A DNA stretch of 64,000 bases from Aurantiochytrium sp. KH105. Lineage: Eukaryota; Sar; Bigyra; Thraustochytrida; Thraustochytriidae. A program made the position numbers and the translations under genes. This document shows, in pieces, positions 1-64,000 of the stretch (its first letter is position 1; each line of letters begins with the position of its first letter). Location of the stretch: assembly GCA_003116975.1 (NCBI GenBank), contig BGKB01000196.1, positions 47,018-111,017 on the forward strand, written 5' to 3'. The notes beneath the pieces were generated by a model, which was not told the DNA's origin, searched no databases, and saw only the letters and a program-made list of their open reading frames with translations.

Positions 1-201
1 ATGTCGCAGCGCAGCTGCAAGTGCATTCTCCCCGGGACAATTGACACACCAGCAAACCGCGAGGCGATGCCGGATGCGGACCACGCCACTTGGACGAGCC
101 CCGATGTGATTGCCGATCGCATCTTTGGCTGGGCGCAGCCGAGTTCGTTTGACGCGAGCAAGCCGCAAGATATTCAGCACGATCTCTTTGTTGAGGTGTA
201 A
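1..201 (+). CDS. QDPR: 3' end of dihydropteridine reductase-like gene (partial)
   Basis: This is the last part of a short-chain dehydrogenase that best fits dihydropteridine reductase, which recycles quinonoid dihydrobiopterin to tetrahydrobiopterin using NADH. The segment [20 protein letters not shown] followed by TWTSP and an IFGWA helix matches the C-terminal region of QDPR proteins, where LPVTLDTPMNR and an SSWTP motif occur. The frame ends with TAA at 199-201. The dinucleotide fold and the Tyr-x3-Lys catalytic motif lie upstream of the window. The first dozen codons match the family poorly, so a splice acceptor may lie near base 20 and the ATG at base 1 is probably not a real start. The family assignment rests on one short block recalled from known QDPR proteins. 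Confidence 0.6.
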
Positions 202-2746
202 CAGCGAGAGTGCTGTTGTCGTGGCGTAGTTCTAGGAAACTTTTGATGCGGAAAGGAGTATTATTATCTTGGTCATCAAAAGGATGCCAGCAAGTTTTGG
301 ACGCTGGCAATCTCTTGCTCAAGTTGTCGAGTCACTCTCAACTTGCCGCTCTCTATTGTGCTCGGATTGCTTGGGCTCAAATTGCTTGGGCTCAAGTTGC
401 CACTCTCTCTTGTGCTCAAGTTGCTTGTGCTCAAATTGTTTGTGCTCAAGTTGCCACTCTCTTATTCACGTCGCGTCGAAGAGCTCGCACAACAAGGCTC
501 GAAAGGGATGGACAGGAAGCGTGTCGCCGTTCGTGGACGGATGCGCGAGTAAGACTTTTTCTGACGCTGTTTGTTAATAGAGAGCAACAAACATCTTATC
601 CGACTTTTTGCTCTGCACAAATGCCAAGTCAAGAGCGGCTCAACCGGATTACTTGAAGGTCTAAAAGGGGATGAGGCCGTGAGTTCCAAAGCTTTTCCTT
701 GCAGTTGTCTCAAGTGGGGCAGACAACCACTGTTCAATGGGCACAATCTGTTTGTTTCAAGACCAAGCACATTTTCCTTCACATGGCGTGAGCGTGATCT
801 TGTGCGTGGGTATAGACAGACGGCAGAGACACTTTTTTTTGGGAGGGGGGGGCTGCAATGCCCCGTGGTGTGTTTGTACGGAAGTGATATTTGCAAAACG
901 CGACGCGTTCGCTAATGGATTGGAGGTAGCTACTCTGCCGCCTCCTGGAGAAAACGACGCAGTGCTTGATTAAAGGCTCTGTCAAACTATGAAATGCGTC
1001 CCAAGGACATTTCATCGATGTTGCGCGATTCGATTCAGCTGGATCCTAGACCTGGCCTCTGGCACCTTGACGAAGTTTCAGCGATGGCTCTTTCAAGCGG
1101 TCCAAGAGCGAGTTGAGTACTCGATGGTTCTGCGTACGTCCTTTTGCGTCGCCAGCGCGCGATCCGTCGGTCTCGCTGCAGCTGCAGCTGCCCACACCGT
1201 TCGCGCTGTCGTCAGCAGCAGACCTTCGCAAACGCACCATGCCTCGCCCCCAGAGCCATGCCAGCGGCGGCGCGGCCTGCCCCTCAACTCCTTCGACGAG
1301 CAGATGCAGAGCGCGGCACAGATCTGCCTGGCCTCGGGCAAGCGCGTCGAGAGAGATCCGAACGCGAAGCGACCGACCGGGGCGTTTTCACTGCTTGGCC
1401 AAACCCGGGGAGCCGGGTTTCGTCCCCTTTTCTCCATTCTGTTCTTTATTCGGTCGACCGTCGTGTCGCTCGCTGTCGCTGGCTGCCTCGCTGGCCGACA
1501 GTCGCCGTCGGCGGTACCTTCCGCGCCGCCATGCAGCAGCGCAGCTGCGACCAACTCACCGGCCGCGCGGCCACAGTCTCGGGCGCTCGAAGCGAGCCCG
1601 CGCGCGCTTTCGGATCGCATCGCGGCGGCGGCGGCGGTTCCAAGGCTCGCCCTGTGCCGGACCGGTTGCCACTTCGGCCCAGATCCAGATCCGAGTGACC
1701 TCTCTAGACACTTGGCGAGAGTGCGTTGTGAGGGTGAGTTGACCAGAGCGGGAAAAAAAAAAAGAAAAAAAGGGGGAATACCCCCCCCCCTCCCTGCGCG
1801 TCGCTTCGCCTCGAGCCCGCGCGGGTCGACGGCTCGCGCTCCCAGGGCTCCTGCCGCTTTGTTTTCCTTTGCATTGCTTTGCGGTGCTTGCTGTTGCGTT
1901 GCGTTGCTCTTTTTTGCTCCGCTCCGCTCCGCCGGCTTTCGCTTCGCTGGCAGCAAAATGGTTGAAGGTGAGGGGAGGCGGGCGATCGACCGACCGGTCG
2001 ATGCCACCCGCAGCGGCCCCCGCAGCCTCCGCAGCCGCCGCAGCGGGCCGGCCGCGGCCTGCAGCTGCAACTGGCAGTGGAGCTGACGCAAAGCCCGGGA
2101 CGGGTGCGCGGCGTCGCGGCCGCGACTCGCCATATGCCGCGCGTGTGTGGGGGGCGCCCTCTGCCTCGGGCGCGCGCAGTGACGCTAGCTTGCAGCTTCG
2201 GCGGCGGCGGGCGGCAGCTTCCTGGAGACGATGACGACAACGGTATCTTGGGCCCGCTCTGCGGGGGAGGGGCGGGCCCGAAGGCGTGGTGTCACGCCTC
2301 GCTGCGGATTTCACGCGGAGGCTCAATCCAACCTCGAACAGTCGGCGGCGCCGCGCGGTTCGCCCGCCTGCAGCTCTGCTGGCTGCCGCGCCGAGGGTTC
2401 TTTACGGGCGGCTGAAACCAGGGCTCGCGATGTTTCGCTTTGCGGCTCTTTAATCTTCCTTGTTGGTCGGTTGCTGGCCTTTTTGTGCAATGGCGGCCTG
2501 TGCTGTTGCCTCTGTCTCTGTTTCGGTCGTCAGCGCTGGCTGGAGCTGATCGTGAGCAGCTGTTCTAACGTCCGTTTTTCCATTCGACGCTATCGCCGCC
2601 GCCGCCGCCGCCGCCGCCGCGCCGAGTTCCCCCAGGAAGCCCGTCGTCGACCGCGCCGGCGACGCGACGCGCAGCTGCTGCAAGCTCGGGCGCAGCGGTG
2701 AAGCGCGGCCCGTTTTTCCCTTTTCTGTCAGCTCGTGCCTGCCACC
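202..2746. other. Intergenic GC-rich spacer, no convincing gene
   Basis: After the QDPR-like stop there are about 2.5 kb in which several overlapping frames on both strands stay open. Those translations are Arg/Ala/Ser/Pro-rich and show no domain. From about 1.1 kb the DNA is very GC-rich and carries short homopolymers and GCC/GCA-type runs. ATG GTT GAA at 1958-1966 is followed immediately by a GTGAGG donor-like sequence and could be a tiny first exon, but no partner exon could be identified. Confidence 0.6.
354..459. repeat. 15-bp minisatellite
   Basis: Imperfect tandem copies of a 15-bp unit close to TTGCTTGTGCTCAAA run through this stretch, with TTGCCACTCTCT interruptions. Frames across it give Leu/Cys-rich repetitive peptides that look like a by-product of the repeat rather than a protein. 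Confidence 0.7.
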
Positions 2747-2939
2747 ATGGCCACAGCGCAAGGCGAATCGTGGGTGTGCACGGGCAAGGTCTGGACGTTA
2801 GAAAAGTAGTATGTGTGCAACGCGCGACTGAGATCCGAGTGTCTGGCCATACGTTTACAGTATACGTCTCGCCGGGCTCGCCTCAAGTCGGTTATTCGGA
2901 CCGGTCGAAGTGAATTTGGCCAACGTGAAGTGTGAATAG
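2747..2939 (+). CDS. Candidate two-exon micro-gene (46 aa), unknown function
   Basis: The ATG at 2747 sits in a full GCCACCATGG initiation context. Read straight through, it gives 20 codons and then TAG at 2807-2809. The final G of that TAG is also the first base of a strong donor, GTATGT, at 2809. Splicing to the acceptor TTTACAG ending at 2860 (52-nt intron) replaces the stop with a tyrosine codon and continues for 25 further codons to TAG at 2937-2939. The predicted protein begins MATAQGESWVCTGKVWTLEK and ends NLANVKCE. No family is recognised and no signal or membrane segment is evident. It could equally be an upstream ORF, or the first exons of a longer spliced gene. The intron is shorter than the others inferred in this window (91-163 nt). 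Confidence 0.3.
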
Positions 2940-5900
2940 ACCCGGCGAGCGCGTGCGACAAGGCCGCGGCTCCGTTCGCGAGGCATGGCGACGCCAGAGG
3001 GCCAGCCAGCCAGCCAGCCAGCCATGCGAGGCAAGGCGAGCCTGGACGCGACGCGGACCTCGCCCTGCCGCCCGCTTCTGCGTCGCAGATCAAGCAAGCA
3101 AGCAAGCGAGCGAGCTAGCATGCCTGCCTGCCAGCCACGGACGGGGCTCGCGACCGGCCCGCGCCCAGACGGAGCCGGAGCCGGAGCCGGAGCCAAGCGT
3201 GATGTGAATGTCCTGGCGCTCGATCGATCGCTCGCTCGATCACTGTCAATCAATTTCAATCACAGTCAGTCAATCGGCAGCGAAAGACGAGTTGATTGGT
3301 GAAAGAATTCAATTTACCGGTCCGGGCTGCTGGCGTCAGCGGCGCCAGATGGACCCGGCGGACTTGCTTGGGTGGACTCGGCGGCGGCCGGAGCTCGGAA
3401 ATTTCATTGTTCTCCTCGTTTCTCCGCTGTTCGCGATACGAATCGAATCGAATCGAATCGACGCATTTGCTGCTAGTATACTTATACCGCAACCGGCTTT
3501 TGCTGCTGTTGTAGTGGAGTATAATAAGCCCTTGGCGGCACTGGCAGTGCCAGTGGTGACAGTCAGGCAGGTGCAATTGAAACCGCGGGTAGTTTCGAGT
3601 GGCGGTTTGTTTGTTTGTTTGTTTGTTTGTTTGTTTGTATGTATACAATGTGGCGCAACCTGCCGGGGCCGGGCTGGCGAGAGATGAAGCGTCGCGGCAG
3701 GCCCAGAAGCCGCCAGCCGGCTTGGCGGATCTCGCTGGAGCGAGGCGTTTTTGCATGAATTTGCTGCACCGTGTGTGGATGTGTCGCAGCAGGCAGGTTT
3801 GAAAGTCACTCCGGTCCACCTGGCTGATCATGGACCTGCTTGTTCTTGATCACAGGCGGCGCAGATGTGCATGCAAGATAGATACTACACACGTGCTTCT
3901 TTGGCGGTGGATGATTGGATGATTGGATGACCGATCGATCGATCGACCCTGCCATGATGCCCTCCCTCGTGGAGTATCTTGTGCGATGATGAGCTTCGTG
4001 GAGGCATCGTCCGGGCCGCGCAAGTCGAAGAGCAGCTGCAGCAGCTGCAGCAGCGTCGACGGAAACGGATGCGAGCTGCGGATTCAGAACCACGCCTCGT
4101 TCTTGGCTTCTTCTGCACCCCGTCTCCCCATTTCTCTCGCGTTCTCCCCTGCTCTTTCCTCGCCGCTCTCGCACCCGCACCACCTGCCAGCCGCAGCCGC
4201 AGCCGCAGCCGCAGAGACCGGCGCGCGCCCGCTTCGACGCATCTGCGCGGGGCCGATCCTCGTCAGAGCGGAGCAGCTGCAGCAGCTATGGCTACAGGCA
4301 GGCAGGCAGGGGCGCGCAAGAACGCTGCGGCGGAGCGCCGTCTCGCATCGCCATACCTACCTCCCACGAAGAAATGCAGGAAGCGATGAGGGAAGAGCAC
4401 GCCAGGAGCGGAGCGGAGCGGAGCAGAGCGGAGCAGCGCGGCCGCGTTCGTTCGTTCACGGCGCGCAGGATGCGGCTGCGCGAGCTGAGAAGGGATGGAG
4501 GGGAGGGCGAGGCGAGGCAGGGAAGAAGAGGGAGGGAAGGGAATGAACGACGGGAAGGAGGGGCGGGAAGGGAGGGAAAGTCTGGACAGAGAGAGGAAGA
4601 AGGAGGAAGGAAAATCTTGGACCGAACTCGAAATTTGAACCCGAGTGACCCGGATTCCGCATCCGTCGCCCCGCAGCCGGCGGCCGGGACACACTGAGAG
4701 AGATAGACAAACAGACAAGAGAGGAGGGACAGTGACGGACGCGCCTCGCTCCCTCGCTCCCTCGCGCTGTGCCGCACAGCGCAGAGCAGCGCAGCGCCGT
4801 GCAGCGCAGTGCCTCCCCGAACTGAGCTGCGACGCAGGTAGCAGCAGCGAGCGGCCCGCCACGCCGTCCCGGGCTGCCTCGCGCCGCTCCGGCGAGCCGG
4901 CCTCGGCTCCCCCCCGGCTGGGCTTCTCACGGAAAGAAAAAAAAAAAGAAAAAAAGAAGAAGCACCCAAATTTTCTTTCTTTCCTTTTTTTCTTTTTGTT
5001 TTCTGGCTGTCCGCGTGTTTGTTTCACATCCGCACCGGCGGGAGGGCGGCGACGCGGCGACGCGGCGCGGGAGGAGGCCGCGCGCCCAGGGTGCCCTCCC
5101 CGCCCCCGCCGGCGCCGGCAGCTCGCGACTCCGCGGGGGCAGGAAGGCCGGCCGCGGGAAGATACCGCTGTTTCGTTCCGATTTCCCCGCCTGCCTGCCC
5201 GACAGCCCGCCGATCCACCGCCCGCCGGCGCCGCGTCGCCCGCGCGCGAGCGAGCCAAGCCAGGCCTGGGCCGCGCGAGCTAGCTATAGCTAGCTAGAAT
5301 AAGCCTGGCATCGCGAAGACCGCCACCGCCGCGCGGCAGATAGCGCACGTGGATGGAGCGTGTGGGGGGTGTGTGTGTGGCTGTGGCGGAGGAGGAGAGC
5401 GGCGGGTTTTTTTCCTAGCTCGAGGGCGAGCCCCGGGTCCTGCGAAGGCATGTCCGGCAGGCGAGGGAGCGGCAGCTCGTGCCGGCCACTCGGCGTCGGA
5501 GGGCGGGGCGGGCTGGGCTGGGCTGGGCTGGGCTGGAATTGGTTTGGCGCGGGTGCGGGCGAGTCTGAATCGGCGGCGGCGGGCGAGCGCGCTTTGGATT
5601 ATTTATTTCAAATTGCTTCAGAGCGGTTTTCACGACCTCGGGCGCGCCTCGAGCGATCGCATGGACGCTTGCTGATGCACGCACGGGTGGAGGAGGGAGG
5701 GAGGGAGGGAGCCGTGGACGCACCCGTGCGTGCCGCAGGACCAGGAAGGCGCGGCGCAGCAGGGCGGCGCATGGTTCTTTCCTTCTTTCCTTCTTTCTTT
5801 TCTTTCTCTCTGAACGAGAGGCGCAGGCAGCCAGGAAGAAAGAAGAAGTAAAAAGTAATGCGCGCCAGACGCACAGAGAGAGGGAGGAGGGGGGGGGGGG

Positions 5901-6038
5901 CAGTGGGGGAGAAGGCGCGGCGGAGCGAGCCAAGAACAAGCGCATCCTTTTTTTGCGGCCTCCCACCTCGGTACGCAGACCCGAATCGAGCCAGCCGCCC
6001 TGAGAGCGCGAGCGGGCGTCCCCTCTTCCCCGCGCCCT

Positions 6039-6069
<31 letters not shown>

Positions 6070-6935
6070 GAAGCGAGGCGAGGCGAGGCGAGGCACCCCG
6101 CGAGCCGAGCGGAGCGGAGTGGCTGCAGGCAGGGAGAGAGAGACAGACAGACAGACCCGCAGCGCATCGGACTGGAGGCAATCGTCCTCGTCGCGGCGGA
6201 AAACTCGGTTCAAACGACGAATTAGGCAAGCAGGCGAGCGCCGTCTCCGTCTCCGTCTCCATCTGTATCTTGGCCGTCGTCGTCGCCGCCCTCATCCTCG
6301 CGAGATCGCGGCGTACGCTGCTGCGTGCCGCCTGCTTCGAACCCTCGAACTCGTTCAAAACGCGCGCGCTGAAAGGCCGCCAAAGCCAAAGCCAAGCCAA
6401 GCCAAGCCAAGGCAAACTACGCCAAGCCGCACCCGAACCCGGCCTCCTCGCCGCCAGGCTGACAGACAGACTGACAGACAGACAGAAAGACAGACGGCGC
6501 AGGGCGACCGCCGGCGCCGCCGCGAGCCTCACGTGAGACCTGGAACGACGGTCCGCCAGTCATACCGATCCGGGCCCTCCAGGGACAGACAGCGCCGCGA
6601 GAGCGGCCTCCTGGTCTGGTCTAGCTGCTGCTTGCTGGCTCGCGCCGGACCGCCGCCGTCCCCAGAGAGAGAGAGAGCGAGCGAGCGAGAGAAAGGAGAG
6701 CGGCGTGACGTGGGCTGACGCAAGTTCGACCTCCCGGTCCTCCGTGTGTCCCAGGCGGGCCCGGAGAGCCAAAGCCGGAACTGCCTGGCGGGAAGCCCAG
6801 GCCCCCCGCCCGGTCCACGCACGCGCCTGACATTCATTCATTCATTCATTCCTGCATTCGCACGCGAGCACGCTGCGTTGCCACGCGAGCAAGGGGAGAA
6901 AAGGTGGACCGAGCGAGCGAGAACGAGAGAGCAGC
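2940..6935. other. GC-rich desert with simple repeats upstream of the first MYB gene
   Basis: About 4 kb without a supportable gene. It holds many microsatellites: GAATC near 3440-3460, GTTT at 3605-3638, GGGCT near 5511-5535, GGGA near 5690-5710, GCAC at 6040-6068, GAGGC near 6075-6095 and ACAG/CTGACAGA runs near 6140 and 6455-6490. Long open frames run on both strands (for example minus 4263-5258 and 5630-6532), but they overlap each other and translate to Arg/Ala/Ser/Pro-rich sequence. The most likely content is promoter and 5'-UTR DNA of the MYB gene at 6936. Confidence 0.6.
3605..3638. repeat. GTTT tetranucleotide microsatellite
   Basis: Seven or eight perfect tandem copies of GTTT on the plus strand. 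Overlapping frames read as VCLF or TNKQ repeats and are not considered coding. Confidence 0.85.
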
Positions 6936-8558
6936 ATGCCCTCGGCCAAGAAACTCACGTGGTCCAACGAGGAGGACGTCGTCCTTAAGCGCGTGCTGGC
7001 GCAGGCCGGCGTGCAGCGACTGAGCAACGGCGCCATCGTCCTCAACGGCAGCTGGGGAGACGTCGCCACGCACCTGCCCGGACGCAGCGCCAAGCAGTGC
7101 CGCGAGCGATGGCGCTTCAACCTCTGCCCCGATATTAACAAGTCCGAGTGGTCCTGCGAAGAGGACGCCACACTCATCGAGAACCAGCTCAAAGTCGGCA
7201 ACCAGTGGGCCCTCATCGCAAGACAACTCGATGGACGCACAGAAAACAGCGTCAAGATCCGCTTCAAGTCCATCCTTCGCGCGAGCCGCCGCGTTTGGAC
7301 TGCCAAGGACGACGCCGACCTCATGGCGCTCCACAAACTCATGGGATCCAAGTGGAGCATCATTGCCGAGCGCATGCCCAACCGCACACGGAACGGCGTC
7401 AAGACTCGCTTCCTCGTACTCCGGAATGGCGTCTCCGAGCGCCCACTTCTCCCGGGAGCCGCCGAGCAGCTCTTTCGTACCGCAAGATATGCTGACCTGG
7501 TGGAACGATTCATCGAGTCTGCCGGCGTGCGCAAGCTCGTGCCCTCGTCTGCCACGCAAAGCCAGCCGCAAGCCAACACGTCCACATCTGTGTCCGCAAC
7601 GACCCCACTGTCCCCACAGACGCACGCCTTGCAACAGCAGCACCACAACCAGATTCACCACCAGCACGCGGGCCAGATGCGCACGCTGCGCCCATCGCAT
7701 TCGGACATGGCAAGTCCACAGACCGTCCCGCTCCCAGACATGCTCGCGCCCGAAACGCGTCACCCCTCGTTCGCCTCGGAAGAATTCGCCGAGGACGAGC
7801 GCCAGACCCACGGCGCCATGGGCAAGCTGAGTCGCTCGTCCTCGAAGCGATCCGCTCCCTGGATGGACGCCGAGGCAATGGCGGCCTCGAGCCGGAACAT
7901 TCCTGGATCCACACTCTCGAGCCCGGACCTCGGCCCTCTCAGCATTGGCGCTCTTCATCCTACAAAACGCTCACGATCCGCGTACCCCGAAGGTGCAGAT
8001 GAGTCTCTCCTCGATATCCTCGCACCCCATGCCAACCGCGAGTGGCGTCTTCAGCGCCAGGCTCAGCAGCAACAACAACAACAACAATACCATCACTATG
8101 CACCGCAGCAGCAACAGCAGCCACACGCATACCGACAAACCTTTCACAACTTCAAGTCGCACAGCGCCGCAGCCGAGCCCCTCGATGCTGCAGACTCGAT
8201 CGAAAATCGCGCGCCCCCTCCGCCGGCATCATCGTCGTTAGCATCCTCAGCGACGCAATTTAATAACCCCCACAACAGACACCAAGACTTTGAACGCCAC
8301 ACATCGCTAGCGTCGTCTTCGTCATCAATGTCCCGCGACGACTTTTTGCAGTCGCAGCCCGTGCAAAACGGCGCCGCGACGTCTGCGTCGAACCCGGGCG
8401 GACTTTCTTCGTCAACACTGCAGCTGGCGCTGGCCTTGGCCAACTCGGACGCCCTCTTGCCACTCTCTGCCGCTGCGCTCTTTGTCCAAGAACAGCGCAA
8501 CCAGCATCATCGTCATGGTGACGACCAGCGCGTGCGCTCCCTTCTCAAATTGTACTAA
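6936..8558 (+). CDS. Three-repeat MYB transcription factor (paralogue 1)
   Basis: A single-exon gene of 540 codons encodes a nuclear DNA-binding protein with three tandem MYB/SANT repeats at its N terminus. Repeat 1 is about residues 7-59 (W9, W40, W59, with GRSAKQCRERW). Repeat 2 is about 70-112 (W72, W91, F110, with GRTENSVKIRF). Repeat 3 is about 119-162 (W121, W140, F159, with NRTRNGVKTRF). The aromatic spacing and recognition helices are those of R1R2R3-type MYBs. The rest is a low-complexity, Gln/Ser/His-rich tail typical of activation regions, with a poly-Gln run near 8070-8090. The ATG at 6936 lies just before repeat 1. It is clearly paralogous to the gene at 30146, with conserved blocks such as RSAKQCRERW and VKIRFKSILRA. 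Targets cannot be told from the sequence. Confidence 0.9.
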   Translation: MPSAKKLTWSNEEDVVLKRVLAQAGVQRLSNGAIVLNGSWGDVATHLPGRSAKQCRERWRFNLCPDINKSEWSCEEDATLIENQLKVGNQWALIARQLDGRTENSVKIRFKSILRASRRVWTAKDDADLMALHKLMGSKWSIIAERMPNRTRNGVKTRFLVLRNGVSERPLLPGAAEQLFRTARYADLVERFIESAGVRKLVPSSATQSQPQANTSTSVSATTPLSPQTHALQQQHHNQIHHQHAGQMRTLRPSHSDMASPQTVPLPDMLAPETRHPSFASEEFAEDERQTHGAMGKLSRSSSKRSAPWMDAEAMAASSRNIPGSTLSSPDLGPLSIGALHPTKRSRSAYPEGADESLLDILAPHANREWRLQRQAQQQQQQQQYHHYAPQQQQQPHAYRQTFHNFKSHSAAAEPLDAADSIENRAPPPPASSSLASSATQFNNPHNRHQDFERHTSLASSSSSMSRDDFLQSQPVQNGAATSASNPGGLSSSTLQLALALANSDALLPLSAAALFVQEQRNQHHRHGDDQRVRSLLKLY

Positions 8559-10020
8559 TTCCATTCCCTCCTGCTCGTGCCAGCGAGCACGTTTTTGACC
8601 CGGCCGCTGATGTTTCCTATTTATCCTCGTGATTTATTCTTCTCTTTTTATAAATACTCTCTCTGGCTTGTGCGATCTCATTGCTGCTCATGGAAAGTAC
8701 TCATGCGCGAAACAGGTCAGCCCTTTCAAAATGAGAAGAGACGCGCGAGTGAAATTCCAGAAATTACCCTTTTGCATTCTGTCGCAGTCTCCGTGCTTTT
8801 CAGCCATCGCTTGCCTTGAGAAACTTTGGTGTGCCGCTCCTCTTGACCTTTTCCCGGGTTCCAAAATTGACAGGTCTAAAGTTCTTCAGGATTACCATCA
8901 GCCCAAAACGGTCTCGAAGCGGCCATCTTTTGAAGCAGGCGCTGCACTCGCCTCACAGCCCCTTCGATCCGACATCGTCTTGACAAACGATACTTGGGAA
9001 CCTGTCGAATTGATCGACTGTGACATGGGCACAAAGTGTCTATTGAATGAATGAATGCTGTCTCCGCGCGCCGATCGGCAAGGCTGCATCGATTTGATGC
9101 ACAGAAATCCTTCAGCAATGCGAACTTGCTTTCGTGGCCTTGAAATTTAGAGTGAGAACCAGAAGCGCTATCAGCTCCCACTCATTAGACCTAACTATGG
9201 GCGAATGCAAGATTGAAATGTGTGCAACAATAGCAGTACCCAGCCAGATGAAATGAGGATACTTGCCCGTCGCGGCATAACCTTGTTAGAATCAAGAGCA
9301 TCATCAGATGTGACCACGACCAATTCCAGTCAATTTGTGTCGTGCAGGTACGGTTCGAGGAACGCTTTCATAGCCTCTTGCAACCTTCTGTAGCCCCGCC
9401 GACCGATTGGAGCCATATAATTGGCGTCACGAACGAGGCTCTCCAAGGGTGCACCGAGGAAACGAAAATTTAAAGTTGATCTCCGGCCATCTGTGCTTCA
9501 TTCAGCGACACAATCTATTCTTCACAGCACAGCGCCAATGTGTCTCACCAATCGATATCATCGGGGTCCCACATAATGCCTTGAAATCACCACACCTCGC
9601 CCATCATTTCTATGGTTCGACCACCTTTCTGAAGGCGAAAGGTGGCGCGATCGTCGCAAAATTTGCGAAAACCTCCTCGCGAAAGCTTGGCGTGAGCCAT
9701 ACGAGGACAGGCACCAGCGCTAAGAAGCGCTTAGAAGCGCTTAAGAGCTCTGATTGGCTCTGCGGGTTTCTGATTGGCTCTGCGGGTTTCTGATGTGCTC
9801 GAAATAGCGCAATGAGGTGCTCGTTCACTCGAAAATTGACACCGCGAACGCGCCTCAGCGTGTCCGCTTCTAGACGTGAGTTCGTGTCCGTCACCCCGGC
9901 CCCTTTCCTCTGCGCGCACACCACGTAGCCGCGGCTACGCGTTGGCAAGGTGCTGGTCGGGCCAGAGCCTGAAGAGTTCTACCATCTAGACCATTTTTGT
10001 TGTTTTTGTCGTGCAGAACC
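8559..10020. other. Intergenic region after MYB gene 1, no gene seen
   Basis: About 1.4 kb of moderate base composition. It probably begins with the MYB 3' UTR; TTTATTC and TATAAATA occur near 8630-8655. Open frames such as 9407-9793 lack an ATG start and show no recognisable motif. A 20-bp direct duplication lies at 9751-9790, and a palindromic AAGCGCTT cluster at about 9720-9742. Confidence 0.6.
9751..9790. repeat. Perfect 20-bp tandem duplication
   Basis: The 20-bp unit TGATTGGCTCTGCGGGTTTC occurs twice in direct succession (9751-9770 and 9771-9790). The next bases, TGAT, begin a third copy. Each unit contains an ATTGG (CCAAT-box complement) core. Confidence 0.85.
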
Positions 10021-10720
10021 GTTGAATGCAACACAGGCCGCGGAGCCCGGGGCCGCGGAGCCCGGGGCTGCGGGGCCCGGGCGGGCCATGGACACGACGG
10101 ACACGGTCCGAGCTGTCAAATTGGACAGAAGCATTGAATCCAGAACCTTCAGCGAGCAGTTGCGCGCGGAGGTGGTTTGTAAGTTTCATATGTCACGATT
10201 GCCTTGCTTCAGTAAATTACTCTCGAAACAAGTCGTTCACAGTCGTTGAATGTGACACAGGTCCGCGCTGACAAGTTGGATACAGGCATGACAATCCAGA
10301 ACTTGATCTCGCGCGCGGAGGTGGGCTTAAGTCAACTTCTCGAAGATTTTACGCGTGGCGTAGTTTCGTCGAAGGTAAAAAAGTTGGCTCATTCTCTACA
10401 CCACTGACCAAAGTCAACGTCCAATCACCGCTGACCAAGTCCTTCAGAGTCGTTGAGCTGCCCTGGTACTATCAATGAGACAAAAGCGACGGACAAAAGC
10501 ATGGAATTTAAAAATTCAGCTCGAGCGCAGAGGGAGGTGAATTTTGTTCAACTCCCTCGTAGGTCATTGATGCCAAAGTTGGATAACTTCGATGGATCCA
10601 TTCCGTTCAATCACCGCTGACCAAGTTGTTCGGAGTCGTTGAATGTGAGATACGCGGCGGCGACGAGCTAGACAAAGGCATGGCAATCCAGAACTTCAAC
10701 TCGCGCGCGAAGGTGAGGTT
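10021..10720 (+). repeat. Four diverged tandem repeats leading into the helicase-glycosyltransferase gene
   Basis: Four imperfect copies can be aligned by eye at about 10021-10176, 10232-10330, 10421-10540 and 10609-10720. A typical copy runs from a GTCGTTGAATGTGA-like block, through a GACAAGTTGGATACAGGCAT-like block, to TCGCGCGCGGAGGTG. Translated in register, the copies give similar peptides (for example VRADKLDTGMTIQNLISRAE in copy 2 and GDELDKGMAIQNFNSRAK in copy 4). They could therefore be decayed, duplicated exons or promoter modules. Several copies end in GGTGAG or GTAAGT donor-like sequence. Copy 4 ends 25 bp before the ATG at 10746. Confidence 0.6.
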
Positions 10721-10745
10721 TTGCTAGCAAGCACACGCGAAGGCC

Positions 10746-13700
10746 ATGAGCGAAGACGCGGGCTCCCAGGAGGGCGGCTCCAACCAACCTCTTGTGCTCG
10801 TTCTCAACGCGAGCCCGGCGACGAGCTTCGAAGAAGAGATCGAAAATAGACCGGAGGCCTTAAAGGCGCTTCGGGACGAGGTCGATGTCGAGGCGCTCTC
10901 GCAGCTTTAACGGGTCTGGTGGATTCCGGGCAGAGAGGAAGGCGATTCAACGGAAATCGGGCTGGACGATGTCACTGGTCTGAAGAAAAAGTACCCGAAA
11001 GAAGAAGTGGAGGGCCTCGAGCTTTTTGCGCTTTGCCTTAGCACCTTGCTGGACGATCATGATTCTAAGTTGCTGGAAGATGAAGCTGATCATCAAAGAG
11101 CTCGGATCAATGTATCTTCCAAGAGCAAATGTGTCGCAAACATGCTCAGGGACCTTGCAGCAGAGTCACTCTCAGCACAAAGTCGCGATTTCTTACACCC
11201 GCTCAAGATGGCAAGACATGCTCCTCATTTCATCGAATTTAACGACTCTGATGATCTCCAAAGTCAACTGCAGGAGAAACTTTCACAAACAGATGCGCCC
11301 GAAACTCGCATTGTACTTTTACGCGATGCGGACAGCGCTGCTACCCAGAGTGTTCTGCTCGTGTTCACGTCCGAAACAGCTAAGAAGGTTCGTGAGCTTC
11401 TCGAATCAGAGGACATTGCTGAAGAAGCTGACGACGAGACGATAGGTGACGAGGACGAGGCAGCTGACCGGCCTGTACAAATCATCTTTGTTGTGGACAG
11501 CTCAAATGAAGAGGTGAATGGCCAAGAAGGAACCATCGAGCTCATTAGACCACGCTTCGAGACCGATCTGATACAGCGTCGGGATGATGCGAAGAAGCTG
11601 CTCACGCTCGAGAGAGCGTGGGAACAAGTGAAACGCGAGATCGAGAGCTTTGGACTGCTTCTTAAGCAAGACTTTCGTGAGCTTGTGAAGGAGGACCATG
11701 TAAAGATGGAGCTTGACGAAAAGAAAGAAAAGAAGCTTGACGACGATGAAGAAAAACCTTCTATGATGTATGTGAAGCTAGAAGTTAAGAAAGGGGCCTT
11801 TCAGGAGCAGAGCGCGCTTCGTCAGCAGATCGGCACGCCACAGCCTGATGTTGCGCATCCTGAGCAACGCGAGGTCGCCGAAGAGGTCTTTCGCAAAGCC
11901 GAGCAGGTCCTCTTTGGTCAAGTAGACGCAGACTGGACGTCCAAGTTCAACAGCGTCTCCTTCGTGGTGCTTACACCAAACTTCAACTCCCTGCAGTCCC
12001 AGACTGCAGACAGAGTCACACGCGCAAAGCTCGAGGGCGGACGCGTGCTCAAGCACACCAAGGTACCGCATGCGGCCATGAATGCGCACCGAGAGTGGAT
12101 GGAAGAGGAGGCCAAGAACCCAAAGACTCTCTTTGTCATCATCGCTGACGAGTGTCACTTTGCGCCGACGAAAGATGGCGCACACGACAGGCTTCTTAAC
12201 AATTCAAAGCTGAGTGGTGAGAATGTACTGCGTCTTCTCGTCTCTGCAACGCCGCAGAACGTACTTTCTAAGACTTCACGAGTTACCGACGACAACATCG
12301 TTCGCTGGTTCAAGCCCGCCTCGATGTACCGCAGCATGGATTACTATGTCGAGACGGCGACGTGGGCGGTGCCAAGTTACGTACAGCCGCTGAGACTCGC
12401 TGTCAAAGGGAAAAATTATGATGTCGACCCGCGTGTGTTCACGCATGAAGATTGTGAATACCGGTATCCGATGCACGAATACAAAGCATTCTGCAGTGTC
12501 TTCAATCGCAGGGTGGGTGAGGTGCTAGGCATGAGTATGGGGAAAGAGATCATTTCGGTTCAACGTGGTGAGGAGAACTTGTTGCTGGTCGTTCATTGTG
12601 ATGTTGACTTCGACTTTAACGAGAACTTCGATGATAATGGTCTTCTTTACTGGCTCGGCTTTGAGGACGATCGCGAACGCATGAATGCAGCACGTCAGGC
12701 TGCAATTAGAGATGGACGAAGACAGTACTACAGAGTAGGCGCATCGGGTATCCCACTCTTTTGCGATACAGCCGAAAACAACGAGGTCGTGGACTGTCTT
12801 CCACGTCGACGTCAGCGTGTACTCAAAGATGAGGCCTTTGATATCGTACGTGGACTCGCAAATAGATCGTTCGGCAAGCGAGGCGCACCCAAGCGTAAGC
12901 AAGAGACGATCAAGGTAGCCAAGTCGACTCCTCTCTACGATGGTCACATCATCATGGCAGACTACCTTCTTTCGCTCACATATCTTGCGGTGTATCGGGT
13001 TGACCATGGCAATCTCTGGAAAAGAGACTTGCGCCGCAAAGATATTTTTGCACCACTGGAGGAAGATGATGTCAGGCGACTTGCGCTTGACGATGAGAAG
13101 CTCAAGACCTTTGCTCTTCACCTTGGCTTTGCAGATCAAGTATGGCCAGGTGTTGGCCACGAAACAGACAAAGAAGTGGGGCGTTTCGAGATTGCTGATG
13201 GCGTTGAGAAAGCTTCCGTTCAACACCTTCTCAAGGTTCTTCTCGAGGCGACCGTGAGATCGGCATGGTCTGAATTGAGCAACCTGGACGAGGCCGCATG
13301 GCAGCACCTCACGAGACGGCTCAACGAAGAATGGGTCGCAAGAGCAACGAGTCTTGCAACAGCAGAAATTCATGATACGCCTGAGCATTGGCGATTCGCT
13401 TGGCAGTATGTCATCTCTGAGAAGCTGGAACGCAACCGCGAAGATCGCACGGAATCGCAAGGCAACACGTCTCAGGCGTGGTACAACGAGACCGATCGTC
13501 TCTTGCACGACCTGCTAGACGTTGATCCCAAGTACAGAACAGGACGTATGGCTGTCATTCGCGTCTACGAAACGGACGAGAACCTCTCGATACAGGACTG
13601 TCTCCGCAGCGCACTGAAAAAGCTAGGGCTCACTTGTGACGAGCACGGCGGCCTTCTTAGCGTCGTTGCAGATGTTGGTGGCAGCGATGGAAAGAAGCGA

Positions 13701-16700
13701 ACGTCTGAGGACAAGGTTGCAGACGTTGGTGGCAGCGATGGAAAGAAGAAGCGAATGTCTGAGGACAAGGTCGCAGACGTTGGTGGCAGCGATGGAAAGA
13801 AGAAGCGAACGGCTGAGAACAAGGTTGCAGACGTTGGTGGCAACGACGGAAAGAAGAAGCGAACGTCTGAAGGCCAGGAGGTGCGAAAGGCTGCTCGACG
13901 CGCGACAAGTCTTTTCACCCAGCTCGAGCCATGGACACTAACACGCGACCTGCGGCATCCTTCCAAACAAAAGGAGGCGGAAGCTGAGCGCGAGACCATT
14001 ATTGACCGCGTGAACAAGTCTTTTGCCGAAGCGCAGGCTCAGGAGGCTGAGGCACGGAAACATCTCGAAGAAGCATCTCGTCCTTCATCTTCTAAAGCTG
14101 TCCAGAAAACAGCCAAGTACGAGGACCTGGAGAACTTGCCCACGATCGTGATTCTGTGCGAGAAGGGGCGCATGGGTGACACCTTTCCGCATTCGTTTCG
14201 CTTTCTAGACATCCGTCTGCGCTCATCGAAGACGTACTCGACGTTTGTGCAAGAGTTCGGTCGCGTCTGCCGCTATCCAGGTCTTGACTCCAGCACTGCA
14301 GTAACCTTTGAGGTCTCTGAGGAAGGAGGCTGGGCGGCGCTTGAGCAACAGCTCGATGACTTTTTCAACGATCCTGAAGTGAGAAGGTATTTTGCCAAAG
14401 GCGGGAGCTATGCCGTTATGGACCCGGGCCAGGAGGTGCGTTTTCACGCCGACTCGGAGATGCAGCTCACTTCCGGGTTCCGTACGGCCTTGGGGAATGT
14501 CGATGATGGACGGGCGCGATTCGGCACGTGGACAGTGAAGCGCTACGTGCATGTGCTCCCGACGGTGCTGATGAACGCAGAGAGATACAACGCGCAGCTG
14601 CAAAAGGCAATCGAGCACAAGTATCGTGATGCGGAAGGACGCCAGCGCATTGATCAGTGCATTCCTGGTCCACTTGATCTGTACTTGTCTTCTGGGCCGA
14701 GACGCGCTGCCGCAGAATCGTGCCCTCGATTCGATACCATCAAAGGAGAGCAAGTCATCATCAATCCGATGCATGACATTGATTCTTACCGATCAAGAAG
14801 TGCACAAACGAGTCGGCAAGCTACTCACTACGACAGCGGGCACAGTGATGGTGACGATCCACGTCGTCTCTTGCTCATGGCGCAGTGCCAGCAGGGCAAG
14901 ACCGGGACATACCTTCATTTCCTGCGTTTGCTCAAGGAGCGCGTGGAGCTTGTGATTCCCACACCTCCTGATGCACTTCCGTTGGTTCCGCGAGCGGAGT
15001 GGACTTTGCCGCACTGGAGAAAACTCATTGTCAGCGCTCAAGCACCACTTAGCAAGTTCTACAATAGGCTTCAGACGAGCCAATATGACACGAGCATTAT
15101 GCAGCAGCGCACGCTTGTACTCATGCTTGCAAGTGAGAATGAATCCAACTGGCAAAAAACATACCCCGACTACTTGCTTCACGAAGATGGTGAAGCTGTC
15201 CAGTGCAAGGCTGGCAAAGTCAAAGTTGAAAAGCTTAGCCAGAAGCTTGCTCAAGAGCATGCTGCTCCTTTTAATGGTTCTCAGTGTACGAATGCTCAAC
15301 TCGCATTTGACTGTGTCAACTTTGACGGTCGGTTTTCTTCTGCCGAAGGAGATGCTCTCGCGAAGTCGTTTCTGGAAAGTAAACACAACACGGCTCAGCT
15401 TCGCGACATTTTGGACAAGCATGCACCAAAAAAAGGCACATCGATGGGACATCGGGTACGCCTTGCACGTCAGCACGTTCAACGTCAGCTTTGGGATGCC
15501 GGGTGTCGACACGGGAACATGAATCAGCTTGAAACCGGTGGGGCTGATAAGCTTACGCAGTCGATGAAAGCAGCGAATGCGTATGAGAGCGTCGCTGCTC
15601 GGTCTATTTCCCCAGAGTTCGACGGCAAGTATCATCGCAAGCAGTACGTTGTCAAAGATGTCAAGCTTGTAGGCGAGGGTGTTTGTTTGTCTGCACCCTA
15701 TGCTGGCTTTCACGACCTCAACCTCAAAGCGGATGCTTGCAACGTACAAATCAATGTCGGAAAGCGCAAGCTTCTTAACGTGAGACTGCCCGCGAAAGAG
15801 CATAACATGGGCACTGTAGACAAGGCCACGACCGTTCGTTGGGTGTTCGTGCCCTCGTACAATCGTGCCGGCGTCGCGCTCGTGGATTACGAAAAGGCGA
15901 TCCCTGGAGACGACAGCGGTAGGCCGACCGTCGTCTGTATCGTGGTCCGAAGTGGCAAGCAATTCGATGACTACGTAGCGGCGTATGGATCCGCTCATAT
16001 TATTCTCAGTCTTCCGGAATCGATGGCGTCCAAGTCTTCGGAAGGATCTCGTGTCTATGCAGATCGAGGTGGCATCGGATATGCTCGGCTGTTCATCCAG
16101 CTCGCAGCACATCAGCTCGGCCTTCCCTGGGTCTGGATCCTCGATGACAATGTCGATGTGTGCTATGAGCGCAAGCTTGAGGAGAAGGTCCCAGCGGATG
16201 CTCTAAGCGCCCGCCCAGATGCGTGCACGTTCTCAACGGTTATGACAGGCGTCGAGAGAATTGTGCACAACGAGGATGAAAAACTCACCGAAGCGCACCA
16301 GCAGAAACGCATGGAGAAGTGGGAGCACGAGAAGCCGATGCTTCTTCGGGGAAGTCCAGCTCCTAAAGCGAGCAGTGAAAATGCACGTACCAAAAAGGAG
16401 CTGACAGGAGGTTCAGATCAGTACGGACTGATTGGGATCCGTCGTGACCCACGAGCCTGCCCAACAGAGTCCAAGGATCCGTTCATGGTCACGTATTCGG
16501 TATACTCGTTCATCTTCTTGAATGTCACGAGCACTGTCAACGCTGGGGTCTTTTTCCCGGTCAAGACCTTCGGCGAGGACGTAGAGTTCAATCACCTGGT
16601 AGATGAGGCTGGCTTGGTCTGCCTCAAGGTGAATCGCTTCTTTCATCACAAAAAGAACCTCAAGCTGAGTGCGAAGGAGAAGAGGGAGCACACTGGCAAC

Positions 16701-17372
16701 GATGTGTCCCGGCAGGAATTTGCGAACCTTACGGAGGCGCTGGATCATTTCGGCGATATAAATGGTGGTATAAGGTCATCGTCTCTCTTGTCGAAGACGA
16801 TGCCAACATTTTTCGAGCCAGACAAGCTATGGGCTGAGAAGTTTTGGGAGCGAATTTCTGGCGGAGCTGATGCAAGGCCCTCAAATGCCCTGCTCACGAT
16901 CTTCTTGGAGGCTTCCTCAAACGATGCATACAACCTTATTTTGTTGCGGAGAGATGAACAGTTGTCGAAGCTGCTGCTTGTAGTCCGCGAGGAAGACATC
17001 AAAGCGTTTCCCGAGATTGCCAAGATTAAATATACGGGTCGCAGCATTAAGCTCGATGGTGCAAACAGTCGACTAAGCATAAAACAAAATATGCAAGTCA
17101 AGGAACCATATCCTATAAGGCTGCTTCATGTACAGATGGAAGGGATGCAAGAGCGCAAGCGTAAACGCCCCGCAATGGAACGGCGCTACGTCGCAACGCT
17201 CCAAGAAGCAATCGATAATAATTTGAAGCCGCAGGATGCCGTCAAATATTTCCGCAAAAAGTGGCCTGCGAAGCCAAATGACAAGCCGGAGTCGTTTCCG
17301 GACGATGATCAGCTCAAGAACAAGTACAGCAACATGAAGCGAACCCCCAAGAAGCGGAAGTCGGAAGGTTGA
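10746..17372 (+). CDS. Circularly permuted SF2 helicase fused to GREB1/TAGT-type glycosyltransferase; early in-frame stop
   Basis: A giant intronless frame. From ATG 10746 it reads 54 codons (MSEDAGSQEGG...) to an in-frame TAA at 10908-10910. It then continues open, without an ATG for over 200 bp, to TGA at 17370-17372. Numbering from the GTG at 11007, the SF2 motifs occur out of order: motif II DECH at 381-384, motif III SAT at 413-415, motif VI QEFGRVCR at 1082-1089, and only then Walker A AQCQQGKTGTY with K1298. A GT-A-like domain follows (about 1600-1900): WVFVPSYNRAG, GGIGYARLF, WILDDN (D1713-D1714) and FGEDVEF (E1857-D1858), then HHKKN. This order and these motifs match the permuted helicase plus TET/JBP-associated glycosyltransferase (TAGT) module described for GREB1. 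Known members are linked to sugar transfer onto hydroxymethylated DNA bases or proteins; the substrate here is inferred only. The Lys-rich C terminus suggests nuclear action. Confidence 0.65.
13665..13885 (+). repeat. Four in-frame 17-18 residue repeats inside the helicase
   Basis: Four tandem copies of a 51-54-bp unit encode VADVGGSDGKKKRTSEDK-like peptides, from about residue 887 of the frame opened at 11007. They lie in the long insert between helicase motifs III and VI. The units are Lys/Asp-rich and probably form a flexible, charged linker. Their high nucleotide identity suggests recent expansion or slippage. Confidence 0.85.
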
Positions 17373-17511
17373 CGACTTGCTGACCTCGGAAGTAACGACA
17401 AATAAGGATCTTTCCGATGCATTTACGCCAATCCAGCATCTATTCCGTCCATTCCGCACCCCCATGGCCTTGTCACGCCCTCCACGCACCCGGAAGGCCC
17501 GCACGGCCGCC

Positions 17512-18261
17512 CAGGGCCACGCAGGTCCCGGTTCAGCCTGCTTGTTCCCTACTATGCTTAGCTGTTGTTTAGCTGCTGATTATTGGGGACGTAGGCTAGC
17601 GCAAGGGAAATTGTACGGCGAGAAGGCCAACGTGATACCGTGGCGTCGTACTATCCGCGAGGTCTTTCAGCAAGATTTTTGTGACAAAGGTACAAAGCAC
17701 TCTGCTTCAGTGACGCAGGAGGGGTTGGAGAAGCTCCATCCGTTTCGCACGGATATTTGAAGTGAAGCTGACATCACGCCTCTTCAAGATGCAAGAGGAA
17801 GACCGGCCGCTGGACACGCTCGCTGGTCGTGGCATGAACAAACGTTACATTGTGACCATTCAGAGGGCAATGTACCAGCGCAGTGCAAAAGAGAAGATAA
17901 TTGGGCATTTCTGCGGCAAGTGGAGCCGCGACGAATCTGCTTGTGAGGCACTCCCCGAGCGAGAGCCCGGCGAATTGGTGCAAGACACCACGATCCTCAG
18001 TAAGTGGGCTCAGGGAACCGATGCTTGCTCTGTTCAAAGCAATCCGGCACAAGTGGAGCGACGCAAACTGCCAATCAACGTTCTCCGAGCAACCCCAGCA
18101 ACAAGAAGAAGTGCCCACGAATGGACCCACGCTTCATTATGACACCTCAAGAAGCGCTCGTTCTTTTTATTTCCGTCACAGACGCGCTCGGACGATTCAA
18201 CGATAAGTGGAACAAGGGCGACGCTACATACATGGAATGCTTCGCAGGGCGAGGAGCCTAG
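17512..18261 (+). pseudogene. Decayed relative of the helicase-glycosyltransferase C-terminal tail
   Basis: Open segments without proper starts follow the giant gene in shifted frames. One reads KRYIVTIQRAMYQRSAKEKI then GHFCGKWSR and DTTILSKWAQG (about 17835-18025). It parallels the gene's own C terminus: RRYVATLQEAIDNNLKPQDA then KYFRKKW and DDQLKNKY. Before it is a segment ending LEKLHPFRTDI and TGA at 17758-17760. After it is a frame beginning MTPQEALVLF with a further FNDKW motif, ending at 18261. Stops and frame changes separate the parts and no catalytic motif is present. I read this as the remnant of a second gene copy, though spliced short exons remain possible. Confidence 0.4.
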
Positions 18262-20460
18262 GTGACGCAGATTCTCCAGAGGTCTGAAAGAGTAGAAAGG
18301 AAAAGTTGAGTTCAATAAACGTAAAAGAAATTCCGTTCCGTGACTAGCACGAAACGGGAAAGTAGATTGTATGCTTCTCACGCTGCTGTTCGGAGAAAGC
18401 TTTGGTGTAGTTCAATATTCTGGTGGGTTTCGGTTCTGCCGGCTTCTGGCATCGGGTTTGGTCGCTGCCAGGTCTATTCGGCTCAGTGGTCCCAGGGTCG
18501 TGACCCTGGTCCATTTCTGCTATGTAGGTCTATGACTATACTAGGGTTATTTTGGGTGCACGCACCGATAACACACGCGGCGTGTTGTGCACGCGCGACG
18601 TCTTGTTCTTGCGTCGTGTCCCTCCGACGTGCGTCGTCGGGTGTCTACCTCTCCTATAGCAGTTTCCCGCCTGGCATCAGGTCTTTGGAAATGTCCACTT
18701 CATTATTGTGGATCAATAGTGCAAGAAATAATCGAAAGCAAGTCCCAGCGACAGGAAGGACCAATACTTTGACACTCGGCGAGGAAAGGACTTGTAAGGT
18801 AGGTCTGATTCCATCTCGTAAATGTTCCTGGTAAAAGAATAATAGAATTAGAGTGGCTCGAAACAAGACGAATTTCTGTGCTTGGGTTATTCATACAGGT
18901 CTCATCGAAGAAGGTCGTCGCATCGAAGAAGATGCTAATCAAGAATTAGGGGACTGCCGTTGACTTTAAAGACTTGACTTGAATCCGTAATAACATTTAT
19001 CGATTTCCACTACTTGCGATCCGTGCAATCACATGCCAAATACCTTAAAAACCAATGAGCTTTTTACCAATGCAAATCCCTCCAGCTTCGCTCTCTTCTG
19101 GTGCTCTACATGCATGATTCAAGGTGAACTTAAGATGACAGTTGATCGGTCGCAAGCATGTGTTCCATTTCAGCCACGGCAGACACGTGTTGCAGACACG
19201 TGGCGACGTTCGGATAGACCTGGTTCGGGAGCTTATCGAGCCCGCGCCCATAGATCAGGACTCACGCGTGCCAAGAGGGTTATATGGTTCTGCGAGTTTG
19301 CAGGACACCAGCATTTACTAGGAATTTAGATCTGCGCATGAGATATCCTTGCTCAAAACGATTTGGACCGCTGGGTCACCGGAAGGAAGATCTGATTGTA
19401 ACGAGAGCTTGCAAACTAGCAAATGAACTAGAGAAAGTCCACGCCTACTGCTTGCAATGTTGCGGGCCGAATCGGGTTCCCGACGAAATTTTTGGCTAAT
19501 AAAGGATTACGAATGGTGTTGTTCGTTTCTGGGTAAAGGATTTTCGAGTGATCTTCAAGTCCATCGACATTTTCTCATCAAGACTGGCTAAAGTGTACGC
19601 CGTGCGTGACAGAATCAAGGGCGTCTCATGTAAGCGTGCAAGACTCCATGTCAAGTGCGTCAATTTTAGCAACGCAATGTTGCGCGTGTTGCCAAGTTTG
19701 CAACGAGCGTTTGATCAAGGGGTCAAGTTGGAACTTTTAAGCCGGTGTCGGTGGCCCCGCCAGTCAGTGAAACAAGCATGCACATCAAAGCCTTTGAATG
19801 GACCAACCACAGTGTTCGCACCACCTCGGGCAACGTATTCGCTAACAACGTCTGCCTAAAAGTAGAGCGCAGGGCCATTCACCCGTGTCGCCTGCAGCCT
19901 CGAATGTCGAGGTCGCGTTGCGGAGGGCGCACGTCCCCGTCAAACAGGCGCATCACCGCATCGTACTCTCCAATGTCTATTCCAAGGTGCATGCACAAAG
20001 ACGCGCGTGCGCGCATTTTGTGATCCGGCCGCAGGATCTCGGCCCGCAAACGTGCAGTGCAGCTGCATGCGGTACCAACTGTAAGCCACACTGCGCGCGC
20101 AAGAAAAAATGCGCAAACTTCGCGGCAGCAGGCGGGCCGGTCGGTTGATGCGGCCAAGCTAGGTTGGTCTTGCCTTGGCGAAAGTGGTTGGTATAAGTGG
20201 TCTTCTTCCCTCGCTGCTGTTGGCGAACAGTGCGTCGATGCACGTAAAACGGCCCCGCTTGGGCGCGTTGTCGAACGCGGTCAACAATGGGGTGGCCTGG
20301 CAAGCAGGCTGATCAGCGAGCGAGGGAACGATGAGCGTTGGCGACGCGAGATTGTGCGTGGCGACATACTTATGCGGTCGTGCAAGAGCGCGCTTGCCAT
20401 GACACTCAATGTTGGTGCTGTTGACGATGCGCGGCCACGTGCTCCACGACGCGGAGTTTA
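18262..20460. other. Intergenic region, no supportable gene
   Basis: About 2.2 kb of intermediate GC with only short, unrelated frames on both strands. A minus-strand segment near 19885-20005 (LGIDIGEYDAVMRLFDGD) and a plus-strand segment near 19784-19850 (MHIKAFEWTNHSVRTTSG) look protein-like but do not extend. They may be relics of decayed genes or elements. No tRNA- or rRNA-like structure was noticed. Confidence 0.5.
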
Positions 20461-22910
20461 ACCTTCCACGACCGCCCAGCTTGCACCTGGCTTCCACTTG
20501 AAAAAATCTCTGCCTTTCCCTCGACATTATCTCGTCTGTTCCCTCTGATCAAGTTGCCTGTTGCAGTTGAGCGGCGATTGGAAGCCCGCACACATCTTCC
20601 GCGTGCCTTTACTTCGTGCCTGAATCGCGGACCGATTCGGCTTGCGAGCTTTCGTCTGCCACACCAGCGGCACAAATGGTATGGATGGATGGCCCAGAAC
20701 GGGTTTATCCTCGATCTCTATTTCTGCAAGGCACCGATACAAGTTTCCGTTCGCCAAGCTTTCTTTTGCTCAGCGGGCGGCGCTGTGGCTGCAAGGTGCG
20801 ACAGATGCGCCAGGGATGAAGAATCACTGGTCGCAGCGCGGCTCCCTCGCCCCCTTTCCGACTGACAGGTGGAGCTCCCTCCCTCTCTCCCACAGAAGTC
20901 TCGCGGTGCACTGGCGCAATGCTGTTGCGCCCGGCCGCGAAGCTGAAGCAAGCAGCTGCAGCTCAAGCAGCACGTCGAGCACGCCTGCAGCTGCGCGGGC
21001 CGGATCGCGGGTTGATGGACATCTTCTATTCCAACAAAGTTGCCACTGTCGCTGTCGCTGACGCTGTGTAGGGCCGGAAAACCAATGGCCGCCCGGGACT
21101 CGCTTTCGTTCGTGTTTGGCGGCGGTCCATGCTGTCGCTTTGGTGTTGGACGATCTTTTTGAACTTCGCCTCGGCCTCGACGTGGCATGGCGCGAGTCGT
21201 AGTCTTGCTCCACGATGCCGCGACTTTGGGGGGGACCCTTTCGAGCCCCACTCCAACTAAGTTAACAAGATCGACGCCGAGGTGGGTTGAGCTGACATAG
21301 CTCCCAGCAGCGGCAAGCCAAAGTTCGCCGTCCACAACAACCCTGCTGCTGCTGCTGCTGCGATTGTTGGAGGAGCCCGAGGGCGCGTAGACCCCTGCCG
21401 TCCGTCAGAGCAAGTGCGGCTGCTGCCTCAATGCACCGCGTCTTGGGCTCTGTTCAAGGACATCCAATGCAGTCCGCAACATCGTGGCTGCCTGCGACAA
21501 TTGTCGCCGCGTCCTCTTCACTCGAGAGAAACTCTGCCCAACGCAGCACTTTTTCAACTTGGACTGTTGCGGCTTTCATGGCGCGCGGTCGGAGGGACGG
21601 AGCGGCCAGCTGCAGCCGCGCGCTTCCGCACGGGTATGTACGAGCTCGTCTCAAGCACGACGCCCGCGACGGACCTCCTGCAGCTCATTCTTCCGCGACT
21701 TTCCTTTTTGTCCATGCCAACAACGACGCGACGCAATGCAAGCGAAGGTACCGAGCAGCTCGATCGGGCAAGGCTCACGATTGCATGCCTGTCCTTGTTG
21801 CGGTCGATGATCGCAAAAACGCGAGAGCGACGAATGTATTGCTTGCTTACTGTTGCGCCGTGCGTGCGTGCGTGGCTGCCAGCCAGTCTACGACACCCAC
21901 CCCTTGCAACCGCCGCGCCACGTCATGTCACCCTCAACGCGGTGCCTTACGGGGCGCAGGAAAGAAAGCCGCCGCTCGAGCAGACGCCGCTGCCGCTCCT
22001 GCTGGTGCTGCTGGCGGCGGCGTAGCCGAAGAAAATGCATAAATAGCTAGCTCATCGTGTCATCTGACATCATGAAGACGCGGTCGGCTGCAAAGCGATC
22101 GCTCACTCGATCGCATGGTCAATGTTCCTCGAAGCGGGTGTCTGCCGCGCAGGAACACCCGCATGCACCCGCGATGAAGCTGTTCCACGGCCGCTGCACC
22201 CGCGTCTACCTGCACGGCTGGCTGGCTGGCCGGCGAGGCGTGGCTGGGCTGCGAAACTTGCAGGTCTTGCTGCAGCAGCAGCTGCAGCTCCTCTTCTCTC
22301 TCGCGGGCGGACCAGCTGCGCGGAAATCGACCCGGCCGGCCGCGGCCAGCCGGTCCGCGCGCGGGGCTCTCCTTCGCCGCCGCCAGAAAGCAAGCCCGCA
22401 CGCACGCACGCAAGCGAAGCGAAGCCAGCAAAGGCTTCCCGCGGTCGGAGCGTGCAAGCAAGCGTGCCTCTGCGAAGGCAGCTCAAGGTGTCGCGGGTCG
22501 CTGCGCCAGCGTGCGCCAGCGCCCCGCCCCCGAGTCGCGCGCGCCTGCGCGAACCGTCGAAGGAAGCAAGGAAGCCCGGTCCAAGCCCGGGTCATGTCGC
22601 GCGGCCCCGGAGAAATGCGCACGCGCGAGGCCGCTGCGCTGCGACGCGATGCGACGCGACGCGATGCGACGCGAGGCCGGGCTGCGATGCTTTCGATGCT
22701 TTCGATGCTCTCGATGATGTGATGTGACGTGATGTGTGATGTGATGGGATGCGATTGATGGAGTGAACTCACCGGCGCTGCCGGTCCGCGCTCGCCATAC
22801 TCGGTTCAAGGCCGCGCTGCGACGCGGTTCGCGCGCGCGCGAGGCGGGGGAGGCGGCCGGCCGTGACCCGGACGCGGACGCGGGACGCGGTTCGACCTGC
22901 CTGGCTGCAC

Positions 22911-22945
<35 letters not shown>

Positions 22946-24922
22946 TTAGTTACTACTTTTCTGCATGTATTTTATTTTATTTGTTTGGAGGTTGGTGCCA
23001 ATCGATGGGGGAGGGCGGTCTGAGAGAAAGAAAGTTGGACGGTTCCTTTGCGACACGCACGCGCCGCGGGACTTCGGGTTCGCGCGATGCGTGGCGACGG
23101 TCCGTCCGCCCGAGGAATGCGCGAGACACAGAGGCCGGCTCCGACGGCACTGTCGCGGCATGCCGCTTCCTCGCCGCGCTGGCCACCGGCAGCAGCGCAG
23201 CAGCACAGGCTGCGTGCGTCACGTGCGCCGGGAAGCTCGCGCGAGGTGATGTTTCTTGTCCTGAGGCTGGCCTATGCCCAGTGGAATCTTGATTTCATGA
23301 TGAGGGAGCCAATGGCGCGACCGACAGGGCATCATTGGTCGTTCGGCTGCGCGTCCTGAACTCGCCCAGGACGAGCCGATTGTGCAGCGCCTCGCTGGCT
23401 GCTCATGGTGGGTGTTCGAACGAACTCGGGCTCGACGCCGAACGATCTTGCATGAACTCGACCTTCGGAAGAGAGCTTGTGAACTCGCCATGCATGCATC
23501 GATCGATCCATCGATCGATCCATCCTTTTTGCTTTTTTCCGTGCCGTGATGCTCTCTCGCCTCCAGGCCTGCGTGGACGAGACGCCGGCACAGCGCGCAG
23601 CACGCAAGCACGCGGACACACGGACGGCGGCAGCCCTGCCAGCAACCAGCTGCAAGCAAGAGCGCAGGCCGTGCCGCGATCGATGGTCCATCGATCCATC
23701 GATCCATGCGCGTCGCGCTCGGAGGCACGGAGGCCTCGCTCCCCCTCCCTCCCTTCCTCCCTCCCTTCCTCCCTCCCTTTCTCCCTTCTTCCTGGCCCGT
23801 CTGTCTGCTTTGCCTTCCTCCCTGCCTTTCTTCCCTCTGCTTTCTGTCTCACTGTCTGCCACTTCGCCGCCCTTCTAGGCCTATCTCCCCCCCCAACCCC
23901 CCACCCTCCCCACAGTCTCCCTCCCCTTCCTGCGGTGCTGGTCTCGCCGGAGCAGAAATGAAGGAAAAAGGAAAATAAAAGGAAAAAAAGGAAAAGGAAA
24001 AGAAAAAGAAAAAGAAAAGAAAGAAAGAAAAGAAGGGCCCCTCGGGCCACGAGCCGAGTGACTGCGCGCTGACCGCCGCGAGTGACCGTGAGCCGGGCTC
24101 CGTCTTTGTCTCGTCTCGTCTCAGCTCGTCTCGTCTCTCCCGCCGCGGGCCACGCCACGCCTCGCCACGCCACGCCACGCCGCCAGCGAGCGTGGCGAGC
24201 ATTTCTCGCGCCGAACGGGTGGTTGCTTGCAATTGGTTGCTCGCGTGGCGCTGGATAGCTAAAGCTATTTATCTAGCGAGGGCGATGACTTTACTTTACC
24301 GGTCCATTGACCCCGACGGTGACAGTCTTCGAGCCCCGCCTCGAGGCCCCCGCTACCACCACCGCTGCCGCATGCCGAGCACTGGCCGCTGACGCACGCA
24401 ACGCACGCACGCACGCACGCACGCCCTGGCCAGCATCGCAGCAGCCAGCAGCTGCAGGCAGGGAAGCCTCCGAAGATCGAGATCTCGTCTTGCCGTCGCG
24501 CCAGGTGAGGGAGCGAGGGTCGCTCGGAGTGGATGGAGCCCGCGCCAGAGACTCAGGACTCGCGCCAACCCGGGCGGGCCGAAGAAAAAACGTCGAAGCG
24601 GGCGGGAAACGCGGAGGCAGGCAGGGTTGGTTGATTAGGTTCGGGCGGGGCAGCGGCGGCGAAACTCGTAACAACTGGCTGGCCGTGTCGTATTGCGCGC
24701 GCCGTCGCACCGCCCGCCGCGGGACCGTGAAAGCGCGTTACCCGGGCCGTCCCCGCGTGCATTCACATGTCATATACTACAATGTCATTTCATGGCCGTT
24801 CACCATCGCATTTCATTTATTCATTGGATTTCACTTCACTTCATTACACTTCTACGCCGCGCCGCGCCATGCGATCATCGAGGCGAAGAGGATCGCGCGG
24901 GGCAGGAAACGCTCGCACGGTT

Positions 24923-24962
24923 GCGGTGCGGTGCGGTGCGGTGCGGTGCGGTGCGGTGCGGT
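24923..24962. repeat. GGTGC pentanucleotide microsatellite
   Basis: Seven or eight near-perfect tandem copies of GGTGC on the plus strand. A run of the complementary unit lies about 2 kb downstream at 26897-26929. Confidence 0.85.
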
Positions 24963-26346
24963 CGCCGCGTCGACGCCGCGTCGAGAGTGCGCGGAGGGCT
25001 CGGGCTTGGTCACGGTAGGGGGAGAGAGTCAAGGCGGAAGAGGCCCTGCCCTCCCTCGCTTGCCTTGTTAGGTGCCAAGTAACCGGCCAGCGAGAAAAGA
25101 AACAAGAAACCGAGTCAAGTCAAGTCACTCGAGCCGCCTTGCTTGCGTCGGCTGGCTTGCGTCGAATCCCACCCAGGCCAGACAGTTTCGAGATCGAAGG
25201 ATGGATCGATGCAGCGATCGAGCGACAGTGGTCGCTTTCCTGCCGATCTCGCGAACGAACTGGCGAACGAACTTGTGCAGATGAAAGTTCGCTCGCAACG
25301 CTTGCAATCTCCTCCTTCGACCAATCACTCTCACTGCCGACAACCATGGAGAAGCCGTCTTTTGGGCCGTGGAGTGCCGCGAGGAAGCCGCGTCAGCAGC
25401 GCAGAAAGGAAGAAAGAAAGTCCAAGGTCGCGAGGATCGCTCGCTCGCTCGCTCGACCGATCGCAGCAGTGGCAGCAGCCAGCTGCAGCGGGCTATCGTC
25501 GATCGATCTTTTTTTCTCTGAATGCTCCAGCTGGCTGGCTGTCGCTTCGAATCCAGCCTTTGCCCGCGGCACTGGTGGCGGGGTCGCCCCCACTGCGGCG
25601 GGCCAACTTTTTTTAAAGCGAAGCTGGCGCGCATTGCACAGCGCACCGCAGCGCGGCGCATCTGCGGGCGAAACGCGCGTGCGGCGCAGTCGCGATCCTA
25701 CTCTACTCTGCGGCGCTTCGCACCTCGAATCCACCGATGCGTCCATCCATGGCTCCATCCATCCGTCGAGCAAGCGAGCGAGTGCGATTGCGGCCGAACG
25801 AAGGTGGGCTTCGAGCCCGTCTGTCTGTCTCTCTGTCTGTCTGTCGATCGGCTCGAGGCTGCTTGCACCGCGCTGCACTGCTCTGCTCTACAGGCTCATT
25901 TGATTTACATTACCACACGCAACGCGTGCACAGCTAGCACACGAAGGCATGCTAGCAACGATCGATCGATCGATCAATCGATCGATCGACCGGTCGCCTC
26001 GAGCCTTGAAACGAAGAAAAGATTGTCAGAAAGCCAGGAGGAGTATTACGCATCCGGCCTCGCGATCCATCAGCGCGCCCGCTCCACCGCAGGAGTTCGT
26101 TCCTCTCTCGCGCAGTGGGGCGCCTGGCCGGGCCAGCGGCTAGCCGTAGACCTAATTGCGCGCACGGAGACCCGGCCGGGACTTACCTTGCAGGGAGCCC
26201 AGTGGCTGCACTGCGCGGCCGCGTCAAACCGTCCGGAGTAACCGCCGGCTGGCTTGCTCGCTTGCGGGTGTTGGTGTTGGTTTCTCTGGGTTTTAAAATT
26301 GGTTGGTCGATTGCTTGTGGGGCTGGTGCTTGCTTCCTTGCGTGGT

Positions 26347-26390
26347 TGCTTTGCTTTGCTTTGCTTTGCTTTGCTTTGCCTTGCTTTGCT
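26347..26390. repeat. TTTGC pentanucleotide microsatellite
   Basis: Tandem TTTGC units with one TTGCC variant, in a locally T-rich strand segment within the GC-rich desert. Confidence 0.85.
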
Positions 26391-26896
26391 TGCGTGGGGT
26401 GCGTTTTCGAATGGCGGCGCGCGTATAGTGAGTTGGCTGCTTGGCTCCTTGGTTACGATAAGTTAGTGAGCAGGCGGTCGGTTGGGTAGTTTGCCGGTTG
26501 GTCAGGGAGGGAGGGGAAGAGGGTCGAGCGCGTCCAGGCGGGCTCCTTGGCATCGTTCTGCGTCGCAAGACGCACTGGACAGGGAGGTAGCGGCGCGGAC
26601 GCAGGGGCGGGGAAAGGGGAGCAAGCGGCCGGACGGCTGGCTGGCTGGCTGGACGGCTGGTCCCAGGCAGCGCAGGCGGCAGACAGGGCTTCCGCAGGAA
26701 GAAGAAGGGAAAAAAAAGGAAGGGAAGAAAGAAAGAAAGAAAGAAAAAGAAAAAGTAAAAGAAATAAATAAATAAAAAGAAAGAAGAAAAAAAGAAATTG
26801 AAAGAAAGGAAAAAACCTAGACGCGCACGAGCGAAGTCATCTCTGTCTCGCCACCAGCGGCCCGCGAGGCTCGAGCCGTGGCGCATCGCATCGCGT

Positions 26897-26929
26897 CGCA
26901 CCGCACCGCACCGCACCGCACCGCACCGC
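26897..26929. repeat. CCGCA pentanucleotide microsatellite (complement of the 24923 array)
   Basis: Tandem CCGCA units, the reverse complement of the GGTGC array at 24923-24962. The two arrays could pair as a long-range inverted repeat. Confidence 0.8.
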
Positions 26930-29900
26930 TCTCGTCTCCTCTCCGCGCCCCCGCTCCGCGCTGGCTCGCCCTTCCTCCTTGAGCGCAAGCACACCGCACA
27001 CAGAAAACAAGAAGGAGAAGAACAAGAACAAGAAAGAAAAAAGAAACAAGAACCAGCAAAGAGTGCCAAGCCTGCCAACTCGAAAGCAGCTCCGCCGCGC
27101 GAGGAGAGGCGCCGCTCCCTCCCTCCCTCCCTCCCTCCCTCCCTCCGCGCGACCCGCCCCGGCGTCGACCGCGCGCCACCTGCACCACGCTCGCCTCCCT
27201 CGCCTCGCCCCGCGAGCCCGCCGGCAGCGCGAGCCGCCCTCGCCCGCTCCTCATCCCGGCCTCCATTGTGTGCGCTCCGCGCGTGGTCCGCCCAAGCCGA
27301 GAGAGCGGCGCCGAGCGGAGGCGGAGCGCGGGGAGCCCAGTGGCCGCGGCCGAGCCAGTTCAGGCGGCGCGAGGCGGGCCAGCGAGGCCGGCCGGCCGGG
27401 CAGGCAGCTCGCCCGCCCGCTCGAGCTCGAGCCTGAGCTTGCGCCGAGCTCGAGCTTGCATTTGCTGCTTGCGCTCGTGCCTGCTCGAGCTCGCTTGCCT
27501 GCTTGCCTGTGCTTGCTGCTGGCTGCGGCTGGCTCGGCAGAGGAGGAGGAGAGGGACGAGGACAGAGACCAGACCAGAGACCGGAGCTGAGCGGACCAGC
27601 AGACACAGACCTGCCTGCAGCTGCAGCGCGGAGCGGAGCAGAGCGGCGCAGAGCGGAGCGGCCGCGACGAAGGCGCGCGGCGCAGAGCGGCGCAGAGAGC
27701 AGCGGCAGCGGGCGGCGCGGTCGCCGGCGGGGTCGGGAGCTTGCGAGCTCGCGGGCTAGCTAGTTCGCCTTCACATTCACTCATCCATTCGTGCATCATC
27801 AACCGAGCGCCTTGACCGGGCGCGAGAGCTTGTCCGGACGCAGGCGCGGGTCTGCGCAGCGCGATCCTCGCGCCGCCGCTCTCGCGTTCGCGCGCGCGAG
27901 CCCGATCCCGAGCCTGCGTGCGAGGCCAGCCAGCGAGGCCAGCCAGCCAGCCGGCGAGCGAGCGAGCGAGCGAGCGAGCGAGCGGCGGGCCGCTGCAGTC
28001 TTGAGCAGCGCGCCTGCTTGCTCTGCTTGTGTCTCTCTCTCCGTCTCCCCACCGTCTCGTCTGTCTCTCTCTGTCCCTCCGTGCGAGCGTGCCTGCAAAC
28101 CCTCCATCGCGAGCGCGACGCCGGCGGCAGCCAAGGCACGCCGAGGCACGCCGCGCGAGCGCGAGCGCGAGCGCGAGGGCCGCGCGGGCGGGTGGGATCT
28201 GAGGCCAAATTTACGTTTCGAAGGCGCGAGAGCTGGGAGCGAGCTCGCTAGCGAGCTAGCTCGCTGCGCGGGCGCTTCCTTGGCTAGTGCCGAGCGCGGT
28301 TCCTCATCCCGGCCGCGCAGAGTCCGTGCACAGACAGAGAGCGTCGACGGCGACGGCGACGGCGCGCGAGGCAGGCAGGCAAGCAAGCAAGCAAGCAAGC
28401 AAGCAAGCGTATCCGCGTTGCCGCTTTCCTTCCTCCCGGTCGGGCTCCTTCCTCTTGGGGTGCTTCCAGCATTCATTCATTCGTTCGGTCGTTCGGCCGG
28501 CCGTTCATCCGTGCAGGCAGGAGAAAGAAAGCAGAGCAGACCGGATTAGGCGAGGCACGGCGAGGGAAGCCGCGCCGGCCAGAGCGAGAACAAGCGCAGG
28601 CAAGCCGCGCGAGGGAAGACTCCGGTCTCGCGCTCGCGCGCTCGTGCATTCGTTCGATCGGTCGTTCCTCCGCCTTGAGGTGCAGACGTACATTCATCGG
28701 TGCATACCTTCGCAGGCACGCAGGCAGGCAGGCAGGCAGGCGTTGACCACGCAGAAGGAACGAGCCGAGCCCCAGCAGCAAGCAAGCAAGCAAGCAAGCG
28801 AGCAGGAACTGCGGCGCCGGGCCGGGTCGCAGAGCGAGGCGGTCTCGCCTTGAGCAAAGGGAGCAAGCAGACAAGCAGAAGACGATTTGAATTCATTCGA
28901 ATTCGACCCGAGGCCAAGCCAAGCCAAGCCAAGCCAAACCAAGCCAAGCCAAGCCACTCGACTCCCCGCGGGAGGCCGAGGAGGCGGCGCGCGAGCGCGC
29001 GAGCGAGCACCCCTCTCGCGCACGTGCGGGCGCGCGGGCGCGCGGAGCGGTGACGTCGGCCGGACGGAAGGCGGGCTCGCGTGCGGGTGGTGCGCAAACC
29101 AGCGACGGAATCAGGCCTCGAGTGGCGACACCGCGGTGAGTGAGCGGGCAAGCCAAGCCGAGCCGAGCCGAGCCGCGCTGGACGCCTCCGTCCCGTGCCT
29201 GGCTGCCTGCTGTAAGCGGGAGGGCGAGCGCGCGCGCGCGCGATCGGCCAACGAACTGGCCCACCGCTCCTGCGCGGGGCTGCGCGGGGCTGCGCCGTGC
29301 TGTGCGCAGGCGAGCGAGGGGCGCATCCGATCCGAGTTCATCCGTTCGTTCATTCATTCATCCCTTCACCTCACCGCGTCTCGTGCATTGCGGGCGGGCA
29401 GGTCATTTCATCCGTCCCATCCCGACGCGTCCCGCCCAGTCCCGCCGCGGCCATCGCGTGCATTCGTTCCCGCGACGCGTCGAGCCGAGCGAGCCCTGTG
29501 ACCTCTGTCTCACTCTTGCGCAGCGCAGCGCAGTGCAGTGGATAGTACAAGCAAGGCGGGCTTCTTTGCTTCTTGCGAGAGGCGCCGGGTCTTGACGTAC
29601 GCGGCGCGACGCGCAAGCACGCGGCAGGACTGCCAGCACTCTCGCTCGCTCGCGCCCTTCCTCCCTCCCTCCCAACCTCCCTCTGGTCGGCCGACCGCGT
29701 GACCGAGTGACCGCGGCTTCTCCTTCGCAGCGGCGGCGGCAGCAGACCGGCAAAGGCGCAGAGGGCCCGGGTCGGTACCTTCCGGCCAGCTCGGCTCCGC
29801 TGCGGCGCCCGCCCCCGGTGCGGGTGGGGCCGTCGGCGCGCAGAGGCCTGGAGCGGCGCGCAGGCGGGCAGAGCGACCCGGCCCAGAGCGGGCGACGCAG

Positions 29901-30145
29901 AGCAAGGTGAGCCGAGGCGTCGCGACGCAAGGCGGACGCGGCTTCTCGAGACGCGTCCTGGCGAAAGAAAGAAGAAAGAAAGAAGAAAGCAAAACAGGAA
30001 AAGGGAAGAAAAAAAAAAAAAGGGGAAAGCAGGAAAGCGGACGGTGAAAGCACGAGAGCCGAGTGACCGCAGGAGAGTGTGTACCGGGCACGGTCTCGGG
30101 GGAGACCGAGTTGGGACCACGGCACCCCCTCTGGGCACGCGCGCC

Positions 30146-32764
30146 ATGGACGGCGCGCTCATGATGGCGCTGAGCGAGGCCGCCGAGCGGGCCGGAAGCG
30201 ACCAGGAAGAGGCAGCAGAGCGAAACGGACTCGCACCGCACGCCGCCAGTGGGGTCGGTGCAGCAGCAACAGCAGCAGCAGCCGCAGGAGCAGGCCCCGC
30301 CACAAGCGTGGGCAAAGGGGAAAAAGCCGGACGCAGACGCAAAAGAAAGGGCCCCGAAACAACCGCGACCGCCGCCGGCGTCAAGGACGGCCCCAACGAC
30401 CACGAGGAAGACGACAAGGACAAGGCCGACGCCGAGGCAGCTAGAACAGGAAACATGAACACGGGCGCCAAGGCAAGGAAAGCACGAGTCGCCCTCGGCC
30501 GTGCCATCGAGCGAAATCAAGAACACGAAACAGACGAAAATGAGAACGACGACGAAGACGACGACGACGATGATGACGAAGAATACGAGGAAGATGATGA
30601 CGACGATGATGACGAAGACGACGATAGCGCAAGCAACAACAGTAGCAACAACAACAACAACAACAACCACAACAATAACACCAAGACCAAAAACGGCGCC
30701 AAACCCGAGACGACGACCTCGACCGCACTCAAACCAGGCGGAGGCAAAGCAACAGACAACGGAGACACCAAGACATTGAAAAAATCCAAGAAAAAGAAAA
30801 AAAAGGCCAAGGGCCGACGCAAACTTACGTGGAGCCCCGCAGAAGACCAGCTCCTTCGCGAAACCCTCGAAAAGTTCAACGTCAAGGTCGCCGAAAACGG
30901 ACAAAGTATCCTCGAGGGATCCTGGTCCGACATTGCCCTCCGCATTCCCGGGCGAAGCGCAAAGCAGTGCCGCGAACGATGGTGCTACAACCTCTGCCCC
31001 ACCATCAAGCGCGACGCATGGACACCCGAGGAAGACGTTTTGCTGCTCGAGACCCAACGTCGCTACGGAAATCACTGGTCTCTCATTGCGCGCCAAATCC
31101 CCGGCCGCACCGGCGACAACGTCAAAATCAGATTCAAGTCCATTCTCCGCGCAGCACGCAGACTCTGGACGCCACGCGAGGACGAGCAGCTGGCCAGCCT
31201 TCACCGCTACGTCGGACCCAACTGGGAATACATTGCAGAACAGCTCGGAAACCGCACGCGCAATGCCGTGCGCAACCGCTTCCAGCTCCTTGCAGACGGC
31301 GGCGCACATAAACCCTCGGCCCCCGGCATGCCGGAACAAGTCCTCTCGGATCCAAATTTTGAAAGCCTCACACAATACGTCCTCAGTCTCTGCAGGCCAA
31401 AGGCCGTCCTCTCCGCTGCTTCTTCTGGGTCCTCCATCGCCACGCCTACGCCCGCCCCAGGCGCCGTCGACAACTACACCTCACTTCATGGCCAGCTTCC
31501 GCCCAACATGTTCAGCTCCGACTCAACCCTCGATAAATCGCGAAAACGCGCCTTACTTGCGCGCTTGCCCGCAAGTTCCATTCGCACCATTGCAGGTGAA
31601 CCTTTTGGCGAGGACGATCATGCCACCAACCGCGAGTCTCCGCAGGGTGGCGAAGTCAAGCGCCTGCGTCTCTCTCATGGCTCAGCTGGCGTTGAGGGCA
31701 CGCGCGGGGCCATGGCGGGCGCCGACTCCATCCTAGGCCTCGGCCAACACCACTCTGCGCCGCAGCTTCCTGTGCGATCCACATCGTCCACGTCAGCGCC
31801 CTCATCGCTTCTTGACCGCAACAGCAATCCCATGGACTGGGTTCGGTCATCCGCCGCAACGAGAGCCATGCAGCAACTTCAACAGCTTCAAGAACAGCAA
31901 CTCAAGCTTCAGCAGCAGCAGCAACTCCAGCAGCAGCAGTATGCTGGATTATCCGCGCTCGATCTCCTCAAACTTCTCCCAAACCCAACGCCTCGTTTCC
32001 AGTCGGGCATGGCGCCCCAGTCTTCGCACCATGCACCGCCCCCTCCACCCCCGCTCCCGCCTCTCTCGCATACTGCCGGCATGCAACATCAACATCATCA
32101 TTCGCATGCTCAGCAGCCAGCTTCGCTCGCAGCGACACTCGGGCCCAACTTTATGAACGACATGAGACTCTCTTCGCATGCCGGATTAGGCTCGAGTGCC
32201 CTCAACTTTTCTGCCTCAAAGCCCCAGGTCGAACGTCTTTCCTCAACCTCTTCATCCACCTCTCTGCCCAACAACTATCCCGGCGCCCTTGGTAGGCACG
32301 ATAGCGGCAACTCTTCCGGCGGCGCAAACGCACGCGCTGGCGCAACTTTGAACATGAAATCGGAACGAGGTGCCAGCCAACATGGCTTAGAGAACTCGCT
32401 TCTGGGCCTTGCCGGCCAGAATGCTTCCTCGCTCAGCCTTCAGCAGGCCATTTACCTTGCTGAAGCCCTACGTGCGGGAAATTTTTCCAATCATGGCGCA
32501 CTGCCCTCCATGTCCTCATCCTCTAGCAGCGCGAACATGGACATGAGCCACCGCTCAACCGGTGCTGGCGATGCCTTCAAGACTGGCAAAGGTGGCTCCC
32601 CGAACGACGCGTCCCTTGCCTGGCCGCATCGCACCTCTTCTGGCCCTGGTGCCAAATCTGATAACAACAACGACAAACAAGACACCAGCGCCAGCAGCAC
32701 CGCCAAGAATCGAGGCGATGCCAAAAAGGATGGGTCCTTTGTGCCTTTTGCTCATCTCTTGTAA
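30146..32764 (+). CDS. Three-repeat MYB transcription factor (paralogue 2)
   Basis: A single-exon gene of 872 codons, paralogous to the gene at 6936. The frame is open further upstream, but no ATG occurs there, so the ATG at 30146 (GCGCCATGG context) is chosen. The order is an Ala/Lys-rich leader, an Asp/Glu tract (nt about 30535-30630), a poly-Asn tract (about 30636-30690), a Lys-rich probable nuclear signal, then three MYB repeats (nt about 30820-31290). Repeat 1 starts at KLTW (W229) and contains GRSAKQCRERW; repeat 2 has WTPEED and GRTGDNVKIRF; repeat 3 has WTPREDEQL and NRTRNAVRNRF. The long tail is Gln-, Ser-, His- and Pro-rich with CAG-type Gln runs near 31910-31940. It probably binds DNA as a regulator in the nucleus; targets are unknown. 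Confidence 0.9.
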   Translation: MDGALMMALSEAAERAGSDQEEAAERNGLAPHAASGVGAAATAAAAAGAGPATSVGKGEKAGRRRKRKGPETTATAAGVKDGPNDHEEDDKDKADAEAARTGNMNTGAKARKARVALGRAIERNQEHETDENENDDEDDDDDDDEEYEEDDDDDDDEDDDSASNNSSNNNNNNNHNNNTKTKNGAKPETTTSTALKPGGGKATDNGDTKTLKKSKKKKKKAKGRRKLTWSPAEDQLLRETLEKFNVKVAENGQSILEGSWSDIALRIPGRSAKQCRERWCYNLCPTIKRDAWTPEEDVLLLETQRRYGNHWSLIARQIPGRTGDNVKIRFKSILRAARRLWTPREDEQLASLHRYVGPNWEYIAEQLGNRTRNAVRNRFQLLADGGAHKPSAPGMPEQVLSDPNFESLTQYVLSLCRPKAVLSAASSGSSIATPTPAPGAVDNYTSLHGQLPPNMFSSDSTLDKSRKRALLARLPASSIRTIAGEPFGEDDHATNRESPQGGEVKRLRLSHGSAGVEGTRGAMAGADSILGLGQHHSAPQLPVRSTSSTSAPSSLLDRNSNPMDWVRSSAATRAMQQLQQLQEQQLKLQQQQQLQQQQYAGLSALDLLKLLPNPTPRFQSGMAPQSSHHAPPPPPPLPPLSHTAGMQHQHHHSHAQQPASLAATLGPNFMNDMRLSSHAGLGSSALNFSASKPQVERLSSTSSSTSLPNNYPGALGRHDSGNSSGGANARAGATLNMKSERGASQHGLENSLLGLAGQNASSLSLQQAIYLAEALRAGNFSNHGALPSMSSSSSSANMDMSHRSTGAGDAFKTGKGGSPNDASLAWPHRTSSGPGAKSDNNNDKQDTSASSTAKNRGDAKKDGSFVPFAHLL

Positions 32765-33145
32765 GGTTTCTCGTGAACGTAAAAATGAATACAAAAAGGT
32801 TTGATCCTAGAAGTTGCTCTTGTTTCTTTTCTTTTTTTTTTCTCAATAACGTGCCTCTTTGGTTGTGAAACATGAGTGAACATAGAAAGACTTGAACTTG
32901 CTTGAAACTAGACCCACCATCGAATCTGGCAAGGAGTGGTTGCAAGCACTACATTCTGCGCCATTTACTCATCTCCTCTTGTGAATGAAAAAGGATGAAT
33001 GAATACAGAATAAGTTGAACTTGCTTGAAACGAGGCCAACCATCAATCGGATAAGGAGTATTTACAAGCCCAAGATTCTGTTTTGAATGATGTGCGCCCT
33101 TTGCTTATCTCTTATTACAGAAAGAACTGATCTTGTAAGGAGTTT
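32738..33145. repeat. Three diverged copies of the MYB gene 3' end
   Basis: The last codons and stop of the MYB gene (near 32738-32764, CTTTTGCTCATCTCTTGTAA) recur in diverged form near 32957-32985 (CATTTACTCATCTCCTCTTG) and 33092-33118 (CCTTTGCTTATCTCTTATTA). Each is followed by AATGAATACA- or GAACTTGCTTGAAAC-like sequence. The unit is about 130-220 bp. The copies appear to be partial tandem duplications of the terminal exon and 3' UTR. Confidence 0.55.
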
Positions 33146-33175
33146 GCTAGGTCCTCTAATCCTTGCGCTGCTTTT

Positions 33176-34315
33176 TCAACTTCTTCGGAACTCGTGCTTG
33201 TGTTTGTGTAGAGAAAATCATCATTATCTTTCGTGTTTCTCATCTAGGGCATTACAGATCGCTTGGAAGCAGGTACACCGACGCGCTGCGCCGCGGTAAG
33301 AAGACTCACCTTGGACTGCACATCGCTGATGGCCGCAGAGGCCTTGGTGAGCATGGCCAAATAAGTGACAAGCTGCGCGTCATCAAGCTCCGTACGAAAG
33401 CTCTGATCAAAAGCGTCCATTTGTAACACAGGAAGATGCTGCGACACAGCGGCGATTTCGCGCAGAATAGCGTGGTTCTTGGGCAGCTCACCAGAGCGCG
33501 TTTTTCGCACGTACGATTCCAAAATGCGCATTCGCTTGGCAATCATTTGTACGGCATTCACGAGATCCTCCAGACTCGGTACAAGTGAAGACTCGCGTGC
33601 GCTCCGTGCGCCCCCGCCCTTGACAATGTGATCAATCGTAATGCGCTCCGGCTCGACGGTATCAATTTGGAATTCCATATCAACAAAGATCATCGTCGGG
33701 ACCTCCTCAATCACTTGCATCACAGCCTCCACCACCTTGATGGGCAACTCCTTGCTATCGGGAGAAATGTTTGGGTCCACTAGCAAAAGCAACGGGCTCT
33801 CGTTAAACGCCGACATGGCGCGATGAATCGCCATATCCTCCTGGCTCACATCGCCGCCAACCGTGTACCACCCAAGAATCTCATATTGTGGAAACACTGC
33901 CTCAAAGTGCTCCTTCTTTTGCCGAATGAACTCCGCGTCCAGCTGCACCTCGCCGGTATTCTCGTCGCGCGAGTACGGCATTTCAAACGAATCGTAAACA
34001 TGGACAGATAGGCCGGTTTGACACCCAAACAGCATACCGATTGTTCGCTGACCCGATTGGCCACTCAGCTGCTGCCGCGTGTAGTGATCCGACACGTTCA
34101 CCAGCACGAGCTGCGTGTCCTCATCCCCATCCACCAACCTCATCCAGCGTTAGTCACAGCGCTCCAGGGATAAAAGATAAGATAGTGCTCCGTCTCTCCC
34201 AACAGCACCATCTTCATCTTCGCCACGCCACATCTCCTTCTCCGAAGCCTCGAAGATCGCGCGCGTCACGTACCGGGTGCAGGCTGAGTGCAGCCTTGCG
34301 CGACGCCTCGCCCAT
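33176..34315 (-). CDS. CSN6: COP9 signalosome subunit 6 (MPN-domain, non-catalytic), spliced
   Basis: Encodes a subunit of the COP9 signalosome, the complex that removes NEDD8 from cullins. Exon 1 is 34315-34274 (MGEASRKAALSLHP). Its donor GTACGT pairs with an acceptor CGCAG ending at 34111. Exon 2 (34110-33310) begins LVLVNVSDHY, so the joined LHP-LVLVNVSDHY matches the conserved start of the CSN6 MPN domain. The GWYTVGGDVSQED segment lacks the H-x-H-x7-S-x2-D zinc site of CSN5, as expected for CSN6. MPN occupies about residues 8-140, followed by a helical C-terminal half (VVEAVMQV, EDLVNAV, YLAMLTKASAAISDVQSK). A donor AAG|GTGAGT follows codon 281. The last exon is uncertain: one candidate is 33196-33176 (HEFRRS, stop), and unspliced reading ends at 33244. 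It diverges from MAT1 and converges on the MYB gene. Confidence 0.85.
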
Positions 34316-34703
34316 GGCGGCGGCGGCGACGTCAGCGGTGGCGGCGGCGCGGTCCTGGGCTGCCTGCGACCTCCGCCAAGATAAGGAAAGATTTCGAGTT
34401 TGCCAAGTTTGCTCGTTCTTCTTTTGCGGCCCTCGCTCAACGCAGGCAAAGCAAGTCCGCTTCGCGCAAGCGAGCGAGCGAGGCGGGCGCGCGGGCGGGG
34501 AAGCGGCGGCGCGCCGGTCGCCGGCACAGGCCGACACGCCACGCCACGGCGCAGCAGCAGACGCGAAGAGCTGCGAAAAGTAGCCCGCGAGCGAGCGCGA
34601 CGCGGCCACGGCGACCGCAAGGGACGCAGCTTGACGCGCGCGAGCGAGCGAGCGAGCGAGCAAGCGCAGGGCGTGAGCACGAGGCGCAGCGAGCAGAGAC
34701 GCA
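34316..34703. promoter_or_regulatory. Bidirectional promoter between CSN6 and MAT1
   Basis: The two ATGs, CSN6 at 34315 on minus and MAT1 at 34704 on plus, lie only 388 bp apart head to head. Both genes must draw their core promoter from this GC-rich segment. It contains GCGA/GAGC repeats near 34465-34480 and 34640-34662 and no evident TATA box. The MAT1 ATG has A at -1 and a purine-rich leader. Confidence 0.7.
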
Positions 34704-35603
34704 ATGCTGGAGCTGCTGACGAACCTGTGCGCGTTCTGCAACAATAAAAACTTGAACTTTTTAGAGACCTCGTTCAAGTTCAAGACCTCTGCAGAGTGCG
34801 GCCACCAGGTCTGCTCCAATTGCTACCATGGCCCCGTGTTCCAGAGCAAAAAGGTCGTCCCCTGCCCGACATGTGGAAAACCCATGAAAAAGGCACAGCT
34901 CAAGGACAAGAGCTGGGAACAGCTTCAGTATGAAAAGGAAGTCAAAATCCGGCGCGAGGTCATGCGCATCTTTAATCTCGCGAGGGACGACTTTGAGACT
35001 CAAGAGGAGTTTGAGAACTTTCGTGAACTGGGCGAGTCCATCGTATGGCATCGAATGAACGGTGTTCGTCTTGAATGGGCCGAGGAGACGCTCGAACAAA
35101 CCGAAGCCAAGTATAGACCCAAGATCCAGCGTCGTAGGGCCATTGTCCTCGATGAACGCAGACGTTTTGCCGAAAAACAAGTTGAAGAGAACGAACGCAA
35201 GCGTGAAGAGCTACTGGAGCTCATGGAAGCCGAAGAAGAGGAACGTGCCCTCCGTCGTTTGGAACAGGAGGAGGGCGTTCAGGTCGCATTGGGCGAGCGC
35301 AGACGGTCCAAGGTGGCCGAAATTCGCGCGCGCAAAAAGAAAGAGCAAGAGGAAGCGCGAGAGCGCGCCGCCATTCAGCAGGGCTACGGTCCACAAGTTG
35401 TACAGTTCAACCAAGGCGCGCAGCTCTGGACTGCACATCAGCTGGAAACCCAGCCGCGCAAGGAAAACGTGCAAATTTCCACCTATGAAAACACTGGTCC
35501 TGACGAGCTGCGTCGCCTCCGCCAGGAAGCTGGGGGCCTCGACCGCGATGCAGCGTCAAAACGCACGCACGAGCTCATTCTTGCAGGTCTTCTCGGTGCA
35601 TGA
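34704..35603 (+). CDS. MAT1: CDK-activating kinase assembly factor MAT1 / TFIIH subunit TFB3
   Basis: Encodes the RING-finger assembly factor of the CDK7-cyclin H kinase, which is part of TFIIH and acts in transcription initiation and cell-cycle control. The N-terminal RING uses C9, C12, C32, H34, C37, C40, C54 and C57 (C3HC4), ending PCPTCGKPMKKAQL. Next come YEKEVKIRREVMRIFNLARD and FRELGESIVW, the conserved MAT1 core, then a long charged coiled coil (about residues 125-225). The C-terminal part, with a TYENTGPDEL segment and a helical end, corresponds to the region that contacts CDK7-cyclin H. The length of 299 residues is close to the usual 300-310. It is a single exon and the ATG precedes the RING directly. 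The promoter is shared with CSN6. Confidence 0.9.
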   Translation: MLELLTNLCAFCNNKNLNFLETSFKFKTSAECGHQVCSNCYHGPVFQSKKVVPCPTCGKPMKKAQLKDKSWEQLQYEKEVKIRREVMRIFNLARDDFETQEEFENFRELGESIVWHRMNGVRLEWAEETLEQTEAKYRPKIQRRRAIVLDERRRFAEKQVEENERKREELLELMEAEEEERALRRLEQEEGVQVALGERRRSKVAEIRARKKKEQEEARERAAIQQGYGPQVVQFNQGAQLWTAHQLETQPRKENVQISTYENTGPDELRRLRQEAGGLDRDAASKRTHELILAGLLGA

Positions 35604-35897
35604 GCTCGCACCTTGTAGATCCCTTTGACTTTTCCCAGGTCCTTTCAGACAAAAAAGAATCATAAACAATCGGCATCCTGTATTTCTATTCAATGTGTGT
35701 TTTGATTTCGGAACCAGAACATGAAAGTACGAGAGGATTTTCTTGCTTTTCTTGGCAACTTAGACTGCAACACGAAGTTTCGCAGCCAGCCATTCCTTTG
35801 GCCAAGGATGCGCCATGCAAGGGACACTTTTGGCATGAGCATTTGTCAAAGATCTGTGATTCTGAAAAGAGGCGAAATAGCGATAGCAACACGCTCG
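35604..35897. other. Convergent intergenic spacer between MAT1 and the aminotransferase
   Basis: A 294-bp gap between the MAT1 stop and the aminotransferase stop on the other strand. It holds both 3' UTRs. AAAAAAGAATCATAAACAAT near 35650 is A-rich, and no gene is seen. Confidence 0.7.
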
Positions 35898-37381
35898 TCA
35901 GAGGTTGCTTTGCAAAGGAGAAGCAGGCGGCGCCAATGCCTGCTGCAGCACGGTTGCGAGCTCAGAAACCTTGGCCTTGGACGTATCGGCGCTGATAGGC
36001 AGGTATAATATTTTTCGCATGAGAGGTGCGGCCGTAGATCGCGAGGCTTCAAACACCGCTTCGTAGGCTAGCGGACGCTCCGTGACAACGTCATCAACAC
36101 ACATCAAGCTCGTCGTTGCCGTGGTCGCGTCAAAGCCGTGGGCAAGCATGAAGCGCGCGACCTGAACCGGGTCTGCGTTATCGATACAGACCGGAAAGAG
36201 CCAATAGAGGTGCTTTTCAGCTCGTAAACCTGGAACACGTATGCCAGGAACACTTGCAAGAAGGCGCGCTAGGTCTCCGCAGCGTTTTCTTCGCCTTTCG
36301 AGGCGGACAGGGTCAAAGGTCTGAAGTCTACGAAGCAAAAGCTTGAGCAGCGCCACAGGCGGGCGAAGGCGAATGCCTCGAAAGAGATCCATGCCCGCAA
36401 AACCACGCGAATTTGCTAGCATGACGTCGAGGTGGTCACCTGTTTGCACACGATGAAACGTCAAACGAATGGAAAGGGATAGTTAGTTCTTGAGAGTTCT
36501 CTGCAAGAGTAGCGGAACAAAGTAACGTACGGTGGGTGGCACGAACGGCGCGGACAAATTTGGCATAAGCAGCAGGGCTAGTGCAAAGTGCTTGGTAGGC
36601 GAGATACTTGAGTATTCGCTTGCGGAAAACGGACAGAGGTTGGACGGCGTAATGTGCAAGAAGATCGCGAACCTTGGTGCGCACCTTGGCGTCCGCAACG
36701 CGCAAAAGAGCACCGCCTAGTGCCGTTTCAGTTTTGATAGAGCCAAAGCTGAAAAAGGAAGCATCTGCGCGAGGGTGGCCACGGAAGTCAGGTCCACAAT
36801 AGACCTCGGCACAGTCATCGACAAAAAAGAGTCCGTGACGAGCAGCCCATTCGGCCGCCGCATCAAGATTACAAATAGCGCCAAAAATGTGCGAAACGAG
36901 CAGCATGCGTGATTGAGGGGTACGGGCCTTTTCTAAGAGGTCCTGACACGGTGCCAAAGTGTCAAAGTCAATATCGACGGCAATCGGGCGAAGACCATGC
37001 GCTTCAATTATTTTGATCATGTCAGGTATTGTGATGGCGGAAACGAGTACTTCTGTGCCACGCGGGAGCTGAAGTGCAGATAGCAAGGCGTCAAATCCTG
37101 TTCTGACATTTTGGCGCACAAGTCGTCCACGATGCAAATGCGTCAGACTTCAAAATTCTCAATCCCCTCCCCATGGCAAGTAAGCGCGTAACCAAGACGT
37201 ACCGTACAGACAAGGCGACAAGAGCATCTGGGGCCCATTCGTCCTCTAGCGCTTGCTCCACGGTAGCTCTCTCGGCTTCTCGCGTCAGTACGCAGGACTG
37301 CAAGCCATATGTCAGATCGGCTGCTGACACGTCAAGCCGCATGACGGGCTCCACGCGTGGCGCAACGCCAGAGGTGGCCAT
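35898..37381 (-). CDS. DegT/DnrJ/EryC1/StrS-family PLP aminotransferase, three exons
   Basis: A predicted PLP-dependent aminotransferase of the fold-type I sugar aminotransferase group, about 430 residues, assembled from three exons with matching phases. Exon 1 is 37381-37203 (MATSGVAPRVEP...LSV). Exon 2 is 37102-36531; it begins TGFDALLSALQLPRGTEV and contains FFVDDCAEVYCG, the Asp that contacts the PLP ring nitrogen, and SFGSIKTETALGG, whose K183 (codon 36735-36733) is the Schiff-base lysine. Exon 3 is 36439-35898; it begins DHLDVMLANSRGFAG and supplies the small domain. The 100- and 91-nt introns both have GTACGT donors and CAG acceptors. In bacteria the family makes amino sugars for surface glycans and antibiotics. 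The substrate here cannot be told, and fusion to or pairing with a glycosylation enzyme is not seen. Confidence 0.8.
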
Positions 37382-38487
37382 CGTCTTTTCTCCAACGCGT
37401 TGGCCGGTTTTCACAGCCAGAACGTTGTCGCGTCGCGCGTCGCACGCCCGCCCGCCTAGGTTCGCGGCTTGCGACTGCACGCTTGCGCGTCTGGCGTGCC
37501 TGCCTGACTGTCCGCCGTGGCTTGTTGATAAGCTTTTTGTTTTGCGTTGCGCAGTTTACTCTAAAGCGGGGCTTGAGATGAGAAGGTCCCCAATCGAACC
37601 TTTGCTTGGCCATCTTGCACACGATGGAAAGAGAAGTTGGCACAGGCCAATTCTTTTCGTTTGAGAGAAATCGAAATCACTAAAAGATTGGAAAAAGTCA
37701 AAGCTTTCAGTTGCATCCAGCCCCCTGTTATAAAGCAGTTGTTGTTTTGTCAGGATCTTGCAAATTGGGCCGTCGATGGCCGAGGTTCGCCATTCCGTGA
37801 AATTTGCTCCTTTCGGAGACACGAAGACGACGGGTGGATATGGGACGTTTTGCGAACAGAAATGCTCTTTTCTAAAAACGTTTTCCACAATTGAAATTAA
37901 AGAAAAACTGCCCAGAAAAACTGTTCTTCCTCGTTCTAGGCTTGCATACGAGCATTGTTGGGCTGTTTCTTTCTTCCTTTTATGAACCTGAGCAAGAGAG
38001 CCAAAGAAAAGAAATGTGGCCAGAGAGACTTTTACCCTTTTGGAAAGGGAGGACTTTCTTCTGACCCCTCCAAAAACAATCTTCGGACTACAACGACGAT
38101 CGAAGCAAAGCTGGCTAACCTCGTCACTTTAAGGTCGCTGATGCTCTTGGCTACCGACCAGATTTCAATTGGCCATACTTTTCTTCGCCCACGACGCACA
38201 ACCTTGATTGGAACCTTATGTGGATAATCGACGATGCCCGTCACTGTCGTCGGAGCGGTGTACGCCGTGTTCAGGCCGCGCGACACCATTCCAGAGGTGC
38301 CTGCTACACAGAAAGAAAGGCGAGATACAGCAGCGACGACGAAAAGAAAGACAAAGTCAATGCCGACCGGAATCTAGAAAGACCAAATAGTTTTTCTCCT
38401 GTTGCCCCTAATTCGGGTGGAGCCTGGAAAGTAAAATTATCAGAAGCAACGGGTGGCACACAAAAAAAAGTTATAATTCGATAAACG
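37382..38487. other. Intergenic region between aminotransferase and WD40-Roc-COR-TIR gene
   Basis: About 1.1 kb. The first part (to about 37600) is GC-rich and should hold the aminotransferase promoter. The rest is less GC-rich, with short frames only and an A-rich stretch near 38460-38475 just beyond the stop of the next gene. No gene is seen. Confidence 0.6.
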
Positions 38488-41400
38488 TCAGCTAGAGTCA
38501 ATGCGATGAATGAGCTCGTCGTAAAAGGCTTCTGCCAGGTACAGACGACGCTGAAAGGGCATCGACTCGCGGGCATCGAAAATGTGCTTCGCCGTCTTTG
38601 GTGCCTTTTTAATGTACTTGGAGAAGTTGGCAAAACCCACACGATTCGGATCACTCTCGTGCACAAGAAGAATCGGTTTTGCTGCTTCCAAGGCCGTAGC
38701 AAGCTCCATGCACACCGCCTTCGAGCTGAAGACGGTCTTTGTCAAGAAGAGCAAATAGCACTTCGACGCTAGAATGCCATCTTTCATCTCCTTTGTCGAC
38801 AGATTGCCCTCCGTTCGCTGGTCGACCCACACTTTGAGTCCGCGGTGCTTGAGTTTTTCAGCCATGAGGTCGCACGCATCACCAGCTTCGTATTGCTTGT
38901 GACTCAAGAAAACATGGTACTGAAGCCTGGAGTCCAGGTGCATGTCTGCAAGTCTATCGATTCCGGTCGTGCCGTGAATGTCTTCTAGTAGCGAACCATC
39001 TTCAAAGAACCGTGCAAAGTCCGCCACTTCGACATGTGTTGCGTCCACGGACTCGACAGACCTGACATCTGATGCGCGCGCCTCCTCCAGATCACCGTGT
39101 GCGACCAGAACAGATGCGTCTGTCGGTGATTGCAGGAAAAGCTCCCAGGGCAAGTTTGGATAAAGCGCCTCGCGAGCGCCCTGGAACATGCTCAGTAGCA
39201 TCTTCAACGTGCTCGCTGGCTTGTCTGAGTCACGCTTCACGCGAATCCAGATCTCGTCGCCGATCTGCTCAAGTGCAAACACGGAGAGACCGAAGCGGAG
39301 GATGGCCTTATTTCCTGCCAGCCGAGGCGGGTGCTTCCGAGACACTGTATCTCCGCTGTGCTTGGCGCAGAGCGAAAGCAGGCGCGCAAAGAAGCCATCT
39401 GGGAGAAAGAACTCTGAAAAATCCAGAACGCAGGTCAGACCGGCGTCCATGCCAGCAATCTCCGCTGAAAGACTATCATTGGTCGAGTTCTTCAAAAAGC
39501 TGCTCACCAAAAAGAGAGGCTCATTTTCATGGGTCCTTGCGAGCGCCTTCTCGGGGAATGCCCAATCTGACAGCAGCATCGTCTCGTCCATGAAGGCGCG
39601 CAAGTAGTCGACTTCATCGTTCGCCCACAAGTACTTTAGCAAAACGCCTGTGCCGATTGCCTTCTCCCGCAGGACATTGAAATCGTCCACGAGCTCCAAC
39701 TTAGAGAGCTCTTTGTCATAGTAAATGTCCTGGACGTGCATGTCGTCCGCGATGACCCGTGCCAGCTTGTCTAAGAGCCATTGCGGCTTCATCACGACCT
39801 TATCGTGCAGAGCGGCAGTGGCACGCAGGTGCACCACCATTCCAAGGTCGTGGAAAAACTTGAGCAGCTCGTCCGTCTGATCTCCGGCGTGATACTTGGT
39901 TGCAAGCTCCTGCACTGTCGCGAACGAGACATAGTCGCAATCGAGCAACATGAGGTCGTCAATGACTTTGAGCCAACGCAGCGAAATCTTTTGCGAGACG
40001 GACTCGAGCTCTGAGGCAGTCTCTTCCACAGCATGCCGGAGATCGGCTGCACGATCATCCGCAGTGCTCATGTTGTCGACTAGAAAGAAGCTCCATTTGC
40101 TGGAGTGGTTCTTCACAAGCTTGACATTACGTAGAGCCTTTAAGTCCTTCCGCAGGATGCTCTCCACTGCTTCAAGTCTGTCACCTGCCTGATCAAAATG
40201 TGTTCCGATTAGTAGGACAGGCGCTTCGGGAGCGCGCAACTTGACCGAGTTGAGCCAAAAGGTCAGGTTCTTCAATGCTTTTTCTCGCTCGCCAAGGAGT
40301 TCTTGCATGTCAAAGACGAGCATGTAGACGCCACCCTCGCTCGTGAGAAAGATGTGGTGCAGCGCGTAAAAGACCTCCTGACCCGCATAGTCCCAGATCG
40401 TAAAGTAGATCTTCTGGCCCGAGCGCGTCTTGCCAGCCATGTTCTCAACCTCCGCAACATCGAACCGCTGCGCCACCTCGGCCTCGGGCACCAGTTCCAC
40501 GCGCTCCTCGGTTGTAGAGGATGCGGTTCCGAACTTCCGCGTGCGTCCCATTGTACTTGCTACAGCGCGAGCGAAGCGTGTCAAGGTGTCTACTATGTTC
40601 GTCGTGCCTCGACCTCGCACTGGCCCTTCCACGGTCATGCGCAGCGCGGCCATGCGATACGCCTGGCGTTCAAATCCGCTGTCGGCATCCTTGATCTCCT
40701 CCCAGGACTCTGCGTCGGTGCGCTTGAGCTCGACGCCCTCCGTCGAGATGTGCTCCGCCACAGGCTCCATGCCCAGCAGCGAGCGCACCGTGGACGTCTT
40801 GCCTGCGGCGCCCTGGCCGATGAGCATGAGCTTGCAGCGGCCCAGCTCCGCAGCGTCTCCGTTCGCCAGCGCCGTCTTGAGCGCCTCCTTCGCCGCCGCA
40901 CCGAGCACTTCCTCGATGGGCCGCACGGCCTCCGTGCCGTCGAGCACGCGCGTCGAGGCGCCCGTCTCCGCGTCCCAGATGCGCACGCTGCTGTCGTCAG
41001 ATCCGCTCACGGTCTCGACCCCGAGAGACAGACCGAGTTCGCATCTTGCGTGTCCTTGCAAGACGTGCAGCGCGTCTCCGCTGCGCGCGCCCCAGAGTCT
41101 GACCGTGTTGTCGCCGGACCCGCTCACGATGCGGTCTCCTTCGAGCGCGACAGAGCTCACATAGTTGGTGTGTCCTTCGAGGACGCGGACGAGCTGGAAG
41201 GAAGGCACGGCGTAGACCCTCACCTTGTAGTCGTCGGACCCGCTCACCATGCGCTGCGCGTCGATCGCGACCGCTCTTACCCATCCTGTCGCCTCTGTGA
41301 GAACGTGGAGTACGCGTCCGCTGGCCCGGTCGAAGACGCGCACGGTGCTGTCTTCCAACCCGGCCACGAGCAGGTTCTCGTGGGCGGCAACGCTGTAGAC

Positions 41401-41777
41401 CGTCGCCCCGGCGTCGAGCCTCAAGGTCTCTCGGCCGCTGATCTTGTCCCAGGCGCGGACGGTCTGGTCCCCGCCGGAGATGATTTCGTTGCCGTCAAAG
41501 ATGACGCTCAAGACATCGTCGTTGTGGCCCTGGAGGGCGTGCAGGACGGAGGCGGTGGCCAGCTCAATGAGGAAGAGGCCGCCTGCGTACGTCCCCACGG
41601 CGGCTAGGTTGCCCTGCACGGCCACCGAAAAGGCCGGCTCGTCGTTGGGCGTCCTCATCTCCAGCAGGAGCGCGCCGTCCCTTTCGCTCCACGCGCGCAA
41701 GCAGCAGTCGCCGCAGGCGGCCAGCACGAGGTCGGGGACTGCGCGACGCCGTGCACGTAGCCCTCGATGCGGCCCAT
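38488..41777 (-). CDS. WD40-Roc-COR-TIR protein (ROCO-type GTPase with TIR effector), one-base lesion in blade 1
   Basis: A single-exon gene of about 1,095 residues. The N-terminal seven-bladed WD40 propeller (nt about 41777-40960) has blades ending TVRAWD, TVRVFD, KVRVYA, TVRLWG and SVRIWD. Next is a Roc GTPase domain with P-loop GQGAAGKTST (about 40820-40790), switch DYAGQE (about 40395) and GTHFDQ (about 40200), then a COR domain (about 40100-39000). The C-terminal TIR domain (about 38925-38520) has YHVFLSHKQYEAGD, LKVWVDQ and AVCMELATA; the Glu at 38706-38704 sits where NAD-cleaving TIR domains have their catalytic Glu. Start choice: ATG 41777 gives MGRIEGYVHGVAQSP in one frame and the rest of blade 1 (DLVLAACGDC) lies in the adjoining frame. 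One base appears lost in the GGGG run at about 41734. An uninterrupted frame upstream to 42183 looks non-coding. The likely role is a ligand-sensing, GTP-switched immune or death signalling protein. Confidence 0.85.
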
Positions 41778-43027
41778 GGCGGCGCGCGTTATCAGCGGGG
41801 AGGGACCAGAGAGCGGGGAGAGAGAGACTCGGGCCGCGGGAAGGGAAAAGAAGCGCGCGAGGGCAGAGAGAGCCTGCGCTGGATGCTGATGGGATGCTAA
41901 GGCGAGGCGAGGCGAGGCGGTCTTGGCGCCTTCTCCGCGGGCGCGCGGACGGGGGGGAGGTGAAGAGGGCGGGCTTGCGCCTTGCGCGCCTGCCTGCCTG
42001 CCTGCCTGCCGCGCGGTCGTGCCGCGGCGCGAGGGCGAAGAGTGGAATTAGGTGTTTGGACAGAAAATTCCAGCGCGTGTATACATAACTTCGGATAAGA
42101 TACGCCAATCGAGGCACGCGCTGGCTGGTGTGCACCGTGGCAGACATGCTGGATCTGCCAGTGGTGAAGGGGGGTACCGTCACGATGAGCTTGCCATCAC
42201 CTTACAGCTAGCAAAGGCCCAGCGTACTCTCATTCCTTCGGAAAGTAATGCCGCCTTGATGGAGGCCCAGCGCATTATTCCACCACCTTGATTCAAATGC
42301 CGCTCCACAAGAGCCCATGCATTTCCTTTTTTACCATGCTATTCACTGCATGAACTATATTCATAAGCTGCACGAAGCCACGCTCACGCAAATTTGTTCG
42401 CCAGCAGACCCAAATCACCCGAATCACTCGAACCCGATCATACAAGGTTCCGAGGGCGACTTCATCGTCGGGTAGCCATTTGCAATCGGGCTCTTCCTGA
42501 TCGTTCGTCTCCCTTGCAATCTAGGCCAACAACTCTCTCGTCTCCGAGCAGCCGCGAGGTACTCCAACCTTTTCCTCCACATCGCGCTACGCGCGGAGGG
42601 AGGTTTCTTTTAACGTTCATACGAATCATCTTTGCCCAAAACCGACTTTGCGTCATTACGTGGAAGAGATAAAGTCATCTTGCGCTCACTTTGTAAACAC
42701 GCTCGCGACAGATGCGAGCAAGAATGTATATCCTGTCGTGGCCGACATCATTCTTCGGCATGCCCTGAGCCGTTAGTCGCTTGGTCGATCGAAGGATAGA
42801 TTTTGTAAATTTGCATGGATAGTGACCAACCAAATCGGTCTCAGTCCGAGGCTCACGGCCTGTGCACGTGCGGCGGGTCCTCCCAAAACCGTGAACCCAT
42901 CACACGTGCACGACACGCGCGTAGCGCCGCGCCCCCTCGCGCTCTCGCGCGCCGCTCACGCGGAGCGCGTCCAGCGAAGCACGGACGCAGACGGGGCTGC
43001 GTGCGAAACGACCCACCGGCGCAAACC
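41778..43027. other. Divergent intergenic region between WD40-Roc-COR-TIR and ankyrin genes
   Basis: About 1.25 kb. The first 250 bp are GC-rich with GGCGA and CTGC repeats (about 41903-41925 and 41990-42012) and probably hold the minus-strand gene's promoter. The rest, 42050-42800, has lower GC and no gene. The ankyrin frame is open upstream to 42815, but that part is Arg-rich and unrelated to ankyrin repeats. Confidence 0.6.
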
Positions 43028-43654
43028 ATGGTGACAAAGTTTCCTTCGTGGGCGATGAGACGGCTCATCGCGGCGGGCGACCTCGCGGGGGTCCAGCGCG
43101 CTGTGCAGGAGAACCCAGCCAAGCTCGACGCGCCCGTGACAAGGTGGAACGACACGCCGCTCACGTGGTCTCTCAATCCCAAGTCCGGTCCTCAACCCGT
43201 TATCGCAAGATGGCTCATCGAACGCGGCGCAAGCTTGGATCTACAGGACCATGTCGGCTGGGGCGCCCTGAGATTCGCGTGCCAACACAAGCAGCTCGAC
43301 ATGGCTGAGCTGCTCATTCACCGCGGCGCAGACTTGGATTTGCAGTGTATCGATGGCTGGAGTGCATTAATGTCCGTATGCAAGTATGGCCCGCCCGAGT
43401 TGGGCCATCTGCTCGTGCATCACGGTGCAAACCTTGATTTGCAAACAGAAAAGGGGGAAACCGCTCTCATGTTTGCGTGCTCGTACGAGCAGCCCGAGAT
43501 GGCTCAGTTGCTCATTCACCGCGGTGCGCGTCTAAATTTGCAAAACAACGATGGCGAAACAGCGCTTCTCTTTGCGTGTATGAAAGGGCAGCTCGAAACG
43601 GCGCAGCTACTCATCTACCATGGCGCAGGCTTGGACGTTCAAAAGACCAAATGA
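43028..43654 (+). CDS. Small ankyrin-repeat protein
   Basis: A 208-codon single-exon gene. The ATG at 43028 (AACCATGG context) starts MVTKFPSWAMRRLIAAGDLA, a capping helix, followed by five ankyrin repeats. These have the pattern G-x-x-AL-x-x-A/V-C then LLI-HRGA-x-LDLQ (for example GETALMFACSYEQPEMAQLL). The protein ends exactly at a repeat boundary (LDVQKTK), with no other domain, so it should act as a binding module. Low repeat-to-repeat divergence suggests recent expansion. A GTAAGT donor-like site lies 17 bp after the stop, so a longer spliced form that skips this stop cannot be excluded. It diverges from the WD40-Roc-COR-TIR gene; a functional link is only a guess. Confidence 0.75.
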   Translation: MVTKFPSWAMRRLIAAGDLAGVQRAVQENPAKLDAPVTRWNDTPLTWSLNPKSGPQPVIARWLIERGASLDLQDHVGWGALRFACQHKQLDMAELLIHRGADLDLQCIDGWSALMSVCKYGPPELGHLLVHHGANLDLQTEKGETALMFACSYEQPEMAQLLIHRGARLNLQNNDGETALLFACMKGQLETAQLLIYHGAGLDVQKTK

Positions 43655-46600
43655 AAAGTGCAAGACAGTAAGTTACGCAGTCTTGCCCTCAGCTTTTTGA
43701 GAATCGAGACGCAAAGAGTGATCTACCAAAGTTTGCTGTCATCTGATGTCAGTCAAGACTGAATTCTCGTGACGTGAGCAGCCGAAAGACTTGCGCTCAA
43801 CAGAAGAGTTACGCACAACCGAAGCCTCGCGCTCAACAGAAGCCTTACGCTCAACAGTAGCCTTGCTTTTACCAGCCTGGATCTCGCTCGAACAAATCGA
43901 CGCAAGTCAGAGTCTTTGGGACCAAACAAAACGCTGCATACAGCGTCATCGGTAGATTCAAGCGAAGACACATGATGAAAATGATCACGACGCTACTAAT
44001 CACTTGTTCGTCCGATCTGAAGCTCTCGTTCTTGAATCAATCAGCAAAAGAGATGCGCAAGTAGCAGCATGCGTACACGTCGAGTCAGGCTTCGTTCGCT
44101 CTGGTGCCCGCTTTTTTCTTGAAGAGAAAGTGCACGAGACCTTGAGCCAAATTCACTGATGACTGATTTGTAGCGGTCCGCGCGTCCTCGCTTTATGACC
44201 CAAGCAAAAAGTACGCCATGAATCTTTGTATACCTACATTCATCGAAAAATTGACTTTCAAATCGTTCTCGAGAGTTTTCCTCCCTTTCGACGGACGATG
44301 TAATTTAAAAAGCAACGACACCAGTTTGCACAGATGAATTCTTTTCCAAGAAATTACGTTGCTTCACGTTAAAAATGATTGCAATGATCCTCTCTAAAAG
44401 GCTTGCGCGTCCTCGTAAACCACGAGGCAACTTCAATTTTCCTCAGCGTCCGCAGGAACTCCGGCCTGTATGGGTGAAACGGGCAGGAGCTGGCAGAGCG
44501 CGACGGCAGGACGGGTCCAAAAGCCATGCTTCCGTTCGGAAAAACCTTCCTCGTGAGAGGTCGCAGAACTGCGGAGAACTTTCCCCGGTCTGCGGGGCGG
44601 TGAAGTCAATTCAGCGGCTCGCGAGCGGCCAGTGTCGGCGAATCTCCTCCCTCCCCTGCTCGCTCTGCAAGTACGGTATCCGCCGCGTCGGCCGCCCGCG
44701 CAAGTGCTTCTCCGCGCGCGGCAACACCACAATCGACACGCACGCAAGCACACACGGAGACCAACCACGGACGCGTCGATCCGCTCGGCCGGCCACTCGC
44801 CACGCACTGTCTCGGCGGTCAGGATCCTCCCCAAGATCGCGGCTGCGGGCGCACGAGGCGCCCGCAGCGGCCCACAGCGGCCCCTTCCGTCTCCCCCACA
44901 GCCGCCGCCGCCGCCGCGAGGTGCTGCGCGGCGCACCGCCACGATGACGTCGCCGGGGCAGGCGGCGGCCGCCCGCCTCCCCGTCCTTGTTCCAGTATAT
45001 ATAAACAAGCAGGAGACGAGCTTCCTCCCTCCCACTTCCCGCGCAACGCAAGTTGCGCCGCCGCTCCGTCCGGTCCGGCTGGGAAAAGCAGGGCCGCCGG
45101 AGGCAGGTCAGGCGCGTTCCCGCGCGCGCGCCCGGTTTGCCCTTCCTCTTTTTTTTTCCTTTCCATTTTTTTTTTTTTTTACTGGGCCGCGAGCTGCATG
45201 CACTGCCCGCTGCTTCTTCCGGGCAGGGCCGACCAGGCGCGCGCGTCGACCGGTGACGCGGCCGCGCAGGCCTGCCCGCGGCCGCTGCCGCCCAGGCTGC
45301 TTTCCCTCCCCGCCTGCCTGCCTCCCTCTCGCGCGTGCGGCGCGGGCGAGGAGCTGCCGCAAACATGCAGTGGTGCGCAGGAATGAGTGGCCAGCTGACC
45401 GTGGCTGCTTGCGAAGCGGGAAAAGCCCGGGGGTGTGCGTCCCAGAAACGAAGGGGGAAAGAAGGGGAAGCGCAGCGCGCGCTGGCGCGCGAGCGCGCGC
45501 TGCAGGGAGCGGAGGGCGTCATCACGGGGAGACCGCGTCGATCGGGAGAGAGAGAGGGGGGACGCGCGAGGAGGGAAGAAAGCGAGGCAGACGCGGCGCT
45601 GCGCAAGCACGCGAAGGGCGGGGACGGGGTGTGCAAGGGTGTGCGATAGGTGCCGGAGTAGGAAGGCGTAGCGACGCAGGTCAGGGGGGGTCCCCGCGGC
45701 GACGGGTGGAAGGGGGAAGTACGGGGCGGCGGCGGCGGTAGCGGGCGTCTAGGAGGGGCTAGGGCGACGGCTTTTGGAACGGGGCAGATGACGCGGGACT
45801 GTCTGCGGAACGAGCCGCCCCGCAGCGGCCAAGATCGCGTCCTCTCGGAAGAACTAACGGGCGGATCGCGTTGCCGCCATCGGACATCGCGGCGTCACTA
45901 GCCCGCAGCGGCGCGAAGGTTTATCGGGACGCATTGAAGATGTCTCCCGCAAGCATGCGGTACGGTCCATGGCTCGTCCGGATGCGGGAAAGAAATAACC
46001 CGCAGCAGGAGGCTGTGCCTCGAGGTCCGGCTGCACAAGCAGACGGTCACTCTACATCCAGTCTCTGAGCCCAGCCAGTGGCCGCAGAGGAGAGCAGCCC
46101 CGCAGTCAAGTCCGGCGTCTACGACGCGTCTCGACGCCCACTGGCGGGCGTCGCAGAGGGAGCCGATTTGCGCGTCTCCACAGCGCTTGGGTGGCGATCC
46201 GAGGACGCGTCGATCGATGCGGCGGCGGTGACGCAAGTGGGCAAAGCGGCGCGCGCAAGTGGTGCGAGGGGCGCCGCAAGTGGAGAATGGCGCTCTCCAA
46301 GTGCGCGAAGCGAAGGGCGGAGAAATCGCGGCGGCAGAGCGGGAACGCAGCGCCGGCGAGGGCCGTGCTGCTAGCTAGCTGCCTGCCTGCCTGCCTGCCT
46401 GCCTGTCTGTCTGCCTCCTTCGCGTCCGCGCCCGTCGCGCCGCCCGTCGCGCCGCCCGTCGCGCCGCCCGCACCGTCCGCGCGCACGCGAGCGAGTCCGC
46501 TCGCGCGAGCGCCGCCGCTGCCCGTCGCGACGCGCAGCGGTGGTCGAGAAGGCAGGCAGAGCCAAAGCCAAGGCGAAGCGCGTGCTTAGCGTGCTTGCCG

Positions 46601-46882
46601 CCTTTACTTTTCATATTTCATTCCTCCGGCCGAAACGCCGGAAGGAGAGCGAGAGAACAAGAGCGAGAGGAAGGCGCTTCGGTTCGTGCTCGCGCGGAGC
46701 AAGAGAACCAGAACTCGGGGTGGTGCGGACATCTGTGTCGGCATCACGAAGTAACCACGCGCCCCCCGCTTTAATTTATATATTTACGCGCGCATCAGCT
46801 GGTTGACGCCGTCCGTGTTCGGCACCAGCTTCCCCCACCCTTTTTTATATTTTTTTTTACCGCGCCAACTATTTACAAGCGA
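43655..46882. other. Intergenic region before the bZIP gene, no supportable gene
   Basis: About 3.2 kb. The first part (to about 44400) has lower GC with an 18-bp tandem repeat. From about 44.5 kb it turns very GC-rich, with long frames open on both strands at once (for example plus 44632-45741 and minus 44611-45636) that translate to Arg/Pro/Ala-rich sequence. CTGC repeats lie at about 46378-46405 and CGTCGCGCCGCC repeats near 46430-46470. It probably serves as promoter and leader of the bZIP gene. Confidence 0.6.
43791..43862. repeat. Four copies of an 18-bp unit
   Basis: Four imperfect 18-bp units start at 43791, 43809, 43827 and 43845, each close to TTGCGCTCAACAGAAGCC. One minus-strand frame reads them as hexapeptides (ATVERK, ASVERE, ASVVRN, SSVERK). 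No gene around them could be completed. Confidence 0.75.
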
Positions 46883-48955
46883 ATGGGCGCTGCTGACGCC
46901 GTGGACGCCGCGCGGCTTTCTTCGAATCCGTCGCCGGCCAACGTCTCCTCCAGGCCCATGAGCCACCAGCAGACCCTCGAGAGCCTCGCGGCCAAGCTCG
47001 CGGCCTCCCAGCGCAACAGCGCTTCCATGTCCTCGTTTGGGACCAACAACACCAACGGTGGCATCCCGGCCTCGGCCGACAGCTTTGCTGTTCTGCAAAA
47101 TCTCCTCAACTCACATGCCAGGGCTCACCCCCAGCAGCAGCAACATCTGCAGCCTCACCAATCCGCCCCGACTTTCACCACCCAACAAGGACCCAGCTCC
47201 CTCACAACGACGTCCTCGTCGGCACTTCTGGACTACTTGGCCCAGCTCAAACAGAACCAGAGCCAACCACAGCATCAGTCGTCCGCCGGTGACTACCCCG
47301 AGTCGCTCAACAACAGCCTGTCCGCGCTGTTGCTCCAGCAACAACGTCCCCAACAGCAGCAGCATTCCATGACCAAGATCGAGCCTTCCTCCTCTGGTAA
47401 CGACGATACCGAGGACGAGGCTGGTCGTCTCTCCTCTTCTCGTAACCGCGGCATCAAGAGGTCCACCTCGGGTGAGCCCGACAAGACCAAGGCCAGACTC
47501 GCTCGCAACCGCATGACCGCCCGTCTCCGGCGCGAACGTAAAAAGCAAGAGGCCGAGGTGCTCACCAAACTTGTGGCCGCTCTTCGTCTGCGTGCCAAGG
47601 AACTCCAGGCTGCGCTCGACAAGCTCCCCAAGGCTGATCTTGCCAAGGCTCGCTCTGTGATCGAGTTCTTTGGCGAACCGCCTCTTGCGTGCCTCTTTTG
47701 CTCGCGCACCTTTGTCGAGCGTCGTCTTCTTGACGAGCATCTCTGCTTGAACCACTCGGCAGAGATCAAGGCTCGCGAGCAGTTCCTCGTTGAGTCCAAG
47801 GCCTTTGGCACCGGCGAAACCGGCAAGGATGAGTCCATTGAGAGCATGTCCATGAGCCTCGCCTCCATCACTGCTGGGGGAAGCCCCTCGCCCTCCAAGG
47901 ACGGCGACCTCAGCGAGTCCGAGGATGGCGTCCCTCTCTCGGAAATGTCGCACGAGGAGCGGAAGAAGCGTCGTCTCAAGCGCAATGCCGCCTCGGCTCG
48001 CCTGTGCCGCCAGCGCAAGAAGCTCTACACGGAGAATCTTCGCAGCCAGCTCCCTGGTCTTCGCCACAAGGTTCGCGCAATGGAGGCTGCCCTTCCGGAT
48101 GACGTCGTGCAAAAGATCCAGGCTGCCTCGCCGCTTCCTGCGTTCATCGCGGATCAGGACACGGACGACATGATGGCCGTCGGTGACGGCTCTGTCGGGC
48201 TTTCGGGCCCGGCGAGCCCCATGGCCGGTCGCGCTCTCTCCGTCGACGGCGATGCCACAAGCGCTGCGTCCGTTCCAGGCATGGGCTCCCCGGAGCTCTC
48301 CGCGGCGCGGGCGCCCACCTCGGCGCTTGCTGCGCTCACCGACAAGTTCCGTCTTTCAGACGCCAGCATGCCCGCCTTTTCTGCTGGCGTCTCGGCGAAC
48401 AAGAAGCCTCGCGCATGCAGCATGGACTCGTCTTCGACTGCGGGCTCGGCCGCCTTTGCCATGATGTCGTCGGCTTCCGAGACGGGCGAGGGCACTCCGG
48501 ACTCGCTCCTTTCGGTCAACATCCCGCCGCTCAATGGCTGGGGCAAGCCCTCGTCTCGTGGCCGCGCGGGGTCCAAGGATCCTTCGGGCGGGTCATGCTC
48601 GCCCACCAAGCGTCGTCGCACGTCGGCCGAGCCTGCGCTCAAGCAACTCGCTGGCATGAGCCTCTCAGCGCCGACGCTCCCCATCCCCCCGAGCCACCAG
48701 CGCGTGCTCTCTTCCGTGGGCCCCATGCTCTCGTCTACGACGCCGTCGTCGACCATGGGCCCTTCTACGGCCATTACATCGGCGCTCGCAGCCACCAACT
48801 CGGCTTCGCTTGCCCCGCTTCTTCAGTCCATGGTCGCCGCCGGTAAACTGAACGGCGCAAAAACCGAGTATGCTTCGGATCCCGAGGTCATGAGCGCCGC
48901 CATTGGTCTGCAAAAGCTTGTGCAGCAGCAGAGGTTGGCTTCCTCGTCCTTTTAA
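46883..48955 (+). CDS. Double-bZIP transcription factor with a C2H2 zinc finger between the basic regions
   Basis: A single-exon gene of 690 codons. The ATG at 46883 begins MGAADAVDAARLSSNPSP. An N-terminal Gln/Ser-rich region (poly-Gln near 47125-47155 and 47330-47365) is followed by a first basic region, KARLARNRMTARLRRERKK, with the N-x7-R signature of bZIP factors and a short leucine-containing helix. Next is one C2H2 finger, C270-x2-C273-x12-H286-x4-H291 (CLFCSRTF to HLCLNH). A second basic region, KRRLKRNAASARLCRQRKK, also N-x7-R, is followed by a short heptad segment (LRSQLPGLRHKVRAMEAAL). The C-terminal half is Ser/Ala-rich. Two bZIP modules flanking a finger in one chain is an arrangement I do not know from a named family. 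A nuclear regulator is the clear inference; whether both basic regions bind DNA is open. Confidence 0.85.
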   Translation: MGAADAVDAARLSSNPSPANVSSRPMSHQQTLESLAAKLAASQRNSASMSSFGTNNTNGGIPASADSFAVLQNLLNSHARAHPQQQQHLQPHQSAPTFTTQQGPSSLTTTSSSALLDYLAQLKQNQSQPQHQSSAGDYPESLNNSLSALLLQQQRPQQQQHSMTKIEPSSSGNDDTEDEAGRLSSSRNRGIKRSTSGEPDKTKARLARNRMTARLRRERKKQEAEVLTKLVAALRLRAKELQAALDKLPKADLAKARSVIEFFGEPPLACLFCSRTFVERRLLDEHLCLNHSAEIKAREQFLVESKAFGTGETGKDESIESMSMSLASITAGGSPSPSKDGDLSESEDGVPLSEMSHEERKKRRLKRNAASARLCRQRKKLYTENLRSQLPGLRHKVRAMEAALPDDVVQKIQAASPLPAFIADQDTDDMMAVGDGSVGLSGPASPMAGRALSVDGDATSAASVPGMGSPELSAARAPTSALAALTDKFRLSDASMPAFSAGVSANKKPRACSMDSSSTAGSAAFAMMSSASETGEGTPDSLLSVNIPPLNGWGKPSSRGRAGSKDPSGGSCSPTKRRRTSAEPALKQLAGMSLSAPTLPIPPSHQRVLSSVGPMLSSTTPSSTMGPSTAITSALAATNSASLAPLLQSMVAAGKLNGAKTEYASDPEVMSAAIGLQKLVQQQRLASSSF

Positions 48956-49299
48956 GACGGCACCCGTCCCCGCTTTTCTTCTTTTCCCCCCTTTTTTTCC
49001 TTTTTTATATTTATTGGCTCCGAGAGCTCCCGTGCACTGCCTTTTTTTCATTTATGGTGTGCGGGATCTCGACGAGCGTCTCACGAATCAAGTCAGTCGG
49101 GATGGGCTTTTTATGCCGCGCACATCAGGGATGATGCCGCTAGACCTTCAATTCGATCGATCCTCCATTATATTTATATCCTATCTTCTTTTTTATCTTT
49201 TTTCGTCTCTTTTGTCATCACTTAGGAATGTTGGCTTCATTCCTCCTCGTGAATGAGCTCAGTCTGCCGAGGAACATCACTTTCAATTCTATTTACGCT

Positions 49300-50652
49300 T
49301 CACCACCTACGACGGGAAGTGGCCTTGCCCAAAGGCCGCGTGGGGGAAAATACAATGGCTGTTGGTGCTGCGATTTTAACACCAGTGCTAGTCTTCGTCA
49401 CATCACCTGCGCTTTGCCAGACGGGAAGCGGTTCAGGGTCACGGGAACGGGCCGTCTTGCGCCTACGCACCAGATCACGCAAACGCTTTGCTCGCGCATT
49501 TGCGATTCCTGTACTGCCATCAGTACGCAGACATTCTGAAAGTTCCGTCAACGTGGTCTTGAGTGTCTTTTCCAAGTCGTACTCTGCCAACACAACATCG
49601 ACAGCACGGCTTGTGGAATGTAAAATGTCGTGTGCGACAGAAAGCTCAGATTGTAAGTGACGATTCGTACGTAGTAAGTCGCCCACTCTTCGTGAAATAT
49701 GCTCATGTTGTGAAGTCGAGGTGCCCTCCGTGGCAGACTCGCTCTTGCCGTCTCTTGCCGCTCTTGATGCCTGTTTGTCCTCGCTATGACCTTGTTCTTC
49801 TTGCCGACCTTGCAGTGTCTGTGAAAGTTTCCAGTATAGATTCGCTTTGCGCGCGTGTCCAAGCTTTTCTGAATGGACCAGGTCCAACTTGCGGCGCAAC
49901 ACAGCATTGTCTCGCTCCAATGTACTCAGACGAGACAATAGTTTCTCCGTCTCACGGGACTGGTATTGAAGCTCCGTGGCGAGCTGTTCGTTCTCTAATA
50001 TGGTGCGCTTCGTTGTCGTGTCAAGCTGGTCCTCTGTGAGACGAAGGAGAGCCTTTTTTGTCTCCTTAATCTTGACGAGCATGTCCTGCTTCAGGCGCTC
50101 CTTCTCACGCACTTTTTCCAACTCCATGTCTGCGACTTCGCGCGTGCGTTGCGAGCTTTCTTTTTCAAGTGCAGTCTCCAACGAGTCAATCTTTGCCTCG
50201 TACTTGGACTTCTGCTTGGCAAATTCATTCAATTCCATGAGCTCTTGGCGAAGGGCAAACACCTCGTCTTCATGAGCAGAGGTGCGTGTCTTTGCTTCTT
50301 TTTCTAGGGCCTTGATCTCTGCGCGCAATAAGTCTGCCTCGGCGGCGGCTTCATCACGTGCCACTGCGCGAGCCTCTTCCATGCTCTTGATTGTTTCTTG
50401 GTTCTGATCGATTTTGCGATGTAAATGAAAAAACACGTCGGCCTGGTCCTGCTGCTGCTGCGCTAGCTTTGCAGAAAGGCTTGCATTTGTCTGCGACAAG
50501 GTGCGGTTCTTAGCCTCCATCTCCTTGATGCGCTCGGCAGCCAAAAGCTGCTCGAGCAGAGCCCCTTCGGGTGCCGCGCCAGCCTCGTTGCTGGCCATCG
50601 CGCCACCATCGTCATTGCCTTGCTTCTCGCCCTTCTTCTTCTTTTTCGCCAT
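49300..50652 (-). CDS. CFAP157: CFAP157-like coiled-coil basal body/axoneme protein
   Basis: A 450-codon single-exon gene. ATG 50652 (MAKKKKKGEKQGND) is chosen because a Lys-rich start is usual in this family and the open sequence upstream to 50937 lacks family features. Most of the protein is coiled coil (about residues 35-330). The segment LKQDMLVKIKETKKALLRLT, then DTTTKRTILENEQLATEL, matches the conserved region of CFAP157, where a TTKRAI-x-EN motif occurs; the BBOF1/CCDC176 group is the main alternative. The protein would act at basal bodies or in the ciliary axoneme, implying a flagellate stage such as a zoospore. The C terminus is basic and poorly conserved. It is divergent from the CHK kinase gene and convergent with the bZIP gene. 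Confidence 0.65.
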   Translation of the reverse strand: MAKKKKKGEKQGNDDGGAMASNEAGAAPEGALLEQLLAAERIKEMEAKNRTLSQTNASLSAKLAQQQQDQADVFFHLHRKIDQNQETIKSMEEARAVARDEAAAEADLLRAEIKALEKEAKTRTSAHEDEVFALRQELMELNEFAKQKSKYEAKIDSLETALEKESSQRTREVADMELEKVREKERLKQDMLVKIKETKKALLRLTEDQLDTTTKRTILENEQLATELQYQSRETEKLLSRLSTLERDNAVLRRKLDLVHSEKLGHARKANLYWKLSQTLQGRQEEQGHSEDKQASRAARDGKSESATEGTSTSQHEHISRRVGDLLRTNRHLQSELSVAHDILHSTSRAVDVVLAEYDLEKTLKTTLTELSECLRTDGSTGIANARAKRLRDLVRRRKTARSRDPEPLPVWQSAGDVTKTSTGVKIAAPTAIVFSPTRPLGKATSRRRW

Positions 50653-51048
50653 CGCGTCGCCTCGTGTCCTGGTCTGGTTTAGTCTGGCCTGGCCTTGGGG
50701 CTCGACCTCTTCTACTTTCCTTTGCGTTTGGCCTCGGTCGCACTGCGCTCCTGCATCTCGAGCCAAGTCAGGACGAGGGAAAAAGCGAGCCTCGTCTTTC
50801 ATTGTGTGTACTCCGCGCCGTCTTTGATTTCGTGCACGATAAAAGTGGATTCTGGCATCTCCAAAAAAAGGGTCGGCCGCAGTCTTGAATTCTTGTAGTC
50901 GTGCAACGGGAGGAAGGGACGGAGGTAAAGGGGGCAAGGCAAAGCAAGGCTCGAACTTGGACGGCTTGATCCGCGCGCTCGTAGGTCACTCGCTCGCTCG
51001 CTAGCAATCTTGTCTCGCTCAAGTAAAGAGAGCACGTCGCCCTTGAAC
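50653..51048. promoter_or_regulatory. Bidirectional promoter between CFAP157-like and CHK kinase-like genes
   Basis: The two ATGs (50652 minus, 51049 plus) are 396 bp apart head to head, so both promoters lie here. The sequence includes a GCGCTCGTAGGTCACTCGCT-type segment near 50970-51000 and no clear TATA box. Confidence 0.65.
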
Positions 51049-52368
51049 ATGACGTCCGCCGAAGAAGCGCCTGGGCTCTTGCGCCTCGAGGCCGACGTTC
51101 AAAGCGATACGGTTGACTTGGACGCAGCGTGGTTCGCACAGCACGTACTCGAACAAGGCGGACTTGATGCCGAAGCGCGTGCAAGGCCCCAAGTCATCGT
51201 TAGCGAGGTCGTCTTTGGACGAATGGCCACCCTCGTGCCCGTCCTTTTAGGCCCCGTCGAAGATGGTGAAGCACGGATCAAAGTCATGGTGAAACGAGTT
51301 GTACCCGATGAGCTGCCCCATGCCGCCGAGGAAAAGGACAAATACGAGGCTTTTATTGCGTCCGTGCAGCGCGAAATGCACTTTTATAGGGATGAGGTCG
51401 ATACAGACGAAGATCTCTTTCCCAAGGTGTTTGCCTTTATTGAACGCGTCGTCAATGGAAAGCCTGCCTTTCTGCTTGTCATGGAAGATGTGAAGCGACT
51501 TGGGTACGAGCATGTCAAGGCTGCGTCTCAGCTTTGGCACATTGAACAAGCATTGGCAGCCTTTGCACGTCTCAATTCTGGACGTCGCTTGCAAACTTGT
51601 CTTGCTCGCTACGACGGGCTTCAATCTCTAGACAGCGCAGCGCGTGACCTCGAGCGAGGCGGATTCTGGGTACTTTCGCGCAGGCCCGCTGCAGAGCTCA
51701 ACGATGGACCGCAGAACTGGGCCGCGTTTCTCGAACGATTTAAAGACCGTCTCGGGGAACCTCGGGTGCAGAAACTTGCTGATTTCGGCGTACGACTCGC
51801 CGCCATTGCCCCGGAACTCCAAGAAGTTGTGCGAAGCCGCAGCGTGTCTCTCATCCATGGCGATGCCAAGTCCTGGAACCTTTTTTATCCCGTTGCGGAC
51901 AGACACGCGCCCGTCAAGCTGATTGACATGCAGTGGAAAGGGCTCGGACACCCACTTCAAGACTTTGTGTACTTTATGACCACATCCGTGGACCCAAACC
52001 TTCTTCGTGATGAAGATCTTTGGCGCCGGCTTCTTGCATTTTTCCGCGGACTCTTGCAAGCTCATCTTGACGTCATGCACGCGCGCGCCAATGCTGCGCA
52101 GTACCGTGATATTGTCCTCTGCGAATCGCTCGACGCATTCCAGGAACTCGCCGAGCTCGTATGGTTGGACTACGTCCGGGTCGTCGTGTTTGGGCTGTGG
52201 AGACGCCTCGATCCGGCGAAGCAGGATGCCAATGCGAGTAAAATTGGCATCAGCCTCGTCACCAGCTCTGTGGATCAAATGCTTTGGGTGCTTGACCGCG
52301 CCTTGCATCTCCTTGATCACCCACCAGCTCTCTTGGCCCATTGTCTTGATCGATCGCATTCCGTCTGA
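51049..52368 (+). CDS. CHK/aminoglycoside-phosphotransferase-like small-molecule kinase
   Basis: A 439-codon single-exon gene. The frame is open to 51010, but the first ATG is 51049 (MTSAEEAPGLLRLEADVQSD). The protein has a protein-kinase-like fold of the choline/ecdysteroid/aminoglycoside kinase superfamily. A PAFLLVMEDVKRLGYEH segment matches the hinge (VMED), the catalytic loop is LIHGDAKSWNLFYP (H270, D272, N277), and the metal site is KLIDMQWKGLGHPLQDFVYF (D293, Q295). The IDxQ and Y/F-rich DFVYF pattern is typical of the CHK/EcKinase-like group. Such enzymes phosphorylate small alcohols or amines; the substrate is unknown. It is probably cytosolic, as no signal peptide or membrane segment is seen. 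It converges on the Sec14 gene with a 196-bp gap. Confidence 0.8.
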   Translation: MTSAEEAPGLLRLEADVQSDTVDLDAAWFAQHVLEQGGLDAEARARPQVIVSEVVFGRMATLVPVLLGPVEDGEARIKVMVKRVVPDELPHAAEEKDKYEAFIASVQREMHFYRDEVDTDEDLFPKVFAFIERVVNGKPAFLLVMEDVKRLGYEHVKAASQLWHIEQALAAFARLNSGRRLQTCLARYDGLQSLDSAARDLERGGFWVLSRRPAAELNDGPQNWAAFLERFKDRLGEPRVQKLADFGVRLAAIAPELQEVVRSRSVSLIHGDAKSWNLFYPVADRHAPVKLIDMQWKGLGHPLQDFVYFMTTSVDPNLLRDEDLWRRLLAFFRGLLQAHLDVMHARANAAQYRDIVLCESLDAFQELAELVWLDYVRVVVFGLWRRLDPAKQDANASKIGISLVTSSVDQMLWVLDRALHLLDHPPALLAHCLDRSHSV

Positions 52369-52564
52369 TTGAGACTTTGATGTCTCGAAGCGCTGCTTTC
52401 TTTTTTAAAAATCGTTTAGCTTCGAGCTTCGAGCTTTTTGATTTTATTTTTGGTTACTCAGAAAAGGAAAGTGAATGCGAGCATCAAATACGCCATGCTC
52501 AGCTCGTTGCACGATGTTTCTCTGAGAGACAGTTCAGTTCAGTTTCAAGTTTTGGTTGTTTCTT

Positions 52565-54199
52565 TTATTCAAAGTGTTCGTGAGTTAGTGAAGGCACATG
52601 ACTTGGGACCTTGCCGCCAGCAAGAATAATCTCCTTGCAAAAAGGATCACCATTGGTCGTACGTTCACCACCAAGAAACGCCGGAAGCACGGCAGGATCA
52701 ATCTTTTCCCGTAATAGCTCAACGGGGCAGCCTGGAAAAATCTGAATCTTTGCGCGAGTAGCAGGATCGAAGAAGCGCTGGACGACACCCCAAATGGCGG
52801 AAAAGATTTTGGGCGCGTTTACGACATAGCATACCTTGAGTTGTTCTGGGTAGTAGGTATCGTTGATGTGCGCCGAGACTTGAAGAAATTTAAAGGCGTT
52901 TCGATTAAAGTGTTGCATGCCGAGGCCCTTGAGATCCTGAATGACACACATTTGGTACTGTGGACGACCCGTGCGTTTTTCAGACTCCTGCATTAGCCGC
53001 TGATTGGTCTCGATGCGCCAGATGCAGAGCTGTTCAAAGTGCTCTGGTTTGGCACGCGCCAGCAGGCCCGCCACGTCGAGCTGGCCGACACGATCAATAA
53101 AAAGCGGTGAGCCCTCTTTGTCAAAACCGGACCATCCGCCCGTCGCGTACTGGAAGAGCTCGGGCCAGGACTCGTGCTCCATGCGCGCAAAGACTTGGTG
53201 CGGGTCCTTGGTTTGGCGCCATGCGTGCGCCTCGCGAAAGAGGGTTTCTGCAAGCTTGATGTTGAGCTTGCGAGCTCGCAGAAACCGCACCATTGTCTTG
53301 TCGCCCAAGTCAAGGGCCAAACTGTCGAGTTCAGGTTCGAGGTCCACGAGGCGCGCGCGCAGCTCCTTGACGGCGCGCGCCTCATCCTCGGTCTTGATGA
53401 CGGCTCCATCCACGACGCAAATCGAGGCGGAGCTGCTCGACATCGAGGGGCTTCTGCGCGGTCCGTCTGCATTTCCAAGGAGTGATGACGAAGACAAGAT
53501 GCTCGAGCTGGACCGCGACGAATGTGGCGATTCTCCCACAATTTTGACGTTGCTAGCCGCGAGATCAATTGATCCCTCCGTGGACTCGAACGGCTCTGCA
53601 ACAATAGCAGGCTCTGCAACGGCGGCAGCAAAAGGTGGACTGCGCGCCATGTTTTTGCTCGTCGTTTCGGGCGATGACATGGCGTGTTTGTTGCCCATTT
53701 TCTTGATGGCCATTCCTGCGCGTACGACACGGTCGCTGGAAAGCCACGGAGACTTGCGCCGTTGTTTGGAATTCGTCGGCTCCTCGTCGATTTCACTGTT
53801 TCGACTGCCGAGAAAAGATCTGCCGAGCCCACGTAACGTTCTGCTCGACAGTCTTGCTGCCATTTCCTCCTCTGCGGCGCTCTCCTGCGAGTCTTGGCGC
53901 AAGCGTTCCACGTGCTGTTGGCTCTGTTGCAGGGAAAAGGTTTGGAAAAGGGACACCATACAGACCACCATGACTACGAGACGCGAGGTGACTGATGCCT
54001 CGCCGTCGTACAGCAAAGCTTCGCTCAGGAGCACGACAAATCCCATGGCCAGGTGCAGGTTGTACAAGTTTTCGCAAGAGCGCACAATGTGGCGTTCGAG
54101 TCGCGGCAGCGCGCGCTGCTGCAGCCTCACGACCTCTTGAAGCTCGTGTAAGACGCCGCACAGGTCATCGTCCGGGCCGCCGCCCCGCGACGAGACCAT
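52565..54199 (-). CDS. Sec14-like CRAL-TRIO lipid-transfer protein with N-terminal hydrophobic segments
   Basis: A 544-codon single-exon gene. ATG 54199 (MVSSRGGGPDDDLCG) is the first ATG in frame. The frame stays open upstream through a CAG poly-Gln/poly-Ala tract that has no ATG and is more likely 5' UTR. Two hydrophobic stretches occur at about residues 47-60 (LAMGFVVLLSEALL) and 70-85 (LVVMVVCMVSLF); they may anchor the protein in a membrane. A Ser-rich linker follows, then CRAL-TRIO-N (KTMVRFLRARKLNIKLAETL) and the CRAL-TRIO lipid-binding domain (SPLFIDRVGQLD, MCVIQDLKGLGMQHF, YPEQLKVCYVVNAPKIFSAI, ending LREKIDPAVLPAFLGG). This matches the Sec14 group, which moves phosphatidylinositol and related lipids. 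The cargo is unknown. Confidence 0.85.
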   Translation of the reverse strand: MVSSRGGGPDDDLCGVLHELQEVVRLQQRALPRLERHIVRSCENLYNLHLAMGFVVLLSEALLYDGEASVTSRLVVMVVCMVSLFQTFSLQQSQQHVERLRQDSQESAAEEEMAARLSSRTLRGLGRSFLGSRNSEIDEEPTNSKQRRKSPWLSSDRVVRAGMAIKKMGNKHAMSSPETTSKNMARSPPFAAAVAEPAIVAEPFESTEGSIDLAASNVKIVGESPHSSRSSSSILSSSSLLGNADGPRRSPSMSSSSASICVVDGAVIKTEDEARAVKELRARLVDLEPELDSLALDLGDKTMVRFLRARKLNIKLAETLFREAHAWRQTKDPHQVFARMEHESWPELFQYATGGWSGFDKEGSPLFIDRVGQLDVAGLLARAKPEHFEQLCIWRIETNQRLMQESEKRTGRPQYQMCVIQDLKGLGMQHFNRNAFKFLQVSAHINDTYYPEQLKVCYVVNAPKIFSAIWGVVQRFFDPATRAKIQIFPGCPVELLREKIDPAVLPAFLGGERTTNGDPFCKEIILAGGKVPSHVPSLTHEHFE

Positions 54200-54249
54200 G
54201 GCGGATGGCGCTGCTGCTGCTGCTGCCGCCGCCCTGCCGCGCGCGCGTA

Positions 54250-54250
<1 letters not shown>

Positions 54251-54287
<37 letters not shown>

Positions 54288-54292
54288 TGTTG
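54251..54292. repeat. CTG/CAG trinucleotide run
   Basis: About fourteen CTG units on the plus strand, interrupted near the end by TTG. On the minus strand they read as poly-Gln in frame with the Sec14 gene but upstream of its first ATG. Confidence 0.85.
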
Positions 54293-55445
54293 CCTCACGG
54301 GCTTCAGACTTTGCGATCTCAGAGCAGCTCGCTCTGCCTGCTTTTGTTGTTGTTGTGTGCACGCGCCTCGCGCCTGCCGAGCGAGGAAAGCTGCCTCACC
54401 TGGCTGATGATCAGTCACGCCTCGCCGCGCCGCGCGCTGGCAGGCCCGAGGCGCCCCGCGCGCCCGCGCGCCCGCGTGCCGCGAGGGCAGGAGATCCCGC
54501 TCGCCTCGACTGAGCGCTCACGCGCGCGCGCGAGCTCTATTCAGAGTCTTGGGACTTGGGTTTCTGCAACCAACAGCCAGCTGGCCGCCCCGATCTGCTT
54601 CTGCACGGGCGTGGCGCGGGCGTGGCGGCGCCTGGCTGCCGGCCTGGCTGCCTGGCTGCCTGGCTGCCTGCCGCTTGCTTTCCCGTTCTGCCTGCCCGGC
54701 AGCCAGCCTGCCGAGGTCTGCGCCAAGGTCGTCGTCCTTGCCAGTCTCCTCCTTTCCGGCCTTCGGCTGTTTCTCGTCCTGCTGTCGCTCGCAAAGCTGT
54801 TTCGTTTTCCGGTGCTTGGCCTCGCCTCGCGCAGCCGCGCATCCCGGACCCCGTCCACCCCTCCCTTCGCCTGTGCCGCACCGGCGCAAGAGGTCCCCGT
54901 CCTCGCCTCCCAGAGCAGCCCGAGCCTCGCGCAGGATCTGTTTCTCTCCCCTGCGCGCGCTCCGAGCGGGCGCAGCAGACGCAGCCGCGGCCGCAATCGC
55001 GAAGACGGCGCGCCCGGCGTCATCGCGTGCGAGGCGGGACCGGTCGGACCAGGGCGCGGAGGCGGGTCCGGATCGGAGGAGGCGAGGCGCGGCGCGGCGA
55101 GCAGAGCAGGATGTGATGTGCGGGACGGAGACGGAGCTGGCCGGCAGCGGGGAGGTCGAGGAGGCGACGAGGAGCGGGGAAGGGAACGAGCTGTAGCGCA
55201 GGTGTGGTGAGGAAGCGGGGACGAGGCAGCTGGGCTGCAGAATGTGCTCCGCCGGGCGAAGCAGCAGCGGAGGCGAAAAAGGGGCAACATCTGGAGATCG
55301 AAGATTCGACAGTGGGCAGGGGTCGAGCGGCAGCGGGAGTGACCCGAACGAAGGCCCTAGGCTGGTCATCCGTGTTTGGTAAATAACGAGTGATTCATGG
55401 TCGTGCTCTGAGATGAGACGAGACGAGTCGAAGATGAGATGGACG

Positions 55446-55517
55446 AGATGAGATGAGATGAGATGAGATGAGATGAGATGAGATGAGATGAGATGAGATG
55501 AGATGAGATGAGATGAG
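55446..55517. repeat. GAGAT pentanucleotide microsatellite
   Basis: About fourteen perfect tandem GAGAT units. The flanks (from about 55410) carry degenerate GAGAC/GAGTC versions, suggesting an older, longer array. Confidence 0.9.
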
Positions 55518-55526
55518 ACGATACTA

Positions 55527-55641
55527 GCTGCAGCGGAGAAAGCTTTGCCGCTGCAGCGGAGAGAGCTTTGCCGCTGCAGCGGAGAGAGCTTTGCCGCTAC
55601 AGCGGAGAGAGCTTTGCCGCTGCAGCGGAGAGAGCTTTGCC
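55527..55641. repeat. 23-bp minisatellite, five copies
   Basis: Five consecutive 23-bp units (first bases GCTGCAGCGGAGAGAGCTTT) fill exactly 115 bp. There are single substitutions in copies 1 and 4. Each unit carries a PstI-like CTGCAG palindrome and an AGCTTT core, and the array begins 9 bp after the pentanucleotide array. Because 23 is not a multiple of three, a coding role is unlikely. Confidence 0.9.
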
Positions 55642-56140
55642 GCGCGGTTGTCTGCAGAAGAGAGGGGCCTTTGAGCCTTCAAACCTATGCCACAGGCACG
55701 CACGCTGGCGAAGCCGAGCCCTGGCGAGCGTTAGCCATGCTGCTGCAGCTGCGGCGAACGTGACCCCTTGTACCCACCAATCTTGCGTTAGCGAGCGTTG
55801 GAGAGCTAGCTCTTAGCGAGGCCCAGAAGAGCGTCCCATCTGGGCATGGCGCGTCCCAGCCCAGCCACCTTGCTCCACGACGTTGCGCCCTCGCTCGCTT
55901 GCTTGCTCGCTTGCTTGCTCGCGTGCTTGCTTGCTTGCTCACGCGCCCGTCGCCGCAGCTTGCTGCTGCACTGCGCGCACGGCGCCGGAGAGCGCGGGCG
56001 GGTGTCCGTGCGTGCGTCCACGCGCCGCGACGTCACGGCTCGTGGCGTGGTCCCGTGCCAAGGGAGGCGACACCCATTACGCGCCCTCTCTTGGCCAAGC
56101 AGCAGGCGACAGACCTGCAAGGCAAGACAGAGAGACGCGC

Positions 56141-56178
<38 letters not shown>

Positions 56179-56205
56179 CGGCGCAGCCGGGCGCCGGCGC
56201 ACACG

Positions 56206-56245
<40 letters not shown>

Positions 56246-56247
56246 CA
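56141..56247. repeat. CAG run followed by CAGG run
   Basis: About twelve CAG units (56141-56177) are followed, after 27 bp of unrelated sequence, by about ten CAGG units (56205-56247). Confidence 0.9.
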
Positions 56248-56516
56248 AAGCCCGATCGCGGTCGCCGCAAGCGAAACGAAGCGACGCGCTCAGGAACCCG
56301 CCCCGGCGCTGATCTGCATTGGAATCCATTCGATTCCATTCGATTCCATTCCCCTTGCTGCAAGCCTGCCTGCACCGCGAAACCGGCGCGCTTCCCGCGC
56401 GCCGTCTCGCCGCGAGGCGCAGCTGCAGCGCGGCCGGCGCCGAGGCGCGCGAGGATCGGGTCTGCGCGAGCTCGTCGCAGCGCGCCCGCGCGAGCTCTCG
56501 CCCAAGCGGAGTTGAG

Positions 56517-56577
56517 TTCAAATTCGAATTCAAATTCAAATTCAAATTCAAATTCGAATTCGAATTCGAATTCAAAT
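56517..56577. repeat. Hexanucleotide AAATTC/GAATTC array
   Basis: About ten 6-bp units alternating between CAAATT and CGAATT forms. It is a local AT-rich island just upstream of the PH-domain gene, about 100 bp before its ATG. Confidence 0.9.
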
Positions 56578-56678
56578 CGGGTTGCGGCGGAGAGGCGTAT
56601 CCTGCGCCGTAGTAGTAAGTTAGTTACTACGCGTACTGGAGGCCGGTTAGTCGGAGAGGGAGTATCGAGGGACTCGAA

Positions 56679-57607
56679 ATGAAGGCGGCGACGACGCGGC
56701 TCGCGATGCTGAGGCGGTCGCCGCGGCGCGCAGACCCGGAGCGCAGAGGCGAGGAGGCGAGCATGAGCGGCGTGAGCGCGGCGGACGCGGGCGCGGGCGG
56801 CGGCGCGGCGGCGGTGGCGGCGGCGGCGGAGGCGGCGGGCGCGGCGCGCAAGGAGGCGACGATGCCGCAGCAGGAAGAGGATGGCGGCGGCGACGATCAT
56901 GGCCAGCAGCAGCAGCTCAAGGCGGCCAAGGCGGCGCTCGGCGGCGCGGAGAACAGCAACGCGAACGCGGAGGGCGAGGGCGGCAAGAAGAAGCGCAAGA
57001 ACAAGAAGAAGAAGAAGCGGTCGCTGCGAGCGCTGCTCTCGCCCACGTCCAAGGCCAAGCAGCAGCAGCAAGAGCAGGAGCAGCAAGGAGGAGGAGGAAA
57101 AGAAAAAGAACAAAAAGGGGCTGCAGGGCCGCGCCACGAAGATAAGGCACCAACGGACGCAACGGTCGGCGAAGACCGCGAGGCCGACCAGGGCGGCGCC
57201 GGCGCCTCCCCCGCCACGCCGCCCGCGTCCGAGAATCAGCAGCCGGAAAGCGCCAAGAGCAGCCCCAAGTCCGCCGCGAGCGGCGGCGGGGCCGGCAACG
57301 GCAGCGGTAGCGGCGACAGCAAGATGCAGCAGTACGCGCAGCAGGAAGATACCCGGCTTCCCGTGCCTTCCTTTGCCGACGTCGCGGACCCGAACACAGA
57401 TACTGACGCGGCCGACCTGCCCGAACTCAAGCCCCTCTCGCCGGCCGTCGTCGACACGGACGGGGCCCGCCACGTCCCGGAGACGGCCTCCCCGAGCTTT
57501 GCCGACGTCGCGGACCCGGCCACGCCCACGCATGTTGCCGCTGACGACAACAACTACAACGACGCGGACGGAACTGCCGCGGAGCGCGCGGGAGGCGCCG
57601 ACGCGTC

Positions 57608-57640
<33 letters not shown>

Positions 57641-59006
57641 CTCCTTTGCCGACGTCGCGGACCCGGAGACACCCACGCCCGGCGCCTCCGCTACTTTCGC
57701 CGCTGCCATCGGAAAGTCCGACGAAGAGGAGGCCGCCTCAGATGACGCGTCGCAGCAGCCGCCCTCCTTTGCCGACGTCGTAGACCCGGAAACGCCCACG
57801 CCCGGTGCCTCAGCTGCCCTCGCCGCCAAGACCGACGAGGAAACCACATCGGACGAGGGCAAGGCCCCAACCATTGCCGACGTTGCCGACCCACATGCCC
57901 ACACGGTGCTGCCCAGCGATGCTCCCAGCTTTGCCGCTGTCGCCGACCCGACCTCGCCCGCCAAGGCAATCGAGGTCGACAGCGAGGTCTCAAGTGACCA
58001 AAAGGAGCAGGAGGAGGATGCCCCCGAGGCCATCCCCATGTCTGGTCGCGCCCAATCCCCAAAAGAGGCCGAGTCCCCCACCACGCGCAGGGTCCAGTTC
58101 GCCAAGGGTCCGCCCGCCGTCGTACAAGATACAGAAAACCAATCGACCGCTGCTACAGCCACGAACAAAGGTCCCGAGAAAGCAAGCCTCTCGACGCATG
58201 ACAAGGGCGACGACACATCGTCGCCGCCCATTCGCTTCTTTGGCAGCGGCGACGACAAACGTGCCGAGGTGGTCTGCCACGAGTTCCTGGTCTCCAGCCA
58301 ATCCCTTGGAGGCTCTTCCGCCGCCTCCTCGCCCAGCTCGGCGTCTTCGAGCACCCAAGGCGAGGATGAGGCCATGCAGCAGACCGCCGGGCGCGGAAAG
58401 AACGCGTCCGCTGGTACCAGCAATGGAACCCAGCGCTCTCGCACGAGCGCCGCCAAACTTACCTCGAGTGCCGATACAGGCGCCTCGGGCGTGCTCAAGG
58501 GCTGGATTCACATTGCAGACAATGCGCAAGGACCGTGGAAAAAGCGCTGGGCCGTCGTGCACAACAATGTGCTGTACATGTTCCCGCTCAAGGACTCGAG
58601 TCGCCCGTCGACGATTGTCATCCTCGATGAGGTCTCTCTCGAGCCGGACTGCCCAGAGGATGGATCCATCTTCAAGTTGCAGACCACCGCCGGACGCGTG
58701 CTGGTGCTTCGTGCCAAGTCGCCCGCGTCCAAGGATCTTTGGGTCTCGAACCTGAGTTCTCGCGGCTACGAGATGCAATTTGCCGCTGCCGAGCGTGAGC
58801 TCAAGCTACGCCAGCGGAACGCGCGTCGCACAGATGCGCATCGTCGTCGCGAGGTCGCCACGCGCGCGCGCGTGGCCGCCACCGCCGTCGCGGAGGCTCC
58901 TGCATCCATCTTTTGGAGCTCCTTTGTCCTTGTGCAGGTCTGGATGGAGTTTTGCATGGAGATCCTCAATGTCTTTCTTGGCCGAAACAATCGTGCCTTT
59001 TCCTAA
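56679..59006 (+). CDS. PH-domain protein with SFADVADP repeats and hydrophobic C-terminal tail
   Basis: A 775-codon single-exon gene. ATG 56679 begins MKAATTRLAMLRRSPRRADP; a second in-frame ATG (MSGVSAADAG) lies at 56763. The N-terminal two-thirds is disordered: an Ala/Gly tract, a Lys tract (KKKRKNKKKKKRS), Gln-rich parts, then six spaced copies of SFADVADP with TPTPGAS tails (nt about 57367-57960). A PH domain follows at about residues 605-705 (GVLKGWIHIADNAQGPWKKR, NNVLYMFPLKDSS, SKDLWVSNLSSRGYEMQF). PH domains bind phosphoinositides or proteins. The last 40 residues (SIFWSSFVLVQVWMEFCMEI and after) are hydrophobic and could associate with a membrane. It is probably a membrane-linked scaffold; the role of the repeats is unknown. 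Confidence 0.8.
57367..57960 (+). repeat. Six dispersed SFADVADP peptide repeats
   Basis: The octapeptide SFADVADP, or close variants (SFADVVDP, TIADVADP, SFAAVADP), occurs six times, usually followed by ETPTPGAS. The spacing is irregular. The underlying DNA (TTTGCCGACGTCGCGGACCC) is conserved as well, so the copies arose by duplication. A poly-Gln run separates copies 2 and 3. Confidence 0.85.
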
Positions 59007-59762
59007 TCAGAGATTAGCTACCCCACCAAAGAGACTTCCCTACTATCGCGCCCGAATCGGGAACTCTTTGTGTTGCGTTGCCACATATAAATGAATAAAT
59101 GATTACTTTCCGATACAAAATCAGGTCTTCCAGCAACTGTGAGGGCACGATGGCTGCTATGCTTTTCGAAAAATGCGTCATATCCTGGGCGACGCTGGAT
59201 CGAAACCTGCATCATCCCATGAGTGGCGCTGAATGTACGCGAATTGCTTTTTGAAATCTGTGTCGTTCCATTGCTGGATCGAAATCTGCGTCGTTCCAGG
59301 AGTGGCGCTGGATCGAAACCTGCGTCGTTCCGTGAGTGGCGCTGGATCGAAATCTGCGTCATCCCATGAGTGGCGCTGGATGTACGCCAATTGCTTCCTT
59401 TTCTGCTTTCCACCAATGACATTCTAAAAATCGCGAGAGAAAAGAGATCAAGGCGTCTAACTTTTTGGCTCTCAAAATTATGCACCAGCTTCGTTCTTCA
59501 TTTGAGAGACAAACAGTAAGCTCATAAGTTACATTTCATGCGTTTTTGGTTTTTGGTTCTCACCCGTCTAAATTTACGAAGAAAAGCAAGCGTCACTAAG
59601 CACTGCCACATTCGCGTTGCTATCAGTCTTCTTTGTTTTGAGAATCGATGATCTTGCGCTGTAGAGAGAACACCGTATGCGCTGGCTCGAGACCTGCTCA
59701 GCTCGAAAGGCATTGCAGTCTGCGCCTTCATTACTGCAGAAGCGCCAACACTTTCGCACCCA
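59007..59762. other. Convergent intergenic region between PH and sulfatase genes
   Basis: 756 bp between two stops. Apart from the minisatellite at 59190-59395 it is lower in GC. AATGAATAAATGA at about 59090-59102 may serve as a poly(A) signal for the PH gene. No gene is seen. Confidence 0.65.
59190..59395. repeat. 34-bp minisatellite between convergent genes
   Basis: Five or more imperfect units related to GGCGCTGGATCGAAACCTGC followed by GTCGTTCC and TGAGT repeat here. A variant, GGCGCTGAATGTACGCGAAT or GGCGCTGGATGTACGCCAAT plus TGCTT, appears near both ends, giving a higher-order pattern. The array lies in the 3' space between the PH gene and the sulfatase gene. Confidence 0.8.
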
Positions 59763-62348
59763 TTAACTCAATTTGGTCTTGATCACCTTCGATTTTATCA
59801 GCGCCACGTCTGCCGCAGACGAAAGCGTGGTGTCATAGTATAGATACGCGGAACACGAATTGGGAAAGGGGCCCCAATTAGGCAATGACCGGAGTTTGTC
59901 AGCGGCATTCTTGTCGCTGTTCGAGAGCGTAGACTCTGCGGTTGTTACTAGTGGGGTTGGTTGGGGGGTCGGCTTTTTGGTTGGCGTCACAACAGGGGCC
60001 TCCGTCGGACTGGACGTGGGCGCTGGGGTCAGCTTGAACGAGGTCTTGAGCGAGCTTGAAGTCACGTCTAGGTCGTAAAAGCACCGCTCGCTCTTGTCGC
60101 AAAACGGCCTAAAGTGAATTCCGTACTCGAGACCTACCAAGAGCTCGGCTGGGTCAAAGGTGTGGCCCATGCGAAGGTAATTGTCCGTCACCGACTCTTC
60201 TGCGCTCTGCGTCTTTATGTAGAACGAGATCATTTTGCGAACAAGGATCTCAATCTCTTCTGTGCGATACTTTTTCACCAACAGGTTTTTCGTCTCGGAC
60301 GGGTCGTCCTCCAGATTGAAGAGAAAGTAAAGGTTCTCGTGTCCACGTGGAAAGTCACCGTCGAGATCGAAATCGATCGCCACGGGATTGTTATTTTTGG
60401 TCTTCGTGTACTTTGTGTAGTAATTCGACGTTACCATTTCCCACGGGAAGTCAGACTTGCCTGGATTCGAGTACCCGATCGCAAGCTTGTATGGACCATA
60501 CATGACAGCACCGCCGCCATGGCGCACAATTTGCTCCTGGAAGTTTGACCACCAGTTCGAACTCGCGCTGTTACCGTCCACATAAGATGCCAGCCCTGTC
60601 CCGTCGTATTGTGTCGGGTCCCAAACCTTGCGTGGGACAAAGGTTTTGAGCAAGTCAAGGTCCTCCATCAAATCGGCCTGCTCTTCGGTCACGACCGAGA
60701 CCGCGTGCAGCACAGGCTCAACATCAACAGTGCCCGTGCTAATGGCCTCCCAGCGGTTTTCGCCGTCAATGACATTATCATTATGGGCCAAACACGCGTC
60801 GCACTTCCAGGCGTTGGCAAACTTCTTTTCGGCAATGCCTGCAATTCCTGTCGCGATCGTCGGCAAAAGATCCACAAAATGGAAAAACTGCTCATTCGCA
60901 GTACCGCGCACAGAGGCATCGAGAGCTGCGAGATCGGAAGTCGTGCCGTGCACGAGCGTCGCGACACGCGTGCCGCCTTCCCAGACGTTGTTTTTTTTAC
61001 CGTTCAAGGGGTAATTGCTTGCGCCCCCTGCGTCCGTCGAAAGACCACCATTGTCCGAGGTGAAGATAAAAACCGTGTCGTGCCAAGCGTACTCTTCTTC
61101 CAAAGCAGTGACAACGTGTTCGATGGCCACATCAAGCGCGTGAACCATGCGCAAGTACTCGAGACGCTCGTTCGACCCTGCTTTTTTGAAGAGCTTGCTT
61201 AGCGTGCTATCACTGCCATAGCGCGTGGGTGCAGTCAAGGGTGTGTGCGGGGCGCGAAAGGCAACGTTCAAGAAGAGCGGTTTGGCGCGAACCTCGGACG
61301 CATAGTACACGTGAACATAGCGTTCAGACTCGTACTTGATAATGTCAGTCCCGTGCATCGTTTCGTATTCGCCGTTTGAATCATCCGTGTCGTACACGGG
61401 CGGTAACTCGCCTGCAAAGCTGGTTTTCTCGAGCTTGATTGACGCATTGTGCAGCGAGATCATGTCTGCGACTTGGGATTGCGTCAGGTCAAAGGCTGGG
61501 TTGGTGCCTTCGAGGGATTTAGTTTTGAGTCGCGACTCGTAATCGATCGAAAAAGGCCCAATATGGTTGTCGAACCCTCGAAACGTAGGCCACAGGCGCT
61601 CGTCCTGGTAGCCCAGATGCCACTTTCCAATTAGCGCCGTGTGGTATCCGTTACCCTTGAGGATCTCGGCGAGCGTCGTTTCGCGACCGGAAAGGCCATA
61701 AAAGCCTCCCGTGGTCACGGCCGGGCCATGGCCCGTCCGGTAAAAGAACCGCCCTGTCCAGAGTTGTGCTCGGGACGGACTACACACCGGCGCCGTATAC
61801 ATGCGCTCAACGCGTACGCTGTCTGAGACAAGTGTGTCGAGAAAGGGGGTCGCACTATCGAGCCCAGACTCTTTGTACTCGTGCCATCCAACGTCGGCCC
61901 AGCCAAGATCGTCCGCAAGAGCGAGAACGATATTCGGACTTGTGGGCGCGCTCCAGTCGTGCACTTTCTTGTTTTTGGCGTAAATTGAGACATCGGTGAC
62001 CGTGACGTCTGCATAGCTAGCCTCACTACGAACGCAGCGGCATAGCCTGTCGTAGTCGGCGTCTTCAAGGTTTGTAATGTCCAATTCGAGATTGGAAAAG
62101 GTGAACCTGCTCGAGGTGGCAGAAAAGGTGGTCCAGGTCGTCGTGCTCGATTCGCCAAAACACTCTGTTGCGGCTTCCCAAAGCGTGAGCTCTTCGTCAT
62201 CGAGGTCGCTTTTTGAGCTACCGGAAACGCCTGCACGGACTTCGATTTCCACGGCTCGCGCGCAAGAAGCAAGAACAGTCGCTGCCACGATGAGGAGGAC
62301 CCAGACGCCACCCAAGCTGCTACGTCTTCGACCACTACACCTTGTCAT
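59763..62348 (-). CDS. Secreted arylsulfatase-type sulfatase
   Basis: An 861-codon single-exon gene. ATG 62348 (MTRCSGRRRSSLGG) is chosen because it directly precedes a signal peptide core (VWVLLIVAATVLASCARA); the open sequence further upstream has no ATG. A 120-residue N-terminal region of unknown function follows. The sulfatase domain then starts PNIVLALADDLGWADVGWHE, with the paired Asp residues of the metal site. The active-site signature is CSPSR (C189), within APVCSPSRAQLWTGR; this Cys becomes formylglycine in the endoplasmic reticulum. GYHTALIGKWHLGY and IFTSDNGG are the other typical blocks. A Pro/Thr-rich linker (PAPTSSPTEAPVV) leads to a short Cys-containing C terminus. It hydrolyses sulfate esters outside the cell or in lysosomes. 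The length exceeds the usual 500-600 residues. Confidence 0.9.
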   Translation of the reverse strand: MTRCSGRRRSSLGGVWVLLIVAATVLASCARAVEIEVRAGVSGSSKSDLDDEELTLWEAATECFGESSTTTWTTFSATSSRFTFSNLELDITNLEDADYDRLCRCVRSEASYADVTVTDVSIYAKNKKVHDWSAPTSPNIVLALADDLGWADVGWHEYKESGLDSATPFLDTLVSDSVRVERMYTAPVCSPSRAQLWTGRFFYRTGHGPAVTTGGFYGLSGRETTLAEILKGNGYHTALIGKWHLGYQDERLWPTFRGFDNHIGPFSIDYESRLKTKSLEGTNPAFDLTQSQVADMISLHNASIKLEKTSFAGELPPVYDTDDSNGEYETMHGTDIIKYESERYVHVYYASEVRAKPLFLNVAFRAPHTPLTAPTRYGSDSTLSKLFKKAGSNERLEYLRMVHALDVAIEHVVTALEEEYAWHDTVFIFTSDNGGLSTDAGGASNYPLNGKKNNVWEGGTRVATLVHGTTSDLAALDASVRGTANEQFFHFVDLLPTIATGIAGIAEKKFANAWKCDACLAHNDNVIDGENRWEAISTGTVDVEPVLHAVSVVTEEQADLMEDLDLLKTFVPRKVWDPTQYDGTGLASYVDGNSASSNWWSNFQEQIVRHGGGAVMYGPYKLAIGYSNPGKSDFPWEMVTSNYYTKYTKTKNNNPVAIDFDLDGDFPRGHENLYFLFNLEDDPSETKNLLVKKYRTEEIEILVRKMISFYIKTQSAEESVTDNYLRMGHTFDPAELLVGLEYGIHFRPFCDKSERCFYDLDVTSSSLKTSFKLTPAPTSSPTEAPVVTPTKKPTPQPTPLVTTAESTLSNSDKNAADKLRSLPNWGPFPNSCSAYLYYDTTLSSAADVALIKSKVIKTKLS

Positions 62349-64000
62349 CTTTGTGCTCGTGACGAGTCCGTCTTCTTCACTCGGCTGATGATGCACGGCT
62401 GATGGTGATGCACGTATGTGAAAGGTGTTTGCGCGCTCTTGCCGCCGCGACTGCCTTGCGGCGCGGCCAGCTTTCACTCACCGCGTGCGTGGTCTCTTTC
62501 CCTTACTTGGCTTGGCTACTTGATGTAGTTTCGTCTTCAATCGTACCTGGAGAGCTGATCGCGTCTCGCGTGCGCGCCCGTGTGTGTGTGTCTTCGGGAC
62601 CTCTCGCTGCAGGCCGACTGCCTGCGTGCGTGCCGAGCGTGCTCGCCTGCGTGCTCGCCTGCCTGCCTGCTAGCCCAGCCGCGCTGCCGAGCAGCCGGTC
62701 TTCAGGGTCTGCCTCGTTACTAGACCTGTGTTAGTTAGTGGTCCCTTGCCTGGTGCACGTGCTCCCGACACCGACCACGACGACCGACCGATCAGGCCTG
62801 GCCTCCCCCGGTCAGAGGCAGCTTTCGCCGCAAAGCAAGCTAGCGCTAGCTCGTCGGCTTCTCCGTGCCGCTGCGACCGCTGCGACCGCTGCGGGCGGCA
62901 GCTCGCGGGCTTGCGCAACTGCCGCGCCGAGTCAGTCCGCGGCGCGGGCCGGTCTCGCCCAGCCGCGCTGTAATCGCCACACCGCGGCGCTCCGAGGAGC
63001 GCACGCCGCGGCGCTCCTCGGGCTTCCACGTATACACGTTCTATCAAGTGGACGAGCGCGCCACCAACAGCAACGTGAGCTTGCCAGCGTGAACTTGAAG
63101 AGCATGGGCCACAAGAAACCAACCGACCAACCAATAAGCGCTCGTGCGTCCTGGCTTTTGCCATGGTTGATTGATCTTCTTGCTCCGCATCATGCGTGCA
63201 GCGAGCTCTTCTCGTACTTCGCGCGGCCCCGGTCGCCTGTTTTTTTGCAGCTGGGAGGAAAGAAATAGGGAGGGAGCGAGGGAGGGAGGGCCGGTCGCAG
63301 ACGCGCGCGGGATCGGCGAGCACGGGCCCCACCCGGATGGACGGATGGATGGGTGCACGCGGGAGCAGCCGGCGCAGCTGGAATGGGCTGGGCTGGAATG
63401 GGATGGAATGGAATTGCAGAGAAAGGAATGGGAGGGACTGAATGGGGACGAGACGCGAGTCGAGCGAGCCCGTGATCAGCACTCACAACTGGCTGTTGCA
63501 GTGCATAGTGAAGCAAGAAAAGAAGCAAGTAAAGGCCTACTCCGCGTGGGCTCCGCGCGGCTAGTGAACGACGCGCTGGAGGACCTGCTGAGAAACTTGA
63601 AGAAGAATGCATGCGTGCACGCATGCAAGCTAGGACGAAGGACAGCAAGCAACTGCAAGTGGGGGAAGTCGCGTGATAGACGCGCGTGCGCACCCGTGGC
63701 ACGGGAGTTGTCAAGGGGGCTGGCTGACGACGGACTCGCTGTGGCGCTGGTAGTTACTTGGGTCCACTGCGAGCTACGAGAGCTCGTGGAAGTCCGCGCG
63801 GCGGAGCGCAAGAAGGAGCTCCATCTTGGACGGCAGCCACCAGTCAAGCTACCGGGCGGCCAGCGAGTCGGTCGCAGTCGCGCGATCACGCTCGCGCTTT
63901 TTTTATTCGCGACGGCCGCCGCTGGAAAGGACGCGCGAGAAATGGGCGCGGTTCGGGTGGGCGGAGGGGAGCTGAGGTGAGGGGAGGAGGCAAGTGAGGT
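62349..64000. other. Region upstream of the sulfatase gene, no supportable gene
   Basis: About 1.65 kb, GC-rich, with GGGA repeats near 63265-63290, GGAATGGGAT repeats near 63385-63415 and an inverted CGGCGCTCCGAGGAGCGC motif at about 62985-63015. The frame plus 63171-63980 is long, but its translation has no domain; a short segment (RLVNDALEDLLRNLKKN, nt about 63560-63605) looks helical. The window ends without a clear gene. Confidence 0.55.

Follow-up and report, generated by a model that had tools for sequence, protein, structure and literature searches.

Plant TNL and animal NLR proteins combine a repeat sensor, a nucleotide switch and a death-signalling domain, and they form large, variable families. 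In Podospora anserina, the NACHT-WD40 proteins HET-D and HET-E (NWD/HNWD) are members of a multigene family under concerted evolution, with a homogenised framework and selected residues that flank a conserved position twice in each repeat (PMC1805685, PMC12222747). In these fungal incompatibility receptors, codons 7, 9, 25 and 27 of the WD40 repeat are under positive selection and lie on a modelled top face (PMC1805685), and the ligand is the polymorphic HET-C protein (PMC1805685, PMC12222747). Among ROCO proteins, PMC11378527 reports TPR-ROCO-TIR in Chondrus crispus and brown-algal LRR-ROCO proteins, the latter proposed as immune receptors diversified by exon shuffling and alternative splicing.

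Here we analyse a WD40-Roc-COR-TIR gene in a 64,000-nucleotide stretch of DNA from Aurantiochytrium sp. KH105 (the window). Its product shares a repeat sensor, a candidate nucleotide switch and a candidate death-signalling domain with plant TNL and animal NLR proteins and belongs to a comparably large and variable family, but domain order and nucleotide switch differ from theirs. Like HET-D and HET-E, it comes from a multigene family with a homogenised framework suggestive of concerted evolution, and its variable residues flank a conserved position twice per repeat. Unlike them, it has an N-terminal propeller, Roc-COR in place of NACHT and a C-terminal TIR in place of the HET domain, and its family counts about 60 loci, with both haplotypes assembled, as against 10 in theirs. 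With the Chondrus and brown-algal ROCO proteins (PMC11378527) it shares a central Roc-COR and a repeat sensor, and with Chondrus also the TIR; the brown-algal sensor is an LRR array, whereas here individual codons of a WD40 module are diversified and the whole lies in a single long open frame.

The gene and its relatives in the genome

A minus-strand open frame at 38488-42183 encodes 1231 aa. A Pfam search with the whole window protein returned four domains above their cut-offs, in the N-to-C order that the earlier note had proposed: WD40 (PF00400, E = 1.1e-23, four stretches), Roc (PF08477, 2e-19, 70.4 bits against a cut-off of 27), COR-A (PF16095, 7.7e-11, 42.5 bits against 35.3) and TIR_2 (PF13676, 9.5e-10, 39.5 bits against 28). 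With a Roc GTPase followed by COR, this is a ROCO protein, and its aligned repeats can be read as a propeller of seven blades. Neither NACHT nor NB-ARC was present among the 25 of 37 Pfam families listed at E <= 1 for the window protein; membership of either class was considered and rejected, Roc-COR standing in that place. The features are collected in Table 1.

Table 1. Features of the window copy of the WD40-Roc-COR-TIR gene (positions in the window; aa, residue numbers in the 1231-aa frame)
Feature	Position	Strand	Remark
WD40-Roc-COR-TIR gene, window copy	38488..41777	-	Frame break about 14 codons past the ATG in the assembly
Start codon kept in relatives (ATG, 41777) and opening residues of the propeller module	41734..41777	-	In a different frame from the remainder of the window copy
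WD40 propeller module, aa 151-415	40939..41733	-	Homogenised framework and hypervariable codons
Hypervariable codons, blade 6 as example: aa 340, 341, 343, 357, 359	41050..41169	-	
Hypervariable aa, other blades: 158, 160, 161 / 183, 185, 199, 200 / 222, 223, 225, 238, 240 / 261, 263, 277, 279 / 301, 303, 317, 319 / 380, 381, 383, 396, 398			
Roc GTPase domain, about aa 450-690, P-loop GQGAAGKTS	40114..40836	-	Pfam
COR region, approximately aa 691-1075, with the COR-A match at aa 736-816	38959..40113	-	Pfam
TIR domain, approximately aa 1088-1231, with the TIR_2 match at aa 1091-1174	38491..38922	-	Pfam
TIR alpha-C glutamate codon, aa 1160, CMEL	38704..38706	-	Lines up with the equivalent Glu in bacterial TIRs

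The gene limits proposed earlier hold, the ATG at 41777 being kept in relatives and the open frame 5' of it being a poorly conserved, GC-rich leader. Given the frame break just inside the start, 38488-41777 is not a single reading frame in the assembly; intact copies are present elsewhere in the genome. The same note's view of the architecture as unusual fits the literature: TPR-ROCO-TIR is reported for Chondrus (PMC11378527), and no WD40-ROC-COR-TIR family is named in the titles and abstract openings that searches of the openly licensed PMC literature brought up, with prior description elsewhere possible.

The window lies on C196, one of 367 contigs in an assembly of 76 Mb. Its gene content is eukaryotic and includes MAT1, a JAB/MPN subunit and small GTPases. 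Both haplotypes are assembled, many small-GTPase matches coming in pairs with equal scores, and the flanks of the window match contig C15 at 85-96%. A search of this genome with the whole protein gave 38 scored matches (the best 38 of 852 candidates), all with E = 0 and 63-100% identity, the 100% match being the window gene itself; with at least 38 such matches, the gene is far from a chance frame. A 101-aa query spanning the WD40/Roc hinge found 122 matches, all 133 candidates having been scored. The top 60 (E <= 1.3e-21, 72-100% identity) include several short or interrupted frames and are followed by 49 matches at 40-55% identity, one second piece of C148 and 12 weaker ones. The family thus comprises about 60 loci, a number that takes in both haplotypes and includes broken copies, and about 50 further ROCO loci are more distant.

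Pfam analysis of five further proteins found Roc, COR-A and TIR_2 in all five and WD40 in four; L050, from the second group at 40-55% identity, is a Roc-COR-TIR protein lacking WD40. Among the matches listed, other frames of about 330-560 aa match the WD40 segment and are too short for the full architecture; two of them, directly upstream of family members (L021, L028), are read as WD40-only. A third class, again among the matches listed, consists of frames of about 1000-1900 aa with WD40 matches every ~120 bases, many of them with TIR matches too; one of 1266 aa (L051, on C17) carries NPHP3_N (1.3e-18) between TIR and WD40, together with a NACHT match (1.4e-4) below the NACHT cut-off. TIR_2 has at least 150 matches in the genome, all above the cut-off, and since 150 of 258 candidates were scored, TIR domains should be more numerous still.

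For comparison, the window gene and 29 fetched relatives (30 genes in 33 pieces) were assembled. Frames are interrupted in the window copy and in three of the 29 relatives, and in a further relative most of the WD40 module is missing; part of the family may therefore be pseudogenes or contain assembly errors. A scan of genome contigs with the Roc-COR-TIR alignment, limited to two short patterns and hence no proof of prokaryotic absence, returned 71 stretches with no confirmed relative among them.

Hypervariable codons in a near-constant WD40 framework

In each blade, the variable propeller sites lie on either side of a conserved V (xVxSV) and a conserved D (SxDxTV). Judged from the 18-residue spacing and the HET-E repeat, this V and D would correspond to HET codons 8 and 26. 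Across 24 sequences, mean entropy was 2.57 bits at 26 positions in the HET-D/E register and 0.41 in the rest of the WD40 module (p = 2.5e-15, Mann-Whitney test); with the WD40 sites ranked by variability, 22 of the top 26 were register positions. The register was mapped onto the blades after the entropies had been seen; five of its 31 sites (161, 200, 222, 340, 380) were taken up because of the data themselves, and the predefined site 201, which is invariant, was kept as a miss. The full entropy set held 29 of the 33 pieces (L012b, L024b, L043b and L023 left out), and the main set of 24 was also freed of the near-copies L013, L016, L020, L045 and L049.

Consistent with the entropies, pN/pS was 1.75 at register sites (1.49-2.14) and 0.54 in the rest of the WD40 module (0.47-0.69), as estimated by a counting method and not a likelihood site test, with ranges bootstrapped over 22 genes irrespective of relatedness and recombination. 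By both measures, positive selection of the HET-D/E type acts on four register positions per repeat. All 24 WD40 modules compared have different sets of face residues, three near-identical alleles (L013, L016, L020) and two broken copies (L012a, L024a) having been removed from the 29. Between non-allelic copies (26 of the 33 pieces, without broken pieces and L023), the median nucleotide distance was 0.085 for the framework and 0.511 for the 30 hypervariable codons, as compared with 0.244 for Roc, 0.314 for COR and 0.313 for TIR. The hypervariable codons are thus near saturation between paralogues, while the framework is almost frozen. The residues they encode are predicted to share one ligand-binding (top) face; this placing follows the HET-E register, because single-sequence AlphaFold models of the window WD40 module and TIR (mean pLDDT 46 and 42, respectively) were too poor. 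The evolutionary evidence from these codons supports the recognition role that the earlier note had assigned to the propeller.

Seven pairs of copies are allelic by both flanks. At four of the seven loci the faces differ strongly, with changes at 14/24 register sites between the window gene and L012, 18/26 between L010 and L022, 21/25 between L021 and L028 and 17/20 between L019 and L024a; at the other three they are nearly the same (L017/L020, 1/26; L015/L016, 0/25; L009/L013, 0/26). Summed over the pairs, 71/172 register sites differ as against 108/1598 other WD40 sites (odds ratio 9.7, p = 2.7e-31), and the ratio of replacement to silent differences between alleles is 71:8 at register sites and 108:77 at other WD40 sites (p = 1.5e-7), in Fisher tests that likewise ignore relatedness and recombination. 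The window gene and L012 differ at 39/235 other WD40 sites, more than most pairs, so their WD40 halves may stem from different sources. L019 and L024 were taken as alleles because both their flanks match throughout. L023 has the same upstream flank as these two, and L026 the same downstream flank as L023; these common flanks point to a segmental-copy group and make L019/L024 the least certain of the seven pairs.

Silent divergence changes along the gene. Across 320 non-allelic pairs, pS was 0.145-0.24 at aa 151-470, 0.27 at aa 471-510, 0.32-0.46 up to aa 630 and 0.52-0.75 beyond, silent sites outside the WD40 module being near saturation; GC3 was 0.84-0.95 up to aa 470 and 0.58-0.79 after it (26 of the 33 pieces, with broken pieces and L023 left out; 320 of 325 pairs, with five allelic pairs left out). 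Low silent divergence and high GC3 confined to the 5' half are the expected trace of repeated GC-biased gene conversion, which would have homogenised the framework; strong silent-site constraint in this half is a less likely alternative. The same blade is on average 93% identical in framework nucleotides across genes, different blades within a gene 58% (five blades), and the module measures 280-290 aa in 23 of 23 copies. From these identities and the fixed length, exchange would run between genes in register and not within the repeat array; the near-identical repeats and variable repeat number within a gene that mark NWD proteins are not found here. Exchange also seems to reach parts beyond the WD40 module: the TIR regions of the alleles L010 and L022 have a dS of 0.77 despite flanks 93-95% identical, and COR has a dS of 0.60 between the alleles L017 and L020.

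Identical loops recur between genes in 95 pairs against 65.4 expected under site independence (22 genes, without L045 and L049). Neighbouring loops are jointly shared 22 times against 6.1 expected among 24 modules, most cases coming from the close pairs L027/L045 and L048/L049, and six times against 3.1 once L045 and L049 are removed; loop shuffling is thus weakly supported. Conversion together with selection would explain most of the change. Heterozygosity at hypervariable codons is 0.54, 0.53 and 0.39 at first, second and third positions, and 0.11 at third positions of the framework. Since third positions exceed the framework and loop sharing lies only modestly above expectation, a local mutator or long-kept diversity is also conceivable.

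The TIR domain and the Roc P-loop

By sequence, the C-terminal region reads as a TIR domain on the evidence of Pfam TIR_2, which was matched in all 16 aligned TIRs of the family, and the glutamate (CMEL) that the earlier note had singled out in it is conserved. All 16 aligned TIRs carry the M-E-L motif. Of the 30 pieces extending into the TIR, 29 fit the pattern V-x-[MI]-E-L-x-x-A, and L041, which does not, still has its Glu in the alignment. A profile of the 16 TIRs matched the bacterial TIR 7uwg best (3.1e-5), followed by the NAD hydrolase AbTIR (8.3e-5) and, more weakly, by 3h16 (PdTIR), TIR-APAZ proteins (SPARTA), TIR-1 (0.12) and SARM1 (0.52); the window TIR alone reached a best E of 0.051 against solved structures. 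Sequence similarity to the bacterial TIR NADases and to SARM1/TIR-1 is thus low, the likeness lying in a TIR fold predicted by profile and in the alpha-C Glu, which lines up with that of 7uwg, AbTIR, 3h16 and 8j7s, a TIR-APAZ-like chain.

In NADase TIRs the alpha-C Glu is catalytic, and several of them have a tryptophan near it that the family TIRs lack. On the basis of the aligned Glu, an NAD-cleaving output is probable. The TIR evolves under low pN/pS (0.26-0.28 in 40-codon windows, aa 1071-1190), with values of 0.15-0.58 in Roc-COR. The P-loop G-x4-GK-[ST] is present in 29 of the 33 pieces, the window copy included; L012a, L024b and L043b belong to split genes that carry the motif on the other piece, and L041 has a degenerate P-loop.

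A candidate non-self sensor repertoire and its alternatives

We consider it likely that the family is a ROCO-based, NLR-like repertoire of non-self sensors, diversified by conversion and selection and with a probable NAD-cleaving TIR output. In this model a ROCO GTPase would replace the usual STAND ATPase in a sensor family of about 60 loci. The propeller would use the ~30 hypervariable residues of its predicted top face to bind a variable ligand, either non-self or modified self, and binding, by analogy with ROCO proteins, could change the nucleotide or dimer state of Roc-COR. The C-terminal TIRs would thereby be brought together to cleave NAD or to produce a nucleotide signal, as the aligned Glu suggests, leading to a local or suicidal response. 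Gene conversion would keep paralogues nearly identical in their WD40 framework, while strong diversifying selection acts on the face codons.

The same mechanism might instead serve self/non-self discrimination within the species, as het-d/het-e do in Podospora, with a polymorphic self protein as ligand. The shared register speaks for this, since the ligand of HET-D/E is the polymorphic HET-C (PMC1805685, PMC12222747), and so do the alleles with almost wholly different faces (18/26, 21/25 and 17/20, with 14/24 for the window pair); but about 60 loci and the further TIR families look more like a broad defence repertoire, and in three of the seven allelic pairs the faces hardly differ, so that we regard allorecognition as a possible but distinctly less probable reading. 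The immune sensor that the earlier note considered possible is better supported now that the gene has been placed in a family of about 60 loci whose binding-face codons are hypervariable, with allorecognition explaining the same data. Somewhat more doubtful still is an antibody-like germline repertoire, in which the ~30 face codons of about 60 ROCO loci would be changed by a dedicated process, either directed mutagenesis or in-register conversion at a high rate, with WD40-only and full-length copies as donors, and coupled to TIR death signalling.

That a dedicated local mutator or templated diversification alters the hypervariable codons, in place of ordinary mutation, selection and conversion, we think unlikely. 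The L010/L022 alleles differ by 2.3% of framework nucleotides and 44% of nucleotides in hypervariable codons, as a mutator might leave them; pS is higher at these codons (0.31 against 0.14), as is third-position heterozygosity, and the joint sharing of neighbouring loops predicted by shuffling nearly vanishes without two close relatives. Yet third positions vary less than first and second positions, as amino-acid selection would give, base make-up reveals no single targeted base, identical loops recur somewhat more often than under site independence, and those three allelic pairs are almost unchanged. Improbable to a greater degree is a lineage-specific ROCO family in housekeeping or developmental signalling, its endogenous partners differing, its TIR a scaffold and its role non-immune: ROCO proteins elsewhere do have signalling roles, but recurrent amino-acid change at fixed face codons, with low pN/pS in TIR and Roc-COR, and the strong divergence between some alleles would be unexpected with stable endogenous partners. 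Misassembly or misalignment of near-identical paralogues could in principle yield a mosaic pattern; some copies have broken frames, and similar WD40 arrays are unreliable in short-read Podospora assemblies (PMC12222747). We give this explanation very little credence, as the variable codons stay in regular register across 24 different modules, the majority of them in open frames, flanks place the copies at separate loci with allelic partners, and misassembly would not make replacement-biased differences at fixed codons.

If the non-self sensor model is true, NLR-like hypervariable recognition would extend to a different switch, the Roc-COR GTPase, and the family would be a convergent counterpart of fungal HET-D/E, with alleles strongly diverged at some loci. 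Its propeller scaffold, with ~30 tolerant face positions, would offer a natural template for designed binders. Two questions would become directly testable: by what means non-self is recognised in eukaryotes other than animals, plants and fungi, and whether the ROCO (LRRK2) family has a background in immune sensing.

Genes near the receptor gene

The minus-strand WD40-Roc-COR-TIR receptor gene is arranged head to head with a plus-strand ankyrin-repeat gene, whose product could represent another diversified repeat family. Also upstream of the receptor gene lies a stretch with dozens of further copies in the genome. Elsewhere in the window, the domains carried by a long frame raise the possibility that the host's DNA contains modified bases.

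Window features and related loci in the own-genome assembly (G000; C, contig; L, fetched locus)
Feature	Location	Strand	Remarks
Ankyrin-repeat protein	window 42815-43654	+	single frame; repeats alike
2121-aa frame	window 11007-17372	+	GREB1-type circularly permuted SF2 helicase; TET-associated glycosyltransferase domain
Dispersed ~420-bp stretch	window 42214-42634		genome matches at roughly 70-82% identity
TIR + tandem-WD40 frames	L051; C17:563-567 kb; C24, C40, C21, C68, C72, C329; others		
Short WD40 frames	L021:909-1886; L028:847-1974; C259, C235, C157, C26:116328; others		
Second-group ROCO loci	L050; C197, C13, C69, C138; others		

Related frames in the genome

A second group of ROCO loci comprises frames of ~850-1018 aa; the one fetched, L050, encodes Roc-COR-TIR without WD40. 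Further frames among the matches listed combine TIR with tandem WD40 matches, several of them close to contig ends. In L051, the one examined, a STAND-like NPHP3_N domain separates the two. This class bears a closer resemblance to classical NLRs that have WD40 arrays.

Short frames among the matches listed carry the same WD40 blades as the receptor family. Judged by their translations, those in the allelic loci L021 and L028 are WD40-only, each lying upstream of the full gene. The short frames are candidate donors for gene conversion.
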